A stretch of 44,896 bases of DNA. It comes from a virus. Shown here piece after piece: positions 1-44,896 of this stretch. The notes under the pieces were generated by a model. That model had not been told where the DNA came from. It was given only the letters and a program-made list of their open reading frames with translations, and did not search any database. The stretch is from positions 1 to 44,896 of the IMG/VR virus record IMGVR_UViG_3300018469_000002. One strand, given 5' to 3'. The position numbers and the translations under genes are program-made. Each line of letters starts with the position of its first letter. The first letter of the stretch is position 1.

Positions 1-97
1 AATGGAGTTTGTACACCTCGGCGCGGGTAAAGAACGCTTCCCGTCTGAGGTACACGTGTACAATCCGAATAACCGCACCGATGAAACCTACCTGTAA
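1..97 (+). CDS. C-terminal end of the early 104-aa protein (duplicated copy)
   Basis: This is the last 31 codons and stop of the gene seen complete at 44556-44870. It appears here only because the window ends overlap. It ends in the residues NNRTDETYL. An AAGGAG site overlaps the stop and serves the next gene at 109. It should not be counted as a separate gene. Confidence 0.85.
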   Translation, partial: MEFVHLGAGKERFPSEVHVYNPNNRTDETYL

Positions 98-123
98 GGA
101 GTCGCCTAATGTTTAAATTAGTG
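1..123. repeat. Direct repeat of the window ends (circular assembly overlap)
   Basis: Bases 1-123 are identical to 44774-44896. The junction lies inside an early gene (its end is at 97 here and 44870 at the far end) and runs into the next gene at 109. A natural terminal repeat would be expected between late and early genes, so this looks like the overlap left when a circular assembly graph is opened. The unique length is then about 44,773 bases. Confidence 0.9.
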
Positions 124-339
124 CAGAAACTTGGTGCGCTCGTAGTGCGCCTGTATCGAGCTGAGGCTACACGCCTTGTAAAGCAAGCTGATGCCCAAGC
201 TAAGGACGCGGAAAGCGCTGTACAGTCCGCACAGGAGCTTCTACGACGTTCCGATGACATGGTACAGGCATCTCGGGAGTCACGCCTGAGTGCTCAGGAA
301 ATCCATGACAAAGCCAACCAGATGGAGAATCTATTTTGA
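109..339 (+). CDS. Early hypothetical protein, predicted coiled coil, 76 aa
   Basis: The start ATG follows TAAGGAG with good spacing. I do not recognise the family. After a short hydrophobic N-terminus (about residues 1-17) the rest is charged, Ala/Gln/Glu-rich and lacks Pro and Gly, as expected for a long amphipathic helix or coiled coil (about 18-74). There are no cysteines and no motif. The stop overlaps the start of the next gene, a small membrane protein, in TTTTGA, so the two are probably translationally coupled. A function with that neighbour at the membrane is only a guess. It is transcribed with the early block. Confidence 0.7.
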   Translation: MFKLVQKLGALVVRLYRAEATRLVKQADAQAKDAESAVQSAQELLRRSDDMVQASRESRLSAQEIHDKANQMENLF

Positions 340-527
340 TTAAGTACGCATTAGTGGGTGCCTTCTTAGTAATGCTGGCCCTGAAATTGGCCGGTACTAT
401 CACCCTGTCGTGGTGGCTGGTCGTGATGCCGTTGCTGGTGCCATTTATCTTGTTACTGGCGCTTGGCACTATCGTGGGTACTGTAGGCACTGTAGCGGCA
501 GTCTGGAGTAAGCGTAAACGTAAGTGA
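336..527 (+). CDS. Small early membrane protein, 63 aa (TTG start)
   Basis: This is a very hydrophobic protein with two predicted membrane helices (about residues 3-22 and 25-56) and a strongly basic C-terminus, SKRKRK, that should lie in the cytoplasm. The start is TTG at 336, overlapping the upstream stop, with GGAG about 8 bases before it. No other start in the frame keeps the first helix. I do not recognise a family. Early two-helix phage proteins are often toxic to the host or act in exclusion, but nothing here shows that directly. A strong hairpin (534-555) follows the stop. Confidence 0.6.
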   Translation: MIKYALVGAFLVMLALKLAGTITLSWWLVVMPLLVPFILLLALGTIVGTVGTVAAVWSKRKRK

Positions 528-533
528 CGCACT

Positions 534-555
534 GATGCATCCTGAGGGGTGCATC
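534..555 (+). other. Early intergenic hairpin (RNA processing or terminator candidate)
   Basis: A nine-base-pair stem, GATGCATCC with GGGTGCATC (one G-T wobble), closes a four-base loop just after the small membrane gene and before the next gene. No clean T-run follows, so an RNase III-type processing site is at least as likely as a terminator. It matches the style of hairpins at 43484, 44143 and 44487. Confidence 0.55.
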
Positions 556-577
556 GTTGTTCTCACTGGAGACAAAC

Positions 578-826
578 ATGAATAGTATAAACAGGCTTGC
601 CAGCCTTTGGAAGCACAGGCCAGAGCCAAACCGCTACGCAGCGCAGTCATGGGCTAACGCCATGCACGTCCTGCGGGAGCGATACAACCAAGTTAAACAG
701 GAGGCCATGAACTATGGCATTGCCACAAGTACCAACAATCCCAGTTTCAAAGGACGTCAAAATCCTGACCGCGGGCTACAACGACTCGGCGTTCAATGCC
801 GATGTGGGCGCAGCCATTCTCGCTGA
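578..826 (+). CDS. Early hypothetical protein, 82 aa, overlapping the next gene
   Basis: The ATG at 578 has GGAG nine bases upstream. The N-terminal 43 residues (MNSINRLASLWKHRPEP onward, a basic helical stretch) look like protein. The last 38 residues run in a second frame across the start of the gene at 714, are rich in Arg, Asn and Gly, and may be poorly conserved. The overlap with the next gene is 113 bases, unusually large for this genome. Either the two genes truly overlap or the first was lengthened by loss of an earlier stop. I recognise no domain. Confidence 0.45.
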   Translation: MNSINRLASLWKHRPEPNRYAAQSWANAMHVLRERYNQVKQEAMNYGIATSTNNPSFKGRQNPDRGLQRLGVQCRCGRSHSR

Positions 827-941
827 ACACAACAGTAAAAAGCGTGCCATCATGAAGCAACACTATCGCATGAAGGCGACACGTGTAGGCCTGTCATTAG
901 AGGCTTACTGCTACCGCTTCGGTATCCGAGGTATTGTATGA
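714..941 (+). CDS. Early hypothetical protein, 75 aa
   Basis: An excellent AGGAGG site precedes the ATG at 714. The protein (MALPQVPTIPVSKDVKIL onward) is basic, with a central helical segment rich in Ala and Lys (about residues 30-55) and a Tyr/Arg-rich end. I do not recognise it. Its stop overlaps the ATG of the next small gene (ATGA), so it belongs to a tightly packed early operon. Small basic early proteins in T7-like phages often bind host enzymes or DNA; that is family context, not evidence here. Confidence 0.65.
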   Translation: MALPQVPTIPVSKDVKILTAGYNDSAFNADVGAAILAEHNSKKRAIMKQHYRMKATRVGLSLEAYCYRFGIRGIV

Positions 942-1117
942 ATCTATACAGAGTGCGTATGCCACACCAACGGGTTGTTGCGTGGTACCGCGGATGCCAA
1001 GGCGGGAGGCTGGAATTCTTCAGCTCGTACAGCTCTCATTGGCGCCCATCTAAATACACACTGGAAACCTATCCAGACGCTCTCCATTTAGTAGGTACTA
1101 ATGTGAGGTTCAAATGA
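938..1117 (+). CDS. Early hypothetical protein, 59 aa
   Basis: This short ORF fills the space between two genes exactly. Its ATG overlaps the stop of the upstream gene (ATGA) and its TGA overlaps the ATG of the lipoprotein gene (AATGA). The product begins MNLYRVRMPHQRVVAWYRG, is basic and aromatic-rich (several Trp and Tyr), and has the look of a small beta-rich domain. No family is recognised. The coupling on both sides is the best evidence that it is a real gene. GAGG lies upstream within the preceding gene. Confidence 0.6.
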   Translation: MNLYRVRMPHQRVVAWYRGCQGGRLEFFSSYSSHWRPSKYTLETYPDALHLVGTNVRFK

Positions 1118-1386
1118 AACGAATTATTTTAATCATAACCCTTTCTCTGAGCGCCTGTGCGCCTGCTCACGCCGTCCAGTCAGAAGCCTTGGTGTTTACC
1201 GATGCTGATATCATCCAACCGTCTGGTGGCCTTCCTGCGTGCATTGTGGAGGTGCCCGAGGCTACATTCGTGGCACCGCTGCCATGTCGGGACGTTATGC
1301 AGTCTGTCCTGTCCCGGTTCAAGAAACTGCACCCCGGTACGCCATACACCATTGAACTGAATGGCGAAAGCCTAAGCGGGGCTTAA
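1114..1386 (+). CDS. Early secreted lipoprotein, 90 aa
   Basis: The N-terminus MKRIILIITLSLSAC has the three parts of a lipoprotein signal: positive charge, hydrophobic core and lipobox L-S-A-C with the modified cysteine at residue 15. The predicted mature part is about 76 residues with two further cysteines (about positions 43 and 58) that could form a disulfide in the periplasm. The family is not recognised. It is an early gene far from the lysis cassette, so a lysis role is unlikely. Some phage lipoproteins made early (Llp of T5, Cor of phi80) block receptors against superinfection, so an exclusion role is a reasonable inference. The start overlaps the upstream stop. Confidence 0.7.
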   Translation: MKRIILIITLSLSACAPAHAVQSEALVFTDADIIQPSGGLPACIVEVPEATFVAPLPCRDVMQSVLSRFKKLHPGTPYTIELNGESLSGA

Positions 1387-1811
1387 TGTCAAAATGTACT
1401 GACCACGGTCAGAAGGGCAACCGCTGGGGTTATGGTATGACGCGTCGGCGCATCGCCGGTGTGTCGTATAACCTAGCCCTGCACCGCATAGCGTACGCCA
1501 ACCACCACGGGTTGGATGTTACCGCCATGCCCTACATTATAAGACACACGTGTGACAACCCACGTTGTGTGAACCCGGAACATTTACTTGCGGGTACAGT
1601 TGCGGATAACTCCCGTGATATGGTTGAGCGGGGCCGCTCATTAATCGGTGAGCGTAATATAAAGGCCAAGCTATCCAGTCATGAAGTGGCTGCAATCCGA
1701 ACCGTGTACGCTGCGGGAGGTGTACGGCAGGTAGATTTAGCCACACAGTATGGTGTTAGCCAACGCGCCATAAGTATGATAGTGCGTAAGGAGCGCTGGT
1801 CTCATGTCTAA
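1386..1811 (+). CDS. HNH homing endonuclease (HNH_3 type), 141 aa
   Basis: This is a free-standing HNH nuclease. The core IIRHTCDNPRCVNPEHL at residues 51-67 carries the metal-finger cysteines and the catalytic and metal-binding His/Asn pattern. The C-terminus (about 112-134, VDLATQYGVSQRAISMIV) is a helix-turn-helix that would add DNA specificity. It resembles the HNH gene at 15052 in both halves, so the two are probably paralogues. It overlaps the upstream lipoprotein stop (TAATG) and the downstream methyltransferase start, so it was either inserted with little disruption or has been trimmed to fit. Homing endonucleases cut alleles that lack them and so spread. Confidence 0.85.
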   Translation: MSKCTDHGQKGNRWGYGMTRRRIAGVSYNLALHRIAYANHHGLDVTAMPYIIRHTCDNPRCVNPEHLLAGTVADNSRDMVERGRSLIGERNIKAKLSSHEVAAIRTVYAAGGVRQVDLATQYGVSQRAISMIVRKERWSHV

Positions 1812-2361
1812 CTGGTCGCAATTCTATGCTGGACGCTGTAACGCCCGGTACAAGCAGCACGTACGCACTAAGTACGCCCCGTTCATTCAAGCCATAGCCC
1901 ATGCAGGGTGGGGCGTTGCACGTCATGGTGTGCGTCCTGTGCTGCGTGAAGAGGGTGCGGGTATCGGCACGGTTACGGCTGTACTTCACTCCGATTTGAA
2001 CTATCGTGCGGACTATCGCATGTTCGACCTAGACTTTGAGCAGGCGGCTCTCGCCAGCCATAACACTGGTATGTTCTGCGCTGTGGGTAATATCTTAGAA
2101 GCCCACTCTAAGGTCGATGTCATACACTCACACGGGGTGCTGGAACACTTCTGTGATTCAGACATTCAACAGATTGTACAACGCCAGCAGGAGGACGCCA
2201 GCCATGCTGTAGTTGCGTACGTCCCGTCCCGCCGGTACAAGACACCATCCTTTGGTGATGAAAGATTACTCTCACTGGGTGAATGGCGTAACATCGCTAA
2301 ACCAACCCACTCATTCGACTTCAATCAAGGCTATGACATCTGCCTTATGTGGATAAAATAG
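1804..2361 (+). CDS. Class I SAM-dependent methyltransferase-like protein, 185 aa
   Basis: The glycine-rich motif I, EEGAGIGT, lies at residues 49-56 and should bind S-adenosylmethionine. DLD at 75-77 fits the acidic residues at the end of strand beta-2, and DVIHSHGVLEHF at 105-116 matches the motif IV/post-motif segment of Methyltransf_11/25-type enzymes. The substrate cannot be told from sequence; small-molecule or protein methylation is more typical of this layout than DNA methylation, and there is no DPPY-type motif. AAGGAG precedes the ATG, which lies inside the end of the HNH gene. Its early position suggests a role in host take-over. Confidence 0.7.
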   Translation: MSNWSQFYAGRCNARYKQHVRTKYAPFIQAIAHAGWGVARHGVRPVLREEGAGIGTVTAVLHSDLNYRADYRMFDLDFEQAALASHNTGMFCAVGNILEAHSKVDVIHSHGVLEHFCDSDIQQIVQRQQEDASHAVVAYVPSRRYKTPSFGDERLLSLGEWRNIAKPTHSFDFNQGYDICLMWIK

Positions 2362-2368
2362 GTGACTC

Positions 2369-3964
2369 ATGATTACTATCGTAGAACCAACCAATCCGGA
2401 ACGCGTAGCAACTACAACCCGAGAGAACCTCCAGAAACTGGTGCAAGCGTCTGCCGATAAAGCGGAGCGGGTTATTGTTGACTTGACCAAGGAAGAGATT
2501 TCGGTCATCAAGGAGCGCGTGGCATGTACATTCACCGGCGAAGAGCAGACTGAGGCTGAGCTGGCGATTTCTCTACAGGCCAGCCTAATTAATGGTGCTG
2601 GTACACTGTTCCCGCGTGAGTACTATACCAGTGAGCGGGCTGCGATGTACACGTACGCTTTAGAAGCGGCCTTTGGGCTGGTTAAGAAAGCTAAGTTCAC
2701 CCGTGATATTCAAAAAGTACTCGTGACCACGTTGCATAGATGGGGTGATGTTGCATTGAATTGGGCGGACGTGTTTGAGGCACCGCGGGGAACAACCGGT
2801 GGGCAAGATGAGCTTGTGCGGGTATGTATTATGGCCAAAGCTAAAGACCCGGTACGTGTCATCAGCACGAATGCGTGGGTTGAAGATTTCACCTACTCGT
2901 ATCACTCAAACTACCAGTACCCTGACTCACACTGGTTGATACCGTACGCCACGTCGGATGGCCCGTGGATTGCTGGCATACTTGACTACAACGATTTGGG
3001 TAAGGCGAAATTCATCCGCCAACGCCTTGGCGCATTCCTGTCCAGTCTTGGACATGATGATTTGGTTGTGCGTGCATCCGTTGAGCGGCACAAACGCCTC
3101 TTAGCAGTAGGTGATCTCACGGTGTATCCGAATGATATTCCTTGGGGTTACGTGTACAGTGACGTGTGTACTCACGGCTCCTGCATGTCCGGTGATGCTG
3201 ATAATTTCGAAGGGCACCTGCATCCGGTAGATGCATACTCTAGCGCACACTGGGGCAGCGGCGATAACAATCTGGCGTTGGTGCTGAGTGCAGATGGCAC
3301 ATCCCGTGCTATTCTGAACACGGATACTATGAAGTACGTCCGCTGGTACGGGGAAGACCGTCATCAAGTAGCGCTTGATGCGCTGGGTTGTGAAGAGGAT
3401 AGCTGTGCTCTTAGTGGTTCATGGCTGGCAATGCTTGTGAATGAGCACGACTCCGGCCAAATTATTGGGCCGTACATAGATGGCAGCCTTGACAATGGGC
3501 GTATTGACACGGATGAAGAGCGTGTGTACTTGTGCCAGAGCGGGTTTGCTATGTCAGAGACCTGCGGGGTATACGATGTGCAGGAACTTGAAGAGCAGGT
3601 GACCTGTGCGTACTCTGATGATGAGTATCCAGTGAGTGCATGCACTTGGCTGGATGGGGATGAGGTCTGGATTGCTGATTGCTATAGCAATAAATGGCGC
3701 ACCTGCCGACTGAGTGGTTTGGCTTACTTGAAGGGCAACATGCAGGAAATCTGCCTGAACGGGAATGACCGCTGGGTTGCAACTGAGCAGCTGAATGAGG
3801 CGGACGTTTGGGAAGATGGCAACGGTGACTACTGGACTGCGGAGTACGCAGCCGCAGTGTGGGTAGGTGACCAGCAGTATCGTGAGAGTGAGTGCATCCA
3901 GAAGAAGGATGGCACATGGGTTCTGGAGTGTGATTATGTGGAAGAAGACGATGAAGCTGCCTAA
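2369..3964 (+). CDS. Large early hypothetical protein with SCM motif, 531 aa
   Basis: The function is not recognised. The protein is acidic. Its N-terminal third is helical, and the middle holds CTHGSCMSG (about residues 268-276) followed by a predicted beta-rich stretch with the pattern L.LSADGTSRAILN. I recall similar SCM plus DG.SRA patterns in uncharacterised phage proteins, but cannot confirm that here. The C-terminal 150 residues repeat a short unit of about 40 residues containing C....W..GDEVW-like words, ending in an acidic tail, EEDDEAA, which suggests tandem small beta repeats. It is the largest gene of the early block and ends inside the start of the peptidase gene. Confidence 0.6.
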   Translation: MITIVEPTNPERVATTTRENLQKLVQASADKAERVIVDLTKEEISVIKERVACTFTGEEQTEAELAISLQASLINGAGTLFPREYYTSERAAMYTYALEAAFGLVKKAKFTRDIQKVLVTTLHRWGDVALNWADVFEAPRGTTGGQDELVRVCIMAKAKDPVRVISTNAWVEDFTYSYHSNYQYPDSHWLIPYATSDGPWIAGILDYNDLGKAKFIRQRLGAFLSSLGHDDLVVRASVERHKRLLAVGDLTVYPNDIPWGYVYSDVCTHGSCMSGDADNFEGHLHPVDAYSSAHWGSGDNNLALVLSADGTSRAILNTDTMKYVRWYGEDRHQVALDALGCEEDSCALSGSWLAMLVNEHDSGQIIGPYIDGSLDNGRIDTDEERVYLCQSGFAMSETCGVYDVQELEEQVTCAYSDDEYPVSACTWLDGDEVWIADCYSNKWRTCRLSGLAYLKGNMQEICLNGNDRWVATEQLNEADVWEDGNGDYWTAEYAAAVWVGDQQYRESECIQKKDGTWVLECDYVEEDDEAA

Positions 3965-4883
3965 AGTACTAGACGCCCTCCTGCGGTTACAACGGCCGCA
4001 CGGTGGGGTGAATGAAGGGGTGGCCGCGCAGATTGTGAAGGCTGCTGTGTTCGGGTACGGGGATTCCTCTGTGGACTCTTTCGGGAACCTGCGCGTAACC
4101 ATAGGCAAGACTGGATTATGGTTCACCTCCCACCTTGACACTGTGCATAGGGACGATGGGGTACAAACCCTATCACTGATGGCTGACTCTAACCTATTGG
4201 TCGCGGATAACGCTGACGGTAAACCGTGCATCCTTGGTGCGGATGATGCCGCTGGGGTGTACCTCATGACTGAGATGATTCGCGCTGGCAAGCCGGGGAA
4301 CTACATGTTCTTCTTAGGTGAAGAGTGTGGTGGGCTTGGCTCGTCCGACTTCATACGACGGAACCAGACTATCTCAGCCGATATCTGTGTATCGTTTGAC
4401 CGCCGTGGTTACTCCGATGTTATCACACATCAGGGTGGTTGGCGTACAGCGAGCGCTGAGTTCGCCCGTGCGTTGTCCAGTGCGCTGAATGGTCATGGGT
4501 TCAAGTACAAACCTAGCGATGCCGGGTTGTACACAGACTCACGTGAGTTCGCGGAGCTGGTGCCGGAGTGTACTAATATTTCGGTAGGTTACTTCGATGA
4601 GCATACCTCACGTGAGGCGCTGGATATCGAGCACTTGTACGCCCTGCGTGACGCTGTACTTGCAATTGACTGGGGCGCTTTACCCGTACACCGTGTTCCT
4701 GCACCGGATGATTGGATGCAATCGTGGAACATGAAGTACGGTGATGTGAACGGCAACGCATTGGATACCCCTTACACCGGATTGGGTGTGCGTATCTCAA
4801 CGGCGTTGATTAACCACTACGAGGCACTCCCGCAGGATGTGCTGGAACTTCTGGAAGAGTTGGAGGAATTACTTAATGACTAA
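3936..4883 (+). CDS. M20/M28-like zinc metallopeptidase, 315 aa
   Basis: The metal and catalytic residues of a co-catalytic zinc peptidase can be followed in order: SHLDTV (H66, D68), GADDAAG (D103 or D104), GEECGGLGS (E129, E130), SFDRRG (D155) and YFDEHTS (H223). This is the M20 (PepT/PepD-like) or M28 order. The substrate is unknown; a peptidase-like gene is found in the same area of some phiKMV-like genomes. I chose ATG 3936 because GGAG lies seven bases upstream; ATG 3951 is the alternative and loses only five residues. It overlaps the end of the upstream gene and the start of the downstream one, so it is part of one early operon. Confidence 0.75.
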   Translation: MWKKTMKLPKVLDALLRLQRPHGGVNEGVAAQIVKAAVFGYGDSSVDSFGNLRVTIGKTGLWFTSHLDTVHRDDGVQTLSLMADSNLLVADNADGKPCILGADDAAGVYLMTEMIRAGKPGNYMFFLGEECGGLGSSDFIRRNQTISADICVSFDRRGYSDVITHQGGWRTASAEFARALSSALNGHGFKYKPSDAGLYTDSREFAELVPECTNISVGYFDEHTSREALDIEHLYALRDAVLAIDWGALPVHRVPAPDDWMQSWNMKYGDVNGNALDTPYTGLGVRISTALINHYEALPQDVLELLEELEELLND

Positions 4884-5274
4884 GTTTAAACAGGGTGATG
4901 TGGTAAGGCGAACTGGGCATGGTATTACTGCTAACTACCGTGGTATGCATATTGGCGATGTTGATACTGTAGCAAATGCTACTGGTAGCCTACATCTGGC
5001 GAAGTTCGGTGGTGGTCATGATCCCGCATACTTTGAGTTAGTATGTGATGACCCGCTGCCGGATGTTCCACGTGATGTAGCGTACAATCAGGGGATTGAC
5101 GCACATACATTGACTGTGCGTGCGCTAGCCGCTAATAAAACTTATAGGGGCCGTCTAGTTATAGGCCTGCCGGGAATATGCACAGTACTAACGCCCGACG
5201 ATGCACTGAATCTGTGCCATGACCTGCGCCGCATGGCAATGGAAATTAAACGTCAGGACGAGAAAGATGCGTAA
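4876..5274 (+). CDS. Early hypothetical protein, 132 aa, KOW-like N-terminus
   Basis: The ATG at 4876 follows GGAGG with nine bases between and overlaps the peptidase stop. The N-terminus, FKQGDVVRRTGHG followed by HIGDVDTV, looks like a small beta-barrel of the KOW/SH3 kind (about residues 3-60). The C-terminal half is mixed, with a helical end rich in charged residues (CHDLRRMAMEIKRQDEKD). I do not know the family or function. It is not likely to be a transcription factor on this evidence alone. Confidence 0.6.
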   Translation: MTKFKQGDVVRRTGHGITANYRGMHIGDVDTVANATGSLHLAKFGGGHDPAYFELVCDDPLPDVPRDVAYNQGIDAHTLTVRALAANKTYRGRLVIGLPGICTVLTPDDALNLCHDLRRMAMEIKRQDEKDA

Positions 5275-5494
5275 GCAAGTACACAGCCGTGTGTGCTCCT
5301 GCGGAAAGGGCTATCGTTCACAGGTAGATTTACTCTGCCGGAACTGCCGCTCGAAGGATGAGCAGAAGGCGTTTGATGCGTCCATGCACAGATTAATTTA
5401 TTCGCCAAACAAACAAACACAGATGGTTATGTTCGGCTTCTATACACCGGACACCCAACCACACGACAAAATTGAGGTGCTGGTAATTGGCTAA
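5267..5494 (+). CDS. Small zinc-ribbon-like protein, 75 aa
   Basis: The N-terminus shows CSCGKGYRSQVDLLCRNC (about residues 10-27), a CxC plus CxxC pair typical of a small zinc ribbon. The rest is unremarkable. ATG 5267 is preceded by AGGA and overlaps the end of the upstream gene. Small zinc-ribbon proteins in phages can bind nucleic acid or host RNA polymerase; the sequence does not say which. It lies directly upstream of the replication genes. Confidence 0.6.
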   Translation: MRKQVHSRVCSCGKGYRSQVDLLCRNCRSKDEQKAFDASMHRLIYSPNKQTQMVMFGFYTPDTQPHDKIEVLVIG

Positions 5495-5678
5495 AGTAAT
5501 GGTGTTCACCAGTGCTTCTGGTACTGAGTGGTATTCCCGTGGCGGTGTGATTACGGTATGCAGCGCAGGAGGAATTGCAGCAGGCTTACCTGAGCAACCG
5601 GCGAGCCTTCAACACCAGCAACTTCACCGGTTGGTAGACCGTGGCGAAATGAAATTCAAGGAGCTACGGAATGAGTGA
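5487..5678 (+). CDS. Hypothetical protein, 63 aa
   Basis: A small ORF sits between the zinc-ribbon gene and the primase, overlapping both. The start is probably TTG 5487 (GAGGTG eight bases upstream), or ATG 5499, four codons later. The product MAKVMVFTSASGTEWYSRGG has a beta-hairpin-like start, a Gly/Ala-rich centre and a charged helical end. The family is not recognised. Confidence 0.5.
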   Translation: MAKVMVFTSASGTEWYSRGGVITVCSAGGIAAGLPEQPASLQHQQLHRLVDRGEMKFKELRNE

Positions 5679-6471
5679 CAGGCTTCCGCCCGACGAGTGG
5701 TTGCCACAAGCTAAGTCGCTTCACGTTGGGCAGAAGCGCCGGGTGCGGCATGGGTTTGAAGCCACTGCCGCTATGGATGTGTACAACAACGGGGACTCAT
5801 GGACGGCGTACTGCCACCGCTGCCATAAGAATGGCTGGGTTCCGAAACAGCATCAACGGATTCAGGAAGCACGGGTAGAACCAGACCGCGTGCAGCCTGT
5901 ACCTGCGGACATAATTCACATAACACAAGCAAGTCAGTACGAGCAACGCCGCATTTGGGAATTGCTCGTTCAAAAGGGTTGCCCACCCGGTGTGCTTCCC
6001 GAGGAGGTTTTATGGTACAGTCAAAGTTCGAACCGGATACTACTCCGGCAGGGCAAGCAAGCCTTAGGCAGAGCGTTGAGTCCGAAGCAGTTACCCAAGT
6101 GGTTGGCGTACGGCGCGTGGTGGAACCAACCGAGGGTATGGTGGACGAGGTACCGGGCTGTAGGGCCGATGGTACTTGTGGAGGATGCGTTAAGTTCCTA
6201 CAAAGTGGCGAAGGCGATAGAACACTATGCGCCAGAAAGCAACGTAAGCGTGCTAGCAACACTGGGAACTACAATCGTACCATCCCTCATACCCAATCTG
6301 GTCGGTCGTGACATTCTGTGTATGTACGACGGTGACAAAGCAGGAGCTGATGGCTCCGCGGCAGTTAAGCGCCGCCTAGCGGTATTTGGTGGTGCGTTCA
6401 AAGACATTCGCCCAAGTAGTGGCGACCCTAAAGACATGACACTGGAGGCGATATATGAGCAGCTTCTTTAA
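5671..6471 (+). CDS. DNA primase (phiKMV-type), 266 aa
   Basis: This enzyme makes RNA primers for lagging-strand synthesis. The N-terminus has a reduced zinc site, H27 with C48-H-R-C51. The TOPRIM domain shows MVLVEDALSSYK (E171) and ILCMYDGDKAG (D220-x-D222), the acidic residues that bind metal. The length fits stand-alone primases of phiKMV-like phages, where primase and helicase are separate genes, unlike the T7 gp4 fusion. It is followed by a small membrane ORF and then the helicase in the same transcription unit. Confidence 0.85.
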   Translation: MSDRLPPDEWLPQAKSLHVGQKRRVRHGFEATAAMDVYNNGDSWTAYCHRCHKNGWVPKQHQRIQEARVEPDRVQPVPADIIHITQASQYEQRRIWELLVQKGCPPGVLPEEVLWYSQSSNRILLRQGKQALGRALSPKQLPKWLAYGAWWNQPRVWWTRYRAVGPMVLVEDALSSYKVAKAIEHYAPESNVSVLATLGTTIVPSLIPNLVGRDILCMYDGDKAGADGSAAVKRRLAVFGGAFKDIRPSSGDPKDMTLEAIYEQLL

Positions 6472-6616
6472 GCGTTATCACTGGCATTACGTACTCCTAC
6501 GTTTGCTGGTACTCGGGCCATTCATCGTACTTCACACTATTGGTGAGTGGGCGTACACAGCTGGGATATGGGTGGATGATAACATCCTACCTGACCCTAA
6601 CAAGATGGAGGATTAA
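6455..6616 (+). CDS. Small membrane protein between primase and helicase, 53 aa
   Basis: A short ORF with a good GGAGG site begins within the end of the primase gene and ends in TAATG, sharing bases with the helicase start. It has one predicted membrane helix (about residues 10-33, YVLLRLLVLGPFIVL) and an acidic C-terminal tail ending PDPNKMED. The family is not recognised. Its exact fit between two essential genes, with coupling on both sides, supports it as a gene. A membrane protein in a replisome operon is curious. Confidence 0.6.
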   Translation: MSSFFKRYHWHYVLLRLLVLGPFIVLHTIGEWAYTAGIWVDDNILPDPNKMED

Positions 6617-7875
6617 TGGACAGGATAGTTCTCAGTGTACTGCGTGACCGAGGCAAGTTCCGGCAGCTACGCGGAGCAGTACCGGATGACCTCATGGGCC
6701 AAGAGACTGTCGCCATGTTGTCGTGGTACTCCGCGTACTTTCAAGCATTCCCCGATGCTACTAATGTAGAGGTAGATGCGCTGCGTAGCCTGTTCATTCT
6801 TCGAGCAGGTAGTACCAGCACTCCGGAGCAGCTCGCAGTAATGAAGCTGCTCATTAACAAGCTGGAAGAACCAGTAGACCCGATGGAGGCCGAGGGCATC
6901 ACTCGTACGTTGTACGAGCGGGATGCCGCAGGTCGGGCGGCGGCGTTGTTGAACCGGTACAACGCAGGGGATGAGGTTGAGATTCTGTATGAACTCGGCC
7001 GACTGGCTCAGGAAGGCACTCGGAACACCAATGCCGCATCCCCTAGCTCATACGTTGATACCCCAATTGAGGACTTGCTGTTGGAGTACCAGAACGATCG
7101 GGGATTGAAGATGGTCACACTGGCTCTTCAATCGACCGTAGGCGGCCTGCAAGGTGGTGACACTGTGTTGGTAGCCGGTCGTCCTGATAAGGGCAAGACG
7201 AGCCTGCTGGCTGCGAATCTGACGTACTTCGCCACACAGCTTAAAAGTTTAGGTCTGGATGGCAGGCCAATCCTATGGCTGAACAACGAGGGTTCTGGTA
7301 AGCGTATCGTCCCACGAATCTATCAGGCAGCACTTAAGATAGACTTCGCGGAGCTGGTGCGGTTGAGTAATGCCGGGGAGCTAACCGATAAGTACAACGC
7401 CGCGGTAGATGGGCAGCGTATTATCGTGAAGGATTGCCATGGCAGTACCATGGGCCAGCTTGAACAAATCATTGAAGAGTTCAACCCATGTGTGGTGGTG
7501 TTCGATATGATGGCGAACTTCCGTATCGGTGGCGTGAACGGTGGGAACAAGACGGATGCAGAGGAGCAGAAGTACCAAGAGATGCGTGAGATGGCTGTGC
7601 GGCATGACTTTGTTGGCATGCCTACTATCCAAATCTCCGCGGATGGTGATGACCAGTTGTTCCCACCGTACAGTGCGCTCAAAGACTCCAAGACGGGCGT
7701 ACAGGGTGCGGTGGACGTAATCCTAATGATGGGCGCTTTAAATGCAGCAGAGGCCGCACAGCTCCGAGGATTCAGTACTCCGAAGAACAAGCGGCAGATG
7801 CAAGGTAAACCAAGCAACGTGCAATCACAGGTGTTCTTTGATGCCCCACGTTGCGTATTCGAGGACGGCGCATAA
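6616..7875 (+). CDS. Replicative DNA helicase (DnaB/RecA-fold), 419 aa
   Basis: The helicase unwinds the fork as a ring. An N-terminal helical domain (about 1-150) is followed by the RecA-like motor. Walker A is GRPDKGKTS at 188-196, and Walker B is VVVFDMM with D297. A following segment QISADGDDQLF fits the H3/H4 region, and KDSKTGVQGAVDVIL near 355-370 fits the end of the motor with the arginine-finger area. It has no zinc or TOPRIM part, since the primase is encoded separately just upstream. The ATG overlaps the stop of the small membrane gene. Confidence 0.88.
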   Translation: MDRIVLSVLRDRGKFRQLRGAVPDDLMGQETVAMLSWYSAYFQAFPDATNVEVDALRSLFILRAGSTSTPEQLAVMKLLINKLEEPVDPMEAEGITRTLYERDAAGRAAALLNRYNAGDEVEILYELGRLAQEGTRNTNAASPSSYVDTPIEDLLLEYQNDRGLKMVTLALQSTVGGLQGGDTVLVAGRPDKGKTSLLAANLTYFATQLKSLGLDGRPILWLNNEGSGKRIVPRIYQAALKIDFAELVRLSNAGELTDKYNAAVDGQRIIVKDCHGSTMGQLEQIIEEFNPCVVVFDMMANFRIGGVNGGNKTDAEEQKYQEMREMAVRHDFVGMPTIQISADGDDQLFPPYSALKDSKTGVQGAVDVILMMGALNAAEAAQLRGFSTPKNKRQMQGKPSNVQSQVFFDAPRCVFEDGA

Positions 7876-8081
7876 TGGCTGAACTATATTCAAAAGAAGA
7901 CATGACACTGATTAACCAATTCGTTTCCGGACTGGTAGCCCCGCCGGGGCCACATGATACGGACGCTGTACTTGCAGAGCGTATTCAGCGTGCATTCAGA
8001 ACGGCCCGCGTCATGCTCATTGTGAGCAAAGAAGTGGCAGCGACACAAGCACCTATTAAGCGTGTACGTAAAGGTGGTTAG
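7875..8081 (+). CDS. Hypothetical protein, 68 aa
   Basis: The ATG at 7875 overlaps the helicase stop (TAATG). The product MAELYSKEDMTLINQFVSG is helical, with a basic C-terminus, IKRVRKGG. No motif or family is recognised. It lies between helicase and ligase genes and is translated with them, so a part in replication is possible but unproven. Confidence 0.55.
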   Translation: MAELYSKEDMTLINQFVSGLVAPPGPHDTDAVLAERIQRAFRTARVMLIVSKEVAATQAPIKRVRKGG

Positions 8082-8082
8082 C

Positions 8083-8283
8083 ATGCACTGGCGACCTACG
8101 GCGGTAGACTTATATCAGTGGGCCGCTGACCTGAATCACATGACCCACTCCCCTCGACCATACAGAGAACCAAGACATGGCGAAACAACCACGGTTACTG
8201 AAAGTGAACTGCCAGAGACCCACCAACTGGTCAGAGTCACAGATTACACGGGCTATTACCCAACACGGGTACGTCCTCGGTGA
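8083..8283 (+). CDS. Hypothetical protein overlapping the ligase start, 66 aa
   Basis: ATG 8083 has AAAGGTGG just upstream. The first 31 codons fill the gap between the previous gene and the ligase; the remainder (about 107 bases) runs in another frame over the start of the ligase. The product begins MHWRPTAVDLYQWAADLN, which is protein-like, but the overlapped part (Thr/Arg/Pro-rich) is less convincing. It is either a true overlapping gene or one that has lost its original stop. No family is recognised. Confidence 0.4.
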   Translation: MHWRPTAVDLYQWAADLNHMTHSPRPYREPRHGETTTVTESELPETHQLVRVTDYTGYYPTRVRPR

Positions 8284-9115
8284 GTTCAAAGAAGATGGCT
8301 TCCGGTTTCATGCGTTCATCATGGATGGTGATGTGAAGATTGTGACCCGTGAGGGTATCGAGATTCGCTCATTGGAAGACCGGAAGCGATACCTTCGTGG
8401 GCTGCTTGAGACGCTCCCTGCGGGCTTCTATGTGGACGGCGAGGTGGTTGTACCGGGCATCCCGTTTGAGCAAGCCAGTGGCATCTTGCGGCGCTTTGAG
8501 AAGGTACCTGATGAGTACACCACGATGTTCCATGTATGGGATACCGCGGCAATCACTGCGCTTACCGGTGCTGAAGTATTTGTGGTTCCTTACGTTATGC
8601 GCAAGGAATTCCTACTGAAAAAGATGTTGGAAGTTCCCTACCCCAGCATATTTGTGAAGTACACAGAAGCTAAGGTTCTGCACAGTATTCCAGAGTGCCA
8701 TGAGTTCTTTGAGTTCGCCCGGAAGTACAATAAAGAAGGCGCGGTAATCAAGAACCCACAGGACGGTACGAAGAATGGCAAGGTCATGGGCTGGTGGAAA
8801 CTCAAGCCGGAAGATACCTGTGATGGTAAGATTACCGGCTTAGTGTGGGGTACCGCGGGCTTGGCTAATGAGGGTAAAGTAATCGGCTTCCGCGTACTGC
8901 TCGAGAATGGTGTTACCACGAACGTGACCGGCATTACACAGGCGCAGATGCAGGAGTTCACTGAGCAGGCAAATACACATTGGGACACCGTAAATCCGTA
9001 CAACGGGCGTTACGTGGAGATTGAGTTCATGGAATACACGGACACAGGCGACCTGCGACACGGAAACTTCAAGTGCTTCCGTGACTTAGAGTACTGTCCG
9101 GGTGTTAAGTTTTAA
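8177..9115 (+). CDS. ATP-dependent DNA ligase, 312 aa
   Basis: The enzyme seals nicks using a covalent lysine-AMP. Motif I is FKEDGFR with K38 as the adenylated lysine. FYVDGEVVVPG (about 92-102) matches motif III/IIIa with the key Glu, and EGAVIKNPQDG (about 187-197) matches motif IV. WWKLKP (about 206-211) gives the lysines of motif V. An OB-fold domain follows to the C-terminus. The length is normal for small phage ligases such as that of T7. The ribosome site is weak (AGAGAA), so translation may be coupled to the overlapping upstream ORF. Confidence 0.88.
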   Translation: MAKQPRLLKVNCQRPTNWSESQITRAITQHGYVLGEFKEDGFRFHAFIMDGDVKIVTREGIEIRSLEDRKRYLRGLLETLPAGFYVDGEVVVPGIPFEQASGILRRFEKVPDEYTTMFHVWDTAAITALTGAEVFVVPYVMRKEFLLKKMLEVPYPSIFVKYTEAKVLHSIPECHEFFEFARKYNKEGAVIKNPQDGTKNGKVMGWWKLKPEDTCDGKITGLVWGTAGLANEGKVIGFRVLLENGVTTNVTGITQAQMQEFTEQANTHWDTVNPYNGRYVEIEFMEYTDTGDLRHGNFKCFRDLEYCPGVKF

Positions 9116-9116
9116 T

Positions 9117-9142
9117 TAGATGTCCACTCAAAGGGGAGATGG
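9117..9142 (+). promoter_or_regulatory. Candidate phage RNA polymerase promoter 1
   Basis: The site TAGATGTCCACTCAAAGGGG is nearly identical to sites at 20232 and 42607. It lies in one of the few gaps between genes. The part CACTCAAAGGGGAGA resembles T7-class promoter CACTATAGGGAGA, placing transcription start in the G-run. It would drive the HNH gene, the DNA polymerase and genes downstream. Confidence 0.65.
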
Positions 9143-9171
9143 TAATCTAATTAATTAAATGAGGTATTCTA

Positions 9172-9660
9172 ATGGTAGCACCACAGTGGACAGTCCTATC
9201 AGAAGCTGGTAGGAATACACGTAGTCAACTGTTACTCAATGTAGTATGCACTTGCGGTACTACACGTATCATCACAGAGGATAGTTATAAACGCGGTTTA
9301 TCTAAATCCTGTGGTTGCTACCGGATAACATCCAGACATTCAAGAGCCAGTGATGGTAAACCATCACCAACTTATTATTCTTGGCAGTCTATGAAAACAC
9401 GCTGCTTAAACCCTAATGCTGCGGACTACCCACACTATGGAGGGCGTGGTATTACTGTAGACCCTACTTGGATGTACTTCCCTAACTTCCTAAAAGATAT
9501 GGGTGTACGTCCAGCAGGTTGTACTCTGGATAGAGTGGACGTTAACAAGGGTTACTCACCAGATAATTGTAGGTGGGCAACAAATATAGAGCAACGTGCT
9601 AACCAACGGCCGCACAAACGGAGCGTTAAGAATGTACCAGATATTAATTTGGGACGTTGA
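9172..9660 (+). CDS. HNH homing endonuclease upstream of DNA polymerase, 162 aa
   Basis: The N-terminus has two CxC pairs (C26-x-C28, C47-x-C49) that look like a zinc knuckle. After it comes TYYSWQSMKTRCLNP, GGRGI and LDRVDVNKGYSPDNCRWAT at 119-137, the pattern of phage HNH proteins in which this Arg/Asp/Asn-rich block carries the active site. The last 29 bases overlap the start of the DNA polymerase gene. Its base composition is more AT-rich than its neighbours, a sign of recent arrival. It is preceded directly by a phage-type promoter. It is a free-standing homing nuclease at the edge of a target gene. Confidence 0.85.
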   Translation: MVAPQWTVLSEAGRNTRSQLLLNVVCTCGTTRIITEDSYKRGLSKSCGCYRITSRHSRASDGKPSPTYYSWQSMKTRCLNPNAADYPHYGGRGITVDPTWMYFPNFLKDMGVRPAGCTLDRVDVNKGYSPDNCRWATNIEQRANQRPHKRSVKNVPDINLGR

Positions 9661-10543
9661 GACAGAAAATAATCCTTGGTATGGGCAAGTAGCATCCCCA
9701 TTCAACCCGGATAACTACATAGTTGCATCTGGTTATCGACTGGACACAGTGCATGACGATGGTACTGTGTCAGTGGGTTCCGTTGACTACGTGTACTACA
9801 ACTCCAAGGAGGAGTTTCTAAGCAAGCCGATATCCGATTGGCTGCCCATTACACCTGCCACCACTATAATCGTAGCGCATAATGCGACTTACGAGATTAA
9901 GTGGGCCTTGCAGCATGCTAAGCCACTACTAGAAGACTTCCTGAAACGTGGTGGGCGCATCGCCTGTACCGCTTTGGGTGAGTACTTAGTATCGCACCAG
10001 CAGACGCTGTACCCTTCTCTGGATGAGACAGCAGTGCTGTATGGTGGTGACCACAAGGTCGACGGTGTTAAGATTCTGTGGGAGCAGGGGCACTTGACCT
10101 CGCAGATTGACAAGGACTTGTTGATTCGTTATCTGGCAGGCACCAAGGCAACCACCGGGCAGAGTGGCGACATCGAGAACACCGCCCTGTGCTTCTACGG
10201 GCAACAGGCTAAGCTGGCAGAGATGGGCATGACAGCCATGTTCTGGGAGAGGTGTGATGCACTACTGGCGTTTGCGTACTGTGAGTTCTTCGGTCTGTAC
10301 GTAGACCAAGAGGTAGCCCAGCGCAACCTTGCCGAGCAGGAGGCAGAGATTCTCAGCCTTCGTGAGCAGTTGCATGAATTGTTGCCGAAGGACTTGCCAG
10401 AAGAGGTAGAGTTCAACTGGGGCAGCGACTACCACATGTCAGCTCTGGTTTATGGTGGGCCGGTGAAGTACCGCCACAAGGTGCCGTACGAAGATGGGCG
10501 TAAAGTTAAGAGGGATTACTATGTCTTTGGAGACAGCACTTGA
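9632..10543 (+). CDS. DNA polymerase, N-terminal part (3'-5' exonuclease), 303 aa
   Basis: This is the first part of a split family A DNA polymerase. I chose ATG 9632, because MYQILIWDVETENNPW begins at the Exo I motif (DxE). The Exo II segment is VAHNATYEIKW, and ENTALCFYG with the following WERCDALLAFAYCE area fits the Exo III region. It reads with polymerase-like sequence up to KVKRDYYVFGD and then meets a stop two codons later, where an HNH gene begins. The remaining polymerase continues in a different frame from 10963. No polymerase motif A, B or C is in this part. The two parts may work as separate polypeptides that associate. Confidence 0.85.
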   Translation: MYQILIWDVETENNPWYGQVASPFNPDNYIVASGYRLDTVHDDGTVSVGSVDYVYYNSKEEFLSKPISDWLPITPATTIIVAHNATYEIKWALQHAKPLLEDFLKRGGRIACTALGEYLVSHQQTLYPSLDETAVLYGGDHKVDGVKILWEQGHLTSQIDKDLLIRYLAGTKATTGQSGDIENTALCFYGQQAKLAEMGMTAMFWERCDALLAFAYCEFFGLYVDQEVAQRNLAEQEAEILSLREQLHELLPKDLPEEVEFNWGSDYHMSALVYGGPVKYRHKVPYEDGRKVKRDYYVFGDST

Positions 10544-10991
10544 ATTAAAAGATGGACGGCTGTATTGGAAGGAAGGGAATTACAAGGGCAGGGCTGTGGG
10601 TAGGCCACGAGGTGATGGTTATTACATCTTTCGATACCAAAAGAAAACTTGGTTATACCATAGGGTACTATTCTTCATGGTGCACGGATACTGGCCTAAG
10701 CAGGTTGACCACATTGATGGTAATCCTAGCAACAACACCATAGATAATCTACGGGAGTCAGATGCTAGACGAAACAACCAAAACCTAGCCGCCCCGCGTA
10801 GTCATAATAGATGTTCCTCCTTGGGTGTTTCCATACGCACAAGACAAGGGCGGTTGCGATACCGTGCCAAGATTGTAGTTGATGGAAAGGCTATTGAGCT
10901 TGGGGAATACAAAACCGAAGAAGAAGCAAGTGCTTCCTACCAACAAGCAAAGGTAAAATACCATGTACCGGTTGGAGATAGACTCACATAA
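10521..10991 (+). CDS. HNH-AP2 homing endonuclease splitting the DNA polymerase, 156 aa
   Basis: The product has an HNH core, YHRVLFFMVHGYWPKQVDHIDG (H47, D63-H64) with N71-N72 and NNQNL at 85-89. An AP2-like DNA-binding domain follows at about 101-145 (GVSIRTRQGRLRYRAKI and EEEASASYQQAK). ATG 10521 lies inside the last polymerase codons of part one, and the stop lies in the first codons of part two, so the ORF nearly fills the insert. It is AT-richer than its surroundings. The frame also extends upstream to 10494, but that stretch is polymerase sequence. No room is left for an ordinary group I intron core outside the ORF. Confidence 0.85.
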   Translation: MSLETALELKDGRLYWKEGNYKGRAVGRPRGDGYYIFRYQKKTWLYHRVLFFMVHGYWPKQVDHIDGNPSNNTIDNLRESDARRNNQNLAAPRSHNRCSSLGVSIRTRQGRLRYRAKIVVDGKAIELGEYKTEEEASASYQQAKVKYHVPVGDRLT

Positions 10992-12771
10992 CCCCCCAAC
11001 AGCGCAGCAGATAGCTGAACTGGAGGTACTCTATGGCCCTGTATCCCGCTATAAAAGTGGGAAGAACAAGGGGCAAATTAAAATTCACAGGCTAGGCACT
11101 GATGAAGATGCTAAAAAGTGGGAAGATACGTCGGTACTCCTTCCGGGACTGGTCAATGTATCAGGACTCCCAGCGGGGATTCGTGAGAAGTACGTTGGCA
11201 GACGGGCAGAGTACTGCGGAAAGCGTGTCCTTTGTGATGGCATTACGCCGGTATACTCGACGAGCACGGAAGCCCTCAAAGGACTCAAGAACTTTGTGCC
11301 AGAGGTTGGCCTTATGGTTAAGCTCGCTTCTCTCGAGAAAGACGTAAGTACATACTATTGGAGGGCGGAATATGCCACGGAAGAACATGCAAGGGCGGCT
11401 AGCTTACCAGAAGCAGTGGTCGGTGGAGAACAAGGAGAAGGTTGCCCTACACAACAGGAAGAAACACATAAAGAGGATGTACGGGCTGAGCTGGGACGAT
11501 TGGCAGGGGATGTTAATAGCGTCCAACAACCAGTGCCAAGTATGCCGGAAAGCTGTGCAGGAGAAACCGGGAATTCTGTTGGGGATGAGGGCAGTGCCAG
11601 ACCATTGCCATGCAACGGGAAAAGTTCGGGGTGTGTTGTGTCACACCTGCAACAAGGTTCTGGGGATGGCGGGAGACAGTCTGGAGGGGCTAGGACGCTT
11701 CGTCCAATACCTAAAGTCGGTGTAAATGGGTGTACCAAGGTCAAGGGCATGCTGCAATATGTAGGCCCTGACAGTATCGTGCACCACAGCCTGAACGTGA
11801 CAGCGACTGTGACCACCCGGCTAAGTTCGAGCAACCCGAACCTACAGAACCTCCCACGTGATGGGACGTCTAAGGTTAAGGAGATGTTCACCAGCCGCTT
11901 CGGTGCGGATGGTAAGATTATTGAGGTGGACTACTCAGCGCTGGAAGTTGTAATGCTGTGCGCTATGACGAAAGACAAGGACTTGCTGGCGCTGCTGCAA
12001 GCAGATACCGACATGCACTGTTACCGTCTGGCGTATCGTTTAGGTGAGCCGTACGAGGATGTGTTCAAGAAGTGTCACGACGAGACACACCCAGAGCACA
12101 AGGCGTACAAGCAGATGCGTACGGACATTAAGCCGTTGTCATTCGCAGACCAGTACGGTGCAACAGCGGCCGGCCTATCGTTCAACACGGGGTGTACTCT
12201 GGAGTTCGCACAGGAATTCCAAGCGAACGAAGCGCGTATGTTCCCAATCTCACGTGGGTTCCGTCAGGTAATTGTTGATGAGGTTGAACGTACCGGGGCA
12301 TTACCGGGTAGCATTCACCGTGAAATGGCTGATGACGGTACGTGGCGTGTGTATCGCAGAGGGTACTACCGTGCCCCAAGCAGTACTTGCTACAGCTTCC
12401 GTCAGCATGAGCAGTGGCGTGACGGTAAAGTGGTAATGGATTACAAGCCAACTCAGATGGCGAACTACCCATTCCAAGGTGAGGCCGGTTTCATGATGAG
12501 CACCAGTATGGGGCGTATCTGTCGCTGGTTAATCAGTAAGGACTGGTTCGACAATAAAGTGTGCTTAATCAATAACGTACACGATGCGGCGTACCTCGAT
12601 GCAGCAGACGCAGAGGTAGGGCGTGAGGCAGCAATGGGTGTGAAAGCCATCATGGAAGATGCCCCACGTTATATGACTTCGGTATGGCCGGAGTATGATA
12701 TGGCTGATGTACCATTCCCGGCCGCGGCTGAGATGGGCAGTAGCATGTACAATAAATCACATTTGGAGTAA
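10963..12771 (+). CDS. DNA polymerase, C-terminal part (family A polymerase), 602 aa with inserted loop
   Basis: This part carries the polymerase motifs: motif A VDYSALEVVMLC (D323), motif B DIKPLSFADQYGATAAG and motif C INNVHDAAYLD (D541), with TTRLSSSNPNLQNLPR before motif A. ATG 10963 has AAAGG about ten bases upstream and lies inside the end of the HNH gene; polymerase-like sequence starts near residue 9 (HNPPTAQQ). Residues about 137-255 do not look like polymerase: they are the out-of-frame reading of an endonuclease VII-like ORF (11372-11725), low in hydrophobic residues and rich in Gly, Glu, Ser and Gln. The frame resumes as KVKGMLQYVG. It may be a tolerated loop. Confidence 0.85.
   Translation: MYRLEIDSHNPPTAQQIAELEVLYGPVSRYKSGKNKGQIKIHRLGTDEDAKKWEDTSVLLPGLVNVSGLPAGIREKYVGRRAEYCGKRVLCDGITPVYSTSTEALKGLKNFVPEVGLMVKLASLEKDVSTYYWRAEYATEEHARAASLPEAVVGGEQGEGCPTQQEETHKEDVRAELGRLAGDVNSVQQPVPSMPESCAGETGNSVGDEGSARPLPCNGKSSGCVVSHLQQGSGDGGRQSGGARTLRPIPKVGVNGCTKVKGMLQYVGPDSIVHHSLNVTATVTTRLSSSNPNLQNLPRDGTSKVKEMFTSRFGADGKIIEVDYSALEVVMLCAMTKDKDLLALLQADTDMHCYRLAYRLGEPYEDVFKKCHDETHPEHKAYKQMRTDIKPLSFADQYGATAAGLSFNTGCTLEFAQEFQANEARMFPISRGFRQVIVDEVERTGALPGSIHREMADDGTWRVYRRGYYRAPSSTCYSFRQHEQWRDGKVVMDYKPTQMANYPFQGEAGFMMSTSMGRICRWLISKDWFDNKVCLINNVHDAAYLDAADAEVGREAAMGVKAIMEDAPRYMTSVWPEYDMADVPFPAAAEMGSSMYNKSHLE
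11372..11725 (+). CDS. Endonuclease VII-like homing nuclease nested in DNA polymerase, 117 aa
   Basis: The fold is that of recombination endonuclease VII: C55-QV-C58, PDHCHATGKVRG (D77, H78, H80) and CHTCNK (C90, C93, N94), giving a zinc site plus a beta-beta-alpha-metal active site. A GGAGGG site eight bases before the ATG is provided by polymerase coding sequence (WRAEY). The basic N-terminus may contact DNA. It lies wholly inside the polymerase gene, one base out of frame, and the host frame has no stop across it. Free-standing members of this family act as homing nucleases in phages, so I infer that role, distinct from the resolvase at 15482. Confidence 0.8.
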   Translation: MPRKNMQGRLAYQKQWSVENKEKVALHNRKKHIKRMYGLSWDDWQGMLIASNNQCQVCRKAVQEKPGILLGMRAVPDHCHATGKVRGVLCHTCNKVLGMAGDSLEGLGRFVQYLKSV

Positions 12772-12773
12772 GT

Positions 12774-13028
12774 ATGGACAACCCAGCACCCTATAACTTA
12801 GCACTAGCACTAGCCAATTCTGGCATTTCCGATGAGGACTTACTGTACATATCCGATGCGCTATTCTTCGTCACGCAGCCGGATGAGCCTGAGGCTCAGC
12901 GTTGTTTCGCGCGCCATAAACCGCGGCCGCACATTGGGGCCATACTAGAGCAGGCGTGCAGAGTGCGTAAAATAGATAGCGCCACCGGCACCAAGGTAGT
13001 AACCAGCACCATCGACCTTCTGGCGTGA
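12774..13028 (+). CDS. Hypothetical protein downstream of DNA polymerase, 84 aa
   Basis: The gene follows the polymerase with two bases between, and GGAG lies just before the ATG. The product MDNPAPYNLALALANSGISD is helical, with an acidic N-terminal half and a basic centre (CFARHKPRPHIG). No motif or family is recognised. Its location in the replication block is the only functional hint. Confidence 0.6.
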   Translation: MDNPAPYNLALALANSGISDEDLLYISDALFFVTQPDEPEAQRCFARHKPRPHIGAILEQACRVRKIDSATGTKVVTSTIDLLA

Positions 13029-13081
13029 TTCTGTACTTGCAAGTGAATAACATCCTTCTTAAACAATAGAGTGAGAATTTT

Positions 13082-13891
13082 ATGTCTGATATGAATATCC
13101 TGTCCAGCCTGATTAACGATGCAATCGAAACCCAAGCCGTAGACATGACCGAGGTTGGTTCTGGTGGCGGCGGTCTGATGCCAGCGGGCTACGCAACGGC
13201 TCGCATGGTTACGTACATTGAGCTGGGTGAGCACGTTCAGATTATTGAGGGCAAGGCTAAGCCAGCATCCTCCCAAATCCGTGTGGGCTTCAAGCTGTTT
13301 GGTGGGCCAGATGATTGTTATGAAGGTCGATTCATTAGCACCTTCGACTTGGGTGTGAGTAACAACTCCAAGGCGAATACCAAGAAATTCTTTGACCGCC
13401 TGAACTGGGCAAACGACATGAAGCACTTCGCACAGGGCTTAGGTCGTGGGTTCCTGATTCCAATCACAGTAGCCAAGAGCAAGACCACGGGCAAAGAGAG
13501 CAACCGAATCGACTTGGGTGGTATCCTGCCACCGCTGGATGCTGTGTCGAAAGCCCCATATCCAATCCCAGAAGTTCAGTTGTCTGACTTGAAGTACTTC
13601 TTCTTTGACAAACCTACCAAAGAAACTTGGGACAGCTTGTTCGTTGAGGGTACGTGGGATGATGGCAACAGCAAGAACAACATTCAGGAGAAAATCCTTA
13701 CCGCGGTTAACTTCCCCGGCTCTGCTCTGGAGCAGCTTATCTCAGGTGTTGTTCTGCCAGACTTGGGTGCAGCACCTGCCGCGGCGGCAACCCCAGTAGC
13801 CCCTGCTGTCCCAGATAGCCCAGCACCTGTTGCTCCTCCTACTATGCCCGCTGCACCAGCAGCCCCGGTAGCACCTGTTACACCACAGTAA
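13082..13891 (+). CDS. Conserved replication-block protein, candidate ssDNA-binding, 269 aa
   Basis: The order (after DNA polymerase, before the 5'-3' exonuclease) and the predicted beta-rich body (about 35-165, e.g. ARMVTYIELGEHVQIIEGKA) with many basic and aromatic residues fit a single-stranded DNA-binding or recombination-mediator protein. The end (about 225-269) is a low-complexity Ala/Pro/Val tail. It lacks the acidic C-terminal tail of T7 gp2.5 and most SSBs, so the call is tentative. The N-terminus MSDMNILSSLINDAIE is a helix. The ribosome site is weak. Confidence 0.45.
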   Translation: MSDMNILSSLINDAIETQAVDMTEVGSGGGGLMPAGYATARMVTYIELGEHVQIIEGKAKPASSQIRVGFKLFGGPDDCYEGRFISTFDLGVSNNSKANTKKFFDRLNWANDMKHFAQGLGRGFLIPITVAKSKTTGKESNRIDLGGILPPLDAVSKAPYPIPEVQLSDLKYFFFDKPTKETWDSLFVEGTWDDGNSKNNIQEKILTAVNFPGSALEQLISGVVLPDLGAAPAAAATPVAPAVPDSPAPVAPPTMPAAPAAPVAPVTPQ

Positions 13892-13900
13892 GGACAGCGT

Positions 13901-14932
13901 ATGTTAGACCTCTCGGGTATCTTACCAGAGCTGCCCGAGCAGTTCCTCCCGGCTGTACAAGGCCGGGTAATGCTGCTCGATGGGGATTTCCCCGCGTACC
14001 AATCCTCAGCTACAGTTAAAACCCTCAAGACCGCTCTGACCCGGTACCAAACTCTGGTAGAGACAGAGCGCTTCTTAACTAACTCGGAGTTAGCACGTGT
14101 TCACATTACTGAGTCAGGTTGTATCAAGTGTAATCGTGATGATTATCCAACCGTCCAGCCGTACCAAGGTAATAGACTGGATAAGCCAAAGCCTCCTCTT
14201 CTACATCCATTACGCCTTGCCATCCCAAACCACGACTGGCCTTCTCATTGGTCGGTGTTCAGTTGGCTAGACCGGGAGGCCGATGATGGTTTGATGCAAG
14301 ATGCGGTGTACTACGGTGATAAGGCCGTGATGGTATCGGGTGACAAAGACCTGAACATTACACCCGGTCCGCTCTGGCTTGCCGACGTAGGTAGAATCGA
14401 CATCATTGAGAACCGGTTCGGGTGGATTGCACAGAAGGAACTCACCAGCCAGACCAAGACGGTTGGGCACGGCACCAAGTTCTTCTGGGCGCAGATGCTC
14501 ATGGGTGACCAAGCAGATCACGTTAAAGGTATCGTGAAGCTGCATGGGAAGTCCTGTGGGGCCGTCGGTGCGTATCAGGCACTGAATGGTATTACTTCTG
14601 AGTCGGACGCCGCAGAGTTCGTTCTACGCGGCTACGTGGCAGGGCAGCAGAACCCACTAGCTGAGGCCGAATGTCTCTGGCTTCGTCGTTCGCCTGATGA
14701 TTCCGCGTACAAGTACCTGTCCGAGTTGGGCTTACCCGACAACATCCAGCAGTGGTTGGATGCACTGAACCAGTATCACATTGAGGTACTGGCCTATAAA
14801 GCAGCAATGAGAGATTATGATAATGGTGAAACGTCTGAGCCGAGCACAAGCACGCGAGTTGAAGCATCAGGGACTACCGGGCGCGACTGTCCACCGTGGA
14901 GTCACACATGCACGGCAGAGTGCTATCGATAA
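13901..14932 (+). CDS. 5'-3' exonuclease (T7 gene 6-like), 343 aa
   Basis: The enzyme removes RNA primers and degrades host DNA. The acidic metal ligands appear in order: VMLLDGDFPAYQ (D27, D29), DREADDGLM (E126, D128, D129), VSGDKDLN (D148, D150) and MGDQADHVKGI (D203, D206), the last also starting the helix-hairpin-helix segment. The C-terminal 35 residues (from about 309) overlap the next gene in another frame and are Ser/Thr/Cys-rich, unlike the rest, so the ancestral stop may have been earlier. GGACAG lies before the ATG. Confidence 0.85.
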   Translation: MLDLSGILPELPEQFLPAVQGRVMLLDGDFPAYQSSATVKTLKTALTRYQTLVETERFLTNSELARVHITESGCIKCNRDDYPTVQPYQGNRLDKPKPPLLHPLRLAIPNHDWPSHWSVFSWLDREADDGLMQDAVYYGDKAVMVSGDKDLNITPGPLWLADVGRIDIIENRFGWIAQKELTSQTKTVGHGTKFFWAQMLMGDQADHVKGIVKLHGKSCGAVGAYQALNGITSESDAAEFVLRGYVAGQQNPLAEAECLWLRRSPDDSAYKYLSELGLPDNIQQWLDALNQYHIEVLAYKAAMRDYDNGETSEPSTSTRVEASGTTGRDCPPWSHTCTAECYR

Positions 14933-15065
14933 TGTGTGGGCCGCCTACTATAACAATGACTTTGTGGCGGTGGAGGATGCGCTGTTGGTTCTACGTAGGG
15001 AATCCCCTTACCACTACCGGGAAATCAAGAATCAGTTAGCTGAGGACATTCATGACCGAGTGTAG
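14823..15065 (+). CDS. Hypothetical protein, 80 aa
   Basis: The ORF begins inside the exonuclease gene (overlap 110 bases) and continues beyond it. The start is ATG 14823 (ATG 14817 is two codons earlier in frame). The product MVKRLSRAQARELKHQGLP has a basic helical start and then ARQSAIDNVWAAYYNNDFVAVEDALLVLRRESPYHYREIK, clearly protein-like, with helices and conserved-looking aromatic residues. The family is not recognised. Its end overlaps the start of the HNH gene at 15052. Confidence 0.6.
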   Translation: MVKRLSRAQARELKHQGLPGATVHRGVTHARQSAIDNVWAAYYNNDFVAVEDALLVLRRESPYHYREIKNQLAEDIHDRV

Positions 15066-15489
15066 AGACCATGGCTGTAAGGGTTATGGCCTCGGTTATG
15101 CGACGGCGTGGGTTACGGTAGATGGCAGGCGTTATACCACTACTAAACACCGCGCCGTGTACTATCAGCATACAGGTGAACTACCGGAAGTGGTGCGGCA
15201 CATCTGTGATAACCCACGTTGTATAAACCCAGAGCACCTAGAGGGTGGTACGCAGGTTGATAACATGCGGGACTGCAAAGAACGGGGTCGGCAGGCACCG
15301 CCAAGTGGTAATGCAGGCCGGGTCGGAGAGGATAATGCCCACTGCAAGCTGACCGATGAAGACTGTTCTTGGATACGTGCCCACTATAAGAAAGGTAGTC
15401 GAGTGTTTGGACTACCTGCGTTGGCGCGTAAATTTAATACAGGCACAAGCCAACTGCATCGCATAATAAAAGGAGAGGCCCGTGCGTAA
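15052..15489 (+). CDS. HNH homing endonuclease (HNH_3 type), 145 aa
   Basis: The core VVRHICDNPRCINPEHL (about residues 47-63) is the same HNH type as in the protein at 1386, and both begin with a C.DHG.KG zinc-like segment and end in a helix-turn-helix (here LPALARKFNTGTSQLHRII). The two are therefore probable paralogues with divergent middles. It overlaps the gene before it by 14 bases and the endonuclease VII gene after it by eight, so insertion caused minimal damage. It is a free-standing homing enzyme, probably targeting a neighbouring locus. Confidence 0.85.
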   Translation: MTECRDHGCKGYGLGYATAWVTVDGRRYTTTKHRAVYYQHTGELPEVVRHICDNPRCINPEHLEGGTQVDNMRDCKERGRQAPPSGNAGRVGEDNAHCKLTDEDCSWIRAHYKKGSRVFGLPALARKFNTGTSQLHRIIKGEARA

Positions 15490-15892
15490 ACTCGTTAGAA
15501 GTCAAATACGCCCCTACGCTATGCGTTTACTACAGCAGCAAGGTGGTGTATGCCCCTTATGCAATAAATCAATTGACCTAAGCATTAAAGGCGAGCTGGT
15601 TCTTGACCACTGCCATACTACTGGGCGGGTACGGGGTGCTCTCCATAGATCATGTAACTCCGCAGAAGGCCGCACCGCTAATGCTGCCGGACGTTGGGGA
15701 GCGAAAAGCATGGATTATGCAGCAATCATACCGTGGCTGCGTAACCTCCTCGTCTACCTAGAGAAAGAGCCAACTGATGTACTGTACCCCACCTTTAAAA
15801 CACCAGACGAGCAGCGTGTGGCCCGTGCAGCGACAGAGCGACGCCGCCGAGCTGAGCGGAAGGCACGCCAAGTTGTGAGGAAATCCGCATGA
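15482..15892 (+). CDS. Endonuclease VII (Holliday-junction resolvase), 136 aa
   Basis: The zinc and active-site residues of the endonuclease VII family are present: VCPLCNK (C24, C27), VLDHCHTTGRVRGALHRSCN (D42, H43, H45, C58, N59). The enzyme cuts branched DNA before packaging and trims replication intermediates. GTG 15482 is the start, with AGGAG upstream; the frame overlaps the HNH stop. The C-terminal 40 residues are very basic (RRRRAERKARQVVRK). Position between exonuclease and phosphoesterase matches phiKMV-like order, so I treat this as the phage's own copy rather than a homing enzyme. Confidence 0.85.
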   Translation: MRKLVRSQIRPYAMRLLQQQGGVCPLCNKSIDLSIKGELVLDHCHTTGRVRGALHRSCNSAEGRTANAAGRWGAKSMDYAAIIPWLRNLLVYLEKEPTDVLYPTFKTPDEQRVARAATERRRRAERKARQVVRKSA

Positions 15893-16101
15893 CAGCACGA
15901 ATTAGGACACAATACGTATCTGATGGCGAATTCAGCGAGACCGAATTAGTGTGGCACAATCCCGGTTATGAGGTATGGCAATCTACCAATGGGTGTGGCC
16001 CTATCGAGCCGAGCGTCGAAACTGTAATACTAAACCGAGACCAAGCAATTAACTACGCCAAAGCAATTCTACGTAACGAGGGTATTCATGCGATTGATTA
16101 A
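15889..16101 (+). CDS. Hypothetical protein, 70 aa
   Basis: ATG 15889 overlaps the stop of endonuclease VII (ATGA) and the gene runs into the start of the phosphoesterase. The product MTARIRTQYVSDGEFSETEL is beta-rich at first (ELVWHNPGYEVWQS), then a helix near the end (QAINYAKAILRNEG). The family is not recognised. Tight coupling on both sides supports a real gene. Confidence 0.55.
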   Translation: MTARIRTQYVSDGEFSETELVWHNPGYEVWQSTNGCGPIEPSVETVILNRDQAINYAKAILRNEGIHAID

Positions 16102-17047
16102 GATGTTGACCAAAGACCAGCACGTACAGGTTCTGTCCCAGTATCCGAACAACGTGCAGGCCGCTGAGATTTACTCAGCCGCAATGCAACAACCTGTGAC
16201 CCGACAGAACGTAGAGTACTGGCGTCGCATCTTCCTTGATGCTGGCACCAAGGCTAAGGCGGACTTAGAGCTGGTCACCCACCGTGAGCTACGCACCCCA
16301 TCACCCGGTGATGACGTAGGCAACACCTCATGGGTGCCTGATGTATCCCGCCGCTTGATGGTCATCGGCGACCTGCACTGCCCGTACTGGCACCCGGATA
16401 CGATGGCGTTCCTGCGTCACATCAAGCATGAGTACAACCCGGATTGTTACGTACAGGTTGGTGATGAGACCGACGGCCATGCAATTAGTTTCCATGAGTC
16501 AGATCCTAACTTGGACAGTGCTGGCGTAGAGCTTGAGAAGGCGAAGGCACAGCTCAAGGAGTTCCACGATGAATTTCCGCAAATGCTGGTATGTCACTCC
16601 AATCATGGCTCGCTTGTTTATAGACGTGCTAAGTTCTCGGGGCTACCTGTGCAGTTCATCAAATCGTATCGGGAAATCCTATTCCCTACACATTCGGCGC
16701 GTGATTGGTCATGGTCATTCAACTGGAAAATCAATACTCCTGCTGGCCCAGTCTTGTTCCGTCACCAAACAGGTGGTGGGGATGCTCTCACCGCAGCGGC
16801 AGCGGAGGGCTGTAATCTTGTCGTTGGGCATGAGCACGGTAAGTTTGGCAGCTCGTACGGCGCTACATCCATGCGTCTGTTCTTCGGGGCGTACACCGGT
16901 TGCTTGATTGACAAGGATAGCTTGGCCTTTGCTTATGGCCGTGTGTTCCCACGCAAGCCTATCTTGGGTGTGTTAATGATTATTGATGGTGTTCCTGTGA
17001 ACATCCCTATGGTGCTGAACGACGATGGTCGCTGGATTGGGGCATAA
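16088..17047 (+). CDS. Calcineurin-like metallophosphoesterase, 319 aa
   Basis: The metallophosphoesterase motifs are GDLHCPYWH (D95, H97), VGDETDGHA (D126; the usual GD.vD), CHSNHGS (N172, H173, in place of GNHD) and VVGHEHGK near 250. An N-terminal segment (1-80) is helical and HTH-like (NNVQAAEIYSAAMQQPVTRQNVEYWR) and could bind DNA or sense sequence. Similar enzymes lie next to the RNA polymerase in phiKMV-like phages; the substrate is not known. GAGG is just before ATG 16088, with ATG 16103 as an alternative. Confidence 0.8.
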   Translation: MRLIKMLTKDQHVQVLSQYPNNVQAAEIYSAAMQQPVTRQNVEYWRRIFLDAGTKAKADLELVTHRELRTPSPGDDVGNTSWVPDVSRRLMVIGDLHCPYWHPDTMAFLRHIKHEYNPDCYVQVGDETDGHAISFHESDPNLDSAGVELEKAKAQLKEFHDEFPQMLVCHSNHGSLVYRRAKFSGLPVQFIKSYREILFPTHSARDWSWSFNWKINTPAGPVLFRHQTGGGDALTAAAAEGCNLVVGHEHGKFGSSYGATSMRLFFGAYTGCLIDKDSLAFAYGRVFPRKPILGVLMIIDGVPVNIPMVLNDDGRWIGA

Positions 17048-17048
17048 G

Positions 17049-17615
17049 ATGAAAGATATTATTGTATTAAATGGACCACCGGGTTGTGGTAAAGATGCTA
17101 TTGCATCCCGTATATGCACCCTATTACCAGAGGTACAACATCATGAAGTTAAGTACCGCCTAATACAGTTGGCATTGGCCATCAGTGGTTTAACCCTAGA
17201 GGGGTGGTTACAACTTAATCGGAGGGAGCTGAAAGAGATACCAGCGGCGTCCCTTGGCGGCCTAACACCGCGCCAGTTTCTAATTCGTATTAGTGAGGAA
17301 TACATAAAGCCATTATATGGTCCGCAGTATTTCGGGATGCAGGCTGCTAAGCGTGTTGCTGTATCATCTGCGCAAAACTTTATATTTTCTGATGGTGGTT
17401 TTGATGCAGAAGTGCAGTGTTTATCGAGTGTGGGTAATGTACATCTAGTACATATCCATCGGGAAGAATGCACCTTTTTGGGTGATTCAAGGAGTTATCT
17501 GAGCGCAGATGCGCCTTATTTGAGCACTTACTTACAAGTGCATCAGGTGGAGGGTAACTTGGATGTGGCGGTTGCTGCAATAGCAGCGCACATGTACGAG
17601 TGGGTATCAAAATGA
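17049..17615 (+). CDS. P-loop deoxynucleoside monophosphate kinase-like protein, 188 aa
   Basis: The Walker A motif is LNGPPGCGKDAIA (residues 7-19), and a lid-like segment HIHREECTFLGDSRSYL near 140 supplies arginines for phosphate transfer. NFIFSDGGF near 113-121 fits a Walker B or strand-beta-3 region. The fold fits dNMP kinases (T4 gp1-like) that supply dNTPs. The gene is clearly AT-richer than its neighbours and uses codons ending in T or A more freely, so it may be a late arrival. The start is ATG 17049, just after the phosphoesterase stop. GTPase or other kinases remain possible. Confidence 0.65.
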   Translation: MKDIIVLNGPPGCGKDAIASRICTLLPEVQHHEVKYRLIQLALAISGLTLEGWLQLNRRELKEIPAASLGGLTPRQFLIRISEEYIKPLYGPQYFGMQAAKRVAVSSAQNFIFSDGGFDAEVQCLSSVGNVHLVHIHREECTFLGDSRSYLSADAPYLSTYLQVHQVEGNLDVAVAAIAAHMYEWVSK

Positions 17616-17782
17616 GTTTACAGTTTGACGAGGACAAGAAAGATGACCTGCTGGAGAAAGTACTAGCGTACGTCCAGCAGGGTGACCTGAATACCGCGCG
17701 GCTTCTGCTGCGTGGTTCCAAGACTAAAGACTACGTGAGAGTACACCGGGCCGTGCTGGCCCGTACCGCTTTGTTCCTGTGA
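17612..17782 (+). CDS. Hypothetical protein, 56 aa
   Basis: The ATG overlaps the kinase stop (AATGA). The product MSLQFDEDKKDDLLEKVLAY is a small, charged, mostly helical protein with repeated Leu spacing and a basic middle (RLLLRGSKTKDYVRVHR). It ends four to seven bases before the RNA polymerase start, so it is probably translated with it. The family is not recognised. Confidence 0.55.
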   Translation: MSLQFDEDKKDDLLEKVLAYVQQGDLNTARLLLRGSKTKDYVRVHRAVLARTALFL

Positions 17783-17789
17783 GGTAGTG

Positions 17790-20234
17790 ATGACTTTAGA
17801 GCAGCGTCAATTCGATATTGAGCAAGAGTACACAACACAGGGTATCGTGGATGCCTTGGCACACTGGGAGAAAGAGCAAGCAGCAGGCCGCATGGCGGAT
17901 ACCGGCGTGGGGCGTGTACTTGCAGCGAAATTATTTACGCTGGTCAAAGGGGCAGTAGAAGCACGTCTCGCACAGAGAACCCGTGGGGTTGGCGGCAAGC
18001 ATAACCAGCTCCTGCGGGAAGTCACTGCGGAGAAGGTTGCTGTTATCGGTATACGTACGGCGTTAGGTTTGTTCGGTAAAATTCGCACAGCGAACTCACA
18101 AGCGCTGCCGGAGCTGGCGCAGGCGTTCATTAGCAAGGCGGGTGCCGATGCAGAGCTGGAGCACATGTTCTCTAAGCTGTCTATTGCGGCACCGGGGTAC
18201 ATGCGCCGTGTTGAGGAGTCCTTGCAGGATGCCAATACACGGTCTGCTAACCACCGTAAGCGCACGTTCACGGCATCAGCCCGTAACATCGGGTTGGAGA
18301 GTACAGATGTGCTCTGGGCCGCTGCTGAGCGGGATGCTGTAGGCAAGTTAATCCTCGACCTAATGATTACCGCGGGTGTTGTGGAACTACAGCGTGTGCC
18401 AAAGGGTGGTGGGCAGCACTGGATTGTGGTGCAGCCTACCGAGCTTATTGCGGACCAAATCAGCGCGCTGTCTCACACCTTGAAGGCGTTCACTAAGTTC
18501 CCCCCAATGCTGGTTAAACCACGCGAGCACACTCGGGAAACGCTGTTCAATGGGGCGTCGTACGTGCATCCGGAAATGGCTAACATGTCCGGCACTATCC
18601 GTTTGCGCACACGTCGTGCAGACCACCGACGGTACATCCGAGACAACATCTCAGACCTGACTCTGCGTGCAGCAAACAAGGCTGCACAGGTTGGTTACAC
18701 AGTGGATACCGACTTGGTATCGCTACTGCGTGATTTGTTCGCTATCCCTCGTAAGGATGCGGTGGTTGGCATCCCTTCCATGACACCTATTAAAGCTCCA
18801 GACTACCCATTGCCGCAGGGCTGGGACAGGGAAGATACAGCGCTGGAAGAACAGCACAACATGTGGAAAGCTGTGGCCCGTCAGGCGTACCATGATGAGC
18901 GTGAACGTAAGGCGCATGTGATAGCTTTCAGCCAGACAATCAAGTACATGCGCGAGTACAGTGGCGATACTCTGTACTTCCCGACGTACTTCGACTGGCG
19001 TGGTCGTTTGTACTTCCGCTCGCGTATTAACCCGCAGAGTTCTGACTGTGTGAAGGCGGCACTACGATTCGCCCAGAAGAAGAAGCTTGGTAAGCGTGGT
19101 TTGTTCTGGTTGAAGGTGCATGTAGCAACTACGTACGGTTTCGACAAGAAACTGAACACACTCCGCGCCGCTTGGACAGATGAGCACATTCAGCACCTGA
19201 GAGACGCTGTAGAGAACCACATTGACTCCGAGTTCTTCCAAGATGCTGACTCACCTTGGTGCTTCTACGTGGCCGCTAAAGACCTCCTAGCCGCTCTGGA
19301 TAGTGGTAACCCAGAGGAGTACGAATCGAATGTACCAGTAGCTATGGATGCAACCTGCTCCGGTATGCAGCACTTGAGTGCAGCCCTGCGTGATACAGTC
19401 GGTGGTATGTTCACGAACTTGTTGCCCAACAATGGCGATGAGAAGGAGGACATCTACGCTGGTGTGGCCGCAATCGCTGTCAGTCGCATCCAGAAGGACA
19501 GGGAGAACTTGGTACAGGCACAGTACTGGGTGCATCATGGTGTGCCTCGTAGCATGGCTAAGCGCCCTGTTATGACGTACGTTTATGGTGGGACATTGCA
19601 GAGCTGTACTGAGTACGTGTATTTGGATATGGTTAAGCGTGAGCTGCCGGATGAGGAGCTGTTCAGCCCATTTAAACTAGCAGCGTACTTGTCCAGAAAT
19701 CTGCGCAGTGGTATTGAGCAGGCGGTACCAGCGGTTGCAGAGGCAATGCGGTACTTACGTGAACTTGCCGGTAAGATGCCAGCAAATGAAGCGATTAAGC
19801 ATATATCTCCAGCCGGGTTCCCTATGGTGCAGCATTACGCACAAGAGGAGGTTGTGCGGGTACACTTAGGTGGTACCGGTATCAAGTTCAACATGACGCG
19901 TTTCAACGATGCGTTGTTGAACCGGGCGAAGTGTGTCAACGGTATCTCACCGAACTTCACTCACGGACTGGATTCCTCTCACTTGGTGTTTGTAATTGAT
20001 ACGTTTGAAAAGGATTTGATTCCTGTCCACGACTCATTCGCAACACACGCTTGTGATGTGGATGAAATGCATGCAGTGCTTCGGCAGACGTTCGTTAGCA
20101 TGTACCTGGATCACGACCCGATTGAGGCGCTTACTCGCTCAGTTGAGCTGGCTTCGGGAGAGGAAATTCAGCGTCCTTTAAAGGGTACCTTGGATGTAAC
20201 CAAAGTACTTGATTCTGAATTCTTTATGTGTTAA
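17790..20234 (+). CDS. Single-subunit DNA-directed RNA polymerase (T7-like), 814 aa
   Basis: This enzyme transcribes the phage middle and late genes. Motifs correspond to those of T7 gp1: FDWRGRLYF (D402, the DxxGR motif), VAMDATCSGMQHLSAALRD (D520, motif A), RSMAKRPVMTYVYGG (K591, motif B) and IPVHDSFATH (D748, motif C). The length is slightly below T7 (883). GAGG lies just upstream of GTG 17787/ATG 17790; I prefer the ATG. Its location directly before the structural genes, not in the early region, is the defining phiKMV-like trait. The sites at 9117, 20232 and 42607 are candidate promoters for it. Confidence 0.93.
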   Translation: MTLEQRQFDIEQEYTTQGIVDALAHWEKEQAAGRMADTGVGRVLAAKLFTLVKGAVEARLAQRTRGVGGKHNQLLREVTAEKVAVIGIRTALGLFGKIRTANSQALPELAQAFISKAGADAELEHMFSKLSIAAPGYMRRVEESLQDANTRSANHRKRTFTASARNIGLESTDVLWAAAERDAVGKLILDLMITAGVVELQRVPKGGGQHWIVVQPTELIADQISALSHTLKAFTKFPPMLVKPREHTRETLFNGASYVHPEMANMSGTIRLRTRRADHRRYIRDNISDLTLRAANKAAQVGYTVDTDLVSLLRDLFAIPRKDAVVGIPSMTPIKAPDYPLPQGWDREDTALEEQHNMWKAVARQAYHDERERKAHVIAFSQTIKYMREYSGDTLYFPTYFDWRGRLYFRSRINPQSSDCVKAALRFAQKKKLGKRGLFWLKVHVATTYGFDKKLNTLRAAWTDEHIQHLRDAVENHIDSEFFQDADSPWCFYVAAKDLLAALDSGNPEEYESNVPVAMDATCSGMQHLSAALRDTVGGMFTNLLPNNGDEKEDIYAGVAAIAVSRIQKDRENLVQAQYWVHHGVPRSMAKRPVMTYVYGGTLQSCTEYVYLDMVKRELPDEELFSPFKLAAYLSRNLRSGIEQAVPAVAEAMRYLRELAGKMPANEAIKHISPAGFPMVQHYAQEEVVRVHLGGTGIKFNMTRFNDALLNRAKCVNGISPNFTHGLDSSHLVFVIDTFEKDLIPVHDSFATHACDVDEMHAVLRQTFVSMYLDHDPIEALTRSVELASGEEIQRPLKGTLDVTKVLDSEFFMC

Positions 20235-20258
20235 GGTGTCCACTCTAAGGGGAGATGG
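20232..20258 (+). promoter_or_regulatory. Candidate phage RNA polymerase promoter 2 (late)
   Basis: The site TAAGGTGTCCACTCTAAGGG runs on into GGAGATGG and overlaps the end of the RNA polymerase gene. It is the closest of the three copies to a T7-class promoter (CACTCTAAGGGGAGA versus CACTATAGGGAGA). It is followed by about 100 bases of leader containing a possible hairpin (GGGAAG with CTTCCC) before the first late gene, so it is well placed to start late transcription. Confidence 0.7.
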
Positions 20259-20356
20259 GAAGTGACTGTACTTTGATGCGGCTTCCCTCTTCCAAGTGTG
20301 ATGTATCTATTGAGATGAAGGGCGAACGAACCAGCGCAGGTTCAAGAGGTATTACA

Positions 20357-20557
20357 ATGAGTAATGATGTAAGATTCACTATAGAACAGGTAATGTACTT
20401 AGAAAGAATGTTCCCTGAGATAACTATGAGTGGTTCGGGGTATGGTGAACTACAGTACAATGCAGGTCAACGCAACGTACTGAACCATATCAGAGGTAAG
20501 GCTAAAGCGAGGTTGCAGTATGTCCAAGTACAAGGTGACGTACTTCCCCGACGGTGA
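20357..20557 (+). CDS. Hypothetical protein, first late gene, 66 aa
   Basis: I place the start at ATG 20357, with AGAGG upstream, because the preceding 100 bases look like an untranslated leader. The product MSNDVRFTIEQVMYLERMFP has a helical N-terminus and a basic second half (NVLNHIRGKAKARLQ). Its end overlaps the next gene by 38 bases. The family is not recognised. The frame is also open back to 20255, but that part has no ribosome site. Confidence 0.5.
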   Translation: MSNDVRFTIEQVMYLERMFPEITMSGSGYGELQYNAGQRNVLNHIRGKAKARLQYVQVQGDVLPRR

Positions 20558-20924
20558 TTTAGATTCACTGTTACATGGGGCCAGCATCGTGTATGACCAC
20601 CGACCGGATTACCACTGTGGTTTTACTAAACGAGAATTCCTAGAGACTGTCCATGATGACATGGCTGGTCTACCCCTAATCGCCTGTTTCCAGAAGGATA
20701 CATTCTGTGGGGCTATAACGTTCTCTCCTCCCCGGAGGGACGTACACCACCGTGGTACTGGCCGTAGTGTTATAACTATGGCTACTCTACCCGGTTCGGC
20801 AGGGGCTTTTCGTGAGTTGTTAAAGGCTCTCGATGAGCTAGTACGTTCTGAGGGCGGCACTTGGGTTAGCTTACCCAAACGGCTGTCACCCAGAGAGGTC
20901 AGAATAATCTACAGGAGTATTTAA
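20520..20924 (+). CDS. Hypothetical protein, possibly GNAT-like, 134 aa
   Basis: The product has an alternating strand-helix pattern. FQKDTFCGAITFSPPRRDVHHRGTGR resembles the beta-4/pyrophosphate-loop area of a GNAT acetyltransferase (R/Q-x-x-G-x-G/A), followed by a helix, GAFRELLKALDELVRSEG, and a last strand. This is only a fold-level impression; the motif is imperfect. Genes at this location in phiKMV-like phages are mostly unassigned. GAGG lies before the ATG. Confidence 0.5.
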   Translation: MSKYKVTYFPDGDLDSLLHGASIVYDHRPDYHCGFTKREFLETVHDDMAGLPLIACFQKDTFCGAITFSPPRRDVHHRGTGRSVITMATLPGSAGAFRELLKALDELVRSEGGTWVSLPKRLSPREVRIIYRSI

Positions 20925-20925
20925 T

Positions 20926-21267
20926 ATGAGTGGTGGCGGTGGAATCGTAAACAAGGTTTTAAAGAAGGCAGTGGGTGTAGAGAAAATCTTCGGCACCAAT
21001 AAGCTGACCGGTGGTATCCTCGACAAATACGCAGGTACCGATATTATGGGCAACAAGGCAGCAGCGGAACGTCAGGCCAGAGAACAGGCCGATGCAAACC
21101 AGCGCTCGTTGAACCAACAGAACAACGCAAACATCTTGGACGTGAATGCCCAAGCCGAGAACGTAGTACAGACAGATGCAGGCGGCTCAGCCGCTGCACT
21201 GGACGCTACCGGTTCTCAAGTCAAGAAGAAACGTGCAGGCAGCATCTCCACGTCTCTGGGGTTCTAA
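20926..21267 (+). CDS. Putative virion/tail assembly protein upstream of portal (T7 gp7.3-like), 113 aa
   Basis: The protein has a glycine-rich start (MSGGGGIVNKVLKKAVG), a central charged helical region with many Gln/Asn/Ala (about 43-80, AAAERQAREQADANQRSLNQ) and a basic-Gly end, KKKRAGSISTSLGF. Small proteins of this style directly upstream of the portal occur in T7-like phages as tail assembly or virion proteins (gp7.3 class). The assignment rests on location and composition only. Confidence 0.5.
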   Translation: MSGGGGIVNKVLKKAVGVEKIFGTNKLTGGILDKYAGTDIMGNKAAAERQAREQADANQRSLNQQNNANILDVNAQAENVVQTDAGGSAAALDATGSQVKKKRAGSISTSLGF

Positions 21268-21268
21268 T

Positions 21269-22783
21269 ATGAACCGAGCGAGAACATACGAAAGTCTCTA
21301 CGATAAGTACCGTGACGATTCGATGATTCTCAAGACTGAGGATTACGCTAAGTGGAGTTTACCTTCCATCTTCGCTGACCCGGACTTGAGGTCTGGTCAA
21401 CGTCAGAACGTGGCCCGAGACTACCAAAGCGTGGGGGCTGTACTTACAAACCATTTAGCATCTAAGCTGGCGGGCGTCCTGTTCCCAGCTACACAATCCT
21501 TCTTCCGTATTGATAGCACAGTTGGTGCAGACGGTATGAGCTTCGCCCTTGGTGTTGCAGCCAAGGAGGTGGGTTCAGCTTTGGCCGCTTTGGAGAATAG
21601 AGCGTACAAGCGAATCTTCTTGAAGAGTTCATATCACCAGCTTGTGCATGCCATGAAACTCCTCATCGTAACTGGGAACGTCCTGCTGTACCGAGACTCG
21701 GACACAGGTAACACCCACGCTTATAGCATTCGCCAGTACGCCCTGCTTCGTGATGGTTCCGGTAAAGTACTGGATATCATCTTGAAAGAGCGTATCGCTA
21801 TCGGCAGCCTCCCCAGCACCCTGTCCCACGCCTTCAACGGTCGCGACCTATCAGACAACGTGTGCCTGTACACCCGCATTAAGCGTGAGTCCAGAGCCGT
21901 GTCCGACGTGTTCGTTATTACCCAAGAGGTCGAGGGGTACAAACTGGGTGAACCAGCCGAGTACCCAGAGGCAATCTGCCCGTACATTCCTGTGACATGG
22001 AACCTCGTAACCGGTGAGACATACGGTCGTGGTCATATTGAGGATGTTGCTGGTGACTTCGCTAAGCTGTCAGAGCTGAGTGAGGCATTGGCGTTGTACG
22101 AGATTGAATCCTGCCGTGTCCTACATATGGCTAAGCCCGGTTCCGGTGCTGACGTCGATAGTATGGCACAGGAGGAATCTGGTGCATGGGTGCAAGGTGA
22201 CCCTACTGCTGTGGCCGCGTATGAGGCCGGTGACTACAACAAGATTCTGGCACTTGCCGGTGAGATTGAGAACATCACCAACCGCATCTCCCCATCCTTC
22301 CTGTACGTCCAGAACCAACGCCAAGCTGAGCGTGTTACTGCCGAAGAGATTCGTCAGAACGCAACAGAGGCCGAGGCTGCGCTGGGCGGTGTGTACTCCA
22401 GCATTGCTGACTCCCTGCATATTCCACTGGCACATATCCTGTGCTGGGAAGATACACCAGACTTCATTGAAGAGTTACTGGCAGGTGGGCTGACGCTGAG
22501 TGTACTCACAGGTGTTGCTGCCCTTGGTCGTACCGCTGACGTTGATAAGCTACTGCAAGCTGCCCAGATTCTTGGGGTGGTCATGCCTGCGCTTACACAA
22601 TCCAGTAAACGGTTTGACCCGGAACGCATCGTGGAAAAGGTAATGCTTGGGGTAGGTCTGAATCCAGAGGACTACTCGTACACCGAAGAAGAGTTAGCGC
22701 AACAAGCCGCTGCACCACAACCGAATCAACCAGTCGATGCTTCTCTCGCAGATGTGTCTGACGTAACGCAAGGAATTCTGTAA
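21269..22783 (+). CDS. Portal (head-tail connector) protein, 504 aa
   Basis: The start is ATG 21269 (MNRARTYESLYDKYRDD), just after the previous stop; the longer frame upstream belongs to that gene. The protein shows the usual T7-type portal features: an N-terminal region with DYQSVGAVLTNHLASKLAGVLFP, the central stem and wing parts, and the late helix with TAEEIRQNATEAEAALGGVYS that in this family forms the crown/stem. It forms the dodecameric ring through which DNA is packaged and ejected. The length is close to T7 gp8 (536). It is coupled to the scaffold gene by TAATGA. Confidence 0.88.
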   Translation: MNRARTYESLYDKYRDDSMILKTEDYAKWSLPSIFADPDLRSGQRQNVARDYQSVGAVLTNHLASKLAGVLFPATQSFFRIDSTVGADGMSFALGVAAKEVGSALAALENRAYKRIFLKSSYHQLVHAMKLLIVTGNVLLYRDSDTGNTHAYSIRQYALLRDGSGKVLDIILKERIAIGSLPSTLSHAFNGRDLSDNVCLYTRIKRESRAVSDVFVITQEVEGYKLGEPAEYPEAICPYIPVTWNLVTGETYGRGHIEDVAGDFAKLSELSEALALYEIESCRVLHMAKPGSGADVDSMAQEESGAWVQGDPTAVAAYEAGDYNKILALAGEIENITNRISPSFLYVQNQRQAERVTAEEIRQNATEAEAALGGVYSSIADSLHIPLAHILCWEDTPDFIEELLAGGLTLSVLTGVAALGRTADVDKLLQAAQILGVVMPALTQSSKRFDPERIVEKVMLGVGLNPEDYSYTEEELAQQAAAPQPNQPVDASLADVSDVTQGIL

Positions 22784-23610
22784 TGACTGACATTACTGCT
22801 GGCACTTTGCCACCTGTACAACCGGGCACCGGTGCATTCCAAGAGACTACTGTCCCCGGAGTACCGCCTGTACCCACGCAGACCAAAGAGCCAACGCTGG
22901 CTGACATCCTACAGGCTGTAAAAGCACAAAACACCCCAGCGGCTGTAGACAAGCCAGAAGATAAGCCTGCGGATAAGCCGGTAGACAAGCCAGCAGATAC
23001 CCCGGATAAGTCCGCTGCTGTTAAACCTACTGGCAATAAAGCATTAGATATTGCCGTTGCCTCATTCGTGAAGACAGCCGGTGCTACCGAAGATGACATT
23101 TCTAAGGCATTGGAGCAGGCATACGCTGCGGGCGATACACGTCTGATTGACCGTGCGTTCTTGAAAGAGCGGTTCGGTGACAACTCAGACCAAGCTATTG
23201 CACTGGCAGAAGCAGTTATGGAGTATGAGCTGGAGGCCAGTCAGAAACTGCTGGCGGACATCCATACTTTAGGTGGTGGGGAAGAACAATTCTCCAAAGC
23301 AGTTGCACTCTTCAAGGAGCACGCTCCGAGTGGTATGCAGTCTGTAGTGAAGCAAATGCTGGACTCTAATGACGCCGAAACCGTTAAACAAGCGGCCTCG
23401 TTGATTGTTGAGTACGGTAAGACATCCGGTGGTATGGTGCAGGGTGGCAAGCGACAGATTGCTGATGCCAGCTTTGCGGAATCTCAGGGACTCTCCTATG
23501 AAGAGTTCACGAAGGCCCGCATGGCACTTAATCCAGTATCTCGTTCCCATGCACAGGACTTGTCCCGTCTGATGGAACTACGCCGCATCGGCAAACAACT
23601 AGGTAAATAA
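22783..23610 (+). CDS. Scaffolding (capsid assembly) protein, 275 aa
   Basis: An acidic, largely disordered N-terminal half is followed by helices; the gene sits between portal and capsid, as in T7 (gp9). Residues 56-76 hold a short Lys-Pro repeat with units like DKPADKPVDKPAD. The C-terminus is basic (RLMELRRIGKQLGK), as expected for the capsid-binding end of scaffolds. The gene starts within the portal stop codon. Confidence 0.82.
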   Translation: MTDITAGTLPPVQPGTGAFQETTVPGVPPVPTQTKEPTLADILQAVKAQNTPAAVDKPEDKPADKPVDKPADTPDKSAAVKPTGNKALDIAVASFVKTAGATEDDISKALEQAYAAGDTRLIDRAFLKERFGDNSDQAIALAEAVMEYELEASQKLLADIHTLGGGEEQFSKAVALFKEHAPSGMQSVVKQMLDSNDAETVKQAASLIVEYGKTSGGMVQGGKRQIADASFAESQGLSYEEFTKARMALNPVSRSHAQDLSRLMELRRIGKQLGK

Positions 23611-23623
23611 GGAGATTTAAAAC

Positions 23624-24631
23624 ATGGCAGATACCCCTTACGCAGCAGACTTAACCCGTACCCATTGGGCCGGCCCGAACTCTGATGCTGATATTCACTT
23701 GGAAGTGTTCCAAGGCGACAACGATACAGCGTTCATCTACAACTCCTTCTTCCGCTCTAACTCCGGCTTCATCTCCGTTCAGGACGCGTCTAACACCGCA
23801 CGCCTCGACCGTATGAACACCGTGACCGTTAAGGGCCGTGGTGTGGGTGAGAAGCTGGAACGTGAATCCGTGAAGAACGATAAGCTGGTTATCACTGTTG
23901 ATACCGTGACGTACGCAAGTACTGTTATGGATTGGCAGGATGACTGGACTTCTCCAGACCGCTGGGCCGACATCGGCAAGAACCACGGTACTGAGCACGC
24001 CAAGCTGTTCGACCAAGCGCACCTCATCCAGTTGCAGAAGTCCCGCAAGTGGTTGGCCCCGGCGCACTTGAAGCCAGCCTTCTATGATGGTAAAGAATAC
24101 ATCGCAACCATCCCTACCCCAACCGCGGATGCAGACGCGGACAAAGAGAAGTTCGCTTCTAACATTGTCGCTGCCCACGCCGCTGGTGTGGAAGAGATGA
24201 TTAACCGTGACTTGGGCGGTTCTCTGACCGAGTTCATCACCGTAGTATCTCCACGTGTGTTCGGTGTGCTGATGCACTCCAAGAAACTCATCAACGTGGA
24301 TTACTCCGCGGGTAATGGTGACTTCGCCGCTCGTCGCGTAGGTATGATTAACGGTGTGCGCATCGTTGAATCTGCACGCTTCCCGAAAGCAGCAATCACT
24401 GACCACCCACTGGGTGCATCCTTCAACGTTGATGCAGACGACGTTGCATGCGAGATGGTGGTGTACCACCCACGTCTGACTCTGGTAACTGTTGAGGCCA
24501 AACCAATGACCACCAACAAGTACCCAGACAACCCGAACTTCTCTGACATTCTGGACAGCTTCACGCTGTACACCATCGGTCAGCGTCGTCCGGACACCAG
24601 CTTCGCCGTTAAGCTGGTACCGCAGACCTAA
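23624..24631 (+). CDS. Major capsid protein, 335 aa
   Basis: The product fits a T7-type HK97-fold capsid: an N-terminal arm (MADTPYAADLTRTHWAG), then FRSNSGFISVQDASNTARLDRMNTVTVKGRG, which corresponds to the first strands, and MINGVRIVESARFP near 243-256 with the C-terminal strand. The gene has strong GGAG and a high fraction of C-ending codons, consistent with heavy expression. A hairpin follows it at 24642. The length is close to phiKMV and T7 gp10A (345). Confidence 0.88.
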   Translation: MADTPYAADLTRTHWAGPNSDADIHLEVFQGDNDTAFIYNSFFRSNSGFISVQDASNTARLDRMNTVTVKGRGVGEKLERESVKNDKLVITVDTVTYASTVMDWQDDWTSPDRWADIGKNHGTEHAKLFDQAHLIQLQKSRKWLAPAHLKPAFYDGKEYIATIPTPTADADADKEKFASNIVAAHAAGVEEMINRDLGGSLTEFITVVSPRVFGVLMHSKKLINVDYSAGNGDFAARRVGMINGVRIVESARFPKAAITDHPLGASFNVDADDVACEMVVYHPRLTLVTVEAKPMTTNKYPDNPNFSDILDSFTLYTIGQRRPDTSFAVKLVPQT

Positions 24632-24641
24632 GTCTATAACA

Positions 24642-24663
24642 AAGCCTTCCTGCGGGAGGGCTT
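24642..24663 (+). terminator. Hairpin after capsid gene, candidate T-phi-like terminator
   Basis: A nine-base-pair stem, AAGCCTTCC with GGAGGGCTT (one wobble pair), closes the loop TGCG eleven bases after the capsid stop. The downstream bases are only moderately T-rich (GATTATACAC). T7 has its polymerase terminator in this same location, so partial termination that keeps capsid mRNA above tail mRNA is likely. Confidence 0.6.
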
Positions 24664-24686
24664 GATTATACACTACAGGAGGCACT

Positions 24687-25244
24687 ATGACATTACTTGA
24701 AAGCGTGAACCTGTGCCTCCATGCACTTGGGGAAACCCGTGTATCCAGCACAGATATTAGACACCCCACTGTTGACCTAGCAATCAGTACAATCCGCATT
24801 AAACAGCGCGGGCTACTGGAGCAAGGTAAGTGGTTTAACACAACTAAAGTGCGTATGTACCCGAACGATGAAGGGCGTGTGGAGTACCCGGTTGACGCAT
24901 TGACTGTACAAGATGCCTGTGGCCGCAAGGTGTATGCCATGCGACAGCGCATGCTGTTCAACGTTACAGACAACACAGCTATCTTCTCTGCGCCGGTAGA
25001 CCTTACCGTAATGTACGATGTGGACTTCGAAGACCTGCCGGAGTGCGTGGCAACGGTGGTAACATACCGTGCTGTGCGCGCCATCTACGTGGGTGACTTC
25101 GGGAATGACTCGAGCGTATCCGACCATGTGCAGAACGAGCAACAGGCGTATCTCACTATGGATATGCTGCACATGCGGAATATGCAGTACAACACGCGCT
25201 CCCGTAAAGGGTTCCGTCGACTGCGTAATGCACTACAAGGTTAA
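24687..25244 (+). CDS. Tail tubular protein A, 185 aa
   Basis: Location between capsid and the large tail tube gene and the length match T7 gp11 (196 aa). The N-terminus MTLLESVNLCLHALGETRV is the standard start of this family. The protein forms the adaptor ring below the portal. AGGAGG precedes the ATG closely. Confidence 0.85.
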   Translation: MTLLESVNLCLHALGETRVSSTDIRHPTVDLAISTIRIKQRGLLEQGKWFNTTKVRMYPNDEGRVEYPVDALTVQDACGRKVYAMRQRMLFNVTDNTAIFSAPVDLTVMYDVDFEDLPECVATVVTYRAVRAIYVGDFGNDSSVSDHVQNEQQAYLTMDMLHMRNMQYNTRSRKGFRRLRNALQG

Positions 25245-25253
25245 GGAGATACT

Positions 25254-27581
25254 ATGGCCGCATTAGATGGCGCTATCAAATCATTAATGCAGGGCGTGTC
25301 CCAGCAGGTTCCAAGAGAGCGTCTGGACGGTCAGGTATCGGTACAGGTTAATATGCTCTCAGATGTGGTGAACGGTATGCGTAGACGCCCCGGCGCACGT
25401 AGGGTGTACTCCTTACTGACTATGGCCGGTGCTCGCAATGATACCCTGTTCAGCACTTACGTCGATGTTGAAGATACCGCAAACCATGTACTCATTAACA
25501 CTGAGACTGGCCGTTTACTGGTGCTGTCTGAGGACTTCACCACCGTGGTGCGTGACCAAACTGTACCATACTTGGTGGCACCAAATGCTGGTGCGTTACA
25601 GACTGCTGCGTTGCGTGGGCACCTGTACATCGCTAACACTTCTAAGATGCCTACAGCCACCAACGGTACCGCTGGTAACCAAAACCCAGCCCTCACGGGC
25701 TTCTTTTTCGTTAAGACTGGGGTATTCGATAAGCAGTACGACTTGACCATCAGTACGTCTGCGGGCGCATGGACGGTGACGTACCAAACCCCGAATGGTG
25801 AGGCAGAGGGCGACGCTGATAAGGCCAAGCCTGACTATATCGCTACGCAATTAGCTACCGCGATGAACACTGCTGCTGGCACTCAGGTTGTATGTACCGT
25901 ACGGAACTCGTACGTGTTCGTTAAGACCCCAGTGGGGACGTGCAACGTAACGTCGAACGCTGGTAGCACATACATCGGATGGAGCAATGACAGCCGAGTA
26001 GCACTGGCGAACTCTGATTTACCGGCGCGTCTGCCAGTTGAGGCTAACGGCGCTATGTGTGCCGTGGGTACGGTAGAGCGCAACTTCGTGTGGTATGCCT
26101 ATAACTACAGCACAAGCGTATGGGTGGAGGTAGGTGCGTACAACAGCCCTGTAAGCCTCCAGAACATGCCTATCCGAGTATCCCTTGATGGTGCATTCAC
26201 TGTGGAGTCCCCGGCTTATGAGGGCCGTCTGGCAGGCTCAGACACCACGAATGAGAACCCAGCATTCCTAACCAACGGCATTACAGGCTTTGGTGCATTC
26301 CAAGGACGCTTAGTTATTCTGGCTGGCCCAGAAGTTAATATGTCTGGCTCAGGGCACCCACTTAGGTGGTGGCGCAGTACCGTAACAGCCGTGCTACCGG
26401 ATGACCCAATCGGGATTTATTCAGGTGCAGCAACCAGTACCGACTTCCGCTCCTGTGTCCAGTTCAACAAGGACTTGCTCCTGTTCAGCCGGTCATGCCA
26501 AGCGGTAATCCCTAGCGGTAACGCAGCCATTACACCGAGCACCGCACAGATTGTTATCACCAGTCAGTACAGCACGGACGTACTGGCCCAGCCGGGTGTG
26601 GTGGGCCGCAGCGTACTGTACAGCATCCCACGTACCGAGGCATTTGCCGGTGTTCTGGAGCTAATCCCGAGCAATACCACAGATTCCCAGTACACGTCTA
26701 ACGATATCACAGCGCATATCCCAAGGTACTTACCGGGTAGAATTCGTGGTATTACCGCCAGTACCACTTCTAACTCCTCCCTGTTCTTATGCACAGGGGA
26801 CAACTACAGCGTGTTCGTTCAGAACTACCTGTGGTCGGGAGATGAGAAGGTACAGAGTGCTTGGCACCAGTGGACTATGCCTATGATTGTACTCACTGCA
26901 TGGTTCGTACGTGATAGGGTGTACTTGGGGCTACGGGATGGCAATGATGTGCATGTTGTGACGGTAGAGCCGCAGGCAGGGGATACAGTTGATGGGTTAG
27001 TTCGGCCATTCTCTGACGTGTACTCCACGGTAGCTATTGTGAATCGCCAGTTCATTCTGCCACAACACCTGCGGAATCCATACCTGAACAACACCTCCAT
27101 CAGGGTGCAGTACGGAGACAAACGTATGTGGGTGGGTATTGAGGGTGTGGATACCAATACATGGGTAGTGACCACTGTAAGGAATGTGCCCAACGGTACA
27201 TACTTTGTAGGATGCCAGTACACCAGTGTGCTATCCCCAACACCACCTTTGATGCGTGACCAGAACGGTACTGTTATTGGTACCAGCAAGTCTATGCTTG
27301 TACGGTATGAGCTAACGGTGCAGAACACAGGGGCATTCAATATTGAGGTACTGGATACGTCCAGAGAAATTACCTCGGGCGAATTCTCCGGATTACTGTA
27401 CAGCAGCATCGACCTGCTACCAGATAAGGCACTCGACACTACGTTGGGTAAGGTGCTGGTACCGGTACGAGCCTTGGCACAAAATACCGCTACAACATTC
27501 CGCTGCGATGTCGAGACTGACATGTGCATCCTTGATATTGAATACGTGACGCAGTACAGAGCGTTAAGGAGACGAGCATGA
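25254..27581 (+). CDS. Tail tubular protein B, 775 aa
   Basis: The N-terminus MAALDGAIKSLMQGVSQQVPRERLDGQVS is characteristic of the T7 gp12 family, in which GVSQQ and the following RRRPG-type segment (MRRRPGARRVYSL) are conserved. The length fits T7 gp12 (794). It forms the nozzle of the short tail through which DNA leaves. The stop overlaps the start of the first internal protein (ATGA). Confidence 0.88.
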   Translation: MAALDGAIKSLMQGVSQQVPRERLDGQVSVQVNMLSDVVNGMRRRPGARRVYSLLTMAGARNDTLFSTYVDVEDTANHVLINTETGRLLVLSEDFTTVVRDQTVPYLVAPNAGALQTAALRGHLYIANTSKMPTATNGTAGNQNPALTGFFFVKTGVFDKQYDLTISTSAGAWTVTYQTPNGEAEGDADKAKPDYIATQLATAMNTAAGTQVVCTVRNSYVFVKTPVGTCNVTSNAGSTYIGWSNDSRVALANSDLPARLPVEANGAMCAVGTVERNFVWYAYNYSTSVWVEVGAYNSPVSLQNMPIRVSLDGAFTVESPAYEGRLAGSDTTNENPAFLTNGITGFGAFQGRLVILAGPEVNMSGSGHPLRWWRSTVTAVLPDDPIGIYSGAATSTDFRSCVQFNKDLLLFSRSCQAVIPSGNAAITPSTAQIVITSQYSTDVLAQPGVVGRSVLYSIPRTEAFAGVLELIPSNTTDSQYTSNDITAHIPRYLPGRIRGITASTTSNSSLFLCTGDNYSVFVQNYLWSGDEKVQSAWHQWTMPMIVLTAWFVRDRVYLGLRDGNDVHVVTVEPQAGDTVDGLVRPFSDVYSTVAIVNRQFILPQHLRNPYLNNTSIRVQYGDKRMWVGIEGVDTNTWVVTTVRNVPNGTYFVGCQYTSVLSPTPPLMRDQNGTVIGTSKSMLVRYELTVQNTGAFNIEVLDTSREITSGEFSGLLYSSIDLLPDKALDTTLGKVLVPVRALAQNTATTFRCDVETDMCILDIEYVTQYRALRRRA

Positions 27582-28198
27582 TTTGGATGTTCGCTGGCTT
27601 GGCTGCGGACGCTATCAAGACTGGGATGGAAGCTGACCACCAGAGACGTATGCAGGACTTGCGGAACGACGCCATCAAGACCTATAACAAGGCCGTGGTG
27701 ACACAATCCGCCAAGACCATGAATGACATTAACATTCAGCGTACCGTCTCTAGGCAGCAGACAGCGCAGGCACTGGAAGGCGTTAAGCGGCAGGCCTTGC
27801 AAGAGAAGTCCAACCGCGGTATTCAGGCAGCGGCATCCGATACAATGGGTACCAGCGTTGAGCAGGGGTTGATGGATGTTGATGTACAACTCGGGGAAGC
27901 GACTAGCACTATCTCGCAGAACCAGATGCTACAGGAGATTTCCTTCAACTCAGCTGTGCAACGTGCCACGGACACTGCGAAAGGACAACTACAAGACCCA
28001 CTATCGGGTGCCGGTCAGGATATTACCAACGCCTTCATTGGCTCGGCTATCGGCCAGATTGGCACCAGTATGATTGCGAATAAGCTACAGGGTAAGACCG
28101 CCATGGGTAGTAAGCCCACTGGTGCGCCTATCTCTGCGGCTAAAGGTACAAGAACACCATCCCAAGAGGGGTGGGCTAACTTCTTTGGATTTGGATAG
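27578..28198 (+). CDS. Internal virion protein (T7 gp14-like), 206 aa
   Basis: The protein starts with a hydrophobic helix (MIWMFAGLAADAIKTG), then a long coiled coil rich in Gln and Ala (about 20-120) and ends with a Gly/Ala/Lys-rich segment. This matches T7 gp14 in length (196) and location; that protein is ejected into the outer membrane during infection. Assignment is by order and composition. Confidence 0.75.
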   Translation: MIWMFAGLAADAIKTGMEADHQRRMQDLRNDAIKTYNKAVVTQSAKTMNDINIQRTVSRQQTAQALEGVKRQALQEKSNRGIQAAASDTMGTSVEQGLMDVDVQLGEATSTISQNQMLQEISFNSAVQRATDTAKGQLQDPLSGAGQDITNAFIGSAIGQIGTSMIANKLQGKTAMGSKPTGAPISAAKGTRTPSQEGWANFFGFG

Positions 28199-28206
28199 GA
28201 GGCATA

Positions 28207-30900
28207 ATGCCGGTACGTCAACCAACACAAGGTGGAGTACAGACCCCACAACTAGCTGGTTACCAGAGCGCTGGTGTGGCTGCTCCGACGTTCCGGCAGC
28301 CTCAAGACCAACCTAATGGGAGTGCTTTCTGGAATGGGTTGCTCGGCTCTGCTATTAAGCAGGGTGTAGATGAGATGCAGCAGGCGGCAGCGCGTGGGTA
28401 TCTTGAAGGCGAGCAGGACAGTTTAGAAGGCCGTGCAAAGCAAGTGCGGGGTATGCTTACCCGTGAGCAGTACGAGCAGGGTTACAACAAGGCCACAGTC
28501 AGCACTGACTTGGCGAAGTTCCAGTTGGGCCTACAAACAAAAGCAACTGAGTACGTGAATTCCGGGAAGTCTCCTGACGAGTTCAACAAGTACATTGAAG
28601 ACGAGACAAACAAGATTCTGTCCACGGCTGGCTCATCCGGCCTGAATCTGAATGATAAAGACTGGCAGGCGTGGTTAGGTACAGTACAGGGTTCCCGTGA
28701 CACTGCTGCTGAGTACTTCCAAGCCCAGCATCTGAAACGTTCCGAGTTCATGCGTGAGCAGAGTATTGCTGCTGAGGGTAATGCCGCGGTATCTGCCTTC
28801 CAAGCTGCTGACCTAGCGGGTGACCCGTTACAGGCCATGCAGAACGTGAACAACCACATGGCCCGTATCAACGGGGATGACACGTTATCACCACAGCAGA
28901 AGGTGCAGTACTCCTCCCAGTTCCTTGTAGACGCATACACAGCAGCTTCCAGCACTGGTGGTGTTGAGGGTATGTCCAGCTACATGGAGTCACTGGATGA
29001 GTTCAAGCACATGCCTACTGAGATGCAAACGCAACTCCGTAACATGGCCCAGAACCAGTACGAGAAACGTGCCTCTGATGAGAGCGTACGACTGTACGAG
29101 TACAACTCGAAGGTAGCAAATGTAGCGGACTACAACCAACTGGTGAAAGATTATCCCATGGGTGACTACATCAGTACCGTCATGGGTGCTGTGCAGGCCA
29201 AGAACATTGCACCTGCCACCGGGTACAACATGATTGATGCTGAGGCTACACGCCGGGGTAAACTCCAGAAAGCGGCTACTGCTGAAATGGCGTACACGAA
29301 TGGTGTTACCCTTTCTGACATCGCCGCTAAGACAGGTGAAGGTTTAGACAAGGTGGGGAATAACCTCGAGAAGCTGTATGGTTCCCAAGGTTACTCTGCC
29401 GGTGGCTTAGCGTTAATGCGCCGCGGTATGCAGTCAGGTGCTCAGGATATTGCCGGTATCGGCGTTAAGATGATGCAGCAGGATGCCCAGAGCTTGGCGC
29501 AGGTAGATTGGCGCAATCTTAAGACGGATGCCGACGGCAATCCTATGTACCCGGCTACAGTGGTATCCTCTCTGGGGAACCTACACACGGCGTACAATGC
29601 TGCTATTGCCGCAGGTAACCAAGTACAAGCTAACACCCTACTCTCTGGTCTGCCCGATGCAGTGGCGTATGGTATCCGGCAGAACGTTGATGCACGTGAA
29701 CTGGCTAATGTTGTGGGTAAACGCGCACAGGATATTGCTGCCGGTAAGGTTGTGCAGCTCCCCGCCCAAATGCCTAATGGCCTACTATTAACACAGGATG
29801 ATGCCTTGGCTGGTATGTTCGACTTCGGCATTACCCAAGGTGCCCGTAACAGGAACCTGCTGGGTGTGCAGTCGTGGGTATTCACCAGCTCTGCCGATGA
29901 GAAAGCAGCGCAGGTTCGTCTCGGTCAATTGAATGGCGCAGTGAGTGCTGAATACCAGAAACGGTATCAGGATGGCTCTCTGCCCGCACTGGCTGGTGAT
30001 GACTTGAAGAACTGGTTGGTCGGTAAGGTCGCAGAACGCTCTGTACAGGTCGATGACGGCACGGACTCTAATGCCCTCATGATTCTACCGGATGTGCCTA
30101 ACAAGGCCGCTGTGTTCGGTACAGTGGATAATAACCTCATTGCTAAGGCTATGAAGGATGACGTGGCTGAGTTCCGTAAGAAGTACCCCGCCGCTACCAC
30201 TGTGCAGATGGATTATGACCCACTAACCCAAGACTTTATTTTCCAAGGTGCCAACGCAGATAATCAACTGGGTACAACCTCAGAGAGCGTCCCCGCTATG
30301 GCGCTGCGTGAGAAGGTCAAAGGTGTGAGCGCAGGCATCACCAACAGCGGCACTGGTAACCCAGTGGGGAACCTATCCGTACCGGGCGTAGGTTTCGTCA
30401 AGTTCAACACAGAGAACAAGTACGGTGTGCAACCGAACACTCTGCTTACGGCTACTGGCCGTATCGTGGGGTACGAGGGCTACACCAGTGGTAACGGGTT
30501 CAGTATTCTGTCAGAGCATCCGGTAACCGGTGCTAAGCTGAATGAGGAGAAGTACGTTAAGCAGCCGGGGGATACACCGCAGGTTGCCGCACAGAAACTC
30601 AGCCTGTACTTGAATGACAAGGTTCTGCCACCAGTGGTCAGGGCATTGCCGAAGTACCGGAACCTACCGGGGTACCTCCAGACGGAAGCGTTTAACGTTC
30701 TGATGGAGACCACGTACCATGCCGGTAACCCGCAGGCTATGATGGAGTTCATGGATGCTGCCTTGGATGGCACACTCGATGTACGCAAGTTCAAAGACTC
30801 CCCACTGTTCAAGGATGCAGGAGCAGGCTCACGTCGCAACGTCGACCGTATGACCTTCCTGTCTGCCCTGAATAATTACAGAATCAACAATAGGAGCTAA
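28207..30900 (+). CDS. Internal virion protein with C-terminal cell-wall hydrolase domain, 897 aa
   Basis: Most of the protein is helical, as in internal core proteins. The last about 150 residues resemble a lysozyme/muramidase: RIVGYEGYTSGNGFS (with E757 as the likely acid), then LNDKVLPPV and LQTEAFNVLMETTYHAGNPQ, the latter like the late helix of GH24-type enzymes. phiKMV gp36 is known to carry a C-terminal muralytic domain in an equivalent virion protein. This domain would open a local hole in the peptidoglycan during DNA entry. T7 instead has this activity at the N-terminus of gp16. Confidence 0.75.
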   Translation: MPVRQPTQGGVQTPQLAGYQSAGVAAPTFRQPQDQPNGSAFWNGLLGSAIKQGVDEMQQAAARGYLEGEQDSLEGRAKQVRGMLTREQYEQGYNKATVSTDLAKFQLGLQTKATEYVNSGKSPDEFNKYIEDETNKILSTAGSSGLNLNDKDWQAWLGTVQGSRDTAAEYFQAQHLKRSEFMREQSIAAEGNAAVSAFQAADLAGDPLQAMQNVNNHMARINGDDTLSPQQKVQYSSQFLVDAYTAASSTGGVEGMSSYMESLDEFKHMPTEMQTQLRNMAQNQYEKRASDESVRLYEYNSKVANVADYNQLVKDYPMGDYISTVMGAVQAKNIAPATGYNMIDAEATRRGKLQKAATAEMAYTNGVTLSDIAAKTGEGLDKVGNNLEKLYGSQGYSAGGLALMRRGMQSGAQDIAGIGVKMMQQDAQSLAQVDWRNLKTDADGNPMYPATVVSSLGNLHTAYNAAIAAGNQVQANTLLSGLPDAVAYGIRQNVDARELANVVGKRAQDIAAGKVVQLPAQMPNGLLLTQDDALAGMFDFGITQGARNRNLLGVQSWVFTSSADEKAAQVRLGQLNGAVSAEYQKRYQDGSLPALAGDDLKNWLVGKVAERSVQVDDGTDSNALMILPDVPNKAAVFGTVDNNLIAKAMKDDVAEFRKKYPAATTVQMDYDPLTQDFIFQGANADNQLGTTSESVPAMALREKVKGVSAGITNSGTGNPVGNLSVPGVGFVKFNTENKYGVQPNTLLTATGRIVGYEGYTSGNGFSILSEHPVTGAKLNEEKYVKQPGDTPQVAAQKLSLYLNDKVLPPVVRALPKYRNLPGYLQTEAFNVLMETTYHAGNPQAMMEFMDAALDGTLDVRKFKDSPLFKDAGAGSRRNVDRMTFLSALNNYRINNRS

Positions 30901-30902
30901 AT

Positions 30903-33900
30903 ATGATTCGTCTGCGCCCTGAGAGCACAGCGTACGCCACGTCGGATGCGGCAATCCCGGATAGCGCAGGCGAGTCTATCACTGCTACCAACACGGTGCT
31001 GGATAGCCAGAACGCCAGCGCCGTGGTTGATTCAATGAAACAGCCCACAGCGACTGTTACCGATTCTATTAAGGCAACGCTCTCTGAGAGTATTGCAGCC
31101 AAGGCTGTGCGGGGTATCGAGTTCATGTCGATGCCAGCAGAAGCCGGGTTTGATGTTACTAAAGCATTAGGTGATTCCGCCTCCCAGTACACTGGGGATG
31201 AGTTGGAGTTCCTGTCTGATGCCCGTTCCGCACCTGAACTAAAACAGCGTGCTGCGCAGGTGCAGACCGACCGAGATAACTACCGAGCGATGGGCCAGAA
31301 CATGCTGGCTACCGTCGCTGCGAGTATGCTCGACATCGATACCGTTATTGGTATGGGTGTGGGTGCGCTCCCTAAAGTGGCCCGTGCTGGTCGTCTTGCT
31401 GTAGGTCTCGCAGCTAACTCAGCAGTGCTGGGTGTAGCGAGCCAAGGCGGTGAGATTACTGCACTGGATGTGGTTGGTACAAGCGTAGGCGTAGCCATGG
31501 GTGCAATCCCGAAGGTGCGCCGCGCTGAGAAGTTAGCAGAGGACGTCGTAGAAGGCGCTGAGCGCCCCGCTGCGGCCACCACTGAGAAAGCCGCTAAGTA
31601 CGTACCTGATGAGGACTACGTGCCCACTAAGGTCGATACAGCTACAACCAAACAGCATATCGAGGTTGGGGCGCAGAAAGCCTTCAACGGTGATGTGATT
31701 CGCACAGATATGAACAACGCGGTGCGTGCTGTGGTGAACCTTGGGGATGACCTGCCAGAAGGCCAACGTCTGTTAGGCAGAGCATTAGCGGATTCTCTGG
31801 ATGCTGATGGTGCTGTACCGGTTGTATTCCGTAAGCGTACCGGTGATGAGCGTTCATTCGTTAAGCTCTCCCAGAATGGCGACCTGCAATCTACGGTACA
31901 GGCTACCGAGGTCGGTGCTGACTTAACCTCCCACGTAAAGGCCATGAGCACTTATGACAAGACAATTCTCCTGCACGAAGCAGCCCACGCCAAGACTGTC
32001 CGTACCCTGAAAGCAGTACGAGCAGGAACAGTCACCAGTGGCCCGCAGTTCGACGCAGCCAAGCGGATTGGCGAGATTCGCCAGTACGTACAAGACAAGT
32101 CCATTACCCAAGACCTGAAAGGCCTGTACGGCAGCAAGGGCGCTTACAATGTGAAGTACGGCATGAGCAATGACGATGAGTTCATCGCACAGATGTTCAA
32201 CTCCGATGACTTCCGTAAGCACTTGCAAAGCATTAAGATGCCGGGTTCCGAAGGTACTGTATGGTCCGAGCTGGTCAAAAAGGTTGTACAAGCATTCACT
32301 GGGAAAGCACCAGAAGGTACCGCCTTCGATGCACTGGTGCATGAGTTTGATAACCTGATGCAAGTTCCACAGGTACCCTCTGACATTAAACTCAAGGCAC
32401 CGTCTCCTATCCCGGAGGTACAGTCCCCGCTGCTGAAAGGCGCTAAGACTGTGCAGGACTTCTCTGATAAAGCCCAGCGCACTATCAATGAGAACTTCGC
32501 CTTGCACGACCGTATCGCAAGCATCGGCCCTAAAGCGTCTGAGATGGCCTCTAAGCTCGTCGTGGATGCTACCGGTACCGAGGCTAACTCTGCTGCGCAC
32601 TATGCCCGTACAGCCCATCTAGCGGCTAACACAGCTATTGTGCAGGTGGACTCCGCAATGGCTCAGGCATTACGTGCCGAGTGGCCGCTGGCCCAGCGTC
32701 TACGCCATCCTGTACTGTACAAACAGGCGCAGCGTGATTTAAGCGACAAGGTGTATGCACAGCTCGCTGAGAACCATACCCGGTATCGTGCCGGTCAGAC
32801 CATCGACCCGAGTGCAGACCAGCGTGTGGAATCGGTAGTGCAGGCATTCACTAAGAGCAAGTGGGCAGAGGACTCTCTGGAGCGTATCAAGGCAGCAGGC
32901 GTTGAGGGTGCCGAGAACATCGAATCCTCTCCGTACTACCTGCCCCGCCAGCACTCTGGTGATAAGATGTCCCGGTTCCTGCGTGAGAACGCTGATGTAA
33001 GCCGCGATGATGTTATCGGCATGTACACCTCCCAGTTTAAGCGTATGTTCGCCGACAAGGGGGTCGAGGATGCCACAGCCAAGAAGTTGGGCACCCAGAT
33101 GGTACGGAACATGGAGCAGCGTGCTGCCCACGTCCAAGGGTACCGGCAGTCCGTAGCGGGCATGAGTTATGATGATATCACAGATGCACTGGTGAACGCT
33201 GGTGTAGATGAAGCACAGATTGCCCAATTCATGGGTGAGGTAAAGGTTGCCGGTACTGAAGCCAATAAGGTTAGGAACTTGCGTGGCCGTGCTGAGTTCA
33301 ACATGACCGAGGAGTACGTGACCTCTGCTGGGCGTAGCATTAACCCGCAGATGTTCGTGAACTCTGATACGCTAGGTCTGATGGAAGGGTACAGCCGACG
33401 TATGTCTGGCCGCATTGGATTGGCCCGTGCTGGGTTTGCTGACATCAAGGACATGGTGAAACAGATTGATGAAGCTGCTGCACAGGGTACTAACCCTGCT
33501 GAGGCACTCCAGACTCTGGACAACACCGTGAACCAACTGCTGGGTTACCCCACTGGGGAGAACGTCCCAGACATCCTACGCAGCCTGAGTATCATTGGTT
33601 CCTCTGTGAACCTCGCGAACTCCGGTATCTACCAGCTTGCTGATATGGGTTTGATGCTCCAACAGTTTGGTGTGACCAAGACCTTTAAGGCGTTGGCTGG
33701 CACCAAGTTCGGACGTGATGCTATGGATGTGGCCCGCTCTTCGGAGTACGGTGCCCGCCTGCAAGACGTACTGGAAGCACGTAACGTAATGTCTGGGAAG
33801 TTCCGTAGCATCCTGACCCACCTCGAAGATAACCATGACATCGGTTCTCTGGGTGTGGCTCACCAGTACGTCCAACAGATGGGCCAAGGTACCCGCTTCG

Positions 33901-34625
33901 CTAACGGCATGGAATTTGTGCGCCGTGCGCAGAGCAAGATGGTGGCTGGTCTAATTGGGGATACTGTGGATGATGCAATTCGAGGCAACGCCGCCGCTGT
34001 AACCGCGATGAAGCGCTTTGGTCTGTCTGACGACGTGTTAGCGCGGGTACGTGCAGCTACTGCTAAGAACCCCGATATGCGCGAGTGGCCTTCTGACCTA
34101 CGTTTGGACATGGAGACCATCGCCCACAATATGGCTGACAGTGTTGTGTTGGAGAATCGCTTAGGCGAGATTCCAGCATGGATGCAGTTCAGCTCTGTGG
34201 GCAAGGTGGTGCTCCCGTACATGACGTTCGTGGCTGGTGCATGGAACAAGATTCTGCGTCGTACCGGTAAGCTCGATGGTACTACCGGTATTGCTATGGC
34301 GTTTGCGTACCAGTTGCCACTGGCTACTATCGCAGCGACGGCTAGTCTAACTCTGGGTGGACAGGACGTTACACCGGAGAAGATTATGACCAAGGCAATT
34401 ACGCAGGTTCCTCTGATGAGCTGGCTGGGCTTCGGTGTAGACTTCGTGTCTCAGGGGCCGACTAACAGCATTGCTGCTTTGAGCATTATCGACAAGATGT
34501 ACTCCGCTACATCCTCTGTTGCCAAGGGAGAAGTTGACCCTGCAACGTTAATTAAAGCAGTTCCTTTCCTTGGTATCATGCCGGGAATGCGCCTGCTAGG
34601 CACAAGCCTATCTGATGACGACTAA
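30903..34625 (+). CDS. Large internal virion protein with HEAAH motif, 1240 aa
   Basis: Its size and location match the largest internal core protein (T7 gp16; phiKMV gp37). Residues 358-362 read HEAAH in the context TILLHEAAHAKTV, and SNDDEFIAQMF with E426 follows 64 residues later. HExxH plus a later Glu in a DEF.AQ.F context is the layout of zinc peptidase-like domains found in some phage and plasmid polyvalent proteins. Two long Ala/Lys coiled regions and a C-terminal hydrophobic part (TGIAMAFAYQLPLATIAATASLTL) follow. The peptidase role is inferred, not proven. Confidence 0.75.
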   Translation: MIRLRPESTAYATSDAAIPDSAGESITATNTVLDSQNASAVVDSMKQPTATVTDSIKATLSESIAAKAVRGIEFMSMPAEAGFDVTKALGDSASQYTGDELEFLSDARSAPELKQRAAQVQTDRDNYRAMGQNMLATVAASMLDIDTVIGMGVGALPKVARAGRLAVGLAANSAVLGVASQGGEITALDVVGTSVGVAMGAIPKVRRAEKLAEDVVEGAERPAAATTEKAAKYVPDEDYVPTKVDTATTKQHIEVGAQKAFNGDVIRTDMNNAVRAVVNLGDDLPEGQRLLGRALADSLDADGAVPVVFRKRTGDERSFVKLSQNGDLQSTVQATEVGADLTSHVKAMSTYDKTILLHEAAHAKTVRTLKAVRAGTVTSGPQFDAAKRIGEIRQYVQDKSITQDLKGLYGSKGAYNVKYGMSNDDEFIAQMFNSDDFRKHLQSIKMPGSEGTVWSELVKKVVQAFTGKAPEGTAFDALVHEFDNLMQVPQVPSDIKLKAPSPIPEVQSPLLKGAKTVQDFSDKAQRTINENFALHDRIASIGPKASEMASKLVVDATGTEANSAAHYARTAHLAANTAIVQVDSAMAQALRAEWPLAQRLRHPVLYKQAQRDLSDKVYAQLAENHTRYRAGQTIDPSADQRVESVVQAFTKSKWAEDSLERIKAAGVEGAENIESSPYYLPRQHSGDKMSRFLRENADVSRDDVIGMYTSQFKRMFADKGVEDATAKKLGTQMVRNMEQRAAHVQGYRQSVAGMSYDDITDALVNAGVDEAQIAQFMGEVKVAGTEANKVRNLRGRAEFNMTEEYVTSAGRSINPQMFVNSDTLGLMEGYSRRMSGRIGLARAGFADIKDMVKQIDEAAAQGTNPAEALQTLDNTVNQLLGYPTGENVPDILRSLSIIGSSVNLANSGIYQLADMGLMLQQFGVTKTFKALAGTKFGRDAMDVARSSEYGARLQDVLEARNVMSGKFRSILTHLEDNHDIGSLGVAHQYVQQMGQGTRFANGMEFVRRAQSKMVAGLIGDTVDDAIRGNAAAVTAMKRFGLSDDVLARVRAATAKNPDMREWPSDLRLDMETIAHNMADSVVLENRLGEIPAWMQFSSVGKVVLPYMTFVAGAWNKILRRTGKLDGTTGIAMAFAYQLPLATIAATASLTLGGQDVTPEKIMTKAITQVPLMSWLGFGVDFVSQGPTNSIAALSIIDKMYSATSSVAKGEVDPATLIKAVPFLGIMPGMRLLGTSLSDDD

Positions 34626-34634
34626 GGAGAGAAC

Positions 34635-35852
34635 ATGTACTCAGTGCAGATTGAAACTTCTGACGGTACCTTAACCCGCGTTGAGCTGGGTATTGCGTAC
34701 TTTGAACAGAACGACATCACTGTGTACCGTAACGAAGCTGAGACGCCGCTTGTACAGGGCGTCGATTGGCAATGGGACGGTGCTACTGCCATTAACCTAC
34801 TGAAAGGCGCAGAGCCTGTAGGGAACCAGATTCTAATCTTCCGTAATACGGATAAAGAAAGAGCATTCAATATCTACGATGGTGGTGCTCCGTTCAGCCG
34901 CACCACATTGGATGAGAACTTCAAGCAACTCATCTATCTTGCGCAGGAATTCACGGAAGGCTCCGGCATTGCGGGCCTGTACCGAAATCTGAACATGCAC
35001 GGTAACCGGGTAATTAACTTAGGTGACCCGCAAGACGCTTTGGATGCCACGAATAAAAAGTATGTAGACCAGCAGGACGCATTTTACGATAACAAGCAGA
35101 CCACATGGAACCAGACACAGGATTTAGCTATTGCCGCGATTCTTGCCGGGTTAGACATTGGTAAGCAGATTTATACCATTCCATGGGTGGTAGTTGCGGC
35201 TGGTGGGGAAACATCCCTGAGTCCGCCATTTGTGTTCTCTTCTGCATGGGTATGGCGCAATGGCGTCATGCAGTATCCGGGACAGGCCTATGACATTATC
35301 ACTAACGTGGTACACTTCGCGGAGCCACTGGTGCCGGGGGAGGATGTACTCATTGCCGTGGGCAGTGACATCGCACCACCATACCCTTACCCAACCCGTA
35401 AGAAGATGGAAGTATACTACAGTGGGTTATCTCTGGCTATTCCGACTACAGCAACCAACTTTATTAATTTAATCAAGAACTTGACGCCGACCAGCGGCAG
35501 TTTGAATGCCTTCATTAACACGAACACCAACAAGGTCAATGTGTACAATGAAGATGCCTCCCTGTTCTTCAAGGTGAATATCACCGGGAGTTGGACTACT
35601 ACAAGTCAGAACCGAAGCATGGTACTTGATTTCGCTGGCACAAATGGCAACACGCTAACCGTTAACCGGGTAGATAACACTACCCCAGATATCATTCAGT
35701 TCTCCACTTATTTCTCAGTGGATAAGGACGGGAACATGGCGTTGAACGGTACAGCCCCAAGCATCAAATCTAATGGAAGTATCTTTACGGCTACTTCTAT
35801 CCTGTTGACCTTGGAGCAAACTGTTGTGGCTACAAGTATTACACCCCATTAA
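34635..35852 (+). CDS. Tail fibre protein (T7 gp17 N-terminal type), 405 aa
   Basis: The N-terminal 150 residues are of the T7 tail-fibre attachment kind (MYSVQIETSDGTLTRVELG, GVDWQWDGATAINLL, RTTLDENFKQLIYLAQEF, NLNMHGNRVINLGDP..ALDATNKKYVD). The remainder is beta-rich but shorter than in T7 (553). It could be the adaptor onto which the tailspike encoded at 39776 docks, since that protein lacks this N-terminal attachment domain. GGAGAG precedes the ATG. Confidence 0.82.
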   Translation: MYSVQIETSDGTLTRVELGIAYFEQNDITVYRNEAETPLVQGVDWQWDGATAINLLKGAEPVGNQILIFRNTDKERAFNIYDGGAPFSRTTLDENFKQLIYLAQEFTEGSGIAGLYRNLNMHGNRVINLGDPQDALDATNKKYVDQQDAFYDNKQTTWNQTQDLAIAAILAGLDIGKQIYTIPWVVVAAGGETSLSPPFVFSSAWVWRNGVMQYPGQAYDIITNVVHFAEPLVPGEDVLIAVGSDIAPPYPYPTRKKMEVYYSGLSLAIPTTATNFINLIKNLTPTSGSLNAFINTNTNKVNVYNEDASLFFKVNITGSWTTTSQNRSMVLDFAGTNGNTLTVNRVDNTTPDIIQFSTYFSVDKDGNMALNGTAPSIKSNGSIFTATSILLTLEQTVVATSITPH

Positions 35853-35861
35853 GGAGATAGT

Positions 35862-36158
35862 ATGGCAAAGGGCGCGAGTGTAGGTAAGCTGGCGGAGCTA
35901 CATGAGATGTTGGCGCAGGTGTTGATTGACGACTTGCGCCAGTCACAGGAGGAGAAGATTCCCCTCCCTGCGGCTAACCTCGGCGTTATCCGGCAGTTCC
36001 TCAAAGACAATGAGATTACAGCAAGTATCGATGCTGATGACATGGTGCAGTTGCGCGATGAATTCGAGGCGGAACGTGCTGCTGACCGGGAGAAGCGTAA
36101 ACAGGTGAAGCTACAGCAGACGCTTAGTGACTCCAGTTTCGATTATATCCTACAGTAA
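35862..36158 (+). CDS. Terminase small subunit, 98 aa
   Basis: Its location directly before the large terminase, its length (T7 gp18 is 89) and its acidic helical sequence (SVGKLAELHEMLAQVLIDDLRQ, then NLGVIRQFLKDNEITAS) support this. It is the DNA-recognition partner for packaging of concatemers. AAGGAG precedes the ATG. Confidence 0.8.
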   Translation: MAKGASVGKLAELHEMLAQVLIDDLRQSQEEKIPLPAANLGVIRQFLKDNEITASIDADDMVQLRDEFEAERAADREKRKQVKLQQTLSDSSFDYILQ

Positions 36159-36167
36159 GGAGGTAGC

Positions 36168-37985
36168 ATGGATGAGCGCGCGTTGTATCGTCTGCGCTTG
36201 ATTGCGGAGCGAACCAGCCAATGGAAGGAACGCCCACAGGCGATGGAGAAAGACCTGCGGGAAGAGTTCGCTATGATGGTGTCTAGCGTGTTCACTGAGT
36301 TCACCGACTTTGCGGAGCTGGGGATGCGCTTCCTCGGCTTTGAGCTGACCCCTATGCAGAGGGATATTGCATGGTACATGCAGCACGGGCCAAGGAACAG
36401 CATGGTGGCCGCACAGCGTGGTGAAGCTAAGTCCACACTGGCTGCACTGTTCGCTGTATGGAACCTGATTCGTGACCAGTCGTACCGTGTACTGATTGTA
36501 TCTGGTGGTGAGGCACAGGCGTCTGATGTTGCCTTGCTGGTCATTCGTATGATTGAGCAGTGGGGTTTACTGTGCTGGCTACGGCCGGATAGTACACGGG
36601 GCGACCGTACATCATACGCTAACTATGATGTACACTGTGACCTGAAACCTCTGGATAAGTCTGCCAGCGTGGCCTGTGTAGGTATCACCGCATCCTTGCA
36701 GGGTAAACGTGCTGACCTGTTGATTCCCGATGACATCGAGACAACCAACAACGGCTTGACCGCTACCAACCGCGAAGTGCTGTTGCTGCGCTCCAAGGAC
36801 TTCTCTGCGATTAACACACACGGTAAGACGTTGTACCTCGGTACACCTCAGACCAAAGATAGTATCTACAAGACACTGGCAGCGCGCGGCTTTGAAATCC
36901 GTGTATGGCCCGGTCGTGTACCAACCCTAGAAGAAGAGGAACGTTACGCCGGAACACTGGCTCCGATGATTCAGGAGATGATTCGGAATGGCGCGGCACG
37001 TACAGGCTATGGCTTGGATGGCAACCGCGGCGAGGTAACCGACCCCGGACGCTACACGGAAGATGATTTAATCGGCAAGGAACTTGACTTCGGCCCTGAG
37101 GGGTTCCAGTTGCAGTACATGCTGGATACGTCATTAGCCGATGCACAGCGTACTCGAGTTAAGCTATCAGACGCCATCGTGGCGGCCTTGGGCAGTGATG
37201 CTGCACCTGACTTACTGTACTTCGCAGCGACGCCACAGTATCGCATCCAGAAGCTTCCTGAGGCTATTCAGACCGAGGTCATGTACAATGTGGCTGGCTC
37301 TGGGCAACTACTGCTCCCGTACCAACACAAAATCATGATTGTAGACCCTGCCGGTAACGGTGGTGATGAGGTAGCCTTCGCTTGCGGCGGCGCACTGAAC
37401 TCGTACATCCACCTGTTTGGTGTTGGTGGTCTTCAAGGTGGTCTGATTGAGGAGAACTGTAATACCCTTATTGACTACTGTGAAGAGTTCGGTATCAAGG
37501 ATATTGTCATGGAAGCGAACATGGGCCATGGTACCGCCAGTATGGTGCTGTTGAACGCCCTAGCCAAACGCCGCATCACCGACATGGGGGTTCGTGACAT
37601 CTATGCTAAGGGGCAGAAGGAGCGGCGTATCATTGACTCAGTTAGTCCTGTGTTCCGCAGACACAAGTTCGTAATCCACGAACGTGCTCTGGAGATGGAT
37701 GCTGAGTACTGTGCGAAGTACTCCCGCGATAAAGCCAAGTTGTACTCAGCCTTCTTCCAGTTGGCCGGTATTACGTACGACCGCGGCTCTCTTGCCAAGG
37801 ATGACCGCGCCGATGCTATCGGGCATCTGGTGAATGAACTCAAAGGATTCTTGAGTGTGGACGAGGATAAGGAGGCGGAGAAGTTAGCACAGGAAGTAAT
37901 GCGTAAATTCATGGTGAACCCAATGGGGTACGCCGACCAAGTAGTCCGTAAAGTATCCGGCACTAGAAGCCGACTAAGGAGATAA
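36168..37985 (+). CDS. Terminase large subunit, 605 aa
   Basis: The ATPase shows the Walker A-like loop MVAAQRGEAKST at about 79-90 and Walker B LLIPDDIE with D188-D189. The nuclease domain begins at MIVDPAGNGGDE with D393 as the first metal ligand. The length fits T7 gp19 (586). It pumps DNA into the head and cuts concatemers. AAGGAGG precedes the start. Confidence 0.9.
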   Translation: MDERALYRLRLIAERTSQWKERPQAMEKDLREEFAMMVSSVFTEFTDFAELGMRFLGFELTPMQRDIAWYMQHGPRNSMVAAQRGEAKSTLAALFAVWNLIRDQSYRVLIVSGGEAQASDVALLVIRMIEQWGLLCWLRPDSTRGDRTSYANYDVHCDLKPLDKSASVACVGITASLQGKRADLLIPDDIETTNNGLTATNREVLLLRSKDFSAINTHGKTLYLGTPQTKDSIYKTLAARGFEIRVWPGRVPTLEEEERYAGTLAPMIQEMIRNGAARTGYGLDGNRGEVTDPGRYTEDDLIGKELDFGPEGFQLQYMLDTSLADAQRTRVKLSDAIVAALGSDAAPDLLYFAATPQYRIQKLPEAIQTEVMYNVAGSGQLLLPYQHKIMIVDPAGNGGDEVAFACGGALNSYIHLFGVGGLQGGLIEENCNTLIDYCEEFGIKDIVMEANMGHGTASMVLLNALAKRRITDMGVRDIYAKGQKERRIIDSVSPVFRRHKFVIHERALEMDAEYCAKYSRDKAKLYSAFFQLAGITYDRGSLAKDDRADAIGHLVNELKGFLSVDEDKEAEKLAQEVMRKFMVNPMGYADQVVRKVSGTRSRLRR

Positions 37986-37987
37986 CA

Positions 37988-38170
37988 ATGGCATTAGCAG
38001 CAAACAAAATCAACGAGAACGTAGCGGTACGTGATGCAGCAACCGCAGTACTGAAAGGCTTCCAGCAGATTACGCAGAACGCCTCCCAGTTCACGGCCGC
38101 GGAGATTGCTGTGCTCCAGACGGAAGTCACTAAGTTGAAGACCGCACTGACCGCAGCTGGCGCAGCATAA
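37988..38170 (+). CDS. Hypothetical late protein, 60 aa
   Basis: This is a short alanine-rich helical protein (MALAANKINENVAVRDAATA). The start follows AAGGAGATAACA. A segment near the start, VAVRDAA, resembles LAVRDTA in the next protein. The family is not recognised; small Ala-rich proteins after the terminase are often structural or lysis-linked, but nothing confirms either. Confidence 0.6.
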   Translation: MALAANKINENVAVRDAATAVLKGFQQITQNASQFTAAEIAVLQTEVTKLKTALTAAGAA

Positions 38171-38181
38171 GGAGGTACTGA

Positions 38182-38598
38182 ATGAGCTTTGGCACAATTA
38201 CCGCTGCACAGCGTCTTGCTGTGCGTGACACGGCGTTGCAGTCGTACGCGGCTACACAACCCTTCGCCCAGACTCAACGCGTCCCTACAGCCGCTGAGCT
38301 GGCTTTAATCACCCCTGTACTGGACAAGGCTGCCGCGGCACTTGCTGTGGCCGGTTCTACCGGTATTCCAGCTACCTCTGCTGTAGTAGCCAATGGTGCC
38401 ACCCTCCCTCTGCAAACCTCCGCTGGTGTTGCGTCGGGTAACGTTACAGCTACTGTGGCCGCATCCGCGGTGAGCAACGTTAAGTTGCCTGCTACTACCG
38501 GTGTGGTTACGAATGGGCAGGTCATCACTGCTACCGGCTCTGGTACCACCGCTACTATCTCTGTAGCGGCTGGTGTAGTCAGTATCGTACTCAGCTAA
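38182..38598 (+). CDS. Hypothetical late protein, Ala/Thr/Val-rich, 138 aa
   Basis: The N-terminal 55 residues are helical (MSFGTITAAQRLAVRDTALQ). From about residue 58 the sequence becomes a run of short alternating Thr/Ala/Val/Gly stretches (e.g. VASGNVTATVAASAVSN), typical of a trimeric beta-fibre or a beta-prism surface domain. It may be a capsid decoration or head-fibre protein. AAGGAGG precedes the ATG. The call is based on composition only. Confidence 0.6.
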   Translation: MSFGTITAAQRLAVRDTALQSYAATQPFAQTQRVPTAAELALITPVLDKAAAALAVAGSTGIPATSAVVANGATLPLQTSAGVASGNVTATVAASAVSNVKLPATTGVVTNGQVITATGSGTTATISVAAGVVSIVLS

Positions 38599-38607
38599 GG
38601 AGTAAAC

Positions 38608-38991
38608 ATGAAGCGACTGTTAGTAAGCGCTGTACTGGCGTTAAGCCTGTCCGGCTGCGCTGCCACGTCTGCGTTGAACGCAGTCTCTGCTGTAACCGGC
38701 GGTAAGCCTGACGTTACGGCACAGGTAGGGAAGGAGAACGTCAAGCAAGGGCTTGGCGTGAACTCCAAGGTTGAAGAGACAACCACCATTAAGGATGTAC
38801 AAGGCTCTGTGAACGCCTCTAAGCAGGGGCAACAGGTGCAGGCTGGTAATGTACAGGCAGAGACCGTTAAGGTCAGCAACGGTGCCCCTGTGCCCATGCT
38901 GGTGGCATTCGGTATCGGTATGGCGAGCGTGCTGGGGCTAGTGTTCTGGTTCGTCCCCTCACCTATCAAACGGAGGGACAGAGATGCTTAA
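38608..38991 (+). CDS. Spanin-like lysis lipoprotein with C-terminal membrane helix, 127 aa
   Basis: MKRLLVSAVLALSLSGC is a lipoprotein signal with lipobox L-S-G-C (C17). Near the C-terminus a membrane helix (about 97-116, MLVAFGIGMASVLGLVFWF) is followed by a charged end. A protein held in the outer membrane by lipid and in the inner membrane by a helix is the design of unimolecular spanins such as T1 gp11 (131 aa). The middle is a Gln/Val/Lys-rich linker (GKENVKQGLG). It lies directly before the holin and endolysin, with which it would act. Confidence 0.7.
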   Translation: MKRLLVSAVLALSLSGCAATSALNAVSAVTGGKPDVTAQVGKENVKQGLGVNSKVEETTTIKDVQGSVNASKQGQQVQAGNVQAETVKVSNGAPVPMLVAFGIGMASVLGLVFWFVPSPIKRRDRDA

Positions 38992-39241
38992 CAGAATCTG
39001 GCTGTACATCTGTGAATTAGTGCAGGATGGGACTACCCGGCTGGCGCTGGGTACATCCGGTCTAGTCACATACATGGGGAGTTTAAACTGGAATATGATT
39101 TTCATGGTCGCTGGCTTTCTGATGGGCCTTGCGACACTCCTCATTAACTGGTACTACAAACACAAGAACTCCAAAGTGTTTGAGCAGGCCAGCAAGGAGG
39201 CTGCGAAACGGGGGTACATTCTACGTGAGCCTAAGGAATAA
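38984..39241 (+). CDS. Holin, 85 aa
   Basis: The product has hydrophobic stretches (about 20-33 and 36-55, MIFMVAGFLMGLATLLINWYY) and a charged C-terminal tail, and lies between the spanin-like gene and the endolysin. Length and topology fit small holins or pinholins. Since the endolysin has an N-terminal SAR domain, a pinholin that depolarises the membrane would be enough. AGGGA precedes the ATG, which overlaps the upstream stop. Confidence 0.72.
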   Translation: MLNRIWLYICELVQDGTTRLALGTSGLVTYMGSLNWNMIFMVAGFLMGLATLLINWYYKHKNSKVFEQASKEAAKRGYILREPKE

Positions 39242-39767
39242 AATTATTGCCGCTGTCGCTGCCGGTAGTATTCTCGGTGGCGGCATTACCGGCGTGGTCA
39301 AACATAACGAGGGTTACAGCGAGACGGCGTACTGGCTTGGTGATGGTAAGTGGACTATCTGCTATGGCGAGACCAACGGTGTTAAGAAGGGCCAGACGGC
39401 CACCAAGGCGCAGTGCAACGCGCAGCTTAGGGATAGCATTGCTGAGCATGCTAAAGCCTTTGACGGACTTCCTGAGAGCTTCTCAGACGTGCAGGTGCTG
39501 GGCATGACTGACTTCGCGTACAACGTCGGCGTACCACAATTCCGTAATGGCAGTGTGTACTCCGCGCTAAAGATGGGGAACGCCCAACAGGCTGGGCTGA
39601 ACATCTTGAAGTACAAGTACATCACGTACAACGGGCGGAAGTTTGACTGCTCAACACCGGGTAATAAAGTGTGCTACGGGCTGTGGAAGCGTCGCTTATG
39701 GGAAGCCAAGGCGGTTCGTAATGAATTTAAATCTGTGCAGGAAGCAATGGCTGCACTACCTAAATAG
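39225..39767 (+). CDS. SAR endolysin, GH24-type lysozyme, 180 aa
   Basis: I place the start at GTG 39225, with a GGGGG site upstream and a 17-base overlap with the holin. The N-terminus MSLRNKIIAAVAAGSILGGG is a short, Gly/Ala-rich signal-anchor-release helix, as in phiKMV gp45 and P21 R. The catalytic region HNEGYSETAYWLGDGKWT gives E29 and T44 at the expected distance of 15, but the Asp/Cys normally nine residues after the Glu is Leu38, and the nearest Asp is D40. FAYNVG and the following segments fit GH24. Confidence 0.82.
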   Translation: MSLRNKIIAAVAAGSILGGGITGVVKHNEGYSETAYWLGDGKWTICYGETNGVKKGQTATKAQCNAQLRDSIAEHAKAFDGLPESFSDVQVLGMTDFAYNVGVPQFRNGSVYSALKMGNAQQAGLNILKYKYITYNGRKFDCSTPGNKVCYGLWKRRLWEAKAVRNEFKSVQEAMAALPK

Positions 39768-39775
39768 GAGTTATT

Positions 39776-41602
39776 ATGGCACTTACAGGCGCAACTAAAG
39801 TACGCGGCTTAGTACTACCGCTGGAAGCAGCGTTCAATGCATTTGTGGGCAGATTAGCCGGCGCGGCGGGATTAAGCGTCATTGGGCAGGTGGCGACTGT
39901 AGCTGCCCTACGTTCTACAGAACCAGCAGCAACGGGTGTGAAAGTACTCCTGAAAGAGCACTCGGCTGGTACCAGCACAGGCGGTGGTACATTCCAGCAT
40001 GTACCGGACAGCACACTGCAAGATGATAATGGTGTAGTGATTGTTACCGCTGGCGGTAACCGTTGGGTGCGTGTACTCGATAATCCTCGGGATTGGAATA
40101 TTGATATGTTCGGTATTCAACCGGGTACTGATGTAACGACTGCCCTACAGACAGTACTGAATCGCCTTGTTGATGCCGGTGGCGGTTCCCTCACCCTCCG
40201 GGCTGGTGCTAACTATACCATCTCTAATTCCATCACACTCGACTTGGGTAAAGTTCAGTTAGTGGGTAAGGGTGCAGCCTTTACCTGTATGAACGATAAC
40301 TCCCATACGGCTTTTGTACTGGTTAGCTCCGCGCCCAACCCATTTGGTTCTCCTCTGCGTAACCGCTTGGTAGCATCTACCGGCATTGAGCTTATTGGCA
40401 ATAACTACACTAACGATGCTGTGGTAATTCTCGGTAATGGTACTACGAACAAACCGGCGCAGTTCAGCATTAATAATTGGGTAATTCGTGGTTTCCGCAA
40501 GGGCATCATCACCCAACAAAATGCATACATGTTTGAGTTTGACCACTGCTCTATCACCCGTAACCTGTATGACATTTATGTTCCAGTGGACGCCGGAGAT
40601 TCTGGGGAGCGTATGACATGGATTAACTGCGACTTCACATCCAACTTGTACACAGAGGGGGATGCGAGCACCCGTAGTTATGGCATTTACTCCCGCAGTG
40701 CTTCTAGCCTGCGCTTCATCAACTGCTCCTTTGACTGGCAGTGGTGCTTAATGGACGTTCTGAATACACAGCTATTCTTCGAGAACTGTCACTTGGAGTC
40801 TCCTAGCAGCAACTTCATTACTACCCCAAGTAATGATTATAGCTACATCGTTATGAACGGTACTAGTAAGGTGTACTTACATAACTGCTTTATTCTGCTG
40901 AACTATGTAGGTGGCGGTGTTCCTAGCAAGGTGCATGAGTCAGTAGCATACCTCGGGGATGCACGCTCTCGTTTGAGTGTAACGGGCAGCTTCGTGCATG
41001 TGTTCGGTATCTCTTGGTGGGGTCGTGGGGCCGGGTTAGTTAATGTGCAGGATGTTAGTACGTACAACGAGTTCGCACCAATTCTGGGCCGAAGCAACTC
41101 TTCACTGAACAGTCAGATTGTGAATGGGCATTTTACTCAGAATACCCCAGCGCCTAGTGCTATAGGATGGACAGCATCCTTCACTGCGGCCGGTGCTCCC
41201 GATGACCTGACGTACAGCACTGATGTGATGTACTCTGGTGCTCCGTACAGCCTGAAAATGTACAATCAGTTTGCTGGCACAACCAGTAAACACACCCTTG
41301 TTGTACCATACGAGGGTGGTCAGTACTACGTGGGGTTTGTTGCTGCGTACGCTGCTGTAGACGGTATTGTGCGTTCAGTGCGCCGTGTATTCTTGGATGA
41401 GTATGGAAACACTGTGTACAATGACCTCGACACTACTGTGTTTGGCACAAGCGGTAACTGGGGCACTCGTCGCCGTATCTTAGACTTGCAGAGCCTTGGT
41501 GTTGCGCACAAGCGCATCAAGAAAGTGCAGATTGAGATTGCATCTAACATTGGTAACCTTACCCCGTTCTACATCGGGCAGGTCATCTCACAAAGCTACT
41601 AA
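39776..41602 (+). CDS. Tailspike with right-handed beta-helix, probable capsule or slime depolymerase, 608 aa
   Basis: After an N-terminal capsid/tail attachment segment (1-100; LKEHSAGTSTGGGTF and NRWVRVLDNP), DWNIDMFGIQPGTDVTTALQ introduces a pectate-lyase-like beta-helix, with repeats such as FEFDHCSITRNLYDI and FINCSFDWQW. The last about 130 residues look like a carbohydrate-binding or trimerisation jelly roll (DDLTYSTDVMYSGAPYSLK). Such spikes degrade surface polysaccharide. It lacks the T7 fibre N-terminus, so it probably docks on the fibre at 34635 or elsewhere on the tail. Confidence 0.82.
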   Translation: MALTGATKVRGLVLPLEAAFNAFVGRLAGAAGLSVIGQVATVAALRSTEPAATGVKVLLKEHSAGTSTGGGTFQHVPDSTLQDDNGVVIVTAGGNRWVRVLDNPRDWNIDMFGIQPGTDVTTALQTVLNRLVDAGGGSLTLRAGANYTISNSITLDLGKVQLVGKGAAFTCMNDNSHTAFVLVSSAPNPFGSPLRNRLVASTGIELIGNNYTNDAVVILGNGTTNKPAQFSINNWVIRGFRKGIITQQNAYMFEFDHCSITRNLYDIYVPVDAGDSGERMTWINCDFTSNLYTEGDASTRSYGIYSRSASSLRFINCSFDWQWCLMDVLNTQLFFENCHLESPSSNFITTPSNDYSYIVMNGTSKVYLHNCFILLNYVGGGVPSKVHESVAYLGDARSRLSVTGSFVHVFGISWWGRGAGLVNVQDVSTYNEFAPILGRSNSSLNSQIVNGHFTQNTPAPSAIGWTASFTAAGAPDDLTYSTDVMYSGAPYSLKMYNQFAGTTSKHTLVVPYEGGQYYVGFVAAYAAVDGIVRSVRRVFLDEYGNTVYNDLDTTVFGTSGNWGTRRRILDLQSLGVAHKRIKKVQIEIASNIGNLTPFYIGQVISQSY

Positions 41603-41610
41603 GGAGTTGT

Positions 41611-41910
41611 ATGCATATTAAAGGTACCCGTAGCATCTTGGTACAACAGGTTTATGAGGGTGTCCTATTGGGCACCCGCCCTGAGACTGTACCAGTGCGC
41701 GTAGACTTAATTGGTGTGAACGTAGGCCCGGACTTAACCTCTATTGGTACATTCAGTATAACTGGTGAGGTTGATTCAGTTTCTATTCCCATGGGTACAG
41801 CGCAGTGCTCGTTCCAGTTCAACCAGTCTGGCCCGACTCTGCAACAGCAGGCGTATGCAAGCATGGTTGGGAGTGCCGAGCTTGAATCAGCTTCATTGGT
41901 AGTTCCATAG
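41611..41910 (+). CDS. Last late hypothetical protein, 99 aa
   Basis: AAGGAG precedes the ATG. The product MHIKGTRSILVQQVYEGVLL is predicted all-beta, with PVRVDLIGVNVG and GEVDSVSIPMGTAQCSFQF. Such a protein just after a tailspike could be a small virion part, but I do not recognise it. It ends just before the gene-free region. Confidence 0.6.
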   Translation: MHIKGTRSILVQQVYEGVLLGTRPETVPVRVDLIGVNVGPDLTSIGTFSITGEVDSVSIPMGTAQCSFQFNQSGPTLQQQAYASMVGSAELESASLVVP

Positions 41911-41923
41911 TTCCCGTTCCGGG

Positions 41924-41948
41924 GTGCACGTTCTATGCACACTCAATT
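41924..41948 (+). terminator. Candidate terminator after the last late gene
   Basis: A short stem, GTGCA with TGCAC around a seven-base loop, is followed by ACTCAATTTTTATT. The stem is only five base pairs, but the T-run and location at the end of the late operon fit a terminator. Confidence 0.4.
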
Positions 41949-42463
41949 TTTATTATACTCATGCGAGGGTGTCCCTCCACTCATTCAGCACGCTGCGTCC
42001 CCCGTGGGGTGCTGCTCTGTGGTGCTGTGGCTGGGGACTCTCGCTCATCTCTCACTCTCCTTCCTTACCGCGTGCGCGTGCGTGCGGTTCAGTCTCGCGT
42101 GCATCGCGCGCTCATTATCCCGCTCATCAGTCCGCTCTCTCACTCTCGGCCTGTCGGCCTCGTGCTCGGTCGCTCCGCTCTCATCGCAGGTGCTCTCTGG
42201 TGCTCTCAGCTATCGCTGGGTGTGCTGGGGCGCGCTTGCATTCTTCGCGCCCGACTCTCTTCGCATTCTTCGCTCTCGTCTTCTCTCGTTGGTGCTCTTT
42301 CTCTCTCTCACTGCACGCTCTGGCTTTCCGCCTATGTATTCCGGCGGCTACGCGTCGGTACGTTGTTCATTCTTCACAGTCGTTCCTCCTTATAGTGGAC
42401 ATCTTAATAACTCTATTGAATACAGTAACTTACGATGTACCTTAAAATACTTGGTTCTGGTGG

Positions 42464-42492
42464 TTGCATTCCATAATTCAGTGTGTTCTAAT
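42464..42492 (+). promoter_or_regulatory. Candidate sigma70 early promoter
   Basis: TTGCAT (four of six to the -35 consensus) and TCTAAT (five of six to the -10) are 17 bases apart in the AT-rich part upstream of the first early gene. Host-polymerase promoters are expected here, as in other T7-group phages. Confidence 0.45.
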
Positions 42493-42606
42493 GGCCTCAC
42501 TGAAACGGCAGCACTGACTAGTAGCATACCTCGAGTTACTCTGATTAGTCATCGAAGTGTTAAGTAGCTATCCGGTGGCGTATGAAGATACCAGAAAGAT
42601 TGTTAA

Positions 42607-42630
42607 TAAGGTGTCCGCTCTAAGGGAACT
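42607..42630 (+). promoter_or_regulatory. Candidate phage RNA polymerase promoter 3
   Basis: TAAGGTGTCCGCTCTAAGGG matches the site at 20232 in 19 of 20 positions, then diverges (AACTTAGG). It lies just before the first early gene, an HNH gene, comparable to the leftmost phage promoters of T7. Confidence 0.65.
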
Positions 42631-42641
42631 TAGGAGGACAC

Positions 42642-43037
42642 ATGAAACAAGTAATACGTAGTGTCGATTTACAGGGTATTGAGCAAGCTGGTTATGATAT
42701 ACAGTGCGACGGTGCTCTGATTAGTAGAAAGTACAGCAAAGAGAGAGTAATCCGCGGTGCGGTTAATAACTGCGGTTACAAGGTTTATAATCTCTCAATT
42801 GCCGGTAAGACCACATTGTACTTAGCGCACCGTCTGGTAGCTGAGAAATACATTGACAAAGTGGATGGCAAGCGGTACATTAACCACATCGACGGCAACA
42901 AGCTGAATAATCACGCTAGCAACTTAGAGTGGTGTTCGATGCCTGAGAATGTAGCACACGCTCTTAGTAATAAGATGCTTGACAGAAAGAACGGAAAGTT
43001 CCATACTGTCAATCAAGCTGTTAGCCAGCGCGGATAA
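42642..43037 (+). CDS. HNH homing endonuclease, first early gene, 131 aa
   Basis: The HNH core is AHRLVAEKY (H63) with YINHIDGNKLNN (about 79-90) and SNLEWCSM (93-100), the common NUMOD4-HNH pattern. The N-terminal part (about 15-60, beta-hairpin with ISRKYSKERVIRG and YKVYNLSIAGK) is the NUMOD-like DNA-contact part. The gene has an excellent AGGAGG site and a phage-type promoter just upstream, and is AT-richer than typical genes here. It is the first gene after the junction. Confidence 0.85.
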   Translation: MKQVIRSVDLQGIEQAGYDIQCDGALISRKYSKERVIRGAVNNCGYKVYNLSIAGKTTLYLAHRLVAEKYIDKVDGKRYINHIDGNKLNNHASNLEWCSMPENVAHALSNKMLDRKNGKFHTVNQAVSQRG

Positions 43038-43209
43038 TGAAACCTTCCGGTCTAGCTCATTAAAAATCCGATTCAGTATGAAGCAAGCGCTTAACGCCTT
43101 CTGGGTGGCTGCTAGAACCTTCTGGTTCCATGACGCAGTGTGTTGCTTGCCTCTTTCCGGCTACGGCTGGTACTGAACGGACACAATCTGGAAACAGGCG
43201 AAATACCGC
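43038..43209 (+). other. Short gap with no clear gene
   Basis: About 170 bases lie between the HNH gene and its possible remnant. A 32-codon ORF from ATG 43078 (MKQALNAFWVAARTFWFHD) lacks a ribosome site. A small hairpin, GAACC-TTCT-GGTTC, lies at about 43110-43130. Nothing else is convincing. Confidence 0.35.
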
Positions 43210-43482
43210 ATGGAAGCGGGACTACCTCACAAGTACTGCGTGAGGAATGAGGAGAACATTATAAACATCTCTGATTATGTTGCCTACGATGCTACTAGCG
43301 GTGTTATAACCTCTAAGCAATCCCTAGGTAACAGGAAAGCAAGTTCTCTCATGGGTACAGTTGATAAGGCGGGTTATCTCACCTTTGTGTTACGTGGTAA
43401 GCGGTACAACAACGCTGTTGACGCTTACACTGAGCGCTGTAACCTTGCGGAGAAACCCCACGGTGAGTACTACCACCCATAA
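43210..43482 (+). pseudogene. Probable HNH endonuclease remnant lacking its catalytic core, 90 aa
   Basis: Residues about 24-69 (YVAYDATSGVITSKQSLGNR onward to LRGKRYNN) match the N-terminal strand region of phage HNH proteins, where the next residues should be a His-Arg-Leu and the HNH core. Instead the sequence passes directly to AVDAYTERCNLAEKPHGEYY, which looks like the C-terminal end of AP2-bearing members (DAY...A...HGEY). An internal deletion of the HNH core would explain this. The ribosome site is weak. It could also be a small protein with a new role, such as a DNA-binding regulator. Confidence 0.5.
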
Positions 43483-43483
43483 G

Positions 43484-43531
43484 GGTTAGGGTAGGACATT
43501 CATTGAGTGCCTTACCCACCTAACCCTAACC
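43484..43531 (+). other. Long intergenic hairpin before the 193-aa early gene
   Basis: GGTTAGGGTAGG pairs with CCTAACCCTAACC over 12 base pairs with one bulged A, across a 23-base loop. It lies between the HNH remnant and the next early gene. It may be an RNase III processing site or protect the mRNA end. The TTAGGG-like units are chance, not telomeric. Confidence 0.55.
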
Positions 43532-43550
43532 AACTAGAAGGTACTACACC

Positions 43551-44132
43551 ATGACTACTACAGTAATCAAAACAGTAATCAAACAAACCGCCGCTAAGAA
43601 TATCGCTAAGGCACTGCGTACTCAACACACCGCACGCCGTGACCTGACGATTTCCGCTTTGTTCTCAGCGCTGGTACACGCCGATATCACCTTCATGGCT
43701 GGCTTCACTAAAGCCGATGCTGCGATGTTTGATACTACGCTGCGCACGATGTTGCCAGTGCAGTTCAAACAGAAACAGGGCGGCTACGTTTATGACCGCC
43801 AGAAAGCTGACAAGCTGCGTGCTGAGTTGAGCGTTGTGTTCAACGAAACCACGTGGGAAGAGTTCAGCGATAAGCTGCTGAGTATCTGGCTGAACGGTCA
43901 TCAAGCGGCGCAGGCCGAAGAAGTGGACGCTCAACAGAAGCGCCAGAACGCTAGCAAGTCCGTACAGCGTTCATTGGAGAAGGCGCTTGCCGCTGGCCTG
44001 TCACTGCACGAGCTGGAAGTGTTGTTCACTAAGTTCAAAGCAGCGAATGGCGGCGTGATGGCGTCTGATGTGTTCAAAGGCGTTCTGCCGAGCACTCAGC
44101 CAGAAGCAGCAGCACCAGTAATGCAGCATTAA
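43551..44132 (+). CDS. Early hypothetical protein, 193 aa
   Basis: The ATG at 43551 (AGAAGG upstream) starts a basic, mostly helical protein (MTTTVIKTVIKQTAAKNIAK) with QFKQKQGGYVYDRQKADKLRAEL in the middle and a second helical part, SKSVQRSLEKALAAGLSLHELEVLFTKF. The end is a short Ala/Pro/Gln tail. I do not recognise a family. It is flanked by hairpins at 43484 and 44143, so it is probably released as its own mRNA, and high early expression is likely. Confidence 0.65.
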   Translation: MTTTVIKTVIKQTAAKNIAKALRTQHTARRDLTISALFSALVHADITFMAGFTKADAAMFDTTLRTMLPVQFKQKQGGYVYDRQKADKLRAELSVVFNETTWEEFSDKLLSIWLNGHQAAQAEEVDAQQKRQNASKSVQRSLEKALAAGLSLHELEVLFTKFKAANGGVMASDVFKGVLPSTQPEAAAPVMQH

Positions 44133-44142
44133 GTGATTCGCT

Positions 44143-44168
44143 CAAAGTCAGCCATGCGGTTGACTTTG
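44143..44168 (+). other. Early intergenic hairpin, processing site candidate
   Basis: CAAAGTCAGCC pairs with GGTTGACTTTG over 11 base pairs (one wobble) around the loop ATGC. It is followed by ATCATTCGAT, a sequence that also follows the hairpin at 44487 in nearly the same form. Confidence 0.6.
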
Positions 44169-44209
44169 CTCGTTATCATTCGATAGCGGTTAACCACAAG
44201 GAATAGAAT

Positions 44210-44338
44210 ATGCCTATGTCTTACGCGAAGTATCGTCGTCGTAACAGCAACCGTGCTAAGCACCAAGCGGCTATCTCAGCCGGTTATAGCAAGCTGTTTA
44301 ACTTCTATGCTAGCCGTGGCTTCCTCATTCAGCCTTAA
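44210..44338 (+). CDS. Very small basic early protein, 42 aa
   Basis: AAGGA precedes ATG 44210. The product MPMSYAKYRRRNSNRAKHQA is strongly basic in its first half and aromatic at the end (LFNFYASRGFLIQP). It is flanked by a hairpin and the next small gene. It could bind nucleic acid or a host protein. The family is not recognised, but ribosome site, spacing and coding-like third positions support it. Confidence 0.55.
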   Translation: MPMSYAKYRRRNSNRAKHQAAISAGYSKLFNFYASRGFLIQP

Positions 44339-44349
44339 GGATATCATCT

Positions 44350-44484
44350 ATGGATAAGGCCGCGCTGCACGCTGCTATCATGCAAGTGGTTGTGGCACTG
44401 GATAACCCGGCGCTGAGTATCTCAGCCATCACAACCTTGCAAGCGCACTTAAAGCAATTGCAGGTTGAGTACGGCCAGAAGTGA
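44350..44484 (+). CDS. Very small early protein, 44 aa
   Basis: AAGGA lies nine bases before ATG 44350. The product MDKAALHAAIMQVVVALDNP is a hydrophobic-patterned helical protein with a second amphipathic helix (ISAITTLQAHLKQLQVEYG). It is followed three bases later by a strong hairpin. The family is not recognised. Confidence 0.55.
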   Translation: MDKAALHAAIMQVVVALDNPALSISAITTLQAHLKQLQVEYGQK

Positions 44485-44486
44485 CG

Positions 44487-44520
44487 CCAGCAAGCCCAGC
44501 CAAGTGGTTGGGCTTGCTGG
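44487..44520 (+). other. Strong early hairpin, processing site or terminator
   Basis: CCAGCAAGCCCAGCC pairs with GGTTGGGCTTGCTGG over 15 base pairs (one wobble) around the loop AAGT. TAATCATTCCGAT follows, close to the sequence after the 44143 hairpin. There is no T-run, so cleavage by RNase III is a good alternative to termination. Confidence 0.65.
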
Positions 44521-44555
44521 TAATCATTCCGATTGCTAATTAAGGAGATGTACCT

Positions 44556-44870
44556 GTGAGTTCAACAGTTAAGATTGTGCTGCCCGCCAGCCAACTGCAC
44601 AAGAAACAGTACGGCGCAGTGGTACAGCGTGTGTTCCGTGTATCTCAGGAGCACTGCCAAGCTGTAGCGGCGCGCGGAGAGAACCTAACCGTGGTTGCAT
44701 CATCTGGGCAAGTCATCGCCTTCCTGATAGCACGTGACCAAGCCGGGTTCGTGAACACATTCAAAGAGCTGGGAATGGAGTTTGTACACCTCGGCGCGGG
44801 TAAAGAACGCTTCCCGTCTGAGGTACACGTGTACAATCCGAATAACCGCACCGATGAAACCTACCTGTAA
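44556..44870 (+). CDS. Early hypothetical protein, 104 aa (GTG start)
   Basis: TAAGGAG precedes the GTG at 44556, and no ATG exists in the frame near it. The product MSSTVKIVLPASQLHKKQYG has a mixed strand/helix pattern (VVASSGQVIAFLIARDQAG, then FKELGMEFVHLGAG). The family is not recognised. The end of this gene is repeated at 1-97 owing to the circular overlap, and the 76-aa gene follows with 11 bases between. Confidence 0.65.
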   Translation: MSSTVKIVLPASQLHKKQYGAVVQRVFRVSQEHCQAVAARGENLTVVASSGQVIAFLIARDQAGFVNTFKELGMEFVHLGAGKERFPSEVHVYNPNNRTDETYL

Positions 44871-44896
44871 GGAGTCGCCTAATGTTTAAATTAGTG

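Follow-up and report, generated by a model that had tools for sequence, protein, structure and literature searches.

An endonuclease VII gene nested out of frame within a viral family A DNA polymerase gene

Nuclease genes nested in phage genes and the polymerase locus

The ShiLan domain is a hidden HNH endonuclease in the mycobacteriophage DNA methylase gp65 (Arsenault et al. 2025, PMC11855218). In this system, the insert is filled by an out-of-frame nuclease ORF, the host gene reads through it in register without a stop, signatures of introns and inteins are lacking, and the host-frame segment is predicted to be a loop; in addition, its authors report no detectable Shine-Dalgarno site (PMC11855218). 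We recovered the hidden ORF anew in the ShiLan record. Another phage nuclease, I-PfoP3I of the cyanophage Pf-WMP3, resides in a group I intron that interrupts a T7-like DNA polymerase gene (PMC3428280). The endonuclease VII (EndoVII) genes of phages (PF02945; T4 gp49 fold), on the other hand, are normally free-standing and located between other genes.

The stretch of DNA analysed here (termed the window) is a virus record of 44,896 bases, in which an EndoVII gene lies out of frame within the ORF of a family A DNA polymerase (Table 1). The closest description of this arrangement is that of ShiLan, of which an EndoVII gene in a polymerase is a variant. In both systems, the insert is occupied by a nuclease ORF in a different frame, the host frame is open and in register, and neither an intron nor an intein is apparent. 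They differ in the nuclease, which is of the HNH type in ShiLan and of the EndoVII type in the window, so that the latter falls outside the ShiLan family proper but appears to work like it. They also differ in the host, a non-essential methylase compared to a replicative polymerase; in the offset of the host frame, +1 compared to +2; and in the Shine-Dalgarno site, undetectable in ShiLan, whereas the window has GGAGGG six bases before the ATG. As a candidate homing nuclease located within a T7-like DNA polymerase gene, the window nuclease resembles I-PfoP3I; however, I-PfoP3I rides a group I intron, whereas the window shows no intron signature and its host frame is open. Compared to free-standing phage EndoVII genes, the window gene has the same domain with the same metal-binding and active-site motifs, but is nested in a host gene and has a distinct third-position composition. 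A search of the open-licence literature found no prior report of EndoVII in such nesting.

The DNA polymerases closest to that of the window belong to phiKMV-like phages of Pectobacterium and Dickeya (Corkvirinae). The C-terminal polymerase ORF encodes 602 residues, which are 74-81% identical to the MA2 polymerase on both sides of the insert (tblastn), and the nearest intact relative is 89% identical over the palm and fingers. The N-terminal exonuclease part is a separate ORF, divided from the C-terminal part by an HNH gene that serves as a contrast case to the EndoVII insert: its two other frames contain 7 and 17 stops, and it merely divides the polymerase. Klebsiella phage KMI6 shows a comparable HNH split in this polymerase family, and in both phages the HNH gene overlaps the polymerase ends. 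These HNH splits break the frame and leave two polymerase ORFs, whereas the EndoVII insert leaves the frame intact. A further HNH-like gene (phrog_374) is found at 9172-9660 of the window, the 3′ end of which overlaps the start of the N-terminal polymerase part. The phages PPWS1 (L002:2951-3652) and BF25/12 (L003:2957-3628) carry frame-breaking HNH inserts near polymerase residue 468-470, a site other than that of the EndoVII insert; the PPWS1 insert is annotated as intron-related, and Rfam at the gathering threshold returned no intron match for it.

Table 1. Features of the polymerase locus in the window and nested EndoVII genes in other phage sequences
Feature	Location	Strand	Evidence or remark
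Polymerase N-terminal (exonuclease) part, separate ORF	9632..10543	+	phrog_9556, E 4e-115; 68% identity to MA2 residues 1-289
HNH endonuclease gene splitting the polymerase into two ORFs	10494..10991	+	PF13392 (HNH_3); overlaps both polymerase ORFs
Family A DNA polymerase, C-terminal part (thumb, palm, fingers) including insert	10963..12771	+	PF00476; phrog_2573, phrog_17
Shine-Dalgarno-like GGAGGG of the nuclease	11360..11365	+	native polymerase codons; 6 bases before ATG
EndoVII gene, 117 aa, ATG to TAA, out of frame within the polymerase ORF	11372..11725	+	PF02945, E 7e-19
Inserted segment, 351 bases / 117 codons	11374..11724	+	polymerase-frame residues 138-254 of C-terminal part; Gly/Glu/Ser-rich spacer
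EndoVII in TerL, between ATPase and nuclease domains	L036		uninterrupted homologue L124 shows the insert
EndoVII in helicase-methylase	L178		same frame offset as window
EndoVII in TerL, inside intein	L104/L105/L111, L176, L106		PF14890
EndoVII in helicase, one shared site	L052/L112 to L118		
Hidden EndoVII in helicase, Squiddly gp64	L122:2403-2933		annotated only as DNA helicase
Hidden EndoVII in helicase, Malisha gp71	L203:1201-1731		annotated only as DNA helicase

The nested nuclease and its junctions

The window nuclease scores 67.9 bits against PF02945 in a profile search, compared to a curated cut-off of 23.6, and possesses the residues C55/C58, D77-H78-C79-H80 and C90/C93-N94, in agreement with the intact nested ORF and motifs that the first-pass annotation of this DNA had read from the sequence. 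The residues of the zinc and active-site motifs CxxC, DHxH and CxxCN are invariant in an alignment of 12 relatives. The predicted model (pLDDT 90.7) structurally matches Hpy99I and T4 EndoVII; the match to the T4 EndoVII fold (1en7) has a Foldseek probability of 1.00, but an E-value of only 1e-2 and a TM-score of 0.48. The cousins of the window nuclease at L009 and L011 are free-standing and sit between structural genes.

The alignment of the MA2 polymerase stops at base 11373 and restarts at 11737 (tblastn), and inspection by eye shows that the native sequence is back at 11725-11730, with AATGGG in place of GATGGG. The insert, which replaces about 2-3 native codons, is almost exactly the nuclease ORF: the ATG uses the last two bases of a native polymerase Tyr codon, and the last base of the TAA comes from a native Asn/Asp codon. 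Intact relatives read TYYLRTEY-N-x-DG at this point, compared to TYYWRAEY[117 codons]NGCTKVKGM in the window. The insert is absent from every intact relative examined (MA2, PhiM1, L089, L090 and others), and alignment to these uninterrupted phiKMV-like polymerases, by which the first-pass annotation had suggested placing it, gives the boundaries listed in Table 1. The site is a length-variable loop at the thumb/palm junction, running from the last thumb residues to the first palm strand. This loop is present in phiKMV-like polymerases and missing in Bst Pol I, and is thus naturally variable. The site had initially been put just before polymerase motif A, from which it is in fact about 60 residues upstream. 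The window is the only sequence in which the polymerase insert was seen: no second polymerase with the insert appeared among the best 30 matches listed from a tblastn search of 50,697 phages with a chimeric polymerase-EndoVII-polymerase sequence, nor was a second carrier found in palm/fingers scans of IMG/VR or of genome contigs, or in a distant DNA search of plasmids.

The GGAGGG site noted in the first-pass annotation consists of native polymerase codons. PhiM1 carries CTAAGGACGGAG, the sequence of the relatives, at the same position, and a Leu-to-Trp and a Thr-to-Ala change bring the window site nearer to the Shine-Dalgarno consensus than that of PhiM1. These two changes may have been selected for Shine-Dalgarno likeness.

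Open host frames and codon composition

The polymerase frame is offset by +2 (i.e. -1) relative to the nuclease frame and contains no stops over the insert, compared to eight stops in the third frame. Since the length of an ORF is always divisible by three, the resumption of the polymerase frame in register, which had been correctly described in the first-pass annotation, is automatic when exactly an ORF is inserted; the informative point is the lack of stops. When the nuclease codons were redrawn from the codon usage of this phage, 6.6-6.7 polymerase-frame stops were expected, and zero stops occurred in 1.1e-4 to 1.5e-4 of draws. When synonymous codons were permuted within the nuclease gene itself, zero stops occurred in 6% of permutations (P 0.06), because the third positions of this gene are only 10% T and 48% G. 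The stop-free frame thus stands as originally observed, but the chance first attached to it, well under one in fifty, is too mild for phage codon usage and about right only with the T-poor, G-rich third positions of the nuclease.

The third-position composition of the nuclease is itself the anomaly. Its 48% G corresponds to a z of +5.2 after allowing for G+C, and the highest value among 140 free-standing IMG/VR EndoVII genes is 37%. The helicase-methylase case, the only other nested one sharing the offset of the window, has 47%. At this offset, the third position of the nuclease is the first position of the host codon, at which a T can give rise to a stop. The insert is likewise open in one antisense frame (11355-11891), so that low local stop density, a reservation already made in the first-pass annotation, does contribute. 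In the AlphaFold model of the polymerase, the spacer has a pLDDT of 22-34; because the adjoining thumb and native flanks are also low, disorder of the spacer is not established. Hydrophobic residues in the host frame of the window are depleted in the same direction as in the helicase group described below, without reaching significance (P 0.09).

A frame survey covered 155 distinct EndoVII loci. As its seeds were relatives of the window nuclease first and relatives of the nested nucleases next, its counts do not represent unbiased prevalence. It revealed further EndoVII genes nested out of frame in an open host frame (Table 1). The TerL cases L105 and L176 show the intein domain PF14890, unlike the polymerase ORF, where a search of the host frame found no Hint splicing domain and DNA_pol_A is the sole domain over the 602 residues. 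At L105:1925-4456, L176:363-2792 and L106:3-1151, the out-of-frame EndoVII ORF lies between the halves of the splicing domain, and the TerL intein frame is open. Three further loci (L060, L066 and L068) appeared nested on the basis of frame alone and were not counted, no host family being nameable. In the TerL of Stenotrophomonas phage SOVA965 (L121:457-3360), the ATPase domain contains a large in-frame insert resembling an ordinary intein, with a weak LAGLIDADG_3 match under the curated cut-off.

The helicase arrangement comprises nine sequences, including those of the Gordonia phages Squiddly and Malisha. In every pair, the third positions of the nuclease are the most substituted, and identity is 46-82% for the nuclease, compared to 22-51% for the host frame; the nuclease is the conserved frame. 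No member has a stop in the host frame, compared to 3-15 in the third frame. At this offset, 0.8-3.8 stops are expected in each sequence and about 17 in the eight diverged sequences together; single cases at the +1 offset are individually unsurprising (P up to 0.43). Moreover, seven of the eight members have fewer hydrophobic residues in the host frame than synonymous redraws predict (P below 0.03), in tests that use the codon usage of the host flanks and on related sequences, such that the P values are not to be multiplied. Both intein cases tested show no such depletion, and there the segment would be excised. The helicase group thus keeps both the openness and the hydrophilicity of the host frame over large divergence.

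Probable overprinting and the alternative explanations

The best explanation, which we consider likely, is that a mobile EndoVII gene has been overprinted on a tolerant polymerase loop and that both frames are read. The gene lies inserted in the length-variable thumb/palm loop, and because the insert consists of little more than the nuclease ORF, its length is divisible by three and the polymerase frame continues in register. Translation of the nuclease would begin within the polymerase mRNA, at the Shine-Dalgarno site that polymerase codons provide, and its synonymous positions would have been shaped to keep the polymerase frame free of stops. Straight reading of this frame would add a spacer some 117 residues long to the tolerant loop of a polymerase that presumably continues to function, and the nuclease may act in homing. 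Overprinting is favored because of the exact junctions, the lack of an intron or intein signature, the frame-specific third-position bias and the recurrence in other phage genes. Of the original proposal of a nuclease overprinted on a disordered polymerase loop, the overprinting is therefore retained as the best reading, and the loop may be disordered.

The open frame itself could be a matter of chance if the donor gene was poor in stops and rich in G, and the insertion recent or harmful, with the frame not maintained. The within-gene permutation, the open antisense frame and the unsurprising single cases at the +1 offset elsewhere are all in keeping with chance, but none of the 140 free-standing EndoVII genes has such a codon composition, which the one other nested case at the same offset does share, and in the helicase group the frame has stayed open despite deep divergence; we thus regard chance as unlikely. 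It is very unlikely that an unrecognized self-splicing intron carries the nuclease, in which case the polymerase would be translated from a spliced mRNA and its open frame would be incidental. Group I introns with nucleases are known in T7-like phage DNA polymerase genes, as in Pf-WMP3 (PMC3428280), and the relatives PPWS1 and BF25/12 bear their frame-breaking HNH inserts at another polymerase site. However, Rfam searches of the insert for a group I or II intron core gave no relevant match at either gathering or relaxed thresholds, the ORF fills the entire 351-base insert and leaves no space for a catalytic core, and splicing predicts neither an open host frame nor the bias toward G at third positions.

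The polymerase might instead be made as further split pieces, for example by re-initiation downstream of the nuclease, leaving the spacer unused. The HNH split of this same polymerase and its counterpart in KMI6 lend this some plausibility, but split pieces need no open insert frame, as the stops in the HNH gene illustrate, and we hold such a route to be extremely improbable. Translational bypass of the 351 bases was rejected as needless, the polymerase frame being open.

Beyond the probable overprinting of the polymerase, we lean towards a more general proposal, in which phage EndoVII genes are recurrent insertion elements that need no intron or intein, or sit inside one. They would persist in essential genes by evolving codons through which the host frame remains open and hydrophilic, and each would thereby give an enzyme of replication or packaging, in this case a DNA polymerase, a newly overprinted segment. 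If true, this would add to introns and inteins a third means by which a selfish nuclease, being readable in two frames, can reside inside an essential gene and leave it functional, as well as a repeated natural experiment in which new protein segments are born by overprinting. The cultured Gordonia phages that share the arrangement make the idea testable now. Altogether, annotated helicase, terminase and polymerase genes may conceal nuclease genes that are overlooked by standard annotation.
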